Assembly: GCF_010093225.1 (NCBI RefSeq)
Contig: NZ_PDWM01000020.1
Coordinates: forward strand, 1-50,546
DNA: 50,546 nucleotides
Reading direction: 5' to 3'
DNA from: Pseudoxanthomonas koreensis
Lineage (GTDB): Bacteria > Pseudomonadota > Gammaproteobacteria > Xanthomonadales > Xanthomonadaceae
Shown here: piece by piece, positions 1 to 50,546 of the stretch
How the letters are laid out: each line of letters begins with the position of its first letter
Numbering within the stretch: the stretch's first letter is position 1
Program-made: the position numbers and the translations under genes
Notes under the pieces: model-generated
Seen by the model: only the letters and a program-made list of their open reading frames with translations
Databases searched by the model: none
Told to the model about the DNA's origin: nothing

Positions 1-161
1 GTTGCGCGCATGGTCTGCGATCCTCATTGGTCTGGTAACCACGAAGATCGCGCCATGCGCGCGCTCTTGCAAACCAGGATCAGCGCAAGTCATTGATCCG
101 GAAAAGGGAAACCTGGGGAAACCTCAGCCTCCGCCCCCTTTTTGCACCTTTTTGCACGACT
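1..161. other. Left edge, no gene recognised
   Basis: This stretch lies downstream of the transketolase gene, which is on the minus strand. I see no convincing coding sequence in it; the short reading frames that cross it look like chance frames in GC-rich DNA. It contains the GC-then-T tract described separately at 128-143 and a short direct repeat of TTTTTGCAC at 139-155. Confidence 0.5.
128..143. repeat. Possible solo arm of the ggggacggaggg repeat family
   Basis: The 16 bases CCTCCGCCCCCTTTTT just beyond the tkt stop codon match, apart from one C and one T of run length, the right arm of the inverted repeat between bamD and nadE (46666-46694). No partner arm is visible nearby, so this would be a degenerate half element. 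In tkt transcripts it reads as a purine tract and does not form a terminator by itself. The match is short and could be chance. Confidence 0.3.
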
Positions 162-2159
162 TCAGAGCGCCTTGGCCGCCTCGACCACCTTGTCGGTGGT
201 GATGCCGAAGTACCTGTACAGGTCGCCGGCCGGCGCCGAGGCACCGAAGCGGTCCAGGCCGACCACCGCGCCGTCCAGGCCGACGTACTTGCGCCAGAAG
301 TCGCTCACGCCCGCCTCCACCGCCACGCGCCTGCGCACGGCGTTGGGCAGCACCGACTCGCGGTAGGCCGCGTCCTGGCGGTCGAACACCTCGGTCGAGG
401 GCATCGACACCACGCGCGTCTTCACCCCTGCCGCATCCAGCATCGCCTTGGCTTCCATCGCCAGCGACACTTCCGAACCGGTACCGATCAGGATCACGTC
501 CGGCGCGCCGCCCTCGGCGTCGGCCAGCACGTAGCCGCCCCGCTCCACCAGCGCGAGCTGCGCCCCGCTGCGCGGCTGCGCCGGCAGGTTCTGGCGGCTG
601 AACACCAGCACGCTGGGGCCTTCGCTGCGCAGGATCGCCGCCTTCCACGCCACCGCCGATTCGGCCGCGTCGCACGGGCGCCACACGTCGTTGTTGGGGA
701 TGTAGCGCAGCGAGGCCAGGTGCTCGACCGGCTGGTGGGTCGGGCCGTCCTCGCCCAGGCCGATCGAGTCGTGGGTGTAGACGTGGATCACGTGCGCCGG
801 GATCAGCGCGCTCATCCGCAGCGCGTTGCGCGCGTAGTCGCTGAACACCAGGAAGGTCGCGTCGAACGGCAGGAAGCCGCCATGCAGGGCCAGGCCATTG
901 GCGATCGCGCTCATGCCGAACTCGCGCACGCCGTAGTGGATGTAGTTGGCGCCCGGGTCGGCTTCGGTCACCGGCTTGCTGGCCTTCCACTGGGTCAGGT
1001 TGGACGGGGCCAGGTCGGCCGAGCCGCCGATGATTTCCGGCAGCAGCGGAGCGAAGGCGCCGATCGCGTTCTGCGAGGCCTTGCGCGAGGCGATGTTCGC
1101 GCCCTCGGCCTGGACCTGGGCGATGAAGGCGTCGGCCTTTTCAATGAAATCGCCCGGCAGCTCGCCGCTGCAGCGACGCGCGAACTCGGCGGCCGCCTCC
1201 GGGTGCTGCTTCGCATAGGCGTCGAAGCGCTGCTGCCACTGCGCCTGGTCCTGCGCGCCGGCGCCGCTGCGCCAGCCGGCGTAGATCTCCTGCGGCACCT
1301 CGAACGGCGCATGCGGCCAGTCCAGCGCCTGGCGCGTGCCTTCGATCTCGTCCTTGCCCAGCGGCGCGCCGTGCGACTCTTCCTTGCCGGCCTTGTGCGG
1401 GGCGCCGAAGCCGATCACGGTCCTGCAGCAGACCAGGCTCGGCTTGTCGGCGACCTTCAGCGCCGCGTCGATCGCGGCCTTGATCGCCGCCGGGTCATGG
1501 CCGTCGACATCGCGGACCACGTGCCAGCCGTAGGCCTCGAAGCGCGCTGGCGTGTCGTCGGTGAACCAGTCGTGCACCTCGCCGTCGATGGAGATGCCGT
1601 TGTCGTCCCAGAACGCCGTCAGCTTGCCCAGGCCCCAGGTACCGGCCAGCGAGGCGGCCTCGTGGGAGACGCCCTCCATCATGCAGCCGTCGCCCATGAA
1701 CACCCAGGTGCGGTGGTCGACCAGGTCGAAGTCCGGCCGGTTGTAGCGCTGCGCCAGCAGCTTCTCGGCCAGGGCGAACCCGACCGCGTTGGCGAAGCCC
1801 TGCCCCAGCGGGCCGGTGGTGGTCTCCACGCCCGGGGTCTCGTGGCGCTCCGGATGGCCGGCAGTTTTGCTGTGCAGCTGGCGGAAGCGCTTGAGCTCGT
1901 CCAGCGGCAGGTCGTAGCCGCTCAGGTGCAGCAGCGCGTAGTGCAGCATCGAGCCGTGGCCGTTGGACAGCACGAAGCGGTCGCGGTCGTACCAGCCCGG
2001 GTCGGCCGGGTTGTGCCGCAGGTAGTCGTTCCACAGCACTTCGGCGATGTCGGCCATGCCCATCGGCATGCCGGGGTGGCCGGACTTGGCGGCCTCGACC
2101 GCATCGGCGGCGAGGAAACGGATGGCGTTGGCGAGCTGTCGGCGGGTCGGCGTCGTCAT
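162..2159 (-). CDS. tkt: Transketolase
   Basis: A 665-residue cytosolic transketolase, the usual length for bacterial TktA. It transfers two-carbon ketol units between sugar phosphates in the non-oxidative pentose phosphate pathway, using thiamine diphosphate and a divalent metal. Visible landmarks are the SGHPGMPMG segment (residues 26-34, with the substrate-binding His28), the ThDP/metal motif GDGCMMEG near 155 followed by the paired-domain DDNGISIDG, and the pyrimidine-domain [15 protein letters not shown] near 465. The start is the ATG giving [16 protein letters not shown]; a longer reading exists but adds only low-complexity residues. No strong Shine-Dalgarno is seen. A weak promoter candidate, GGGACA (2234-2239) 17 bp from GACAAT (2211-2216), lies upstream. 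The gene appears monocistronic; the next gene upstream is separated by a repeat. Confidence 0.97.
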
Positions 2160-2320
2160 GTCTTGGCGTGTGGGGGGTCTGGAAGGCACCCGCGGCGCTG
2201 CGGGCCGCCCATTGTCCCACCCCTGTCCGGTCCTGTCCCGCGTGGCGGGAAAAACGCCCGGAAAGCCGCAGGCGGCCGGAGCGGGATCCCGGAGTGCGGT
2301 GGAGCCGGTCCCCCCGAAGC

Positions 2321-2464
2321 CCCCTGTAGGAGCCCACTTCAGGGGGCGACCCCGGGCGGCAGGAACACCGTGGCGTTAGACGCGGCCGATCCGGAGGTGG
2401 CGCGTTGAACGCGGCACCTTCAGATGGCGTCGGGTCGCCCCCTGAAGTGGGCTCCTACAGGGGG
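2321..2464. repeat. REPIN-like inverted pair of GTAG-headed palindromic repeats
   Basis: Two copies of a roughly 30-bp unit containing GTAGGAGCCCACTTCAGGGG face each other, at 2321-2350 (plus) and 2434-2464 (reverse complement), separated by about 83 bp. Each unit is itself a small imperfect hairpin. This is the architecture of GTAG-type REP sequences known from Stenotrophomonas and Xanthomonas. The right-hand GTAG (CTAC at 2455-2458) contains the TAG stop codon of the symporter gene. A second copy of the whole element, sharing part of its interior, is at 35314-35455. The hairpins may end transcription or protect the 3' end of the symporter mRNA. Confidence 0.85.
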
Positions 2465-3765
2465 CGGGAGGCGGGGGCCGGGTCGGGGAGCGCGGCGTCG
2501 GTCTCGCCGTGCGCCACCAGGGTGGCCAGGGTCAGGTCGCCACTGACGTTGAGCGTGGTCCGGCACATGTCCAGGAAGTGGTTCACGCCCAGGATCAGGC
2601 CGATGCCGATCGGGTCCACCCCGACCATCGCGCAGATCAGCGCCACCACCGGCAGCGAGCCCGAGGGCACGCCGGCGGTGCCGATGCCGCCGAGGATGCA
2701 CACCAGCATCACCATGAACTGCTGGCCCAGGGTCAGGTCCACGCCGAAGAACTGGGCCAGGAAGATCACCGTCACGCCCTCGAACAGCGCGGTGCCGTTC
2801 TGGTTGGCGGTGGCGCCCACGGTGAGCACGAAGCGCGAGACCTTCTGCGGCAGCCCCATCTGGTCGGCCACGCGCAGCGCGGTGGGCAGGGTGGCGTTGC
2901 TGGAGGCGGTGGAGAACGCCATCACCGCCGCTTCCTGGATGTCGCGGAAGAACTTCAGCGGCGAACGCCCGGTCATCCGCACCGCCAGCGAGTAGGTGCC
3001 GAACATGTGCAGCGCCAGCGCCAGCACCACTACCCCGACATACGCGCCCAACCGCACCAGCAGGTCGAAGCCGAAGATCGCCGCCAGGTTGAACATGAAG
3101 CAGAACACCGCATACGGCGCCAGCCGGATCACCAGCCCGATCAGGGTCATCGAGATCTCGAACACGCCCTCGATGCCGCGCTTGAGCGTGGACACCTTCT
3201 CCGCGTCGACCAGGACCATGCCCACGCCGAACATCACCGCGAAGAACATCAGCGCCAGGATCGAGGCATTGCTGGAGGCCGCGTCGACCACGTTGCTGGG
3301 CACGATCGACAGCAGCATGTCCATGCCGCGCGGCTGGCTGTCTACGCTGGCCACGATCTCGCGGCTGCGGTCGGCGTTCTGCACCAGCAGCTGTTGCGCC
3401 AGTTCCGGGTCCACGCCCGCGCCGGGCTTGAACAGGTTCACCAGGACCAGGCCCAGCAGCACCGCCACGCCGGAGAGCACCACGGTGTACGACAGGGTCT
3501 TCCAGCCGATCCGGCCCAGGGCGCGGATGTCGCCCATCTCGGCGATGCCGATCACCAGCGCCGAGAACAGCAGCGGCACGATCAGCATGAAGATCAGGTT
3601 GAGGAACAGGCGCGACGCCGGGGTGGTCACCCAGTCGGTGAAGATCTTGACCCAGGCCGCTTCCGCACCGGTGAGGTGGACGATCAGGCCCAGCACCAGG
3701 CCCAGGGCGAAACCCAGGCCCATCTTCCATGGCATCGGCCAGGGACGGCGTGCAGTGGCGGTCAT
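2455..3765 (-). CDS. Dicarboxylate/amino acid:cation symporter (DAACS family)
   Basis: A 436-residue inner-membrane carrier of the GltP/DctA family. The fold is recognisable from about eight hydrophobic segments plus the hairpin motifs: the serine-rich STASSNATLP (residues 285-294), NQNGTALFEG (321-330), GGIGTAGVPSGS (359-370) and the last-helix pattern with Asp399, Arg402, Asn406 and Asp410. Compared with the archaeal GltPh model, the NMDGT aspartate is Asn (N323) and the residue matching Asp390 is also Asn (N395), so the coupling ion or substrate may differ from classic glutamate transporters; the substrate cannot be read from sequence. The ATG start has a weak GGAAG seven bases upstream. 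The stop codon TAG lies inside a palindromic repeat. It seems to be transcribed alone. Confidence 0.9.
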   Translation of the reverse strand: MTATARRPWPMPWKMGLGFALGLVLGLIVHLTGAEAAWVKIFTDWVTTPASRLFLNLIFMLIVPLLFSALVIGIAEMGDIRALGRIGWKTLSYTVVLSGVAVLLGLVLVNLFKPGAGVDPELAQQLLVQNADRSREIVASVDSQPRGMDMLLSIVPSNVVDAASSNASILALMFFAVMFGVGMVLVDAEKVSTLKRGIEGVFEISMTLIGLVIRLAPYAVFCFMFNLAAIFGFDLLVRLGAYVGVVVLALALHMFGTYSLAVRMTGRSPLKFFRDIQEAAVMAFSTASSNATLPTALRVADQMGLPQKVSRFVLTVGATANQNGTALFEGVTVIFLAQFFGVDLTLGQQFMVMLVCILGGIGTAGVPSGSLPVVALICAMVGVDPIGIGLILGVNHFLDMCRTTLNVSGDLTLATLVAHGETDAALPDPAPASRPL

Positions 3766-3913
3766 GCAGGGCTTCCGGAGTAGGCAGCGCGCAGCTTAAC
3801 AAACCGGCGGCGGCCGCTTCAGTGCGGTGCATGCCACTCCAGCGTGGGCGCGTGCCCCGCTCGTCAAGGACCGCGACGCGCCCGGGCGCCCTCGCGGCCC
3901 GGCACGCCTGCCG

Positions 3914-5611
3914 TCAACGCGGTGGATACAGCGGCGGCAGCGGTGCAACGGTTGCCGGCATGGCGGCGCGCCAGCGCGGTCCATCGCGGAAGGCCGTGCG
4001 CAGCGCCGCCCGTGCCGCGGCCGGCTGCCCCTCGCCAGCCCACAGCGCACGCCGCATCGCCTGCAGCGCGTCGCGCTGGACCGGGTCGTCCAGGCGCGCC
4101 AGCACCTCGTCCAGGTCCGCCGCCTCGGGCGCGGCCATGCGCCGCAGCAGCGAAACCGCGTCGTCGAAGCTGCCGGCATCCAGCGCGCGGCGCAGGTCGG
4201 CGACGACCGGGCGCGCACCGGCACGCACGGCGTCGACCGCGCCGGCCATGGCCACGGCGCCGGATGCCGGCCGCCGCCGCGACCACAACAGCCAGGCCAG
4301 CGTGGCCAGCCACAGCAACGCAAAGACCAGTGCCAGCCAGGCCCAGGGGCGTGCGGCCGGTTGCATCGGCGCAGGCGCCCCCGCGTCGGAAAGCGGTGCG
4401 CCGGTGGCCGGCGGCACCTGCGCCGGTACGGCGGCCTGCCCGGCATCGCCCGCGACACCCGCGGCCGCCACGTCCAGCCGCAGCTCCGGCAGCATCGCCA
4501 CGCGCGCGCTCCCGGACGCCGTGTCCCACCAGTCCAGCCTCGGCCCGGGCACGCGCAGCGCGCCGGCCTGCAGCGGTACCACCGAGAAGCGGCGCACCAC
4601 GGTCAGCTGCGGGCTGCCGTCGATGAAGCGCTCGGTACTCTCGGCGCGCTCGGCGAACACCTGGGCACCGGCGACCTGCGGCGCCGGGATTTCCGGGAAC
4701 TGGGCGGCGGTGGCGCCCTCGGCCACTGCCTCCACCACCACGTCCACCGCCTCGCCGGCACGCGCCTGCGAGGGTGTGGACAGGTAGCGCAGGCGCAGGC
4801 CGCGCAGCGGCAGCCAGGGCTGCGGCGCGCCATCGGGTTGCGCGCGCACCTGCAGGGCCTGTGCTGCACTCTCCGCCGCAAGCTCGCGGCTGCCGCCGAA
4901 GAAGTCCTCGAAGAAGCCGCCTGCACCCTGCCCGCGGAAGCGCGCGGGCGGCAGCGGCAATTCGCCGCTGCGCTCGGGCACCAGCAGGTAGCGGCGCTCG
5001 AGCACGCGGTAGCGGCGGCCGTTGACCTCGCGGCTGCTCTGTACGTCGTCGCCGATGCGCTGCAGCGAGGCGCCGTCGGGCGCGTCCTGGACCAGCTCGC
5101 CGGACAGCAGCGGAGTGGCGTAGTACAGGCGCACGGTCAGGCCTACGCTCTGCTGCACGTAGGGCGACGCTTCGTCGACCCGCGACTCCACGAACACGTC
5201 GCCACGCGGCACCGGCGCCGCGGATACCTGCAGGCGCTGCGGCGCGGTGCTCTCGGCGCCGACGCGCAGCGCCGGCAGTTCCACCACTCCGCCACGACGC
5301 GGGGTCAGGGCGATGCCGAACAGGGTGTCGCCGCCGGATCCGGCGCTGCGGTACGGCTCGCCGAGGGTGAAGTCGGCCTGCAGCGGCGTGTAGTCCGGGG
5401 CGACGCCGGGCTGGTCGGTCTCGATGTTGAGGGTCACCGCCTCGCCGACCGCCACGGTGGCGCGGTCGAGCCAGGCACGGGTCTCGGCCTGCGCCGGCGG
5501 CAGCGTGGCGAGGGCGGCGAGCAGCAGCGCCACGAAGAAACGGGCGATGCGCGGCAAGGCGCCGCTGCGGCGTGGATCGGGGTTCGGCACGGGATGCATG
5601 TTCCTGGTCAT
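3914..5611 (-). CDS. batD: BatD family protein (oxygen-tolerance / aerotolerance)
   Basis: A 565-residue exported membrane-anchored protein of the BatD family. It has an N-terminal hydrophobic segment ending in AQA (residues about 22-42), a long extracytoplasmic region of beta-rich repeats, one transmembrane helix near residue 420 (PWAWLALVFALLWLATL) followed by Arg residues, and a cytoplasmic C-terminal region. It is the last gene of the moxR-bat operon and its ATG overlaps the stop of the preceding gene (ATGA), implying translational coupling. Bat proteins were linked to aerotolerance in Bacteroides; their biochemical role is not settled and in other bacteria they are tied to envelope stress. 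A second Met at residue 5 could also start the protein. Confidence 0.88.
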   Translation of the reverse strand: MTRNMHPVPNPDPRRSGALPRIARFFVALLLAALATLPPAQAETRAWLDRATVAVGEAVTLNIETDQPGVAPDYTPLQADFTLGEPYRSAGSGGDTLFGIALTPRRGGVVELPALRVGAESTAPQRLQVSAAPVPRGDVFVESRVDEASPYVQQSVGLTVRLYYATPLLSGELVQDAPDGASLQRIGDDVQSSREVNGRRYRVLERRYLLVPERSGELPLPPARFRGQGAGGFFEDFFGGSRELAAESAAQALQVRAQPDGAPQPWLPLRGLRLRYLSTPSQARAGEAVDVVVEAVAEGATAAQFPEIPAPQVAGAQVFAERAESTERFIDGSPQLTVVRRFSVVPLQAGALRVPGPRLDWWDTASGSARVAMLPELRLDVAAAGVAGDAGQAAVPAQVPPATGAPLSDAGAPAPMQPAARPWAWLALVFALLWLATLAWLLWSRRRPASGAVAMAGAVDAVRAGARPVVADLRRALDAGSFDDAVSLLRRMAAPEAADLDEVLARLDDPVQRDALQAMRRALWAGEGQPAAARAALRTAFRDGPRWRAAMPATVAPLPPLYPPR

Positions 5612-7404
5612 CGCCCCTCGCGCTGGCGGCGTTCCTGTTCGAGGCGGAACTTGGCGCGCAGCAGGCCGCCGGGATCGTCGGGCACGCGCCGCAACCAGGC
5701 TTCGCGCGCCTGGCGCTGTTCGCGTGCCTGCGCATCTTCCTGCGGCTGGGCGGACGGCGGCGATTGCTGCCTGTCGCCGCCCTGCTGCAGCGCCTGCTGC
5801 ATGCGTTCGCGTTGTTCGCGGTCGGCCTGTTCCTGGCGCTGGCGCGCCTGGGCGTCCTCGGCCTTCGGTGGCGGCGACGACGCGGACTGCGGGGACTGGC
5901 CCTGCGGTTGCTCGCCGTCTTCCTCCGGCCTGGACCCGGGATCGCCCTGCTCCTGTCCCGGGTCCTGGTCCGTGGATTGTTGCTGGCGGCCTTGCCGGTC
6001 CTGTTGCGGATCCTTCTGGCTGTCCTGGTCCTGCCCGTCCTTTCCGTCCTGCGTGTCCTGGTCCTGCTGTCCCTGTCCGCCCTGCGGCGGCTGGCGCTTG
6101 CGCGCCTCGTCGACGATGCGTCGGTTGGCGATCGCGTCCTCCATCGCCGGCGTCTGCGCCAGGGCGCGGTCGTAGGCGGCGATCGCATCGTCGTAGCGGC
6201 CCTGCCGCGCCAGCGCGTTGCCCAGGTTGTACTCGGCCTCGGCACCGCGCGCGGTGGCACCGGCGAAGGCCTCTCCGGCGGCCGCGAAATCACCGTCGCG
6301 ATAGGCATCCACGCCGCGCTCGAGCTGCTTCTGCGCCTGCTGGTCGGCGCGCCGCCACCAGCCATCGCCCGCGCTCCCGACGGCCTGTGCCTGCGCAGGC
6401 GCAGGCAACGACAGCAGCAGGGCCAGCGGCAACGCCGCCAGCACGCCGGCGCCGCGCCGGAACGCCAGCGCGGCCAACAGCAGCAACGGCAGCAGCAGCC
6501 AGTAGCCCTGGTCCAGCCAAACCCGCTCGCCGCCGTCGCGTTCGTTGGCCACTTCGCTGGCCGGATCGAGCACGCCCAGCGCATGCAGATCGTCCTGGTC
6601 CACGCCCAGGGTCGCATAGCGGCCACCACCGGCGGCAGCCAGCGCACGCAGCGAGGATTCGTCGAGCCGGGCCGTGCGCACGACGTCGCCCGCATCGCGG
6701 TACATGGCGCCCACCGGGCTGCCCAGGCCGAGCACCGAGACGCGATAGCCCTGCCCCGCCACCGCCGCGGCGATGTTGCCCGCGGCCGCATCGGCTTCGC
6801 CGGTCACCAGCAGGATGTCGCCGCGTTCGAAACCGGCCTGGTGCAGCAGCGTGGCCGCATGGGTGATCGCGCGTTCGATGTTGTGGCCGTCCTCCGGCAT
6901 CACGTCCGGCTGCAGCGCATCGAGGAACAGGGCGATGTTGCCGGCGTCGGCGGTGAGCGGCGCGACGGTGTAGGCGTCGCCGGCCCAGGCGACCAGGCCG
7001 ACCTCGCCACCCTGGCGTTCGCGCAGCAGCGGGTCGATCTTGGCCCGCGCCTGCGCCCGCCGCGCCGGCGGCAGGGCGGGCGTGAGCATCGACGACGACA
7101 GGTCCAGCGCGATCACCAGCGGCGCGCGCGACTCCCAGTGCGGCCGCTCCTCCTGTCGCCAGCCGGGACCCGACAACGCCACGATCGCCAGGGCCAGCGC
7201 CAGCGAGACACCGGCCACGCGCAGGCCGGCACGGCTGCGTCCGGGTTCGACCAGGTGCGGCAGCAGGTGCGCGTCGACCACGTCGCGCCAGCCCTGCTGG
7301 CGATGGCGACGCCACAGCAGCCACAGCAGCGGCACCAACAGCAGCGCCCACAGCCACATCGGCCGCTGGAAATGGAGTTCTGGAAGCTGCAGCCAACCGC
7401 TCAT
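5608..7404 (-). CDS. batB: BatB-BatC fusion: VWA domain membrane protein with TPR and Gln/Asp-rich tail
   Basis: A 598-residue protein joining what are separate BatB and BatC genes in Bacteroides. It starts with two transmembrane helices, then a von Willebrand A domain with the metal-site motif DLSSS (residues 101-105), another transmembrane helix near 320-345, a second hydrophobic stretch ending AQA, and two or so TPR repeats (about 385-440, including AEYNLGNALARQGRYDDAIAAYDRAL-like helices). A roughly 130-residue Gln/Asp/Lys-rich low-complexity stretch follows, ending in the conserved WLRRVPDDPGGLLR motif. The start ATG overlaps the batA stop (ATGA) and the stop overlaps the batD start. The VWA domain probably binds partner proteins in the periplasm; function is inferred from the operon. 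Confidence 0.88.
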   Translation of the reverse strand: MSGWLQLPELHFQRPMWLWALLLVPLLWLLWRRHRQQGWRDVVDAHLLPHLVEPGRSRAGLRVAGVSLALALAIVALSGPGWRQEERPHWESRAPLVIALDLSSSMLTPALPPARRAQARAKIDPLLRERQGGEVGLVAWAGDAYTVAPLTADAGNIALFLDALQPDVMPEDGHNIERAITHAATLLHQAGFERGDILLVTGEADAAAGNIAAAVAGQGYRVSVLGLGSPVGAMYRDAGDVVRTARLDESSLRALAAAGGGRYATLGVDQDDLHALGVLDPASEVANERDGGERVWLDQGYWLLLPLLLLAALAFRRGAGVLAALPLALLLSLPAPAQAQAVGSAGDGWWRRADQQAQKQLERGVDAYRDGDFAAAGEAFAGATARGAEAEYNLGNALARQGRYDDAIAAYDRALAQTPAMEDAIANRRIVDEARKRQPPQGGQGQQDQDTQDGKDGQDQDSQKDPQQDRQGRQQQSTDQDPGQEQGDPGSRPEEDGEQPQGQSPQSASSPPPKAEDAQARQRQEQADREQRERMQQALQQGGDRQQSPPSAQPQEDAQAREQRQAREAWLRRVPDDPGGLLRAKFRLEQERRQREGR

Positions 7405-8423
7405 GCCGCGCGCCTTTCCGCGCCCGCGCGCAGCAGCGGCCAACCGGCCAGCGCCAGCAGCAGCGCAGCGCCCAGTGGCCACGGATAGCGTTCGATCCGC
7501 GGCCGCACCGGGGCCGCGGCCACCGCCAGCGGTTCGAGCCGGTCCAGTTCCGCGTAGATGCCGGCGAGCTCGGCAGTATCCCGGGCGCGGAAGAACTGGC
7601 CGCCGGTCATCCGCGCCACCTCGCGCAGCGTGTCCTCGTCCACTTCCTCGCCGCGCTGCACCGGCAGCGGCACGCCGAAGAAGGAAAACGAACCGCTGCC
7701 GCCGAAGGCGATGGTGTGCACGCGCACGCCTTCGGCCTGGGCCAGTTCGGCAGCCTTGAGCGGCTTGAGCACGCCGGCGGTGTTGACGCCGTCGGTGAGC
7801 AGCACCAGCACGCGCTGGCCTTCGGGCTGTTCGCGCAGGCGCTTGACCGCCAGCCCGATCGCGTCGCCCATCGCGGTCTCGCGCCCAGCCAGGCCGGCGA
7901 CGCTGTCGCGCAGTTGCTGGCGCACCGAATCGCGGTCCAGGGTGAGTGGCGTGAGCATGTACGCGCGCTGGCCGAACACCAGCAGGCCGACGCGGTCGCC
8001 GGCGCGGCGGTCGAGGAAGTCGGCGATCACCGCCTTGGCCGCGGTCAGCCGGTCCACCGGCCGGCCGCCCAGCTCCATGTCGGTCTCGCTCATGCTGCCG
8101 GACAGGTCTACCGCCAGCAGCATCTGCCGTGCCTCGCGCGGCGGCACCTGCGCCGGGCCGAGCTGCTGCGGCCGCGCGGCCGCCGCGCACAGCAGCGCCC
8201 AGGCCAGCAGCGGCAGCAGCCAGGCCACGCGCAGCCGGTCCGCGCCCGTCGCCGCGGCCACGCCGTCGAGGCGGCGCCCCCAAGGCACGCGCAGCGCCGG
8301 CGCCGCGCTGCGCCGCGGCGGCAGCAGCAGGTGGACGAGGACCGGCAACGGCAGCAGCGCCCATGCCCATGGCCAGGCGAAGCCCGCGAAACCGTCCTGC
8401 CAGGCGGACCACCAGGCGTCCAT
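7401..8423 (-). CDS. batA: BatA family VWA domain membrane protein
   Basis: A 340-residue membrane protein with two N-terminal helices (about 16-36 and 66-84), a von Willebrand A domain with an intact MIDAS motif DLSGSMS starting at residue 106 and the later TDG segment, and a C-terminal helix near 312-332. This is the standard BatA layout (about 330 residues). The ATG at 8423 is chosen because it gives the typical aromatic-rich N terminus and overlaps the upstream stop codon (ATGA); longer readings run through the upstream gene in another frame. It sits in the middle of the moxR operon, and MoxR ATPases are thought to act on VWA proteins of this kind as chaperone-like partners. Confidence 0.9.
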   Translation of the reverse strand: MDAWWSAWQDGFAGFAWPWAWALLPLPVLVHLLLPPRRSAAPALRVPWGRRLDGVAAATGADRLRVAWLLPLLAWALLCAAAARPQQLGPAQVPPREARQMLLAVDLSGSMSETDMELGGRPVDRLTAAKAVIADFLDRRAGDRVGLLVFGQRAYMLTPLTLDRDSVRQQLRDSVAGLAGRETAMGDAIGLAVKRLREQPEGQRVLVLLTDGVNTAGVLKPLKAAELAQAEGVRVHTIAFGGSGSFSFFGVPLPVQRGEEVDEDTLREVARMTGGQFFRARDTAELAGIYAELDRLEPLAVAAAPVRPRIERYPWPLGAALLLALAGWPLLRAGAERRAA

Positions 8424-8872
8424 CAGCGGCCTTCCATCAGTTCGAGGAACCGCGCGCGCGCCACGGCACGTGCGGCCGCGAACGCCGACGGGTCCAGCTG
8501 CAGGCGGAAGCCGCCGTCGAGCAGCAGGCTGCCGGCACCGGCGCTGAATGCCTGGCCGCGCGCACCGTCGAGGAATCGCAGCCATTCGTCTCCCTGCAGC
8601 AGTTCGCTGCCGGGACGCCGGTGGCGCGCTGCGCGGCGCAACAGTACGGACATCGCCGCCAGCTGTTCCGGCAAGGTGCCATGCGAAGTGTCGGCGTCGA
8701 ACCAGCGCAGCCAGCGGCGCCGGCACGCGGCGCGCCACAGGTGCCAGCCCGCCCAGCCGCAGGCGAGCAGCAGCAAGGCCGCGGCCAGCCACCACCAGCC
8801 GGGTGCCGGTGGCCACCACGGTGGCGATGGCGGCAGGTGCACGTCGCGCAGCGGCAGGCTGGCCGGATCCAT
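8423..8872 (-). CDS. DUF4381 domain protein of the bat operon
   Basis: A 149-residue small membrane protein. After a short N-terminal region rich in Pro and Trp there is one transmembrane helix (about residues 29-48), then a basic cytoplasmic-type domain with the GSELLQGDEWLRFLDG stretch. DUF4381 proteins regularly lie between the DUF58 and batA genes of MoxR operons; no molecular function is known. It starts 10 bp after the DUF58 stop and its own stop overlaps batA. The ATG at 8872 gives MDPASLPLRDVHLPP, a typical family start. Confidence 0.8.
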   Translation of the reverse strand: MDPASLPLRDVHLPPSPPWWPPAPGWWWLAAALLLLACGWAGWHLWRAACRRRWLRWFDADTSHGTLPEQLAAMSVLLRRAARHRRPGSELLQGDEWLRFLDGARGQAFSAGAGSLLLDGGFRLQLDPSAFAAARAVARARFLELMEGR

Positions 8873-8882
8873 GCGGCCGTCC

Positions 8883-9838
8883 TCAATCCATGCCCGCGGT
8901 GACGGGTACGGCCATCGCTTCCGCCACGGCCGCGGCATCGCGTGGGCGCAGCCAGTGGGTGCTGTCGACGTCGGTAGCCAGCGTGCGCACCTGCCAGCCC
9001 CGTGCCGGCAGCGTGCGCGCCAGTTCCTGCGCCGGTTGCACGAAGGCACGGTTCCAGCGCTGGCGCACGCCAGCGTTGCCAAGCGGCAACTGCAGACGTC
9101 GCGCGCCGGCGATGAAGGACAGGTCACGGCGCGGCGGCGCGGTTTCCAGCGGATCCTGCAACAACACCAGGGTGGCCTGGTGGTGGCGCGCCAGCGCGGT
9201 CCAGCGCAGCGAGGGCACCTGCGCGGCGCTGCCGGCGTCGGCCAGCACCACCAGCTGCGCACCAGGTCGCAGCAGGCGCTGCGCATGTTCGAGCGCGACC
9301 TCCAGCCCCGCGTCTTCCCGAGGTGGTCGCGCGTACCAGCGCGCCAGCGCGTCCAGCACGCGCATCGCACCGCGCAGGCCGGTGGCCGGCGGGATCGCCG
9401 GCTCGCCGCCACGCAGCGCGGCGATCCGGTCGCCGGACTGCAGCGCCGACCACACCGCTACCGCGCCGGCACGCGCGGCCTGCACCGACTTGAAGCGTGT
9501 GCGCGTGCCGAAGTACAGCTCCGGCGCGGTGTCGGCGACCAGCAGGGTCAGGCGTTCACGTTCGGCCTGGAACAGCTTGGTGTGGGCGCGGCCGCTGCGC
9601 GCAGTCAGCCGCCAGTCCATCCGGCGCACGTCGTCGCCGATCGTGTATTCCCGCGATTCGGCGTATTCCATGCCGCGGCCACGCAGGCTCGACGGCGCCG
9701 GGCCATGCACGCCGTGGCGGCCGCGCCGTGGCAGGGGCACGCGCTGGACCTGGGCGCGCAGCGCGACCAGTTCGGCCAGCGTCGGCACGATGCCTTCCTG
9801 CGCGGCATCGGCCACGGCGGGCGCCGGGCCGGGCGCGC

Positions 9839-9842
<4 letters not shown>
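8883..9842 (-). CDS. DUF58 domain-containing protein
   Basis: A 319-residue protein of the DUF58 family, partner of MoxR ATPases. The family signature is visible as the RGRGMEYAESREYTIGDD segment followed by RRMDWRLTARSG and the KLFQAERE strand, and the C-terminal half has a VWA-like fold (VADTAP, LVVLADAG). No transmembrane helix is evident. The start is taken as GTG at 9842, whose GTGA overlaps the moxR stop codon; a longer reading to 9998 is only the shadow of moxR. The overlap points to coupled translation with MoxR. Confidence 0.87.
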
Positions 9843-10837
<995 letters not shown>

Positions 10838-10843
10838 GGCGGC

Positions 10844-10849
10844 ATTCTG
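10844..10849 (-). promoter_or_regulatory. Candidate -10 box for a leaderless moxR transcript
   Basis: On the minus strand CAGAAT is followed by GCCGCC and then the moxR ATG, so transcription would begin at or next to the start codon. No ribosome-binding site is seen. A TCGACA resembling a -35 lies at 10863-10868, but the spacing of 13 bp is too short for a normal promoter, so the call rests on the -10 and its distance. Confidence 0.3.
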
Positions 10850-10890
10850 ACCCGATCGTGGCTGTCGAGTTCCCCGGCCGCTGAACGCCG

Positions 10891-10919
10891 GAAAAGCGAC
10901 GGGGCCCGCAGGCCCCGTC
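10891..10919 (-). terminator. Rho-independent terminator of the pil operon
   Basis: Downstream of pilQ on the minus strand a perfect 9-bp stem (GACGGGGCC / GGCCCCGTC, 10898-10906 with 10911-10919) with a four-base loop is followed by GCTTTTC. It separates pilMNOPQ from the moxR operon. Confidence 0.8.
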
Positions 10920-10956
10920 ATCTGTCGTGCTATCCCGACCGTCGGCCGGCGGCTCC

Positions 10957-12816
10957 TCAGGCGCGCTTTTCGACGCGCATGACCTTCGGGGTCAGGAAGA
11001 TCAGCAGCTCGGCCTTTTCCTTGGTGCGGCTGGTCTTCTTGAAGAAGGCGCCGACGAAGGGCACGTTGCCGAGGAACGGCACCTTGGCCACGCTGTTGGC
11101 GTCGGTGAACTCGTACACGCCGCCGATCACCACGGTCTGGCCGTCGTCGACCAGCACCGCGGTATTGATCTCGCGGGTGGCGATTTCCGGCACCTGGCCG
11201 ATGCTGGTGTCGATGTAGCGCAGGACCTCGTCCTTGGTCACGTGGACCGCCATGAAGACGCGGTCGTCGCTGGTGATGGTCGGGGTGACCTTCAGCTCGA
11301 GCACCACGTCCTTGAACTCGACGGTCGGGGTCGGGAAGGCCTGGTTGCCGCCACCGGTCAGGGTCACGTAGCCGACCTCGCGGCCCTGGCGGATGATCGC
11401 CTCGCGCTGGTTGGAGGTGACCACGCGCGGGTTGGACAGCACTTCGCCGCGGCCTTCCTGCTGCAGGGCGGACAGTTCGAGATCAATGGAGAAATTCGTG
11501 CCCAGCAGGGTGTAGGCAAGCGAACTCACGTTGGTGCCGCTGGCAGTGGTCGCCGGCAGGTTGAAGTTCAGGCCAGGCGTGCCGGTGTTGTTGCCCGCCA
11601 CCGAGCTGCCGATGATCGCGGTGTTGTCACCGTACTGGCGCGAACCCGACACGCCGAAGCGCGCGCCCAGGTCGCGGGCGAAGCTGTCGGTGGCGATGAC
11701 GATGCGGCTCTCGATCAGCACCTGGTCGACCGGGCGGTCGATCACGTTGATCAGCTCGCGCATCTGCGCGACCTTCTTCGGGATGTCGCTGATCATCAGG
11801 GTGTTGGTGCGCTCGTCGGCGACGATGCGGCCGCGCTGCGACAGGAAGCCGTTCTCCTGGTCGTTGCCGCCACCGCCACCGCCGCCACCCTGGTTGCCGA
11901 TGCCCTTGGCCTCGGTCAGCGCCTTGAAGATCGCCGCGGCGTTGTGGTAGTTGATCTGGATGTAGTCGGTGACCAGATCGACGCGGTTCTCCAGGTCGAT
12001 GCGCGCATCTTCCTTGGCCTTCTCGAACGCGGCCAGCTCGGGCTGCGGCGCGACCCAGACCACGCTGCCGTCGCGACGCTTGTCCAGGCCCTTGGCGCGC
12101 AGGACGATGTCCATCGCCTGGTCCCAGGGCACGTTGACCAGGCGCAGGGTCACGTTGCCGGTCACCGTGTCCGAGGCCACGATGTTCAGGTTGGACTCTT
12201 CGGCGATCAGCTGCAGGACGGTGCGAACCGGCACGTCCTGGAAGTTGAAGGTCACCGGCCGGCCGGAATAGCCCTGCTTGGCCAGCTTCGCCTGGGCACT
12301 GGCGACCGCCGCGCCGCTGACCGCGCCGACCGCCGTTGCGCTGGCGCGCGGGGCGATCTCGACCACGTACTCGTTGCCGGTCTGGTAGGCCAGCGACTCG
12401 TAGTCGCCGCGGGTGCTCAGCACCAGCTGGGTGCCGCCACCGTAGGGCTTGGCGTCGATGCGCTGCACCGGCGTGGCGAAGTCGGTGACGTTGAGCGGGC
12501 GCTGCAGCTCGGCCGGCAGGGTGGCGTTGGCCACGTCCACCACCACGCTGCCGTCCTGGTTCCTCAGGTCGGGGGCCACGCCGTCACCGTCGAAGCGCAG
12601 GATCAGCCGGCCCGCGCCGCCGTCGCCACGCTTGAAGTCGATTGCGGACACCTTCGACTTGGCGGTCGTCGTGGCCTGGGAGGCCACGGTGGACTGCGCG
12701 GCCGGAGCGGCGGCGAGACCGGGTACGGTCAGGGCCAGCGCGAGGCCCAGGCCGCAGGCCCGGATGATCGGCGGGCGCCGATGCGTGCGCAGGCTCTGGG
12801 CATTGGTAAAGGTCAT
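10957..12816 (-). CDS. pilQ: Type IV pilus secretin PilQ
   Basis: A 619-residue outer-membrane secretin through which the type IV pilus passes. It has a signal peptide (cleavage near AAAPAA, residues about 20-40), one AMIN domain (about 55-130, peptidoglycan binding), an STN-like and secretin N domains (about 180-330, separated by an eight-glycine linker), and the C-terminal secretin domain with VLSNPRVVTSNQREA and the final VPFLGNVPFVGAFFKK motif. The ATG at 12816 is preferred because GGGGGA lies seven bases upstream; an in-frame TTG 15 bases earlier would place that sequence inside the gene. It is the last gene of pilMNOPQ, 15 bp after pilP. Proteobacterial PilQ is often longer with two AMIN domains; here I see one. 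Confidence 0.96.
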   Translation of the reverse strand: MTFTNAQSLRTHRRPPIIRACGLGLALALTVPGLAAAPAAQSTVASQATTTAKSKVSAIDFKRGDGGAGRLILRFDGDGVAPDLRNQDGSVVVDVANATLPAELQRPLNVTDFATPVQRIDAKPYGGGTQLVLSTRGDYESLAYQTGNEYVVEIAPRASATAVGAVSGAAVASAQAKLAKQGYSGRPVTFNFQDVPVRTVLQLIAEESNLNIVASDTVTGNVTLRLVNVPWDQAMDIVLRAKGLDKRRDGSVVWVAPQPELAAFEKAKEDARIDLENRVDLVTDYIQINYHNAAAIFKALTEAKGIGNQGGGGGGGGNDQENGFLSQRGRIVADERTNTLMISDIPKKVAQMRELINVIDRPVDQVLIESRIVIATDSFARDLGARFGVSGSRQYGDNTAIIGSSVAGNNTGTPGLNFNLPATTASGTNVSSLAYTLLGTNFSIDLELSALQQEGRGEVLSNPRVVTSNQREAIIRQGREVGYVTLTGGGNQAFPTPTVEFKDVVLELKVTPTITSDDRVFMAVHVTKDEVLRYIDTSIGQVPEIATREINTAVLVDDGQTVVIGGVYEFTDANSVAKVPFLGNVPFVGAFFKKTSRTKEKAELLIFLTPKVMRVEKRA

Positions 12817-12831
12817 CGTGCTATCCCCCAA

Positions 12832-13377
12832 TCATTGATCTTCGAGCGCGATGGAGGCCGGACGTTCCAGCCAGCCGCCCGCACCATCCGGCACAAGTTC
12901 AACCAGTTCTATCTTGTCTTCCTGCACCGACGTCACCCGCCCGTCGGCCTGGCCCAGGTAGGCACCCGGCAGGATCCGGTGGGTCACCCGGTCCGGGGCC
13001 ATCACCAGCGCCACCAGGCCACCACCGGCACCGATCGTGCCGACCATGTCCAGGCTGTCCAGCGGGTACTGCTCCAGCGGTTCCTTGCGCCGGTTCGGGT
13101 CCGGCCTCAGGCCGCCGGCTCCGTCCGAATTGCTCCAGGCGTCGCTGAACGGGTCGCGCAGGTCCTGTGCGGCGTATTCGAAGGTCTCGAACTGCTGCAT
13201 CACCGGCAGCGGCTCCAGCGGCGGCGCGGGACGCGCACGCACGTCGGCCACCCACTTCTCCAGGTTCGGCGCGTCGCCCGGCGTGCTGGTCACGCCGCGG
13301 CCGCAGGCGCCCAGGCTGAGCACCAGCAGCGAGGCGGCCAGCATGCGCAGCGCCCCACGGTTGCGATCCAGGATCAT
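12832..13377 (-). CDS. pilP: Type IV pilus inner-membrane lipoprotein PilP
   Basis: A 181-residue lipoprotein with a lipobox LGAC (Cys25) after a short hydrophobic signal. It links the PilN/PilO inner-membrane subcomplex to the secretin PilQ through its C-terminal beta domain, whose typical ending with LPGAYLGQADGRV and the KIELVELVPDG strand is visible. The middle region with DLRDPFS is a family hallmark. Its ATG overlaps the pilO stop (ATGA). Confidence 0.94.
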   Translation of the reverse strand: MILDRNRGALRMLAASLLVLSLGACGRGVTSTPGDAPNLEKWVADVRARPAPPLEPLPVMQQFETFEYAAQDLRDPFSDAWSNSDGAGGLRPDPNRRKEPLEQYPLDSLDMVGTIGAGGGLVALVMAPDRVTHRILPGAYLGQADGRVTSVQEDKIELVELVPDGAGGWLERPASIALEDQ

Positions 13378-14048
13378 GCGCCGCCCCCCGTCGTTGCGCC
13401 ATTGCCGGCTTGTGCCGCCTTCTCCTGCTCGGAGATTTCCAGTTCGTCCAGATAACGGTAGGTCTTGACCGTACCGGACAGCTCCAGCGCGCCGCCGCGG
13501 GTGATGGTCTTGCCTTCCTTGGGCTGCAGCTGGATGTCATGCATGGTCAGGATCACCACGCGCGGCAGCGAGGCCACGCCGCTGACGAAGGCGCCGAACT
13601 GGTGGTAGTTGCCGACCATGCGCAGCGCGATCGGCTTCTCCGCGTAGAACTCCTTCGGCGTCTCCGGGCCCGGCTGGAACAGCTCGTTGGCCAGGCCGCT
13701 GGAAAGGGCCGTCTGCGAAATGTCGATGATCAGGTCCGGCATCTCGGTCTTGCTCGGCAGTTGCCTGAGCATCTGCTGCAGGACCTGCTCCATCTGCGCC
13801 AGTTGCTGGCGCAGCGGCTCCAGGTTGGCGGCCTTGCCCTGCTCGTCCTCGAACTGGGCGCGCAGCGTCGATTCCTGGCTCTCCAGCCCCTGCAGTTCCT
13901 CGCGTTTGCCGCGGATCAACAGCAGGTAGGCCATGACCAGGATGAACAGCGCCAGCAGCACGCAGAAGACGATCTTCGCCTGCTGCGGCCAGCCACCGAT
14001 GTTGTTGAAGTCCAGGTCGCTGAGTTTGATCTTCTTCTTCTGGCTCAT
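13374..14048 (-). CDS. pilO: Type IV pilus alignment protein PilO
   Basis: A 224-residue bitopic inner-membrane protein: a short cytoplasmic Lys-rich N terminus (MSQKKKIKLSDLDFNNI), one transmembrane helix (about 27-46), a coiled coil rich in Leu, Glu and Gln (about 48-95), and a periplasmic ferredoxin-like domain. PilO pairs with PilN in the alignment complex between motor and secretin. The ATG overlaps the pilN stop (ATGA). Confidence 0.94.
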   Translation of the reverse strand: MSQKKKIKLSDLDFNNIGGWPQQAKIVFCVLLALFILVMAYLLLIRGKREELQGLESQESTLRAQFEDEQGKAANLEPLRQQLAQMEQVLQQMLRQLPSKTEMPDLIIDISQTALSSGLANELFQPGPETPKEFYAEKPIALRMVGNYHQFGAFVSGVASLPRVVILTMHDIQLQPKEGKTITRGGALELSGTVKTYRYLDELEISEQEKAAQAGNGATTGGGA

Positions 14049-14823
14049 GACGCCGGCCTCCCGTCGGTCTGCGTGGCCGGTTGCTGTTGCTCAGGCGCAG
14101 GGGCAGCGGGCGGCGTGGCTCCCTCGCCTGCGGGCACGGAGGCCGGTGCCGGTGCCGGTGCCGGAGTCGTGGCCGCAGGCGCCGGCGTGGCGGCAGCATC
14201 AACGGCAGCCGGGTCGACCGCGGCCGTACCCAGCGGCACCCCGCCCTCGGCCGTCGCATTGGGATTGGCCAGCTGCACCTTGAGGCTGAAGCTGTAGGGC
14301 AGCGTGCGGCTGCTGCCGGACGTCGGCGCCTTGTCGTCCTTCTTGACCTCGATGATCGACAGGTCGGGCTTGGTCATCCAGCCGGACACCTCGAGGTTGC
14401 GCATGTAGGCGCTGACCCGGGCGTTGGACTGGGCGTTGCCCTGCAGGGTCAGGATCTCACCCTCCTGCTTGATCGAGCCCAGGGTGACGCCATCGGGGAT
14501 GGTGCGCACCAGCGAGTCGAACAGGTGGACCATCTGCGAACGGTTGGCCTGCAGCTCCTCGATGACCTTCTTGCGGGCCAGCAGGCGGTCCTTCTTGGCG
14601 TCGAGCTCCTTGATCTCCTCGTTCTGCTTCTGGACCTTGGCGATCTCGGCCTGCAGGAAGCTGTTGCGCTCATGCTGGCCGCTGATCTGCCGGTCGAAGT
14701 AGAACCAGACCAGGAAGGAGAGCAGCACGCCGGCGAGCGCAGCCAGCCCCAGCATCCCCTGGAACTCGCGCTGGCGCTGCTTGCGGCGCTCGGCGCGCCA
14801 CGGCAGTAGGTTGATCCGTGCCA

Positions 14824-14824
<1 letters not shown>
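14045..14824 (-). CDS. pilN: Type IV pilus alignment protein PilN
   Basis: A 259-residue bitopic inner-membrane protein. It begins with the conserved MARINLLPWR, the cytoplasmic peptide that docks on PilM, followed by a transmembrane helix (about 24-44), a coiled coil and a periplasmic ferredoxin-like domain. The C-terminal 60 residues are an Ala/Pro/Thr-rich tail that is longer than in many relatives and may be unstructured. The start overlaps the pilM stop by one base (TGATG). Confidence 0.94.
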
Positions 14825-15912
<1,088 letters not shown>

Positions 15913-15932
15913 TTAACAACCTGCGCCCGCGC

Positions 15933-15962
15933 ATTAGATAACGGTTTTTTCGGGTTTGGCAA
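15933..15962 (-). promoter_or_regulatory. Candidate sigma-70 promoter of pilMNOPQ
   Basis: On the minus strand TTGCCA (15957-15962, five of six to the -35 consensus) lies 18 bp from TCTAAT (15933-15938, five of six to the -10 consensus). The start of pilM is about 50 bases downstream. The region is unusually AT-rich for this genome. Confidence 0.6.
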
Positions 15963-16040
15963 CTCCCCCATGTGCAGGCTGCGATGCCTGTCACGCGTGG
16001 TACCGGATCCGCTCCCCCTGAACGTCCCCGGCGGGCACCC

Positions 16041-16068
16041 CTTAGATGGCCCGCGGCTAATCTATACT
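16041..16068 (+). promoter_or_regulatory. Candidate promoter of mrcA
   Basis: TATACT (16063-16068) matches the -10 consensus at five of six positions and lies 35 bp before the mrcA ATG. The -35 region (CTTAGA, 16041-16046, 16-bp spacing) is weak, so only the -10 is well supported. Confidence 0.45.
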
Positions 16069-16102
16069 CTGCGGCCGCGAAATCCGCAATCGGAATCCCC
16101 GG

Positions 16103-18574
16103 ATGTCCCGTCTACGCCGCCTGCTGCGCTGGGCGCTCATCGCGTCCGCCGGCCTGGCCCTGCTGGCCGCGATCGGCCTGGGAATGCTCTATACCGCGGT
16201 GTCCTCGCGCCTGCCGGAAGTCGAATCCCTGCGCACGGTGGAGATGCAGGAGCCGCTCTACGTCTATGCGGCCGATGGACGGCTGATGGCCGTTTTCGGC
16301 GAGAACCGCCGTTACCCGGTCGCCATCGACGAGGTCCCGGAGCGCCTGCGCCAGGCCTTCATCGCGATCGAGGACGCCCGCTTCTACGAACACGGCGGCG
16401 TGGACTACAAGGGCGTGGCCCGGGCGGTGTGGCTGCTGGCCACCACCGACGGCAAGCGGGTCCCGGGCGGCTCGACCATCACCCAGCAGGTCGCCCGCCA
16501 GTTCTTCCTCAGCTCCGAGTACAGCTACCAGCGCAAGCTGGCCGAGATGCTGCTGGCGATGAAGATGGAGCGGGCGCTGAGCAAGGACGAGATCCTGGCG
16601 CTGTACCTCAACAAGAGCTTCTTCGGCAACCGCGCCTATGGCGTGGCCGCCGCGGCCGAGTACTACTACGGCAAGAAGATGGACGAGCTGAGCCTGGACG
16701 AGATGGCCTCGCTGGCCGGCATTCCCAAGTTCCCGTCCAGCGGCAACCCGATCAGCAACCCCGAGCGCGCCCGGATCCGCCGCGACTACATCCTCGACAG
16801 GATGGCCGAGCTGGGCTTCGTCGGCCGCGCCGAGGCCGCCGCGGCCAAGGCGGTGCCGATGCACGCCACCCCGCACGAACCACCGGTGGAGGTCTCCGCG
16901 CCCTACGTGGCCGAGATGGTCCGCCAGGAGATGATCGCCCGCTACGGCCCGGAAGCGGTGACCCGCGGCTACCACGTCCCCACCACGATCCTGCCCGACC
17001 TGCAGGCCGCGGCCGAGCAGGCGGTGCGCGACGGCCTGCACCTGTACGACCACCGCCATGGCTGGCACGGGGTCGAGCGCCAGGCCGAGGTCGCCGCCGA
17101 CGCCGACGACGCCACCCTGGCCAAGGCCCTGGCCGGGACCCCGGCGCAGGCCGCGCTGCTGCCGGCGGTGGGCGCCGGGACGTCGAAGGATGGCAGCGCC
17201 CGGGTCGTGCTGGCCGATGGCGGCAGGGTCCCCCCGCCTGCCTCCGCTGCCCGCTGGACCGGCAAGAACCCGGCCGCGCTGCTCAAGCGCGGCGACGTGG
17301 TCCGGGTCCGGCGCGGCGAAAAGGAAGGCGAGTACCTGCTCGACCAGGTGCCGCGCGGACAGTCCGCGCTGGTTTCGCTGGACGCCAACAACGGCGCCCT
17401 GCGCGCCCTGGTGGGCGGCTACAGCTATGCAGGCAACAAGTTCAACCGCGCCACCCAGGCCCGGCGCCAGCCCGGCTCCAGCTTCAAGCCCTTCGTCTAT
17501 TCGGCGGCGTTCGAGAAGGGACTCAACCCCGCCTCGATGGTGCTCGACGCTCCTGTGGTGTTCCGCGACCGTCGCGGCAACACCTGGTCGCCGCAGAACG
17601 ACGGCGGCGGCTTCCGCGGCCCGATGCGGCTGCGCGAGGCGCTGGTGCAGTCGCGCAACCTGGTCTCGGTGCGGCTGCTGGATGCGATCGGGGTGCAGTT
17701 CGCCCGTACCTACATTTCCCAGTTCGGCTTCGACGAGGCCGAGCTGCCGCCGAACCTGTCGATGTCGCTGGGCACCGCCTCGCTGACGCCGCTGTCGATC
17801 GCGCGCGGCTACGCGGTGTTCGCCAACGGCGGCTCGCGGGTGGACACCTGGTTCATCGACGAGGTCCGCGATCGCGACGGCAAGGTGCTGTTCAAGGAGT
17901 CGCCGGCGGTGGCCTGCCGCAGTTGCGGCGTCGCCCCGGGCACCGGCGCGGCGGTGGCCGCGCCGCAGGTGGTGGATGGCTTCAATTTCGGCGCACCGGC
18001 CCCGCCGCCCGCGGCTCCCACCGCGCCAGCCGAAGCATCCGGTGCCGGCGAGGTCGCGCCAGCCACGGCGACCGTGGCGGCCGACGCGAAGATCGCGCCG
18101 CGCGCGATCGACGAGCGCAGCGCCTACCAGCTGGTGTCGATGATGCGCGACGTGGTCCAGCGCGGCACCGGCACCGCGGCCAAGGTGCTGGGGCGCGAGG
18201 ACGTGGGCGGCAAGACCGGCTCGACCAACGACCACCGCGATGCCTGGTTCTCCGGTTTCGGCGGCGCGCTGGTCACCACGGTCTGGGTCGGCCGCGACGA
18301 CTTCCAGTCGCTGGGCTACCGCGAGTACGGCGGCAAGGCCGCGCTGCCGATCTGGATCGACTACATGCGGGTGGCGCTGGAGGACCAGCCGATCGCGTCC
18401 AACGAGCCGCCGCCGGGGATGGTCAAGGTCTACGTCGACAACACCGGGCGCATGTCCACCGAAGGCGGCGGGCTGGCCGAGTTCGTGAAGGTCGAGGACC
18501 TGGAGCGGATGCGCGACAGCCTGGACTTCCTCGGGCCTGAGCGCAGCGAGGAAAGCGCGTTCGACATCTTCTGA
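16103..18574 (+). CDS. mrcA: Penicillin-binding protein 1A, bifunctional peptidoglycan synthase
   Basis: An 823-residue class A penicillin-binding protein. An N-terminal transmembrane helix (about 9-31) anchors it; the GT51 glycosyltransferase domain carries the catalytic glutamate in [12 protein letters not shown] (Glu90) and [14 protein letters not shown]; the PBP1A-specific OB-like insert follows; the transpeptidase domain has SSFK (nucleophile Ser459), SRN (517-519) and KTG (704-706). It polymerises and crosslinks peptidoglycan on the periplasmic side. It lies divergently from pilM, an arrangement common in gammaproteobacteria. An Ala/Pro-rich insert near residues 630-655 interrupts the transpeptidase domain before KTG and is probably a surface loop. 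Confidence 0.96.
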
Positions 18575-18575
18575 C

Positions 18576-18598
18576 GCCGGTTCCGCGACGGAGCCGGC
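18576..18598 (+). terminator. Hairpin after mrcA, possible terminator
   Basis: GCCGGTTCCG (18576-18585) pairs with CGGAGCCGGC (18589-18598) with one G-U pair and a three-base loop, starting two bases after the mrcA stop. No T run follows, so intrinsic termination is uncertain. Confidence 0.4.
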
Positions 18599-18672
18599 GC
18601 AGCATCGCGGCGTGACCGCACCGTCACGCCGATCGGGTACATTCGGGCCAGGTCTCTCCCGGGAGTGTCGTG

Positions 18673-19323
18673 ATGCACCGCGCCCGCCAGCACGCCGAGA
18701 CCCGTACCCGCGAACGCCGCAGCCGCCTGGCCCATGAAGCCGCGCGGCTGATGGCCGAGGGCGGCATCCGCGACTTCCACCAGGCCAAGATCAAGGCCGC
18801 TGCGCGGCTGGGCATCCGCGACGACGCTTCGCTGCCGCGCAACCGCGAGATCGAGGAGGCGCTGCGCGAGTACCAGCGCATCTTCCTCGGCGACAGCCAG
18901 GCGCAGGCGTTGCGCCGGCGGCGCGAGGCGGCGGCGCGGGCGCTGGAGTTCCTCGCCGGCTTCGAGCCGCGGCTGGTCGGGCCGGTGCTGGAAGGCACCG
19001 CCGACGCGACCTCGCCGGTGCTGCTGCACGCCTACAGCGACGACGCCGAAGCGGTGACACGCCACCTCGACGAACATGGCATCCCTGCCGTTTCGCGCAC
19101 CCGCCGACTGCGCCTGGACCGCGAGCGCGTCGCCGACCTGCCGGTGTGGGTGTTCAGCGCCGAGGACCTGGCCTTCGACGTGACCGTGCTGCCGCTGCAC
19201 GCGCTGCGCCAGGCACCGCTGTCGGCCGTGGACGAGCGGCCGATGCGCCGCGCCTCGCTGGCCCAGCTGCGCCGGCTGCTGGCCGAAGACGGGATCGCCG
19301 GCTACGAAAGCGGCCTGCCCTGA
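18673..19323 (+). CDS. Conserved hypothetical protein, basic helical N terminus
   Basis: A 216-residue soluble protein that I do not recognise by name. The first 80 residues are strongly charged and helical (RTRERRSRLAHEAARLMAEG, then DFHQAKIKAAARLG), with many Arg residues that could contact nucleic acid; the second half looks alpha/beta (SPVLLHAYSDDAEAVTRHLDEHGIP, DLPVWVFSAEDLAFDVTVLP). No signal peptide or membrane segment is seen. The ATG at 18673 has GGGAG seven bases upstream, better spaced than the GTG at 18670. Codon use matches its neighbours, so it looks like a real resident gene. It stands alone between mrcA and the convergent gltA. Confidence 0.75.
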   Translation: MHRARQHAETRTRERRSRLAHEAARLMAEGGIRDFHQAKIKAAARLGIRDDASLPRNREIEEALREYQRIFLGDSQAQALRRRREAAARALEFLAGFEPRLVGPVLEGTADATSPVLLHAYSDDAEAVTRHLDEHGIPAVSRTRRLRLDRERVADLPVWVFSAEDLAFDVTVLPLHALRQAPLSAVDERPMRRASLAQLRRLLAEDGIAGYESGLP

Positions 19324-19373
19324 CGGCGGTGGCAAGCGCATCCCGTAGAGCGGGGCCGGGTCACGCGGTGCGC

Positions 19374-19403
19374 AAATGGAAACGCCCCACATCGCGGGGC
19401 GTT
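19374..19403 (-). terminator. Terminator of gltA
   Basis: On the minus strand AACGCCCC pairs with GGGGCGTT (19396-19403 with 19381-19388) around a seven-base loop, followed by TCCATTT. It lies about 40 bases beyond the gltA stop, between convergent genes. Confidence 0.65.
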
Positions 19404-19441
19404 CCATCGGAGCTGCCGGGTGGGACTGCCCGGGTCGCGCC

Positions 19442-20731
<1,290 letters not shown>

Positions 20732-20828
20732 GGTGTGCGCTCCTCTGTGGGGTAGGCGAGGCACCTGGCGCGATGCGCCGGGAACGTTCGCGGGAGGGAG
20801 TCCGCGGCATTCGCCACGAATCCCGAGG

Positions 20829-20837
20829 ATTATCGCA
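20829..20837 (-). promoter_or_regulatory. Candidate extended -10 promoter of gltA
   Basis: On the minus strand TGCGATAAT gives a TGn extension directly before GATAAT (five of six to the -10 consensus). No good -35 is visible, as is allowed for extended -10 promoters. The leader to the GTG start would be about 90 bases. Confidence 0.5.
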
Positions 20838-20995
20838 TAACCCATACCCCGGAGTACCCGGACGGAAGTCGTATGGCCACGAGGGCCCATACGTCTACTG
20901 CGGGAGCGGCCCGCAGGAACGGCGGTGCGGTGCACGCGCGCATCGGGCGCCGTTCACATCCCGGCAGCAGGCCGGGATGCGGTCTTCGACAAGCA

Positions 20996-21021
20996 GAACG
21001 GCCGCGCAAGCGCGGCCGTTC
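20996..21021 (-). terminator. Hairpin after rpmE2, likely terminator
   Basis: A perfect 11-bp stem GAACGGCCGCG/CGCGGCCGTTC with loop CAAG lies about 40 bases beyond the rpmE2 stop. On the minus strand it is followed by TGCTTGTC, a weak U tract. Confidence 0.55.
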
Positions 21022-21062
21022 TCCAGCATGGCGCCTGCCCGGGGGCGACGCCAGCGTTGGGT

Positions 21063-21311
21063 TCAGCGGGCGTAGCGGCGCTGGAACTTGTCGATGCGGC
21101 CGCTGGTGTCCATGACCTTGTGCTTGCCCGTGTAGAACGGGTGCGAGGCGGAGGAGATTTCGATCTTCACCAGCGGGTATTCGTTGCCGTCTTCCCACTT
21201 CACGGTTTCCTTGGCGCCGCCGGCCAGGGTCGAGCGGGTCAGGATCTTGAAATCGGAGGTGACGTCATGGAAGACGACTTCGCGGTAATCGGGATGGATG
21301 CCGGCCTTCAT
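21063..21311 (-). CDS. rpmE2: 50S ribosomal protein L31 type B
   Basis: An 82-residue L31 of the zinc-independent B type. It opens [16 protein letters not shown] and contains [28 protein letters not shown], but none of the CxxC cysteines of zinc-binding L31. In bacteria with both types the B form is made under zinc limitation; whether a zinc-type copy exists elsewhere here cannot be seen. The ATG is chosen over an in-frame GTG three codons upstream because it matches the family start. A -10-like TAGAAT (minus strand, 21350-21355) precedes it. It appears monocistronic. Confidence 0.95.
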
Positions 21312-21364
21312 GGCGCACACCGTAAGTAGTTGACGGAACAGAGCCAGCTATTCTAGCCGCGTAA

Positions 21365-21395
21365 GCCACCCCGGCGCAAGGCCGGGATGGGTGGC
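21365..21395 (-). terminator. Bulged hairpin after the nucleoside hydrolase gene
   Basis: GCCACCCCGGC (21365-21375) pairs with GCCGGGATGGGTGGC (21381-21395) with a bulge, immediately beyond the nucleoside hydrolase stop codon. No U run follows on the minus strand, so termination is tentative. Confidence 0.35.
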
Positions 21396-21399
21396 GCGC

Positions 21400-22341
21400 T
21401 CAGGAGGCGGCCAGTGCAGCTTGGACCCGGGCCTCGAACCGGGCCTGGTCGTAGCGCAGCAGGATCCGGGCGTTGTCGGCGGCGCCGGTCTGCCGGTTCC
21501 AGTCCACCAGGGTCAGGCCGCGGGCCACGCGCCCCCCGGTTTCCACCGCCAGCGGACGCTCGACCTGCTCCAGCGCACCCTCCGGCTCCAGCGCCCAGGC
21601 CATGGCCAGCGAATCGGCCGAGTGCCAGTGGTCGCCGCGCCGGTCCTCGGACCAGAGCCGGGTCTGGCGCGAGATCGCCTCGTAGAAAGCGGCGCGTGGG
21701 GAGTCGGCGACCAGCCATTCCTCGACCCGGCGATGGTGGAAGCCGTGGGCCAGGGTCGCCTCCCAGTCGGCCAGGTCGTACTTCGGGAAGCCGGACAGGA
21801 CGATGTGGGCGGCCTCCGGGTCGAAACCGACGTTGAATTCCGCACCGGGGGTGATGTTGCCGTGGGCGGTGACCGCTCCCCCCATCACCACCAGCCGCGC
21901 CACGCGCTGCGGCAGGGTCGGGTCCAGGCGCAGGGCCAGGGCCAGGTTGGTCAGCGGACCGAGCGCGACCAGCAGCAGGCGGCCGGCGTGTTCGTGCGAC
22001 AGCCGCAGGATCGCCAGCGCGGCGTGCTCGGCCTCGGCGCGGCCGGCAGGATCCGGATAGCCGATGTCGCCGAAGCCGTCGCGGCCGTGCACGTGCGCGG
22101 CGTCTTCGCGCGGCATGTGCACCAGCGGGCCGTCGCAGCCGGCGAATACCGGCACATCGGTGCGGCCGGCCACTTCGCGCAGCTTGAGCGCGTTGCGCAC
22201 GGTGTGGCCCAGGCCTACGTTGCCGGCGGCGATGGTCAGCCCGACGACCTGGTGGGCGCCGGAATGGAACGCCATCAGCAGCGCCAGCGCGTCATCGACG
22301 CCGGGGTCGGTATCGATCAGCAGGGGGATCTTTTCGGTCAT
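21400..22341 (-). CDS. Nucleoside hydrolase (IUNH family)
   Basis: A 313-residue enzyme of the inosine-uridine preferring nucleoside hydrolase family, which cleaves the N-glycosidic bond of ribonucleosides for base salvage. The calcium and ribose site DTDPGVDDALALLMA is at the N terminus (residues 10-24), GPLTNLALAL and VVMGGAVTAHGNITPGAEFN follow, and the C-terminal HWHSADSLAMA provides the late active-site His/Asp. The purine or pyrimidine preference cannot be told from sequence. It may be cotranscribed with recG upstream, although a palindromic repeat of about 75 bp lies between them. Confidence 0.92.
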   Translation of the reverse strand: MTEKIPLLIDTDPGVDDALALLMAFHSGAHQVVGLTIAAGNVGLGHTVRNALKLREVAGRTDVPVFAGCDGPLVHMPREDAAHVHGRDGFGDIGYPDPAGRAEAEHAALAILRLSHEHAGRLLLVALGPLTNLALALRLDPTLPQRVARLVVMGGAVTAHGNITPGAEFNVGFDPEAAHIVLSGFPKYDLADWEATLAHGFHHRRVEEWLVADSPRAAFYEAISRQTRLWSEDRRGDHWHSADSLAMAWALEPEGALEQVERPLAVETGGRVARGLTLVDWNRQTGAADNARILLRYDQARFEARVQAALAAS

Positions 22342-22417
22342 GCGGGACGGTCCTGGAATGGCCGGCCAGTGTCGCCATTCCCCGTGGGCAGGGCAAACCG
22401 GTGAGCGAGGTGGTTCC

Positions 22418-22493
22418 GTAGAGCCGGGCTTGCCCGGCTGTCACGCATGGCGGAGCAATGCGGCCAGGAGCAGCGGGGCAAGCCCCGCTCTAC
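22418..22493. repeat. GTAG-type palindromic repeat pair at the recG 3' end
   Basis: GTAGAGCCGGGCTTGCCCGG (from 22418) faces the reverse-oriented unit AGCGGGGCAAGCCCCGCTCT ending in CTAC at 22490-22493. Each arm is a near-perfect hairpin and the two are separated by about 32 bp. This is the GTAG repeat type described from Stenotrophomonas. The CTAC contains the recG stop codon read on the minus strand. Confidence 0.88.
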
Positions 22494-24625
22494 GCCCCGG
22501 CGTAGCGGACGGCCCCGCCGACCCAACGCGCGACCACCCGGTCGGCGATTTCCGGAGCGCCGGAAAGCAGGTGGTCGGCCAGGGCATGCACCTGCGGCAG
22601 CAGGCCGGCATCGCGGGCCAGGTCGGCGATCCGGAACGCGGCCAGGCCGGTCTGGCGGGTGCCGAGCAGTTCGCCCGGGCCGCGCAGTGCCAAGTCCTTT
22701 TCGGCGATCAGGAAGCCGTCGTTGCTCTGCCGCAGCACGTCCAGGCGTTGCCGGGCCAGCGCCGACAGCGGCGGCTGGTACAGCAGCACGCAGCTGGACG
22801 CGGCCGCTCCACGGCCCACGCGGCCGCGCAGCTGGTGGAGCTGGGCCAGGCCCAGGCGTTCGGCGTTCTCGACGATCATCAGCGAGGCATTGGGCACGTC
22901 CACGCCGACCTCGATCACCGTGGTGGCGACCAGCAGGTCGAGCGCGCCATCCTTGAAGGCGCGCATGACCGCCTGCTTCTCCGCACCCTTCAGCCGTCCG
23001 TGCACCAGGCCCACACGCAGGCCCGGCAATTGGGTGGTCAGCTGCTCGAAGGTCCGCTCGGCGGCCTGCGCCTGCAGGCGCGCGCCCTGCCCCGGCCTGG
23101 CGTCCTCTTCCGGCTCTTCGATCAGGGTGCACACCCAGTAGGCCTGGCGGCCCTCGGCGCAGGCGGCGCGGATGCGCTCGACCAGTTCGGGCCGGCGCTC
23201 GGCGCTTACCGCCACGGTCTGGACCGGCGTGCGACCGGGTGGCAGCTCGTCGATCGCCGACACGTCCAGGTCGGCATAGGCGGTCATTGCCAGGGTGCGC
23301 GGGATCGGGGTCGCGGTCATCACCAGCTGGTGCGGCACGTGGCCATGCGCCGGCCCCTTGTCGCGCAGGGCCAGGCGCTGCTGCACGCCGAAGCGGTGCT
23401 GTTCGTCGACCACTACCAGGGCCAGGTCGTGGAAGGCCACGCCTTCCTGCATCAAGGCATGCGTGCCGACCACGACCTGCGCCGCACCCGAGGCCACGTC
23501 AGCCAGCGCGGCCGCGCGCGCCTTGCCGGTGACCTTGCCGGCCAGCCAGGCCACGCGGATCCCCAGCGGCTCCAGCCACGCCTTCAGGTTGGCCAGGTGC
23601 TGCTCGGCCAGCAGTTCGGTCGGCGCGGCCAGCGCGACCTGGCAGCCGCGCTCCACCGCCAGGGTGGCAGCCAGCGCGGCGACCACGGTCTTGCCCGAAC
23701 CCACGTCGCCCTGCACCAGGCGCTGCATCGGATTGGGCAATGCGAGGTCGGCGCGGACCTGCTCGAACACGCGCCGCTGCGCGCCGGTGAGCGCGAACGG
23801 CAGGGTCCGCAGCAGTCGCGCGGCCAGCGCGCCGGGGCCGTCGAGCGCGCGGGCATGCAGCTGCTGCTGCGCCAGCCGCTGCCGGCGCAGGCTCAGGTGG
23901 TGCGCGAGCAGTTCTTCCAGGGCCAGGCGGCGCTGCGCCGGATGCTGGCCGGCGGCCAGCGCGGCGAGATCGGCGTCGGCCGGCGGCCGGTGCAGGACCA
24001 GCAGCGATTCGCGCAGTCCCGGCAGGCCGGCCATGCCGGGCGTGGACGCCGGCAGCAGTTCAAGCGCATCCGCGTCGGGCAGCAGGTCCAGCGCCTGGCC
24101 AACCAACCGGCGCAATGTGGCCGGGCCCACGCCCTCGACCGCCGGGTATACCGGATCGAGCGATTCGCCCAGCGCAGGCGCTTCGTCGTCGCCGAGCACG
24201 CGATAGCTCGGGTGGACGATCTCCAGCCCGTGCTGGCCCGGCCGTGGCGTACCGAAGCAGCGCAGGCGCGTGCCCGGGCGGAACTGCGCCACCTGGGCAG
24301 CGCGGAAATGGAAGAAGCGCAGCACCAGCGTGGCTCGCGAGCCGTCGCCGATGGCCACGCGCAGCACCGGCCGGTAGCGGAAGCCGCGTTCGACCGCTTC
24401 CACCGTGCCTTCGACCTGCGCCGGCACGCCGGGCTGCAGTTCGCGGATAGGCGTGAGCCGGGTGCGGTCCTCGTAGCGCAGCGGCAGGTGCAGCCACAGG
24501 TCCTGCACCGTGGCCAGCCCACGCGCGGCGAGCTTGCCGGCGACGCTTTCGCCGACGCCACGCAGCGCCGCCACGGGCGTGGCGCCACCGGCCAGCGCGG
24601 GCGCCGGCGTGCGCACGGCCTTCAT
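22490..24625 (-). CDS. recG: ATP-dependent DNA helicase RecG
   Basis: A 711-residue RecG, which remodels stalled replication forks and branch-migrates Holliday junctions. The N-terminal wedge/OB domain (ALRGVGESVAGKLAARGLATVQDLWLHLPLRYEDRT) precedes a superfamily 2 helicase core with Walker A GDVGSGKTVVA, the DEQH box (VVVDEQHRFGVQQR), TATPIPRTLAM, and the C-terminal motif VGRGAAASSCVLLYQPPLS followed by GPGELLGTRQTG. The start is taken as ATG; an in-frame GTG 12 bases upstream (24637) is equally possible because neither has a clear Shine-Dalgarno. The gene follows ridA and spoT, an order typical of the family. Its TAG stop is part of a palindromic repeat. Confidence 0.95.
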   Translation of the reverse strand: MKAVRTPAPALAGGATPVAALRGVGESVAGKLAARGLATVQDLWLHLPLRYEDRTRLTPIRELQPGVPAQVEGTVEAVERGFRYRPVLRVAIGDGSRATLVLRFFHFRAAQVAQFRPGTRLRCFGTPRPGQHGLEIVHPSYRVLGDDEAPALGESLDPVYPAVEGVGPATLRRLVGQALDLLPDADALELLPASTPGMAGLPGLRESLLVLHRPPADADLAALAAGQHPAQRRLALEELLAHHLSLRRQRLAQQQLHARALDGPGALAARLLRTLPFALTGAQRRVFEQVRADLALPNPMQRLVQGDVGSGKTVVAALAATLAVERGCQVALAAPTELLAEQHLANLKAWLEPLGIRVAWLAGKVTGKARAAALADVASGAAQVVVGTHALMQEGVAFHDLALVVVDEQHRFGVQQRLALRDKGPAHGHVPHQLVMTATPIPRTLAMTAYADLDVSAIDELPPGRTPVQTVAVSAERRPELVERIRAACAEGRQAYWVCTLIEEPEEDARPGQGARLQAQAAERTFEQLTTQLPGLRVGLVHGRLKGAEKQAVMRAFKDGALDLLVATTVIEVGVDVPNASLMIVENAERLGLAQLHQLRGRVGRGAAASSCVLLYQPPLSALARQRLDVLRQSNDGFLIAEKDLALRGPGELLGTRQTGLAAFRIADLARDAGLLPQVHALADHLLSGAPEIADRVVARWVGGAVRYAGA

Positions 24626-24677
24626 GCGCGTGGCCACGATGCGGGGTCGCCGTCCGTGCCGCCCAGCGCGCTGTTCC

Positions 24678-25058
24678 TCAGTCCAGCACCATCACCGCAT
24701 CGGCCTCGAAGGCCACGCCGCGGGGCAGCGCGGAAACGCCGATGGTGGAGCGCGCGGGGAACGGCGCGGAGAAGTATTCCTGCATCACCGCGTTGACCGC
24801 GGCGAACTGCGACAGGTCGGTCAGGTACAGGCCCAGGCGCACGATCCGGTCCAGCGAACCGCCGGCGGCCTCGGCCACGGCCCGGAGGTTGTCGAACACC
24901 TGGCGCGCCTGCGCGGTGATGTCGCCGGCGACGACCTCGCCGGTGGCCGGCACCAGCGGGATCTGTCCGGAGAAATACAGGGTGTTGCCGCTGCGCACGG
25001 CCTGCGAATAGGGGCCGATCGCGGCGGGGGCCTGGTCGGTCTGGATGATCTGGGACAT
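24678..25058 (-). CDS. ridA: RidA family enamine/imine deaminase
   Basis: A 126-residue RidA (YjgF/YER057c/UK114) protein that hydrolyses reactive 2-aminoacrylate and related enamines and so protects pyridoxal-phosphate enzymes. The signature is intact: GPYSQAV at residues 15-21, SGQIPLVPATGEVV, and the active-site Arg in ARSTIGVSALPRG. A Shine-Dalgarno AGGA lies eight bases before the ATG. It sits between spoT and recG; a -10-like TAGAAT (minus strand, 25089-25094) suggests it may also have its own promoter. Confidence 0.95.
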   Translation of the reverse strand: MSQIIQTDQAPAAIGPYSQAVRSGNTLYFSGQIPLVPATGEVVAGDITAQARQVFDNLRAVAEAAGGSLDRIVRLGLYLTDLSQFAAVNAVMQEYFSAPFPARSTIGVSALPRGVAFEADAVMVLD

Positions 25059-25088
25059 TCGCGTTTTCCTGGAACGGGGAATGCGGGG

Positions 25089-25094
25089 ATTCTA
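25089..25094 (-). promoter_or_regulatory. Candidate -10 box for ridA
   Basis: TAGAAT on the minus strand, five of six to consensus, lies 30 bases before the ridA start with a Shine-Dalgarno in between. The -35 position falls next to a palindromic repeat and shows no good match. Confidence 0.35.
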
Positions 25095-25106
25095 CCGGCT
25101 CGCCGC

Positions 25107-25178
25107 GCAGGGCCGGGCTTGCCCGGCTGCCCACGCACGTGAGGCGACAGGAAAGCAGCGCAGCGAGCCCCGCCCTAC
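25107..25178. repeat. GTAG-type palindromic repeat pair at the spoT 3' end
   Basis: A unit reading GCAGGGCCGGGCTTGCCCGG (from 25107, with a degenerate head) faces a reverse-oriented GTAGGGCGGGGCTCGC unit ending in CTAC at 25175-25178. The CTAC contains the spoT stop codon on the minus strand. The pair resembles the one at 22418-22493 but is more decayed. Confidence 0.75.
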
Positions 25179-27346
25179 TGGCGGCGCACGCCCTGGACCA
25201 CGTTGAGGCGGCGCAGGCGGCGGATCACTTCGGCCAGATGATTGCGGTCGCGCACCTGGATGGCGAAGCGCAGCTGCGCGGCGTTCATGTCGCGGTCCAG
25301 GTAGTCGACCCGCTCGATGTTGGACTGGCTCTGCGCCACCGCCGCGGCCAGCTGCGCCAGCACGCCGGTGTGGTTCTCCACGTCCACGATCAGCGAGGTG
25401 TCGTAGTCGCCGGAGACAGTCGGATCCCAGTCGATCGGCACCCAGCGCTCGGGCGACTTGCGGAACTCGGCCAGGTTCGGACAGTCCAGCCGGTGCACGA
25501 CCAGGCCCTTGCCGGCGGTGTGGTAACCCATGATCTCGTCACCGGGGATCGGCTGGCAGCAGTTGGCGAAGCTGACCACCCCGCCCTCGGTGCCGTTGAT
25601 CAGGATCTTTTCCTGCGAATGCTTCGAGTGCGCGCCACCGCGCAACTCGGCGTAGGCCATCAGCGCCTGCGCGGCCTGGCTGGGCATCCAGTTGCCCAGC
25701 GCCACCTCGGCCAGGAACGACTCCAGCCGCGGGAAGCGGTGCTCGACCAGGAACGACTCCAGGCGCTTGGCCGGCAGCCGCTCCAGCGAACTGCCCATCG
25801 CCTCCAGCGCGCGGTCGAGCATGCGGTGGCCCAGGTGCACCGCGTCCTCGTGCTCGAGCTGCTTGAGCTGGTGGCGGATCGCGGTGCGCGCCTTGCTGGT
25901 GACCACGAACTCCAGCCACTGCGGCTTCGGCGCGGCCGACCTGGCGGTGATGACCTCCACCGTCTGGCCGCTGGCCAGTTTGGTCTTCAGCGGCACCAGC
26001 TTGCGGTCCACGCGCGCGGCCACGGCCTGGTTGCCGACGTCGGTGTGCACCGCGTAGGCGAAATCCAGCGCGGTGGAGTTGCGCGGCAGGGCCAGGATCC
26101 GGCCCTTGGGAGTGAACAGGTAGACCTCGTCCGGGAACAGGTCGACCTTGACGTTCTCGAGGAACTCCAGCGAGGAACCGGCGGCGCGCTGCGACTCGAT
26201 CAGCTCCACGATCCAGGCGTGCGCCCGGCTCTGCGCGCTGTTGGGGCTGTCGCCGCCGTGCTTGTAGGTCCAGTGCGCGGCGATCCCGCGCTCGGCGATC
26301 AGGTCCATCTCCTCGGTGCGGATCTGCACCTCGATCGGCGAACCGTAGGGGCCGAACAGCACCGTGTGCAGCGACTGGTAGCCGTTGGCCTTGGGGATGG
26401 CGACGAAGTCGCGGAAGCGCCCGTCCAGCGGCTTGAACTGCGCGTGCACCGAGCCCAGCGCGCGATAGCAGTCGGAAACGCTGCGCACCACCAGGCGGAA
26501 GCCGAACACGTCCATCACCTGGTCGAAGCTTTTGCCTTCGGCCTGCATCTTGTTGTAGATGCTCCAGGGCGTCTTGATCCGGCTCACCAGGCGGTGCTCC
26601 AGTCCGTCGCGCGCCAGTCCCTGCGACAGCTGCACCTCGACCTGGGCCATCGCTTCGCGCCGCACCACCGGCTGGCTGCGGATGTGCTTCTCGATGATCG
26701 CGTGGCGCCACGGGTGCAGCGCGCGGAAGCCCAGGTTCTGCAGTTCGGACTTGACCAGGCTCATGCCCAGGCGCTGGGCGATGGGCGCGTAGATCTCCAG
26801 CGTCTCGCGGGCGATGCGGGTGCGCGCCTCGGCGCCCTGCGCGCCCAGCGTGCGCATGTTGTGCAGGCGGTCGGCCAGCTTGATCATGATCACGCGCAGG
26901 TCGCGCGACATCGCCAGCAGCATCTTGCGGAAGCTCTCGGCCGCCGCCTCCTGGCGGTCGCGGAACTTGAGCTTGTCCAGCTTGGTGACGCCCTCGACCA
27001 GATCGGCCACGTCCTCGCCGAACTGGCTGGCCACTTCGGCGCGGGTGAGCGGGGTGTCCTCGATGGTGTCGTGCAGGATCGCCGCGATCAGCGTCTCCAC
27101 GTCCAGGCCCAGGTCGGCCAGGACCCCGGCCACGGCCACCGGATGGGTGATGTAGGGTTCGCCCGACTTGCGGCTCTGCCCGGCGTGCGCGGCGGCACCC
27201 ACGCGCCAGGCCTCGCGCAGCAGCGGCAGCTGTTCCGGCGGCAGGTAGGAAGCGGCCCTTTCCAGCTCGAGGACATAGTCGGGCAGCGGCTCGCCGGCGG
27301 ACGGCGGGGCGGAGGCGACTGCCTGGGCGGAATGGCCTGGGTTCAT
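25175..27346 (-). CDS. spoT: Bifunctional (p)ppGpp synthetase/hydrolase SpoT
   Basis: A 723-residue long RelA/SpoT enzyme. The HD hydrolase domain is intact (ILHDTIEDT and DRLHNMRT), the synthetase domain carries RIKTPWSIYNKMQ, DVFGFRLVV and the EVQIRTEEMD loop, and the TGS (VYLFTPKGRILALP), zinc-finger-like (NCCQPIPGDEIMGY) and C-terminal ACT domains follow. It should both make and destroy the alarmone ppGpp. It leads a spoT-ridA-recG series, but the gene upstream is relA, only 94 bp away, where related genomes often have rpoZ. The stop TAG belongs to a palindromic repeat. Confidence 0.96.
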   Translation of the reverse strand: MNPGHSAQAVASAPPSAGEPLPDYVLELERAASYLPPEQLPLLREAWRVGAAAHAGQSRKSGEPYITHPVAVAGVLADLGLDVETLIAAILHDTIEDTPLTRAEVASQFGEDVADLVEGVTKLDKLKFRDRQEAAAESFRKMLLAMSRDLRVIMIKLADRLHNMRTLGAQGAEARTRIARETLEIYAPIAQRLGMSLVKSELQNLGFRALHPWRHAIIEKHIRSQPVVRREAMAQVEVQLSQGLARDGLEHRLVSRIKTPWSIYNKMQAEGKSFDQVMDVFGFRLVVRSVSDCYRALGSVHAQFKPLDGRFRDFVAIPKANGYQSLHTVLFGPYGSPIEVQIRTEEMDLIAERGIAAHWTYKHGGDSPNSAQSRAHAWIVELIESQRAAGSSLEFLENVKVDLFPDEVYLFTPKGRILALPRNSTALDFAYAVHTDVGNQAVAARVDRKLVPLKTKLASGQTVEVITARSAAPKPQWLEFVVTSKARTAIRHQLKQLEHEDAVHLGHRMLDRALEAMGSSLERLPAKRLESFLVEHRFPRLESFLAEVALGNWMPSQAAQALMAYAELRGGAHSKHSQEKILINGTEGGVVSFANCCQPIPGDEIMGYHTAGKGLVVHRLDCPNLAEFRKSPERWVPIDWDPTVSGDYDTSLIVDVENHTGVLAQLAAAVAQSQSNIERVDYLDRDMNAAQLRFAIQVRDRNHLAEVIRRLRRLNVVQGVRRQ

Positions 27347-27390
27347 GGGTGAAGCCTATGCCAGCGACCTGCCTGCGGCAAACCGGACAG

Positions 27391-27429
27391 CGCGTGATCG
27401 ATCGTCCCGATCGCGCCGATCGATGCGCG
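27391..27429. other. GATCG-rich imperfect dyad between relA and spoT
   Basis: Within 39 bp there are four GATCG copies, arranged so that CGCGTGATCGATCG (27391-27404) faces CGATCGATGCGCG (27417-27429). It could be a hairpin terminator for relA or a protein-binding dyad before spoT. No T run follows on the minus strand. Confidence 0.35.
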
Positions 27430-27440
27430 GAATCGGCGGT

Positions 27441-29624
27441 TCATCCCAGGCGCTGCGCCCGGTCCACGCCCGGCAGCGCATCCAGCTTGCCCAGCAGGGT
27501 CGACAGCTGGCCGTAGTCGGCCACGCGCAGGCGCAGGTGCAACTGCACGCGGCCATCGCCACGCACGTCGCTGCGGATGTCGGCCACGTGCGCATCCTCC
27601 TGCGCGATCAGCGTGGTCACATCCTTGAGCAGCCACTTGCGGTCGATGCCGCTCACGGCCACGTCCACCTCGTAGCCGCCGCCGGCCCTGCCCCACTCCA
27701 CCGGCAGCACCCTTTGTGGCTGGGCCGCGGCCAGGCGCGCGAACGACGCGCAACGGGCGCGGTGCACGGTGACGCCGCGGGCACGGGTCAGGTAGCCGGC
27801 GATCGGTTCTCCCGGCACCGGCTGGCAGCAGCGGGCCAGCTGCACCAGCAGGTTGCCCACGCCCTGCACGGTGAAGCCGGCGTCGGCCTTTTCCCGCCGC
27901 GCCTGCCGTGGCGCCGGGCGTGCCGGCGCGGAACCAGCGGGCGCGGTGGCCTGCGGCGTGGCGGCGCGTTCCAGCTCGTGCAGCGCGCGGCCGACCTGGT
28001 GCGGACCGACGTCGCCCAGCGCCACCTGGATGTAGAGGTCGTCCACTGTCTCGGCATGGAACTTCTTCGCCACCGGCGCCAGGTCGGCCTGGTGCAGGCC
28101 CAGGCGCTTGAGTTCGCGCTCGAGCATCTCGCGCCCGGCCTGGACGTTGCGGGCGCGGTCCAGCTTGTGGAACCAGGCGCGCACCTTGTCGCGCGAGCGG
28201 CCACTGGCCAGGTAGCCGTTGGCCGGCAGCAGCCAGTCGCGCCTGGGATCGGGCTCCTTGCCGGTCATGATCTCGACCCGGTCGCCGCTGCGCAGGTGGT
28301 AACCGAGCGGCACGATCCGGCCGTTGACCTTGGCGCCGCGGTAGCGGTGCCCGACCATGGTGTGCACGTGGTAGGCGAAATCCAGCGGCGTGGCGCCGAC
28401 CGGCAAGTCGATCACCTCGCCCTTCGGCGTGAGCGCGTACACGCGCTCCTCGACCAGTTCGGCATCGAGCGCGCCGGCCAGGCCTTCGCCGTCGCGGCCT
28501 TCGCCGGCCTGTTCGAGCAATTGCCGCATCCAGGCGATCTTGCGCTCGAACGCGCGACCGGCGCCCTTGCCCGCGGCGCTGCCGCCGGTTTCCTTGTAGC
28601 GCCAGTGCGCGGCCACGCCCAGCTCGGCCTGCTCGTGCATCTCACGGGTGCGGATCTGCACCTCCAGCGTGCGCCCCTCCGGGCCGATCACCGCGGTATG
28701 CAGCGAGGCGTAGCCGTTGGGCTTGGGCCGGGCGATGTAGTCGTCGAACTCGCCCGGCACCGGCGCCCACAGCGCGTGGACCACGCCCAGCGCGGCGTAG
28801 CAGGCGGCGACGTCGTCGACGAGCACGCGCACCGCGCGCAGGTCGTAGAGCTTGTCCAGCGGCAGGTGCTTCTTCTGCATCTTCCGCCAGATGCTGTAGA
28901 TGTGCTTGGGCCGGCCGCTGGTCTCGGCGACGATGCCGTGCCCGGACAGGGCCTTGCCCAGCTGCTTCTTCACCGTTTCGATGTAGCGCTCGCGGCCGGC
29001 GCGGGTCTCGTCCAGTTCGCGCGACAGGTGGCGGTACGTGTCCACCTCGAGGAAGCGGAAGGCCAAGTCTTCCAGTTCCCACTTCAGCTGCCAGATGCCG
29101 AGCCGGTTGGCCAGCGGTGCGTGGATGTCGCGGGTGAGCTGGGCCAGGGCGCGGCGCCCGGCTTCGGGCAGGCGGTCGGCCACGCGCATCTTCGCCAGCT
29201 GCCGCGCCAGCAGGATCGGCACCACGCGCAGGTCCTGGACGATGGCCAGCAGCAGCCGGCGCAGGCCCTCGCCGTTGCGCCCGGCCTCGCGCCCGGCGTG
29301 CAGGGCCCAGACCTGGTCGGCGGCGTCCTGGCCCTCGAGCAGGCCGGCCAGCGCCGGCTGCGTCGCCGCGAGCTTCGCCGCCACCGCCGCGCGCAGGCCG
29401 GGCAGGTCGAACAGCAGCGCGGCGGCCAGCGCCGATTCGTCGGCCTCTAGCCGGCCGAGCGTATGCAGGGTGTCGGCGATGATCGGCCACGGCGCGCGAT
29501 GGGCGTGGTCGGCATCCGTGGCGTCCCAGGCCTGCAGCAGCATCGCGCGCAATTGTGGCGGCAGCAGGTCCGCGGCGGGACCCTGCAGCAGGGCATGCAG
29601 ACCGTCGATGGCGGGGCGTGGCAA
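27441..29624 (-). CDS. relA: GTP pyrophosphokinase RelA
   Basis: A 727-residue long RelA/SpoT-family protein of the RelA type. The N-terminal HD region is degenerate (the HDxxED motif is replaced by a LFDLPGL segment), so hydrolysis is not expected. The synthetase domain is intact (PKHIYSIWRKMQKK, YDLRAVRVLV, GYASLHTAVIG, LEVQIRTREMHEQAE). TGS (VYALTPKGEVIDLP), zinc-finger (RCCQPVPGEPIAGY) and ACT domains follow, through which RelA senses uncharged tRNA on stalled ribosomes. The only early start is TTG at 29624 with a poor GGA upstream; the next ATG is 27 codons in. It overlaps nothing and lies 94 bp before spoT on the same strand. Confidence 0.93.
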   Translation of the reverse strand: MPRPAIDGLHALLQGPAADLLPPQLRAMLLQAWDATDADHAHRAPWPIIADTLHTLGRLEADESALAAALLFDLPGLRAAVAAKLAATQPALAGLLEGQDAADQVWALHAGREAGRNGEGLRRLLLAIVQDLRVVPILLARQLAKMRVADRLPEAGRRALAQLTRDIHAPLANRLGIWQLKWELEDLAFRFLEVDTYRHLSRELDETRAGRERYIETVKKQLGKALSGHGIVAETSGRPKHIYSIWRKMQKKHLPLDKLYDLRAVRVLVDDVAACYAALGVVHALWAPVPGEFDDYIARPKPNGYASLHTAVIGPEGRTLEVQIRTREMHEQAELGVAAHWRYKETGGSAAGKGAGRAFERKIAWMRQLLEQAGEGRDGEGLAGALDAELVEERVYALTPKGEVIDLPVGATPLDFAYHVHTMVGHRYRGAKVNGRIVPLGYHLRSGDRVEIMTGKEPDPRRDWLLPANGYLASGRSRDKVRAWFHKLDRARNVQAGREMLERELKRLGLHQADLAPVAKKFHAETVDDLYIQVALGDVGPHQVGRALHELERAATPQATAPAGSAPARPAPRQARREKADAGFTVQGVGNLLVQLARCCQPVPGEPIAGYLTRARGVTVHRARCASFARLAAAQPQRVLPVEWGRAGGGYEVDVAVSGIDRKWLLKDVTTLIAQEDAHVADIRSDVRGDGRVQLHLRLRVADYGQLSTLLGKLDALPGVDRAQRLG

Positions 29625-29685
29625 GGCCGGTCCGGCGTGTGGGGATGACGACTACACTAGCGGCCAACATACCGGAGGAACAAGC

Positions 29686-30297
29686 ATGAAACGCCATCCG
29701 CTGCCGCCGTGGTCCGTCCTGTTCCTGGCCCTGTCGCTGGCCGTGGCGGCGTCCACTGCCATGGCGCAATCGTCCGCCACCGGCGTGGAGCAGCAGATGT
29801 CGCCGGAGGAATTCAAGGCCGCAGGCCTGCACAAGCTCAGTGCCGAGGAACTGGCGGTGCTGGACGCGTGGATGCGCAGGCAGCACGCGGGCGAGACGGC
29901 CACGCCGGCAGCGGCCGCCACCCCGGCTCCATTGCCCGCCGGGGTGGCGGTCGGCGCGGCCGCGGCCGGTTTGAGCGCCGCCGAGGTCGAGCGCCTGCGC
30001 GAGGAAGCCCGCGAGGAAGGCCGGCGCGAGGTGAAGGAGGAGAACCGCGGCTTCTTCGATTTCGGTTCCGACGAGCCGATCAAGAGCAACCTGGTCGGCG
30101 AATTCCGCGGCTTCGCCAAGGGCAACAGGTACACGCTGGCCAACGGCCAGGTCTGGGAGCAGCTGGAACCGGCGCGGCTCGACGGCGTCAGGAACAGGAA
30201 CAACCCGGCGGTGACCATCAAGCCCGGCCTGCTCAACGTCTGGTACCTGCGGCTCGACGGCTACAACACACCGGCCAAGGTGCGGCGGGTCAAGTAG
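29686..30297 (+). CDS. Hypothetical secreted protein
   Basis: A 203-residue exported protein of unknown function. A signal peptide of about 28 residues ends at AMA. The mature part has a short segment FKAAGLHKLSAEELAVLDAW, an Ala/Pro-rich linker, a very charged helix (AEVERLREEAREEGRREVKEE) and a C-terminal domain of about 70 residues with SNLVGEFRGFAKGNRYTLANGQVWEQ that looks beta-rich and SH3-like. The same GEF.G....TL.NGQVW pattern recurs in secreted proteins of Xanthomonadaceae, as I recall it. The ATG has a strong GGAGGA six bases upstream. It is divergent from relA, with a -10-like TACACT at 29652-29657. Confidence 0.8.
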   Translation: MKRHPLPPWSVLFLALSLAVAASTAMAQSSATGVEQQMSPEEFKAAGLHKLSAEELAVLDAWMRRQHAGETATPAAAATPAPLPAGVAVGAAAAGLSAAEVERLREEAREEGRREVKEENRGFFDFGSDEPIKSNLVGEFRGFAKGNRYTLANGQVWEQLEPARLDGVRNRNNPAVTIKPGLLNVWYLRLDGYNTPAKVRRVK

Positions 30298-30312
30298 GCA
30301 CCGCGAAGGCAC

Positions 30313-30336
30313 CCGTCCCGGACCGCACCGGGACGG
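30313..30336. terminator. Hairpin between convergent hypothetical gene and hrpA
   Basis: CCGTCCCGG (30313-30321) pairs perfectly with CCGGGACGG (30328-30336) in the 54-bp gap between two converging genes. Neither side has a T run, so it may end transcription weakly in both directions. Confidence 0.45.
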
Positions 30337-30351
30337 ATGCGCGGCACGGGC

Positions 30352-33300
30352 TCACGCCAGCGCGGCCAGGCGCTGGGCGAGCTTCTTCGGCGACACCGCG
30401 CCGCGCGAACCCAGTTCCTGTGCGAACAGCGACACGCGCAGTTCCTCGAGCTCCCAGCGCAGCGCCTGCCATCCGGGTGCCCCGTCCTCGCCGCGCGCGC
30501 GCGCGGCGGCGAGCGCGTCGGCGAACGGCTTCAGTTCCAGCATCCGCGCCTGGTCGCGCGCCGGGTCGCGCAGCGCGCGTTCGGCGCGCAGGGCCATGCC
30601 CCTGAGCCAGCGCGGGAACTGGGCCAGGGCTTCGGCCGGGGTGTGGCCGAGGAAACCGGGGTGGACCAGGCCGTCGAGCTGGCCGCGCAGGTCGTCGAGG
30701 TTGGCCCCGGCCCAACCCATCAGCGGCGCCTGCAGCTTCGGCTTGAGTTCGGCGACCGCGGCCAGGATCTGTTCGGCCAGTTGCAGCCGCGCCATCGCCT
30801 CGGCGAACAGCTGGCGGGCGGCGGCATCGGCGCGCTGCTGGAACACGGCGCGGTCGCGGATGCCGTCCAGCCCATCGGCCAGCACCGCGTTGAGCGCAGC
30901 TTCGACCAGGTCGGCGCGCAGCTGCTCCTTTTCCTTCGCCTTCGCTTCCGGGCCGTTGCCAAACTGTTCGATCGCCGCGTACAGCAGGCCGAGTTTCGGC
31001 GAGACCGGGAGCTGTTTGCGTGCCTGCCGCGCCTTGTCGGCCAGGGCGATCCGCAGCAGGCGGTCGACCCCGCGCGGATGCGCGGCCTGGGCCTGGGCAC
31101 GGTCGGCGAACACGCGCAGCACCGCGTGGTCGCCTTCGTCGACCAGCGCCGGCCAGCCGGGCACGCCGGCCTCGCCGGTGACCTGCAGCGGGAGCGGCGC
31201 ATCGGGGAAGTCGCGCAGCGGCTGCGCCGCGCTGGCCAGCGCGCGGCCAGCGCGCGCGGCGAAAGCGCGACCGGCACGTTCGCCGAACTGCGCGCGCAGC
31301 GCATCCAGGTCGCGCGACTCGGCCAGGACCTTGCCGCCCTGCGCCGGCTCTTCGCGCAGGCGCAGGTTGATCCGCAGGTGCGGCTCCAGCGCGGCTTCGT
31401 CGAAGTCCAGCGCGGACACGGCCACGCCGGTGGCGCGGGAGAGGAAGCGCGCCAGTTCGCCGCCGAGCGCATCGGCCGACGGCCTGGCGAACGCCTCGAA
31501 GAAGGCGCGGCCGAAATCCGGCGCCGGCACGTAGTTGCGGCGCGCCGCCTTGGGCAGGGTACGGATCAGGCCGGCAGCCTTGTCGGCGACGAAGCCTGGC
31601 GCCAGCCACGACAGCCGCGCCGGGTCGAGCGCGTTGAGCAGCGGCAGCGGCACCTCCAGGGTGACGCCGTCGTCGGCCGCGCCAGGCTCGAAGCGGTAAT
31701 GCAGCGGCAGGCGCGCGTCGCCGAGCGCGAAGTACTTCGGATACAGGTCGTCCTGCCCGCCCTCGCCCGGCAGCAGGTCGGTGGCCGACCAGCGCAGTGC
31801 GGCGCGCTGCGGCTCGGCCAGCCTGCGGTACCACGCCTCCAGGCCGGCCGTCGAATGGATCTCGCCCGGCACCCGGTCCAGGTACCAGCGCGCCTGCCAG
31901 TCCTCGTCGGCGACCAGGCCGGCGCGGCGCAGCTTGGCTTCCTCTTCGCGCGCCAGCTCCAGCGTCTTCAGGTTGGCGGCCACGAACGACGCCTTCGCAT
32001 CGATCTCGCCGGGCACCAGGCCCTGGCGCACGAACAGGTCGTGGGCGCCGGCCGGGTCGATGCGACCGAAATGCACAGGCCGCTTCGGCGCGAGCACCAG
32101 GCCGAACAGGCCGATCTGCTCGGAGGCCAGCACGTTGCCCTGCGCGCGCGACCAGCGCGGGTCGAAGTGCCTGCGCGCGAGCAACTGCGGCAGCTCGTCG
32201 ATCGCCCAGTCCGGCTCGATCGCCGCGGCGGTCAGGCCCCAGACCTTCTGCGTGTCCAGCAGGGTAGCCACGAGCACCCACGGTGGCGGCTTCTTCGCCA
32301 GCGGCGATGCGGGGAACAGCTGGAAGCGGCGCTGCCTCGGCGCCTGGTAGTCGCCCTTCTCGGTGCGGTGGCCGAGCTGGGTCGGCAGGCCGGAGATCAG
32401 CGCGCGGTGCAACGACTGGTAGGCACGGGCACGTTCGCGGGCGGAAAAGGGGACGGAGGGAATTTTCCCTGGCGGTGCATCGGTTACCGGGGGCTTATCA
32501 GGGAAAATTCCCTCCGTCCCCTTTTCCTTCTCGCGCGCCAGGCGCGCGGCACGGTGCAGTTCGCCGCGGGTCGGACGGGTGGAAGCGCCTTCGCGCGCAT
32601 CGGCCGCCGGTGCGCCGGCGAGCAGCGGCAGCAACGCCTGTTCCGACGCCTCCTCGCGCCAGCCCAACTCCTCGCACAGCAGCTTGAGCTGCCGGTGCAG
32701 CTCTCGCCATTCGCGCATGCGCAGGAAGCCGAGGAAGCGCTTGCCGCACCAGTCGCGCAGCTTCGACTGGGTCAGTTCTTCGTGGGCGGTGTCGTAGGCC
32801 TGCCACAGGCGCAGGATGCCGACGAACTCCGAGCGCGCGTCGGCGAACTGCGCATGCGCGTTGTCGGCCGCCTCGCGCGCCTCCGGCGGCCGTTCGCGCG
32901 GATCCTGCACGCCGAGGAAGGCGGCGATCGGCAGCATCGCCCGCAGCACGCCGTGGCCCTGCGCGGCGACCAGCATCCGCGCCAGCTTCACGTCCACCGG
33001 CAAGCGCGCCATCTGCCGGCCGGTGGCGGTGAGCCGGCGCCGGCCATCGCTGTCTTCGATCGCGCCCAGTTCGACCAGCTGCTGCCAGCCGTCGGCGATG
33101 GCACGCTCGTCGGGTGGCTCCAGGAACGGGAAGTCCTCGATTCCACCGAGCCCCAGGTGCAGCATGCGCAGGATCACCGCGGCCAGGCTGGAACGGCGGA
33201 TCTCCGGATCGGTGAATTCCGGCCGCGAGAGGAAATCGGCTTCGGAATACAGGCGGTAGCACACGCCTTCGGCGATGCGCCCGCAGCGGCCCTTGCGCTG

Positions 33301-34575
33301 GTCGGCGCTGGCCCGGCTGACCGGCTCCACGTGCAGGCGGTCGATCTTCGAGCGCGGGCTGTAGCGCTTGATCCGCGCCTCGCCCGGATCGACCACGTAG
33401 CGGATCCGCGGCACCGTCAGCGAAGTCTCGGCGACGTTGGTGGCCAGCACGATGCGCCGCTGCGGGCCCGGGTTGAACACCCGGTCCTGGTCGCGCGCCG
33501 ACAGCCGCGCGTACAGCGGCAGTACTTCGGTGGAACGGTACTGGCGTTTCTCCAGCGCGCGGTGCAGGTCGCGGATCTCGCGCTCGCCGGGCAGGAACAC
33601 CAGCACGTCGCCGCGCGGGTCTTCGGCGGTGATCTCGTCGACGGCGGCGGTAATCGCGGCAACAGGATCGAGCTCGCGACTGGAATGAGGGTCGGAGTCC
33701 CTTTTGCTCCTGCCAGCTCCGGACCTCGAGGTACGTCCGGGGAGAAGGGACCCTGCCCCCCCTTCTTCTGAACCCCCTTCCTGTCCCGGCGGCCGGTAGC
33801 GCACCTCCACCGGATACGTGCGCCCGGCCACCTCGACCACCGGTGCATCGTCGAAATGCCTTGAAAAGCGCGCGGTGTCGATCGTGGCCGAGGTCACGAC
33901 CAGCTTCAGGTCGCGGCGCTTCTTCAGCAACTGCTTGAGGTAGCCGAGCAGGAAGTCGATGTTGAGGCTGCGCTCGTGCGCCTCGTCGACGATGATCGTG
34001 TCGTAGGCCGACAGCCAGCGGTCCGAGGCGATCTCTGCCAGCAGGATGCCGTCGGTCATGAACTTGATCCGGGTATCGGCACCGACGTTGTCGGTGAAGC
34101 GCACCTGGTAGCCGACCTGGCCGCCCAGCGGGGTCTTCAGTTCCTCGGCCACGCGCGCGGCCACGGCGCGGGCGGCGATCCGGCGCGGCTGGGTGCAGCC
34201 GACCATGCCGGCCACGCCGCGGCCGGCGGCCAGGCACAGCTTCGGCAACTGGGTGGTCTTGCCCGAACCGGTCTCGCCGGCCAGCACCACCACCTGGTGC
34301 GCACGGATCAGCTCGACGATGCGCTCGGCCTCGGCGGCGATCGGCAGCGCAGCGTCGACCGTTACCTGCGGCAGGTCCGTGGCGCGCGCCTGGCGCACCG
34401 CCACCGATGCGGCCAGCGCCTGCTCGAAGCGTTCGCGCAATGCCTCATCGGCGGGCTTCCCGCGCCAGCGCGACCACAGCCCGTGCAGGCGGCCGCGATC
34501 GCGGCCCATGGCCTGGTCGATCCCGCGCCGTCCGGCTTCCAGGGTCCTGCGCAATTCGGGGGGAATCGATTCCAT
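30352..34575 (-). CDS. hrpA: ATP-dependent RNA helicase HrpA, with two in-frame repeat insertions
   Basis: A 1407-residue DEAH-box RNA helicase; HrpA is usually near 1300. Walker A is GETGSGKTTQLPK, the DEAH box is IIVDEAHERSLN, motif III is TSAT, and motif VI is QRKGRCGRIAEGVCYRLY; winged-helix, ratchet, OB and DUF3418 regions follow. HrpA rescues stalled ribosomes in E. coli. Two stretches look foreign: about residues 270-298, between the two RecA-like domains, and residues 684-711, before the DUF3418 region. At DNA level both are palindromic repeat elements (33683-33769 and 32445-32525) that keep the frame open, and both fall where a surface loop is plausible. The long reading frame stays intact throughout, so the gene is probably functional. 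Confidence 0.95.
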   Translation of the reverse strand: MESIPPELRRTLEAGRRGIDQAMGRDRGRLHGLWSRWRGKPADEALRERFEQALAASVAVRQARATDLPQVTVDAALPIAAEAERIVELIRAHQVVVLAGETGSGKTTQLPKLCLAAGRGVAGMVGCTQPRRIAARAVAARVAEELKTPLGGQVGYQVRFTDNVGADTRIKFMTDGILLAEIASDRWLSAYDTIIVDEAHERSLNIDFLLGYLKQLLKKRRDLKLVVTSATIDTARFSRHFDDAPVVEVAGRTYPVEVRYRPPGQEGGSEEGGAGSLLPGRTSRSGAGRSKRDSDPHSSRELDPVAAITAAVDEITAEDPRGDVLVFLPGEREIRDLHRALEKRQYRSTEVLPLYARLSARDQDRVFNPGPQRRIVLATNVAETSLTVPRIRYVVDPGEARIKRYSPRSKIDRLHVEPVSRASADQRKGRCGRIAEGVCYRLYSEADFLSRPEFTDPEIRRSSLAAVILRMLHLGLGGIEDFPFLEPPDERAIADGWQQLVELGAIEDSDGRRRLTATGRQMARLPVDVKLARMLVAAQGHGVLRAMLPIAAFLGVQDPRERPPEAREAADNAHAQFADARSEFVGILRLWQAYDTAHEELTQSKLRDWCGKRFLGFLRMREWRELHRQLKLLCEELGWREEASEQALLPLLAGAPAADAREGASTRPTRGELHRAARLAREKEKGTEGIFPDKPPVTDAPPGKIPSVPFSARERARAYQSLHRALISGLPTQLGHRTEKGDYQAPRQRRFQLFPASPLAKKPPPWVLVATLLDTQKVWGLTAAAIEPDWAIDELPQLLARRHFDPRWSRAQGNVLASEQIGLFGLVLAPKRPVHFGRIDPAGAHDLFVRQGLVPGEIDAKASFVAANLKTLELAREEEAKLRRAGLVADEDWQARWYLDRVPGEIHSTAGLEAWYRRLAEPQRAALRWSATDLLPGEGGQDDLYPKYFALGDARLPLHYRFEPGAADDGVTLEVPLPLLNALDPARLSWLAPGFVADKAAGLIRTLPKAARRNYVPAPDFGRAFFEAFARPSADALGGELARFLSRATGVAVSALDFDEAALEPHLRINLRLREEPAQGGKVLAESRDLDALRAQFGERAGRAFAARAGRALASAAQPLRDFPDAPLPLQVTGEAGVPGWPALVDEGDHAVLRVFADRAQAQAAHPRGVDRLLRIALADKARQARKQLPVSPKLGLLYAAIEQFGNGPEAKAKEKEQLRADLVEAALNAVLADGLDGIRDRAVFQQRADAAARQLFAEAMARLQLAEQILAAVAELKPKLQAPLMGWAGANLDDLRGQLDGLVHPGFLGHTPAEALAQFPRWLRGMALRAERALRDPARDQARMLELKPFADALAAARARGEDGAPGWQALRWELEELRVSLFAQELGSRGAVSPKKLAQRLAALA
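32445..32525. repeat. 81-bp perfect REPIN-like element inside hrpA
   Basis: Two perfect 27-bp inverted arms (32445-32471, beginning AAAAGGGGACGGAGGGAATT, and 32499-32525) flank a 27-bp spacer, 81 bp in all, so exactly 27 codons. Read on the minus strand it encodes the HrpA segment from about Lys684, including KGTEGIFPDKPPV and PPGKIPSVPF. The arm shares 20 bases nearly identically with the inverted repeat between bamD and nadE (46634-46694). Perfect arms suggest a recent insertion or gene conversion. Confidence 0.85.
33683..33769. repeat. Second, imperfect palindromic element inside hrpA
   Basis: An imperfect inverted repeat of about 87 bp: the left arm GAATGAGGGTCGGAGTCCCT faces a right arm whose complement reads GAAGAAGGGGGGCAGGGTCC, with an inner stem CCGGAC/GTCCGG (33718-33724 with 33735-33740). 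It belongs to the widespread GGGTCGGAGTCCCTTTT type rather than to the GGGGACGGAGGG type. It is translated in frame as HrpA residues about 270-298 (GAGSLLPGRTSRSGAGRSKR). Confidence 0.65.
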
Positions 34576-34674
34576 CTATGGCGCCGTGTGAAACCTTGCA
34601 TAACGCAACGGGGTTTATTGTCTATTGTGACAGCCCCATATATGACCTGTGGACCCACCTGCACGGAGCGAACC

Positions 34675-35268
34675 ATGGCCAAGAGCAAGCCCGCCAAGAG
34701 CAAGACCCCCGCCACCAAGTCCAAGGCCAAGTCCAAGGCCAGGTCCGGATCCAGGGCCACGCCGCGGCCGCTGGATCCGGTGGCCTCGACCTCGCGGATC
34801 GACATCGGCATCGGCGCGTCCGACCGCAAGGAGATCGCCGAAGGCCTGTCGCGCTATCTGTCCGATGCCTTCACCCTGTACCTGAAGACCCACAACTTCC
34901 ACTGGAACGTCACCGGCGCGATGTTCAACTCGCTGCACGCGATGTTCATGGACCAGTACACCGAACAGTGGAACGCGCTGGACGACGTCGCCGAGCGCAT
35001 CCGCGCGCTGGGCTTCAACGCGCCGGGCTCGTACGCCGAGTTCACCCGCCTGACCTCGATCCGCGAAGAGGAAGGCGCCGACGGTGTACCGGACTGGAAG
35101 GGCATGGTCCGCCAGCTGGTCTCCGGCAACGAGGCGGTGTGCCGCACCGCGCGCAGCGTGCTCAAGATCGCCGACGACGCCGGCGACGACCCGACCGTGG
35201 ACCTGCTCACCCAGCGCCTGCAGACCCACGAGAAGTACGCGTGGATGCTGCGTTCGCTGCTGGAGTGA
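34675..35268 (+). CDS. dps: Dps family DNA-binding ferritin-like protein
   Basis: A 197-residue Dps protein that forms a dodecamer, oxidises and stores iron and coats DNA under starvation or oxidative stress. The ferroxidase site residues are visible in LKTHNFHWNVTGAMFNSLHAMFMDQYTEQW and the following DDVAERI. The N-terminal tail (about 30 residues, repeated AKSK units and Pro/Arg) is longer and more basic than in E. coli Dps and is the likely DNA-binding part. GGAG lies nearby before the ATG. An AT-rich segment with TATTGTCTATTGTG at about 34617-34629 lies upstream and may hold the promoter or a regulator site. It is divergent from hrpA. Confidence 0.95.
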   Translation: MAKSKPAKSKTPATKSKAKSKARSGSRATPRPLDPVASTSRIDIGIGASDRKEIAEGLSRYLSDAFTLYLKTHNFHWNVTGAMFNSLHAMFMDQYTEQWNALDDVAERIRALGFNAPGSYAEFTRLTSIREEEGADGVPDWKGMVRQLVSGNEAVCRTARSVLKIADDAGDDPTVDLLTQRLQTHEKYAWMLRSLLE

Positions 35269-35274
35269 GGCATG

Positions 35275-35312
35275 GCGGGGGCGGCCCGGCGTACGTGCCG
35301 CCCCCCGCTCTT
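35275..35312 (+). terminator. Terminator of dps
   Basis: GCGGGGGCGGC (35275-35285) pairs with GCCGCCCCCCGC (35297-35308) with one extra C, followed by TCTT. It lies just after the dps stop codon and before the repeat pair at 35314. Confidence 0.55.
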
Positions 35313-35313
35313 C

Positions 35314-35455
35314 TGTAGGAGCCCACTTCAGGGGGCGAACCGAGGCGGTCGGATGACGGCTTCGTTCAACGGCCACCTCTCCGGGAGGGTTTCGCGTTGA
35401 ACGCGGCGCTTTCCAGCCGCGTCGGGTCGCCCCCTGAAGTGGGCTCCTGCAAGGG
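35314..35455. repeat. Second copy of the GTAGGAGCCCACTTCAGGGG repeat pair
   Basis: The same GTAG-headed unit seen at 2321-2464 occurs at 35314-35340 and, inverted, at 35426-35455, in the gap between the convergent dps and clpB genes. The interior also shares CGCGTTGAACGCGGC with the first copy, at the same distance from the right arm, so the whole approximately 142-bp element seems to have spread as a unit. Confidence 0.85.
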
Positions 35456-35473
35456 GCGGCGGCGTTGCGGGGC

Positions 35474-38059
<2,586 letters not shown>

Positions 38060-38105
38060 CGGGAGGCCCCTGGAGAAGTGGCCGGCACTGCCGGCGATGC
38101 TACCC

Positions 38106-38135
38106 AGATAGGGCTGGAGGCGAGGGTTTCAAGGG
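38106..38135 (-). promoter_or_regulatory. Heat-shock (sigma-32) promoter of clpB
   Basis: On the minus strand CCCTTGAA (38128-38135) is followed after 14 bp by CCCTATCT (38106-38113), against the known sigma-32 pattern CTTGAA-N13-15-CCCCATnT. The -35 is perfect and the -10 has one mismatch. The leader would be about 40 bases. Confidence 0.8.
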
Positions 38136-38172
38136 TTGCCGGGACCCCGCCGGCCACCCCGCGCGGCCGGAT

Positions 38173-38703
38173 TCAGGCCGGCGCCAGCCAGCCTTCGTAG
38201 CGGATCAGCGACCCGGCCAGCGGCAGCGCGGCCTCGACCCGGAACTCGTAGCGCCCCTCGTGTTCGCGCTCGCGGCACTGGATCCGCGCGAACAGCGCCG
38301 ACGGCAGCGGCAGCAGGCCGAACAGGCGCGCGCCGACGCAGTTCCAGTAGATCGCGCCGTCGGCGGTATGCAGGGCGAAGCGCAGCTGCAGCGGCCCCAT
38401 CCGCTCGCACAGCAGGCCGTCGCGGCAGTGCAGGCGCGAGGACAGCGAATGGCCGAAGAAATCCCGCTTCCAGGTTTCGGCGCGCGCGTCGGCGCGGAAC
38501 TCCACCCGCAGCGGCGATTCGTGCATCGCCGGCGGCAACCGCGCGATCGCGCCGCACAGGCGCGACAGCGGATGCTCGCCGCGCTCGATCGAAACCGTGC
38601 CGGCGTACTCGCCGCTGCCGCGGATGGAATGCAGCGCCCGCAAGGGATCCGGCAGGTTGAAGAACGGTGCGCGCAGGACCTGCTGGAAGACGGTGGCGTT
38701 CAT
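38173..38703 (-). CDS. DUF4166 domain-containing protein
   Basis: A 176-residue soluble protein that looks like the DUF4166 family: MNATVFQQVLRAPFFNLPDPLRALHSIRG at the start, GSGEYAGTVSIERG, then WKRDFFGHSLSSRL and the ending AGSLIRYEGWLAP. No catalytic role is known for the domain, which is sometimes fused to saccharopine-dehydrogenase-like proteins. The ATG at 38703 matches the family start; upstream residues in the longer frame are Arg/Pro-rich noise. It lies upstream of clpB on the same strand, but the sigma-32 promoter between them suggests separate control. Confidence 0.75.
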   Translation of the reverse strand: MNATVFQQVLRAPFFNLPDPLRALHSIRGSGEYAGTVSIERGEHPLSRLCGAIARLPPAMHESPLRVEFRADARAETWKRDFFGHSLSSRLHCRDGLLCERMGPLQLRFALHTADGAIYWNCVGARLFGLLPLPSALFARIQCREREHEGRYEFRVEAALPLAGSLIRYEGWLAPA

Positions 38704-38870
38704 CGGGCGGCGGCGACGGAATGGCGCCCAGCATAACGTCCGCGCGCCGGCGCCCGGATCCCGCGCTCCGCTGGCGGTAGCACGAAGGCGATGGCCGGTC
38801 GGCGCGGCGCGGCGTGGCGTGGCGTGACGCGGCCGGCGACACGTGAACCGCCCGTCACCCGCCGATGCGG

Positions 38871-38876
38871 CACAAT
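38871..38876 (+). promoter_or_regulatory. Candidate -10 box for a leaderless otsB transcript
   Basis: CACAAT is followed by GCCCGG and then the otsB ATG, the same spacing as CAGAAT before moxR. No Shine-Dalgarno is present. No convincing -35 was found. Confidence 0.3.
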
Positions 38877-38882
38877 GCCCGG

Positions 38883-39656
38883 ATGGCCGACGCGAATCCC
38901 CAACGCCCGGCGCCACCTCCGCTGGACGACGCCTGCGCGCTGTTCCTGGACGTGGACGGCACCCTGGTCGAGTTCGAGGCCGACCCCGCCGGCGTGCGCC
39001 TGCTGCCGCAGGTGCGCGAGGCCGTCGGCGCGATCAGCGACCGCCTCGATGGCGCGGTGGCGCTAGTCAGCGGCCGCCCGCTGGCCCAGCTCGACCTGCT
39101 GTTCGCGCCGCTGCGGCTGCCCGCCGCCGGCCTGCACGGCCACCAGTTCCGCGGCGATGCCGGCACCAGCGCCGACATTCCCGAAGACACTTCCAGCTTC
39201 CTGCACGACCTGCACCGCGATGCCGCGCACCTGGCCGCCGCGCATCCGGGCGTGCTGGTCGAACACAAGGGCGTGAGCCTGGCCCTGCACTGGCGCGCCG
39301 CACCCGTGCACTCGCAGGCGGTGGCCGGATTCGCCCGCGAGCGCATCGCCACCCTGCCCGGCTATCGCCTTCAACCCGGCGACCACGTGGTCGAGTTCGT
39401 GCCCGAAGGCGCGGACAAGGGCCGTGCGCTGGAACGGATGATGGCGCGCGCGCCGTTCGCCGGCCGCGTGCCGGTGTTCGTCGGCGACGACCTGACCGAC
39501 GAATTCGGCTTCGCAGCGGCCAACCGCGGCGGTGGCTGGAGCGTGCTGGTCGGCAACCGCGCGGACAGCGCAGCCACCCATGCGCTGGCCGATACCCGCG
39601 CGGTGCACGCCTGGCTGCAGGCGAACGCCATGCACAGGGAGGCCACCGCACGCTAG
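38883..39656 (+). CDS. otsB: Trehalose-6-phosphate phosphatase
   Basis: A 257-residue HAD-family phosphatase that removes phosphate from trehalose 6-phosphate, the second step of trehalose synthesis. HAD motif I is FLDVDGTLVEFE (residues 27-38, nucleophile and acid Asp), motif II is ALVSGRP, and motif IV is VGDDLTDEFGF. The start ATG at 38883 was chosen over an ATG six codons earlier because the family begins near here; neither has a Shine-Dalgarno. First gene of otsB-GH15-otsA, 37 bp before the glycosidase. Confidence 0.93.
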   Translation: MADANPQRPAPPPLDDACALFLDVDGTLVEFEADPAGVRLLPQVREAVGAISDRLDGAVALVSGRPLAQLDLLFAPLRLPAAGLHGHQFRGDAGTSADIPEDTSSFLHDLHRDAAHLAAAHPGVLVEHKGVSLALHWRAAPVHSQAVAGFARERIATLPGYRLQPGDHVVEFVPEGADKGRALERMMARAPFAGRVPVFVGDDLTDEFGFAAANRGGGWSVLVGNRADSAATHALADTRAVHAWLQANAMHREATAR

Positions 39657-39693
39657 CGCGCAGCGCCAGCTGCCCCGGACCCGAGGGAAAGGA

Positions 39694-41481
39694 ATGCAAG
39701 TACATCAATCGGACCTGCAACTGGGCGTGATCGGCAACGGCAGCTTCGGCGCCCTGGTCGATGCGCGTGGCCGCGTCGTCTGGGCCTGCCTGCCCGCGTT
39801 CGACGGCGACCCCGCCTTTTGCGCCCTGCTCTCGCCGCGCGACCACGAAGGCGGCGACTTCGGCATCGAGCTGGAGGACTTCTCCCACGCCGAACAGGGC
39901 TACCTGCACAACACCGCGGTGCTACGCACCGTGCTCCATGACAGCCGCGGCGGCGCACTGGAGATCGTCGATTTCGCCCCGCGCTGGAAGCAGAACAGCC
40001 GCGTATACCGTCCGGTGTCGATCGTGCGCCGGATCACCCCGCTGAGCGGCAGCCCGCGCATCCGCGTGCTCGCAAGGCCGCTGGCCGACTGGGGCGCGCG
40101 CGTGCCCGAGCACACCTGGGGCAGCAACCACCTGCGCTGGCTGCTGCCGCAGTTCACCCTGCGCCTGACCACCGACGTGCCGGTGCGCTTCATCCGCGAC
40201 GGCCTGCCGTTCGTGCTCGGCCACCGCCTGCACCTGGTGCTGGGCCCGGACGAACCACTGACCCGCTCGATCCCCGGCTACGTCGAGGAAGCGCTGGGAC
40301 GCACGCTCGAATACTGGCGCGAATGGGTGCGCTACCTGTCGATTCCGCTGGAATGGCAGGAAGCGGTGATCCGCAGCGCGATCACCCTGAAACTGTGCCA
40401 GTACGAGGACAGCGGCGCGATCATCGCCGCGATGACCACCTCGATCCCGGAAGCGCCCGGTTCGCCGCGCAACTGGGACTACCGTTACTGCTGGCTGCGC
40501 GATGCGGCCTTCGTGGTGCGCGCGCTCAACCGCCTGGGCGCGACCCGCAGCATGGAGGAGTTCCTGCGCTACATCTTCAATATCGCCACCCATGACGGCA
40601 GCCTGCAGCCGCTGTACGGGATCGGCTTCGAGGAAAAGCTCGAGGAGCACGAGGTGCCGTCGCTGGCCGGCTATCGCGGCATGGGCCCGGTGCGGCGCGG
40701 CAACCTGGCCTGGATCCAGAAGCAGCACGACGTCTACGGCAGCGTGGTGCTGGCCTCGACCCAGCTGTTCTTCGACCAGCGCCTGGTCGACCCCGGCGAT
40801 GCCCACGCCTTCGCCCGGCTCGAGCCGCTGGGCGAGCGCGCCTTCGCCCTGCACGACGTGCCGGACGCGGGCCTGTGGGAATTCCGCGGCCGCGCCGAGG
40901 TGCACACCTATACCGCGGCGATGTGCTGGGCCGCCTGCGACCGCCTGGCCAGGATCGCCTTGCGCCTGGGCCTGGACGGCCGCGCCGCGCACTGGCGCGG
41001 GCGCGCCGATGCGATCCGTTCGACCACGCTGGAGCGTGCCTGGCGCGCGGAGGCCAACCACTTCAGCGCCTCGTTCCAGAGCGACTACCTGGACGCCTCG
41101 CTGCTGCTGCTGGCCGACATCGGCTTCGTCGACGCCAACGACCCGCGCTACGTGGCCACGGTCGAGGCGATAGGCCGCGAACTGCGCCACGGCGACGGCG
41201 TGTTCCGCTACATCGCCCCGGACGACTTCGGCACGCCGGAGACCAGCTTCACCATCTGCACCTTCTGGTACATCGACGCGCTGGCCGCGATCGGGCGCAT
41301 GGACGAGGCGCGCGACCTGTTCGAGCGGGTGCTGGCGCGGCGCAACCGGCTGGGGCTGCTGTCTGAGGACATGGCGTTCGAGGACGGCGAAGGCTGGGGC
41401 AACTTCCCGCAGACCTATTCGCACGTGGGCCTGATCATCGCCGCGATGCGCCTGTCGCGTTCCTGGCAGGAGGCCTCGTGA
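39694..41481 (+). CDS. Glycoside hydrolase family 15 protein (glucoamylase/trehalase type)
   Basis: A 595-residue cytosolic GH15 enzyme (no signal peptide). An N-terminal beta-sandwich domain precedes the (alpha/alpha)6 barrel. Family motifs are NWDYRYCWLRDAAFVVRAL, GLWEFRG with the likely catalytic acid Glu, and DGEGWGNFPQTYSHVGLI carrying the likely catalytic base Glu. Enzymes of this subgroup in bacteria include trehalases and glucoamylase-like proteins. Its position between otsB and otsA, with its stop overlapping the otsA start (GTGA), suggests trehalose hydrolysis, but substrate is inferred from context only. GAGGGAAAGGA directly precedes the ATG. Confidence 0.9.
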   Translation: MQVHQSDLQLGVIGNGSFGALVDARGRVVWACLPAFDGDPAFCALLSPRDHEGGDFGIELEDFSHAEQGYLHNTAVLRTVLHDSRGGALEIVDFAPRWKQNSRVYRPVSIVRRITPLSGSPRIRVLARPLADWGARVPEHTWGSNHLRWLLPQFTLRLTTDVPVRFIRDGLPFVLGHRLHLVLGPDEPLTRSIPGYVEEALGRTLEYWREWVRYLSIPLEWQEAVIRSAITLKLCQYEDSGAIIAAMTTSIPEAPGSPRNWDYRYCWLRDAAFVVRALNRLGATRSMEEFLRYIFNIATHDGSLQPLYGIGFEEKLEEHEVPSLAGYRGMGPVRRGNLAWIQKQHDVYGSVVLASTQLFFDQRLVDPGDAHAFARLEPLGERAFALHDVPDAGLWEFRGRAEVHTYTAAMCWAACDRLARIALRLGLDGRAAHWRGRADAIRSTTLERAWRAEANHFSASFQSDYLDASLLLLADIGFVDANDPRYVATVEAIGRELRHGDGVFRYIAPDDFGTPETSFTICTFWYIDALAAIGRMDEARDLFERVLARRNRLGLLSEDMAFEDGEGWGNFPQTYSHVGLIIAAMRLSRSWQEAS

Positions 41482-42845
41482 GCCGCCTGGTCGTGGTCTC
41501 CAACCGCGTCGCCATCCCCGGCGAGGACCGCGCCGGCGGCCTGGCGGTGGCGCTGCAGGCGGCGCTGTCCGAGCGCGGCGGCGTGTGGTTCGGCTGGAGC
41601 GGCAAGTCCGTGCGCGGACGCAGCGGCGAACTGCACGAGCAGCGCGACGGCGACATCCGCTACGTCACCGTCGACCTCGACCGCGCCGACCTGGACGCCT
41701 ACTACAACGGTTTCTCCAACCGCACGCTGTGGCCGCTGCTGCACTTCCGCCTGGACCTGGTCGACTACGACCGCGCCACGCGGGAGGGTTACCGGCGGGT
41801 CAACGCGCTGTTCGCCGACAGCCTGGCGCCGCTGCTGCGCGAGGACGACACCGTCTGGGTCCACGACTACCACCTGATCCCGCTGGCGGCGATGCTGCGC
41901 GAGCGCGGGATCGGCTGCCGGATCGGCTTCTTCCTGCACGTGCCAGTGCCTTCGGCCGACCTGCTGATGGCCATGCCCGACCACCAGCTGCTGATGTCCA
42001 CCCTGTACGCCTACGACCTGCTCGGCTTCCAGACGCGGCGCGACTGCGACCGCTTCCAGTCGTACGTGCGGCTGTACGGCGGCGGCAGGATCGTCGGCAC
42101 GGACGTGCTCGAAGCCCCGGGCGGACGCCGCTTCCGCACCGGCGCGTTCCCGATCAGCATCGACACCGCGCACATCGCCCGGCAGGCGGCCGCAGCGGTG
42201 AACAAGCCGGCGGTGCGCGCGCTGCGCACCAGCCTGTCCGGGCGGATGATGGCGATCGGCGTGGACCGCCTGGACTACTCCAAGGGCCTGCCCGAACGCT
42301 TCCACGGCTTCGAACGCTACCTGCAGCGCCACCCCGGCCAGAAGGGCAGCCTCACCTACCTGCAGATCGCGCCGGTGTCGCGCGGCGACGTGGGCGAGTA
42401 CCAGCTGCTGCGCAACCAGCTTGAGCAGATCGCCGGGCACATCAACGGCGCCCACGCCGCGCCCGACTGGACGCCGCTGCGCTACGTCAACCGCAACTTC
42501 CCGCACCCCACCCTCACCGGCTTCTACCGCGGCGCGCGCGTGGGCCTGGTCACGCCGCTGCGCGACGGCATGAACCTGGTGGCCAAGGAATACGTGGCCG
42601 CGCAGGACCCGCAGGATCCCGGCGTGCTGGTGCTGTCGCTGCTGGCCGGCGCCGCGCTGGAGATGAAGGAGGCACTGCAGGTGAACCCGCACGACCTGGA
42701 TGGCGTGGCCGACGCGATCGCCACCGCCGCGACCATGCCGCTGGCCCAGCGCCGCGAGCGCTGGCAGGCGATGTACGAGTACCTGCGCCTGCACGACATC
42801 CACGCCTGGCGCAGGGACTATCTGCAGGCGCTGGAATCGGCCTGA
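41478..42845 (+). CDS. otsA: Alpha,alpha-trehalose-phosphate synthase
   Basis: A 455-residue GT20 retaining glycosyltransferase that joins UDP-glucose and glucose 6-phosphate into trehalose 6-phosphate. The family pattern is complete: [10 protein letters not shown] at the N terminus, [35 protein letters not shown] and [18 protein letters not shown] near the C terminus. The start codon is GTG, overlapping the GH15 stop, so translation is probably coupled. Trehalose made here would serve as an osmolyte and general stress protectant. Confidence 0.96.
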
Positions 42846-42946
42846 CAGGCCACGCTCAGCCACGCACGGCATCATATGCCCGCGCCGCGCCGGCACGATC
42901 CGGCGCGCTGTCGTGCCCGGTTTCCGTCACCACCACAAGGACCCCC

Positions 42947-43732
42947 ATGTCCCAACGCAACGCCATTGCCGCCACCGTCGTCCTCTCCCTCGCCGCCCTG
43001 GCGCCTCTTTCCGCCCTCGCCCAGGATGCACCCGCGCCGGCCGGCTGGACCGGCAGCGGCGAACTGGGCCTGGCCCTGGCCCGCGGCAACTCGCGTTCGG
43101 AGAACCTCAACGCCAAGCTCGCCTTCGGTTACGAGGACGACGACTGGACCCATGCCCTCAGCGCCTCGGGCCTGCGCGCCAAGGGCGAGACCACCGGCGA
43201 CTTCGACGGCGACGGCGTCGAGGAGACTCGCTACAGCACCAGCGCCAACCGCTACGACCTCGGCGCCTCAAGCGCCTGGCGCATCGACCCACGCCGGCAC
43301 CTGTCGGCCACCCTGCGCTACGAGAACGACGACTTCTCCGCCTTCGAATACCAGGCCACCGCCGCGATCGGCTACGGCTACCGCTTCGTCGACAACGAGC
43401 GCACTCGCCTGCTGGGCGAGATCGGCCCCGGCTACCGCCGCGCCCGCGACGCCGCCACCGGCGCGACCGAGAGCAACGCCATCATCCGCGGCCAGCTCGA
43501 CCTCCGCCACCGCCTCACCGCCAACACCGAGCTGGTGGACACCCTGCTGGTGGAATCGGGCAAGGACAACACCTTCCTCCAGAACGACCTGGGCGTGGCC
43601 GTGGCGATGAACGAACGCTTCGCGCTGAAGGCCGGCCTGCAGACCCGCCACAACACCGACGTGGACGAAACCGCCGGGGTCAAGAAGACCGACACCCTGA
43701 CCACGGTGAACCTGGTCTACAACTTCCGCTGA
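42947..43732 (+). CDS. DUF481 outer-membrane beta-barrel protein
   Basis: A 261-residue exported protein with a signal peptide ending at ALAQ (about residue 26). The mature part is a run of alternating amphipathic strands typical of an outer-membrane barrel of the DUF481 (YdiY) family: GSGELGLALARGNSRSENLNAKL, FGYEDDDWTHALSASG, GYGYRFVDNERTRLLGEIGPGYR, ending with the C-terminal LVYNFR whose last residues suit BAM recognition. Function of the family is unknown. AAGGA lies six bases before the ATG. Confidence 0.88.
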   Translation: MSQRNAIAATVVLSLAALAPLSALAQDAPAPAGWTGSGELGLALARGNSRSENLNAKLAFGYEDDDWTHALSASGLRAKGETTGDFDGDGVEETRYSTSANRYDLGASSAWRIDPRRHLSATLRYENDDFSAFEYQATAAIGYGYRFVDNERTRLLGEIGPGYRRARDAATGATESNAIIRGQLDLRHRLTANTELVDTLLVESGKDNTFLQNDLGVAVAMNERFALKAGLQTRHNTDVDETAGVKKTDTLTTVNLVYNFR

Positions 43733-43766
43733 GGGTTGGTGCAAGCCGGCGAGAACCGGTGCGGCA

Positions 43767-43803
43767 ACGGAACAGGCCCGCATCGCGGGTCTGTTCCGTT
43801 TCA
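43767..43803 (+). terminator. Rho-independent terminator of the DUF481 gene
   Basis: A 15-bp stem with one G-U pair (ACGGAACAGGCCCGC, 43767-43781, with GCGGGTCTGTTCCGT, 43785-43799) and a three-base loop is followed by TTTC, 35 bases after the stop. It lies between convergent genes. Confidence 0.75.
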
Positions 43804-43824
43804 GTCCCTTGCCTGCCGTCGCGA

Positions 43825-44658
43825 TCAGCCGCGCGCCGCCAGCCACGCCACCGTCGCCATGCGTCCGGTGCGCTGGTCGCGGCGGTGCGAGTAGAAGCGG
43901 CGCGGGTCGGAGATCGTGCACAGTCCGCCACCGTGGATCGCGTCGGCGGGCATGCCGGCACCCTGCAACCGGCGCCGCGCCAGTGCGTACAGGTCCACGC
44001 GCCAGTGGCCGGGGCGGGTGGCGGTGAACGCCGACGCCGCTTCCGGGTCTTCGCCGATGAAGGCGTCGCGTACTTCGGCACCGATTTCGTAGGCCAGCGG
44101 GCCGGCGGCCGGGCCCAGCCAGGCCAGCAGCTGCGCGGCGGGCGTCGCCATCGCGGCGACCGTCGCCTCCAGCACGCCGCCGGCCAGCCCACGCCAGCCG
44201 GCATGGGCGGCGCCGACCTCGCTGCCGTCGCGTGCGGCGAATACGACCGGCAGGCAGTCGGCGGTCAGGATCGCCAGCACCGTGCCGGGTTTCGAAGTCA
44301 CCGCGGCATCGGCTTCCGGCTCCTCTGCAGCCGCGACTTCATCGCCCGCCCGCGCATCGAAGCGCAGCACGCCGCTGCCATGCACCTGGCGCAGCCAGTA
44401 CGGCGACGACGGCAGGCCGGCGCGACGCGCCAGCTCGGCGCGATTGGCCGCCACCACGGACGGATCGTCGCCGCAGCGCGCACCGAGGTTGAACGTATCG
44501 AACGGCGCAGCCGACACGCCGGCACCGTGCCGCAGCGTGGTGAACGCGACCACGCCCGGCGGCGCCGGCCACGCGGCCGGCAGGAAGGCGGGATCTGCGA
44601 GCGGCCCGGTGCCACCGATGCCGGCAGCGGATTCGCTGGAAGGACCGACCGTGACCAT
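43825..44658 (-). CDS. pgeF: PgeF/YfiH family polyphenol oxidase-type protein
   Basis: A 277-residue protein of the YfiH (laccase domain) family; E. coli PgeF is a peptidoglycan editing factor that removes wrong UDP-MurNAc-Ser precursors, and relatives act as purine nucleoside phosphorylases. The metal ligands are visible in QVHGSGVLRFD, TSKPGTVLAILTADCLPVVF and GAAHAGWRGLAGGVLE; NLGARCGDDPSVVAANR is a further hallmark. The ATG at 44658 follows the rluD stop by 16 bp, so the pair is an operon, a very conserved order in gammaproteobacteria. Confidence 0.93.
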   Translation of the reverse strand: MVTVGPSSESAAGIGGTGPLADPAFLPAAWPAPPGVVAFTTLRHGAGVSAAPFDTFNLGARCGDDPSVVAANRAELARRAGLPSSPYWLRQVHGSGVLRFDARAGDEVAAAEEPEADAAVTSKPGTVLAILTADCLPVVFAARDGSEVGAAHAGWRGLAGGVLEATVAAMATPAAQLLAWLGPAAGPLAYEIGAEVRDAFIGEDPEAASAFTATRPGHWRVDLYALARRRLQGAGMPADAIHGGGLCTISDPRRFYSHRRDQRTGRMATVAWLAARG

Positions 44659-44674
44659 GCGACCGGCCAGCGGC

Positions 44675-45655
44675 TCAGCGCCGCTGGCTCTCTTCCCAGG
44701 CGCGGCTGTCCGCACGCAGCCCCCGCAGCAGTTCGCGCATGTCGGCCGGCACCGGGGCGGAGACGCGCACCGCTTCGCCGCTGACCGGATGGGCGAACTC
44801 CAGGGTTTCCGCATGCAGTGCCTGGCGGCGGAAACCGCGCAGCTGCGCCGCCAGTTCCTCGCTCGCGCCCTTCGGCAGTTTCAGCGGGCCGCCGTACAGC
44901 GGGTCGCCGACGATCGGGTGGCGCAGGTGCTGCATGTGCACGCGGATCTGGTGGGTGCGGCCGGTTTCCAGCCTGCACTCCAGCGCGGTGTGGGCGCGGA
45001 AGCGCTCGCGCAGGCGGAAGTGGGTGACCGCATCCTTGCCGTCCTCGCGCACGGCCATGCGCAGGCGGTCGCGCGGGTGGCGGTCGATCGCCGCGTTGGC
45101 GGTGCCGCCGGAGACCAGCGCGCCGACCACGACCGCCAGGGACTGGCGATGCACTTCGCGCGCGGCCCGCTGCGCGACCAGGCCGGTATGCGCCGGCAGC
45201 GTGCGCGCCACCACCATGACGCCACTGGTGTCCTTGTCCAGGCGGTGGACGATGCCGGCGCGCGGCAGCAGCGCCAGCTCCGGGTCGCGGTGCAGCAGGG
45301 CGTTGACCAGGGTCCCGGCCGGGTTGCCGGCACCGGGATGGACCACCAGCCCGGCCGGCTTGTCCAGCACGAACAGGTCGGGGTCCTCGTAGAGGATGTC
45401 GAGCGGGATGTCCTCGGCCACGGCCTCGGTCTGGACCTCGGCCACCGCGGCCAGGGTGACCGTTTCGCCACCGCGGACCGGGTCGCGCGGGCGCGCCGGT
45501 TCGCCGGCCAGCAGGGCGTCGCCGGACTTGATCCAGGCGGCCAGGCGGGAACGCGAGTATTCGGGGAACAGTTCGGCCAGCACCGCGTCGAAGCGGCGGC
45601 CGGCGGCCTCGTCGGGGACGGTGGCCTGGCGGGAAGCGGAAGGAGTCGAGGGCAT
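44675..45655 (-). CDS. rluD: 23S rRNA pseudouridine synthase RluD
   Basis: A 326-residue pseudouridine synthase: an N-terminal S4 RNA-binding domain ([20 protein letters not shown]) and the RluA-family catalytic domain with [17 protein letters not shown] (catalytic Asp) and [24 protein letters not shown]. RluD modifies positions 1911, 1915 and 1917 of helix 69. The ATG at 45655 begins [10 protein letters not shown]; a GTG-initiated longer reading would overlap the bamD promoter. Divergent from bamD and followed by pgeF. Confidence 0.95.
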
Positions 45656-45717
45656 CGGGGGATCGCCGCCGGGCGGGCCCGGCAGCCGGGAGTCAGTCGC
45701 CGGACAGGCCACTAGGC

Positions 45718-45723
45718 TATCAT
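45718..45723 (+). promoter_or_regulatory. Candidate -10 box of bamD
   Basis: TATCAT, five of six to consensus, lies 33 bases before the bamD ATG. The -35 position shows no good match. The same hexamer TATCAT precedes nadE on the minus strand. Confidence 0.35.
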
Positions 45724-45756
45724 CGGCCCTTCCCGTTTCCGCGCCGTACGCCTCCG

Positions 45757-46629
45757 ATGGCCCACCGCTCCCGCTTCGCCCTCCCCGCTCCGCTGCGCCT
45801 GGCCGTCCTGCTGCTGCTCGTGGCCTTCCTGGCCACCGGCTGCCGCAAGAGCAAGGAGGACGCCGAGGAGGGCATGCCGGTCGACCAGCTCTACCAGAAG
45901 GCCCACACCCAGATGGAGAAGGGCAACTGGAGCGGCGCCGAAGCCACGTTCAAGCGCCTGGTTGCGCAGTACCCGTACGGTGCGTACACCGAACAGGCGC
46001 TGATGGAAACGGCCTACGCCCAGTTCAAGGCCGGCAAGCACGAGGATGCGGTCTCCACCATCGACCGCTTCATCCGTACCTACCCGACCCACCGCAACAT
46101 CGCCTACTTCTACTACCTGCGCGGCCTGGCCAACTCCAACCGCGACGCGGTGTTCCTGCAGCGCGTCTGGTCGCTGGACCCGGCCCGCCGCGACCTGGCC
46201 TCGCCGCAGCAGGCGTACGACGACTTCGCCCGGGTCACCCAGCGCTACCCGAACAGCCGCTACGCCGCCGACGCGCGCCAGCGCATGGTCGAGCTGCGCA
46301 ACATGTTCGCCCGCCACGAGCTGGACACCGCGCTGTACTACATGCGCCGTGGCGCCTGGCTTTCGGCGGTCGGCCGCGCCAACTACATCCTCGAGACCTA
46401 TCCGCAGAGCGAGTTCCAGAACGACGCCGTCGCCGTGCTGGTCACCGCCTACCGCGAGCTGGGCAACACCACCCTGGCCGACGATGCGGTGCGCGTGCTC
46501 AGGCTCAACGACCCGCAGCACCCGGCGCTGAGCGGCGACTGGCCGGACTACCCGTGGGCGATCCGCAGGCTGAACCCGTTCGCCGGCGAGAAGTCGCCGA
46601 CCGGGCAACGAAACGCCGAGCGGCAGTAA
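45757..46629 (+). CDS. bamD: Outer-membrane assembly lipoprotein BamD
   Basis: A 290-residue lipoprotein of the BAM complex, essential for folding beta-barrel proteins into the outer membrane. A signal sequence ends in the lipobox ATGC (Cys29). Tetratricopeptide repeats follow: [36 protein letters not shown] and [16 protein letters not shown]. The family pattern [27 protein letters not shown] is very clear. The gene is in divergent position to rluD; it ends at the strong palindromic terminator shared with nadE. Confidence 0.96.
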
Positions 46630-46633
46630 GGAT

Positions 46634-46694
46634 AAAAAAGGGGGACGGAGGGAATTAAGCGCCAAGCGCTTAATTCCCTCCGCCCCCCTTTTTT
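46634..46694. repeat. REPIN-like inverted repeat acting as bidirectional terminator
   Basis: Two 29-bp arms (46634-46662 and 46666-46694) differ at one base and are separated by only three bases, giving a very long hairpin with A6 at one end and T6 at the other. It fills the 71-bp gap between the convergent bamD and nadE genes and has the form of an intrinsic terminator in both directions. The arm AAAAGGGGGACGGAGGGAAT is nearly the same as that of the element inside hrpA. Confidence 0.85.
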
Positions 46695-46700
46695 ACTTCT

Positions 46701-48332
46701 TCAGAAGCCGTTGCTGATCGGGTAGCGGCGCTCGCGGCCGAAGGCGCGACGCGAGACCTTCGGTCCCGGCGCGGCCTGGTGGCGCTTCCACTCGCTGGTG
46801 CGCACCAGCCGCAGCACCCGGTCCACCACTTCGGCCGAGTAACCGGCGGCAACGATCTCGTCGCGCGACTGCTCCTGGTCGATGTAGCGGTAGAGGATGC
46901 CGTCGAGCACGTCGTAGGCTGGCAACGAATCCTGGTCGGTCTGGTCCGGGCGCAGCTCGGCCGAAGGCGGCCGCGCGATCACCGCCGGCGGGATCACCGG
47001 CGCGCCACCGACGGTGTTACGCCACTTGGACAGGCCGTAGACCTCCGTCTTGTACAGGTCCTTCAGCGGCGCGTAGCCGCCGCACATGTCGCCGTAGATG
47101 GTGGCGTAGCCGACCGCGTACTCGCTCTTGTTGCCGGTGGTCAGCAGCAGCCCGCCGAACCTGTTGGACAGCGCCATCAGGATCGCGCCGCGGCAGCGCG
47201 ACTGCAGGTTCTCTTCGGTGGTGTCCGCGCCGTGGCCTTCGAACAGCGGTTCCAGCGACTGCAGGAAACCCTGGAACGCCGGCTCGATCGCCACCGTCTC
47301 CAGCTTCACCCCGAGCGCGGCGCACTGCTCGGCGGCCAGGTCGTTGGACAGGTCCGCGGTGTAGCGCGAGGGCAGGCGCACCGCGGTGACGTTGGCCGCG
47401 CCCAGCGCGTCCACCGCTAGCGCCAGCACCAGCGCCGAGTCGATCCCGCCCGACAGCCCCAGCCATACCTTCGAGAAACCGTTCTTGCCGCAGTAGTCCT
47501 GGATCCCGCGCACCACCGCGCGCCAGGCCAGCGCGTCCATGCTCTCGTCGCCGTCGTCGATCCACTGCACCGGGATGAAGCTGCGCGCGGCGGTGTCGTA
47601 ATCCACCAGCAGCCACTGGTCGGTGAACGCGGCGGCGGCCGGATGCACGGTGCCGTCGCCGTCGGCCACCACCGAGGCGCCGTCGAACACGACCGCGTCC
47701 TGGCCGCCGACCAGGTTGAGGTAGGCCAGCGCGGCGCCGGATTCGCGCGTGCGCTGGGCCAGCAGCGCATCGCGCTGGGCGTGCTTGCCGCGCTCGAACG
47801 GCGAGGCGTTGGGCACCAGCACCAGCTGCGCACCGGCGGCCACCGTATCGGCCAGCGGTTCGGGGAACCACAGGTCCTCGCAGACCAGCACGCCCAGTGG
47901 CACGCCCTCGACTTCGAACACGCAGGGTTCGCGGTCCGGATCGGCCTCGAAGTAGCGGCGCTCGTCGAACACCGCGTAGTTGGGCAGCTCGCGCTTGCGG
48001 CAGGTGGTCTCGATGCGACCGTCGCGCAGCACGCTGGCGGCGTTGTAGAGCACGCTGCCGGCCGCCTCCGGCCAAGGCACCACGGCGACGATGCCGTGCA
48101 CGCCGGCGGCGATCCGCTTGAGTGCCGCGTCGCACTCGGCCAGGAACGCGGGCCGCAGCAGCAGGTCCTCGGGCGGATAGCCGCTGACCGCCAGTTCCGG
48201 GAACACGACCACATCGGCGCCGTACTCGTCGCGCGCGTCGGCGATCATCGCCGCGATCCGCTCCGCGTTGCCCGCCACCGCACCGACCGGGAAGTCGAAC
48301 TGGGCCAGGGCGATGCGCAGGAAATCCTTCAT
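46701..48332 (-). CDS. nadE: Glutamine-dependent NAD+ synthetase
   Basis: A 543-residue two-domain enzyme making NAD from deamido-NAD. The N-terminal nitrilase domain frees ammonia from glutamine; its Glu-Lys-Cys triad is visible as VVFPELAVSGY (Glu), CRKRELPNY (Lys) and VCEDLWFPEP (Cys). The C-terminal synthetase domain has the ATP-pyrophosphatase loop LSGGIDSALV and GNKSEYAVGYATIYGDMCGGYAPLKDLYKT. Both active sites are intact. A -10-like TATCAT (minus strand, 48360-48365) lies 27 bases upstream. Confidence 0.96.
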   Translation of the reverse strand: MKDFLRIALAQFDFPVGAVAGNAERIAAMIADARDEYGADVVVFPELAVSGYPPEDLLLRPAFLAECDAALKRIAAGVHGIVAVVPWPEAAGSVLYNAASVLRDGRIETTCRKRELPNYAVFDERRYFEADPDREPCVFEVEGVPLGVLVCEDLWFPEPLADTVAAGAQLVLVPNASPFERGKHAQRDALLAQRTRESGAALAYLNLVGGQDAVVFDGASVVADGDGTVHPAAAAFTDQWLLVDYDTAARSFIPVQWIDDGDESMDALAWRAVVRGIQDYCGKNGFSKVWLGLSGGIDSALVLALAVDALGAANVTAVRLPSRYTADLSNDLAAEQCAALGVKLETVAIEPAFQGFLQSLEPLFEGHGADTTEENLQSRCRGAILMALSNRFGGLLLTTGNKSEYAVGYATIYGDMCGGYAPLKDLYKTEVYGLSKWRNTVGGAPVIPPAVIARPPSAELRPDQTDQDSLPAYDVLDGILYRYIDQEQSRDEIVAAGYSAEVVDRVLRLVRTSEWKRHQAAPGPKVSRRAFGRERRYPISNGF

Positions 48333-48384
48333 GGCGGCGGACCGGTGTGGGATGCGGCCATGATACCGGCGCGCCGCGGGGCGG

Positions 48385-48415
48385 AAAAAGGAAGGCCGCC
48401 CGGGGGCGGCCTTCC
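48385..48415 (-). terminator. Rho-independent terminator of sucCD
   Basis: A perfect 11-bp stem GGAAGGCCGCC/GGCGGCCTTCC (48390-48400 with 48405-48415) with a four-base loop is followed on the minus strand by TTTTT. It lies 27 bases after the sucD stop. Confidence 0.9.
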
Positions 48416-48441
48416 GTGTGTCGCGTGGCGTGGCGGATCGA

Positions 48442-49317
48442 TCAGCCGCCCAGCAGCTTCTTCATCGCCGCGCCCAGGTCGCCCGGCGAACGCACCGTGG
48501 TCACGCCCGCCGCTTCCATCGCGGCGAACTTGCCCTCGGCCGTGCCCTGGCCGCCCGACGCGATCGCGCCGGCATGGCCCATGCGCTTGCCCGGAGGGGC
48601 CGACGCACCGGCAATGAAGCCGACGACCGGCTTCTTCACGTGCTGCCTGATGTATTCGGCACCCTCTTCCTCGGCGCTGCCGCCGATCTCGCCGACCATG
48701 ATGATGCCCTCGGTCTGCGGATCCTCGTTGAACAGCTTCAGGCAGTCGACGAAGTTCAGGCCGTTGATCGGGTCGCCGCCAATACCAATACAGGTCGACT
48801 GGCCCAGGCCGGCGTCGGTGGTCTGCTTCACGGCTTCATAGGTCAGCGTGCCCGAGCGCGAGACGATGCCGACCTTGCCCGGCTGGTGGATGTGGCCCGG
48901 CATGATGCCGATCTTGCACTCGCCGGGGGTGATCACGCCGGGGCAGTTCGGCCCGACCAGGACCACGTCCGGGTGGCCCTTGAGCACGTTCTTGACCCGC
49001 AGCATGTCCAGCACCGGAATGCCTTCGGTGATGCAGACGATGACCTTGATGCCGGCCGCGGCCGCTTCCAGGATCGCGTCGGCCGCGAACGGCGGCGGCA
49101 CGTAGATCACCGAAGCGTCGGCGCCGGTGGCCTGGACGGCTTCGGCGACGGTGTTGAACACAGGCAGGCCGATGTGGGTCTGGCCACCCTTGCCCGGGGT
49201 GACGCCGCCGACGACCTGGGTCCCGTACTCGACCATCTGCTCGGCGTGGAAGGTGCCCTGCTGGCCGGTGAAGCCCTGCACGATCACCTTGGTGTTTTTA
49301 TTGATCAGAACGGACAT
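48442..49317 (-). CDS. sucD: Succinyl-CoA synthetase alpha subunit
   Basis: A 291-residue alpha subunit of succinate-CoA ligase, the substrate-level phosphorylation step of the TCA cycle. The N-terminal CoA-binding Rossmann fold ([17 protein letters not shown]) and the ligase domain with the phosphorylated His in [15 protein letters not shown] are clear. It lies 20 bp after sucC with GAGGA before the ATG and forms the last gene of the operon, closed by a strong terminator. Confidence 0.97.
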
Positions 49318-49337
49318 GCGTTTTTAGTCCTCGATAT

Positions 49338-50501
<1,164 letters not shown>

Positions 50502-50546
50502 GCTTCACCAGTGGGGGTGGGGAATGACCGCCGGGCGGCCGGGGTC

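Follow-up and report, generated by a model that had tools for sequence, protein, structure and literature searches.

Different palindromes occupy the same hrpA linker, in frame, in Pseudoxanthomonas koreensis and related bacteria

The hrpA gene of Pseudoxanthomonas koreensis carries, inside its reading frame, an 85-bp palindrome that a solved HrpA and some congeners lack. We favor, at a probability of about three in four, a reading in which selfish palindromes are tolerated in flexible protein linkers and a non-autonomous palindrome of the TIR type entered the hrpA linker in frame. This small hairpin is probably mobile. Related bacteria have other hairpins at that position, so the linkers of a few large proteins may be under continual rewriting by parasitic DNA.

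An 85-bp palindrome in the reading frame of hrpA

The palindrome and its host gene lie on a P. koreensis contig of 50,546 nucleotides, which was analyzed whole and is called the window here.

30352..34575, minus strand: hrpA, host gene, encoding an ATP-dependent DEAH-box RNA helicase of 1407 aa (ORF and TIGR01967)
32443..32527, minus strand: whole element in the hrpA frame, 85 bp, between the HA2 and OB-fold domains; predicted translation KEKGTEGIFPDKPPVTDAPPGKIPSVPFS
32443..32471, plus strand: left arm of the palindrome, 29 nt, with the core GGGGACGGAGGGAATT at 32449-32464
32472..32498, no strand: loop, 27 nt, between the two arms
32499..32527, minus strand: right arm, 29 nt, perfect reverse complement of the left arm

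The gene product matched TIGR01967 with 1374 bits against a cut-off of 723, which identifies it as HrpA, and its domains are DEAD (residues 85-233), Helicase_C (312-434), HA2 (to 581), an OB fold (722-797) and DUF3418 (812-1404). No stop interrupts the hrpA frame through the palindrome in the window's ORFs. The initial annotation had described two perfect inverted arms, 27 nt apart, as a unit that is open in the hrpA frame and had landed there without breaking the gene, and the window's inverted repeats and ORFs bear this out, the frame being kept. It had given the arms 27 bp and the whole 81 bp, at 32445-32525 (HrpA residues 684-711); the repeat is indeed perfect, but the perfect arms extend to 29 bp, so that the sum is 29 + 27 + 29 = 85 bp. 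The claim that every part is divisible by three therefore fails, as it is true only of arms trimmed to 27 bp, and survivorship would favor such lengths besides. Preservation of the frame is to be expected of any in-gene copy that survives.

With up to 3 mismatches allowed, the 16-mer core matches the window 4 times where 0.34 matches are expected, and 0 of 100 shuffles reached 4. Coding placement is rare among inverted repeats of this strength: in 849,290 bases of the same genome, window included, 2 of the 88 repeats scoring at least 18 were called coding, namely the hrpA palindrome (29.0) and a low-complexity repeat (19.5), and a control of 1.2 Mb from a congener (genome G013), a sample without hrpA and icmF, gave 0 of 32. 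These calls rest on codon scores trained on three window genes, a rule that may overlook copies where genome composition differs. Repeats scoring 15-17.5 that were called coding (5 in the control genome, 8 in P. koreensis) look like ordinary GC-rich coding DNA.

Folding of a 111-nt RNA segment that includes the element gave a computed energy of -69.6 kcal/mol (z -9.7). A terminator scan of 32300-32700 reported none, but because it allowed loops of only 3-8 nt it is blind to a 27-nt loop and cannot judge the hrpA hairpin; the window had no Rfam match at gathering score. In an AlphaFold model of HrpA residues 300-900, the element region has pLDDT below 50, as does much else, and the mean is 54.1, so the model speaks only weakly for the predicted coil.

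A dispersed family in the P. koreensis genome

At up to 2 mismatches, the core matches the 3.05-Mb genome 22 times in the forward and 22 times in the reverse direction. These matches form 21 paired elements, with 2 left single. Six of the pairs, that in hrpA included, have the exact core, one has a mismatched arm (46633-46695) and 14 carry GGCAATT for GGGAATT. Loops are short in all 20 pairs outside hrpA, whose cores differ by 0 or 1 mismatch; the 27-nt loop and the TTCCCTG continuation belong to the hrpA copy alone. When the best-scoring frames of the flanks were compared for all 21 pairs, one open coding frame spanned both flanks and the element at the hrpA pair only; at one other locus (L044) both flanks are in the same frame, yet there is a stop at the element. 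The genome search that the initial annotation had called for thus returned 20 further paired copies and only one, in hrpA, with a gene's frame running through it.

Convergent coding flanks surround 8 of the 21 pairs, which may therefore serve as two-way terminators. Among these is the copy in the window:

46633..46695, no strand: intergenic copy of the hrpA-palindrome family, with 30-nt arms, one mismatch, a 3-nt loop and convergent coding flanks

The initial annotation had called the arms of this copy almost the same as those in hrpA. The outer arm is indeed common to both, a run of A followed by GGGGACGGAGGGAATT, while the intergenic copy has an extra G and one mismatched arm, and the inner arm and loop differ. 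Its description of the element as a mobile REPIN-like unit holds as regards dispersal, with 21 paired copies, but the element is no GTAG REPIN and is instead a TIR-type palindrome. The window's own GTAG repeats form a different family: the inverted repeats at 2319-2465 and 35314-35451 have GTAGGAGCCCACTTCAGGGGGCGA arms, the GTAG type that adjoins the only Y1_Tnp match of the genome (G000:C33). Another inverted repeat, at 22417-22494 (arms 24 nt, loop 30, GTAGAGC ends), perhaps represents a further REP family.

Arms of the same type around Y1 transposase genes

TIR repeats are recognized by an inverted pair that flanks a Y1 (HUH) transposase gene, an arrangement that we found in other species of the genus and did not see in P. 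koreensis. The P. koreensis genome has a single Y1_Tnp match, with GTAG repeats and not the hrpA-type arm beside it, and this transposase was accordingly dropped as a partner of the element. We surveyed 25 Y1 loci of the genus for arm motifs within 1.5 kb. The GGGGACGGAGGGAATTAAG arm was present around the Y1 gene at two of them. At L105 (genome G015), GGGGACGGAGGGAATTAAG starts 50 bp before the open frame and an inverted copy follows 44 bp after it; the frame encodes a Y1_Tnp domain (44.1 bits) and scores 73.3 bits with the REP-associated transposase model, below its cut-off of 80. At L114 (G013), the arm precedes a related, shorter frame of 173 codons by 47 bp, and an inverted copy follows 1290 bp after that frame. 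Arms of the GGGGTCAGAGT type surround the Y1 genes at three loci (L099, L101 and L113), L107 has one lone TIR motif, and L068 and L117 have GTAG motifs; 17 of the 25 loci had neither arm type nor a GTAG motif within 1.5 kb. A Pfam search at E 0.1 of the transposases at L105, L099 and L113 returned Y1_Tnp only and no HTH.

As to arm sequence, the P. koreensis arm GGGGACGG differs from GGGGWSAS at position 7 and related GGGGTCAG arms fit it, a consensus common to only some TIRs according to the available text of PMC3733652. The arm starts GGAAAAGGGG and so lacks the GTAG or GTGG head of the two inverted REPs that make up a REPIN. The element does resemble Rickettsia palindromic elements in being a palindrome in frame within a real gene and missing from homologues. 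Target-site duplications, a mark of MITEs, were not obvious by eye in the flanks of the 94 long-loop elements examined (see below).

Palindromes in the hrpA linkers of related bacteria

PDB 9ggr, the solved HrpA used for alignment and presumably the E. coli protein, aligned up to residue 639 of P. koreensis HrpA and resumed at residue 717, with 6 residues of its own between. HrpA is present in all 17 genomes of the genus, and 8 of these have no element in this linker, linker 2. The palindrome is perfect, with arms of 29-31 bp, in P. koreensis (G000), G010 and G014, and has 32-bp arms with one mismatch in G013; a worn version of the G013 element is present in G012, and the elements of G005, G006, G008 and G015 look decayed by eye. 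A GGGGACGGAGG core is common to P. koreensis and G010, and the remaining linker-2 elements are of GGGGTC types. Among the 80 named HrpA loci listed as matches, three outside the 17 genus genomes also carry a linker-2 element, in Stenotrophomonas daejeonensis (L152), Stenotrophomonas sp. SY1 (L179, the same genome as G044) and Pseudoxanthomonas composti (L200), while 72 of these 80 showed none by score and eye. Residues 684-711, for which the initial annotation had proposed a comparison with relatives, are thus missing from the solved HrpA, and 8 of 17 genus genomes have no element there. In the data searched, further copies of the arm were present and the residues were not found conserved in distant genera that lack the repeat, the two points on which that annotation had staked its reading.

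It is hardly credible that these are ordinary HrpA residues conserved in the family and palindromic by chance, or an assembly artifact. A linker as such is present in the family HrpA rows viewed, as conserved residues would have it, but the genome holds 20 other paired copies, the element is missing in relatives and in the solved HrpA, and separately assembled genomes hold different elements at the same site.

Is the hairpin perhaps maintained for slowing ribosomes or RNA polymerase where two domains meet, or for coupling hrpA expression to ribosome rescue by HrpA? The initial annotation was right that HrpA acts on stalled ribosomes, as stated in the available part of PMC13159725, citing Campbell et al. 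2025. The predicted hairpin is very stable and stands at a domain boundary of this rescue gene, and different palindromes return at the same linkers, all of which suits a function in pausing. On the other hand, the absences just listed (8 of 17 genus genomes, and 72 of the 80 named loci listed) and the four elements that look decayed disfavor a strong requirement, and decay without replacement fits neutrality. We consider such a role unlikely.

What looks like a second insert, assigned to the element type by eye, lies in another linker of the same protein:

33679..33771, minus strand: second, strongly decayed in-frame hrpA insert, joining the two helicase domains (HrpA residues 269-299) and without an aligned counterpart in the solved HrpA

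The inverted-repeat score at this site is only 8.5 in P. koreensis, against 27 in L235 (G123), which has a perfect element with 27-bp arms, and 23.5 in L130 (P. kaohsiungensis), which has a nearly intact one; some Xanthomonas have other repeats there. The palindromes of other species in the same linker, this second insert and the icmF pattern described below had gone unmentioned in the initial annotation.

A quick tree of 85 HrpA rows, 12 of them labeled as having the element (some by eye), requires at least 6 changes, 4 of which are forced by strongly supported branches. The length of the linker tells a less simple story. Within the genus, linker 2 averages 40.9 aa with the element (n = 11) against 40.25 without (n = 8; p = 0.80); set against all 73 element-free rows, the 40.9 aa compare with 35.6 (p = 0.0015). 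L132 lacks the anchor and for that reason could not be measured and was left out.

The equal lengths within the genus bring in an alternative, namely that a new palindrome overwrites an old one in the hrpA slot (by palindrome-templated repair, loop inversion, or insertion with deletion) and length stays constant. G008 and G010, sisters with full support in the tree, differ in arm sequence (that of G008 decayed, by eye), and G010 is without the otherwise conserved neighboring RPTRGELHRAARLARE segment, as replacement would have it. The loops of P. koreensis (L071) and G010 (L074) agree at 19 of 24 aligned positions, though they run in opposite directions with respect to the gene; 0 of 500 simple shuffles reached such a match, with 28 loop pairs tested. 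Such inverted loops suggest loop inversion or insertions in opposite orientation. Against replacement, loop homology is unconvincing apart from this pair and the close pair G012-G013 (lowest p = 0.038, uncorrected), as independent insertions predict, and selection on linker length would give the same pattern of lengths. We rate replacement as possible but doubtful, also in light of icmF.

In-frame palindromes in icmF and other genes

Long-loop elements gave 35 matches in 7 of the 17 genus genomes, and 18 of 119 family genomes were positive. The total came to 116 matches in 131 genomes of genus and family, of which 94 were examined (all 35 of the genus and 59 of the 81 others). Fifteen of these 94 were judged to be in-frame copies within genes. 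The hrpA gene accounts for 6, of which five are in linker 2 and one is in linker 1; the other 9 are in icmF (NF045497 family), where linker A has two, linker B six and linker C one. Thirteen of the 15 came from the automatic rule, and L086 at 1548 and L216 were added after the protein was read; the count excludes L095 at 2638, which is 6 codons upstream, and L083, which is close to the start of a gene, and 14 borderline loci were judged by eye.

Linker B of icmF is longer where it holds a TIR element, at 43.0 aa in 8 genomes against 17.9 aa in 10 genomes without one (p = 0.0004); G004, with a linker B of 65 aa and GTAG-like repeats, belongs to neither group. This difference of about 25 aa is what simple insertion predicts and stands against replacement. 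Linker B of icmF thus fits simple insertion, while the length of hrpA linker 2 is not predicted by an insertion of about 27 aa. Repeats of other kinds, with types named by eye, also occupy icmF: that of G004 (L268) has GTAG-like palindromic repeats in frame in linkers A, B and C, and the icmF linkers of other species hold further small in-frame repeats. In the icmF of P. koreensis itself (L264, G000:C11), the linker A peptide NAGMHAGVGSPMNGAPTE resembles, by eye, a translated remnant of a GTAG repeat.

The upstream DNA around GCGCGAGAAG is alike in hrpA and in icmF linker B (L071, L073 and L209), and from this likeness one might suppose that a target motif directs insertion to the two genes. 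We think this very unlikely: by eye, no motif is common to the 94 flanks, the other linkers show no likeness to GCGCGAGAAG, and other repeat types occupy the same linkers. A motif shared by hrpA and icmF was therefore not upheld.

Nor do we take confinement to two genes as a general law. It described 15 of 15 in-gene copies in the family sample, yet mpl, uup and others appear beyond the family. In other families of the order, 6 of 31 elements (30 loci among those listed) lay in frame inside genes as judged by eye. Three are in icmF (L399), mpl (L397) and uup (L410), confirmed by NCBIfam, and three (L389, L414 and L417) are in proteins with a SIAVLPF/SIAVLAF or SVAVLPF stretch. L389 had no NCBIfam match, and L417 had TPR and CadC/HilA-like matches only; we take these SIAVLPF-type proteins to be TolB-like.

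Discussion

These data are best accommodated by a model in which selfish palindromes are tolerated in flexible linkers. The TIR-type arms, with a GGGGACGGAGG or GGGGTCAGAGT core, would be the terminal repeats of RAYT-like HUH/Y1 transposase units of the TIRtron/TIRYT type, and a Y1 transposase would mobilize palindromes in trans that have no coding role of their own. A copy that entered the hrpA interdomain linker in frame would be read, if translated as predicted, as about 29 linker residues. Inside genes, neutral copies would survive if they preserve the reading frame, introduce no stop and add flexible residues that the protein can tolerate. Different TIR sequences would then have colonized the linkers of HrpA and IcmF more than once, and those of icmF would also have received GTAG-REP-like and other small repeats. 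Tolerance may account for the concentration in two genes in part; it does not by itself explain why all 15 copies of the family sample lie there.

More tentatively, and with little expectation that it is right, the HrpA and IcmF linkers of this family could be seen as replaceable slots for successive mobile palindromes, with loop inversion and family switching. If so, transposable hairpins supply and renew the linker sequence of a host protein. Because different palindromes return to the same linkers, one can test whether mobile DNA merely survives there or shapes the linkers themselves. The in-gene hairpins, at their various stages of decay, also form a natural series for following the passage of ribosomes through strong mRNA structure.

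Several known systems resemble the hrpA palindrome in part. In the available text of PMC3733652, inverted repeats headed by GGGG flank RAYT-like Y1 transposases (TIRtron/TIRYT) and form dispersed families, including in Stenotrophomonas maltophilia, and the available text of PMC6006769 equates these with TnpA-REP subclass 2.1, which has an HTH C-terminal domain. The hrpA-type arm is likewise dispersed and flanks a Y1 gene in a congener. Unlike what is described in those parts of PMC3733652, the repeats here lie inside genes; moreover, the P. koreensis arm GGGGACGG is one position off GGGGWSAS, and Pfam did not find the HTH of subclass 2.1 in the transposases at L105, L099 and L113.

Intragenic placement has precedents in other repeat families. 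According to the same text, GTAG/CGTC REPs lie in frame within known genes, among them RNA helicases of O. terrae and recB, which is hit at nearly the same place in two species of Xanthomonas (PMC3733652). These belong to another repeat superfamily, whereas in the present case several species carry differing palindromes at the same linkers of hrpA and icmF. REPINs, in the available text of Bertels and Rainey 2011 (PMC3116915), are inverted pairs of short repeats that form hairpins, are tied to RAYTs and are treated in extragenic space; the hrpA palindrome shares the hairpin and the inverted pair but is without the GTAG/GTGG head. Rickettsia palindromic elements (Ogata et al. 2000, 2002) are described as palindromes in frame in unrelated protein genes (PMC3733652, PMC10969869) and as about 150 bp long (PMC10969869), so far as the available text of these sources goes. 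The likeness here is the in-frame palindrome and the difference is the lineage.

Our searches of the open literature, which were not aimed at exactly this combination, did not turn up an account of palindromes in the linkers of hrpA or icmF. The in-frame palindromes of Rickettsia and the intragenic REPs were already known; the apparent novelty is that TIR-type palindromes play this role and that the hrpA and icmF linkers have been colonized repeatedly.
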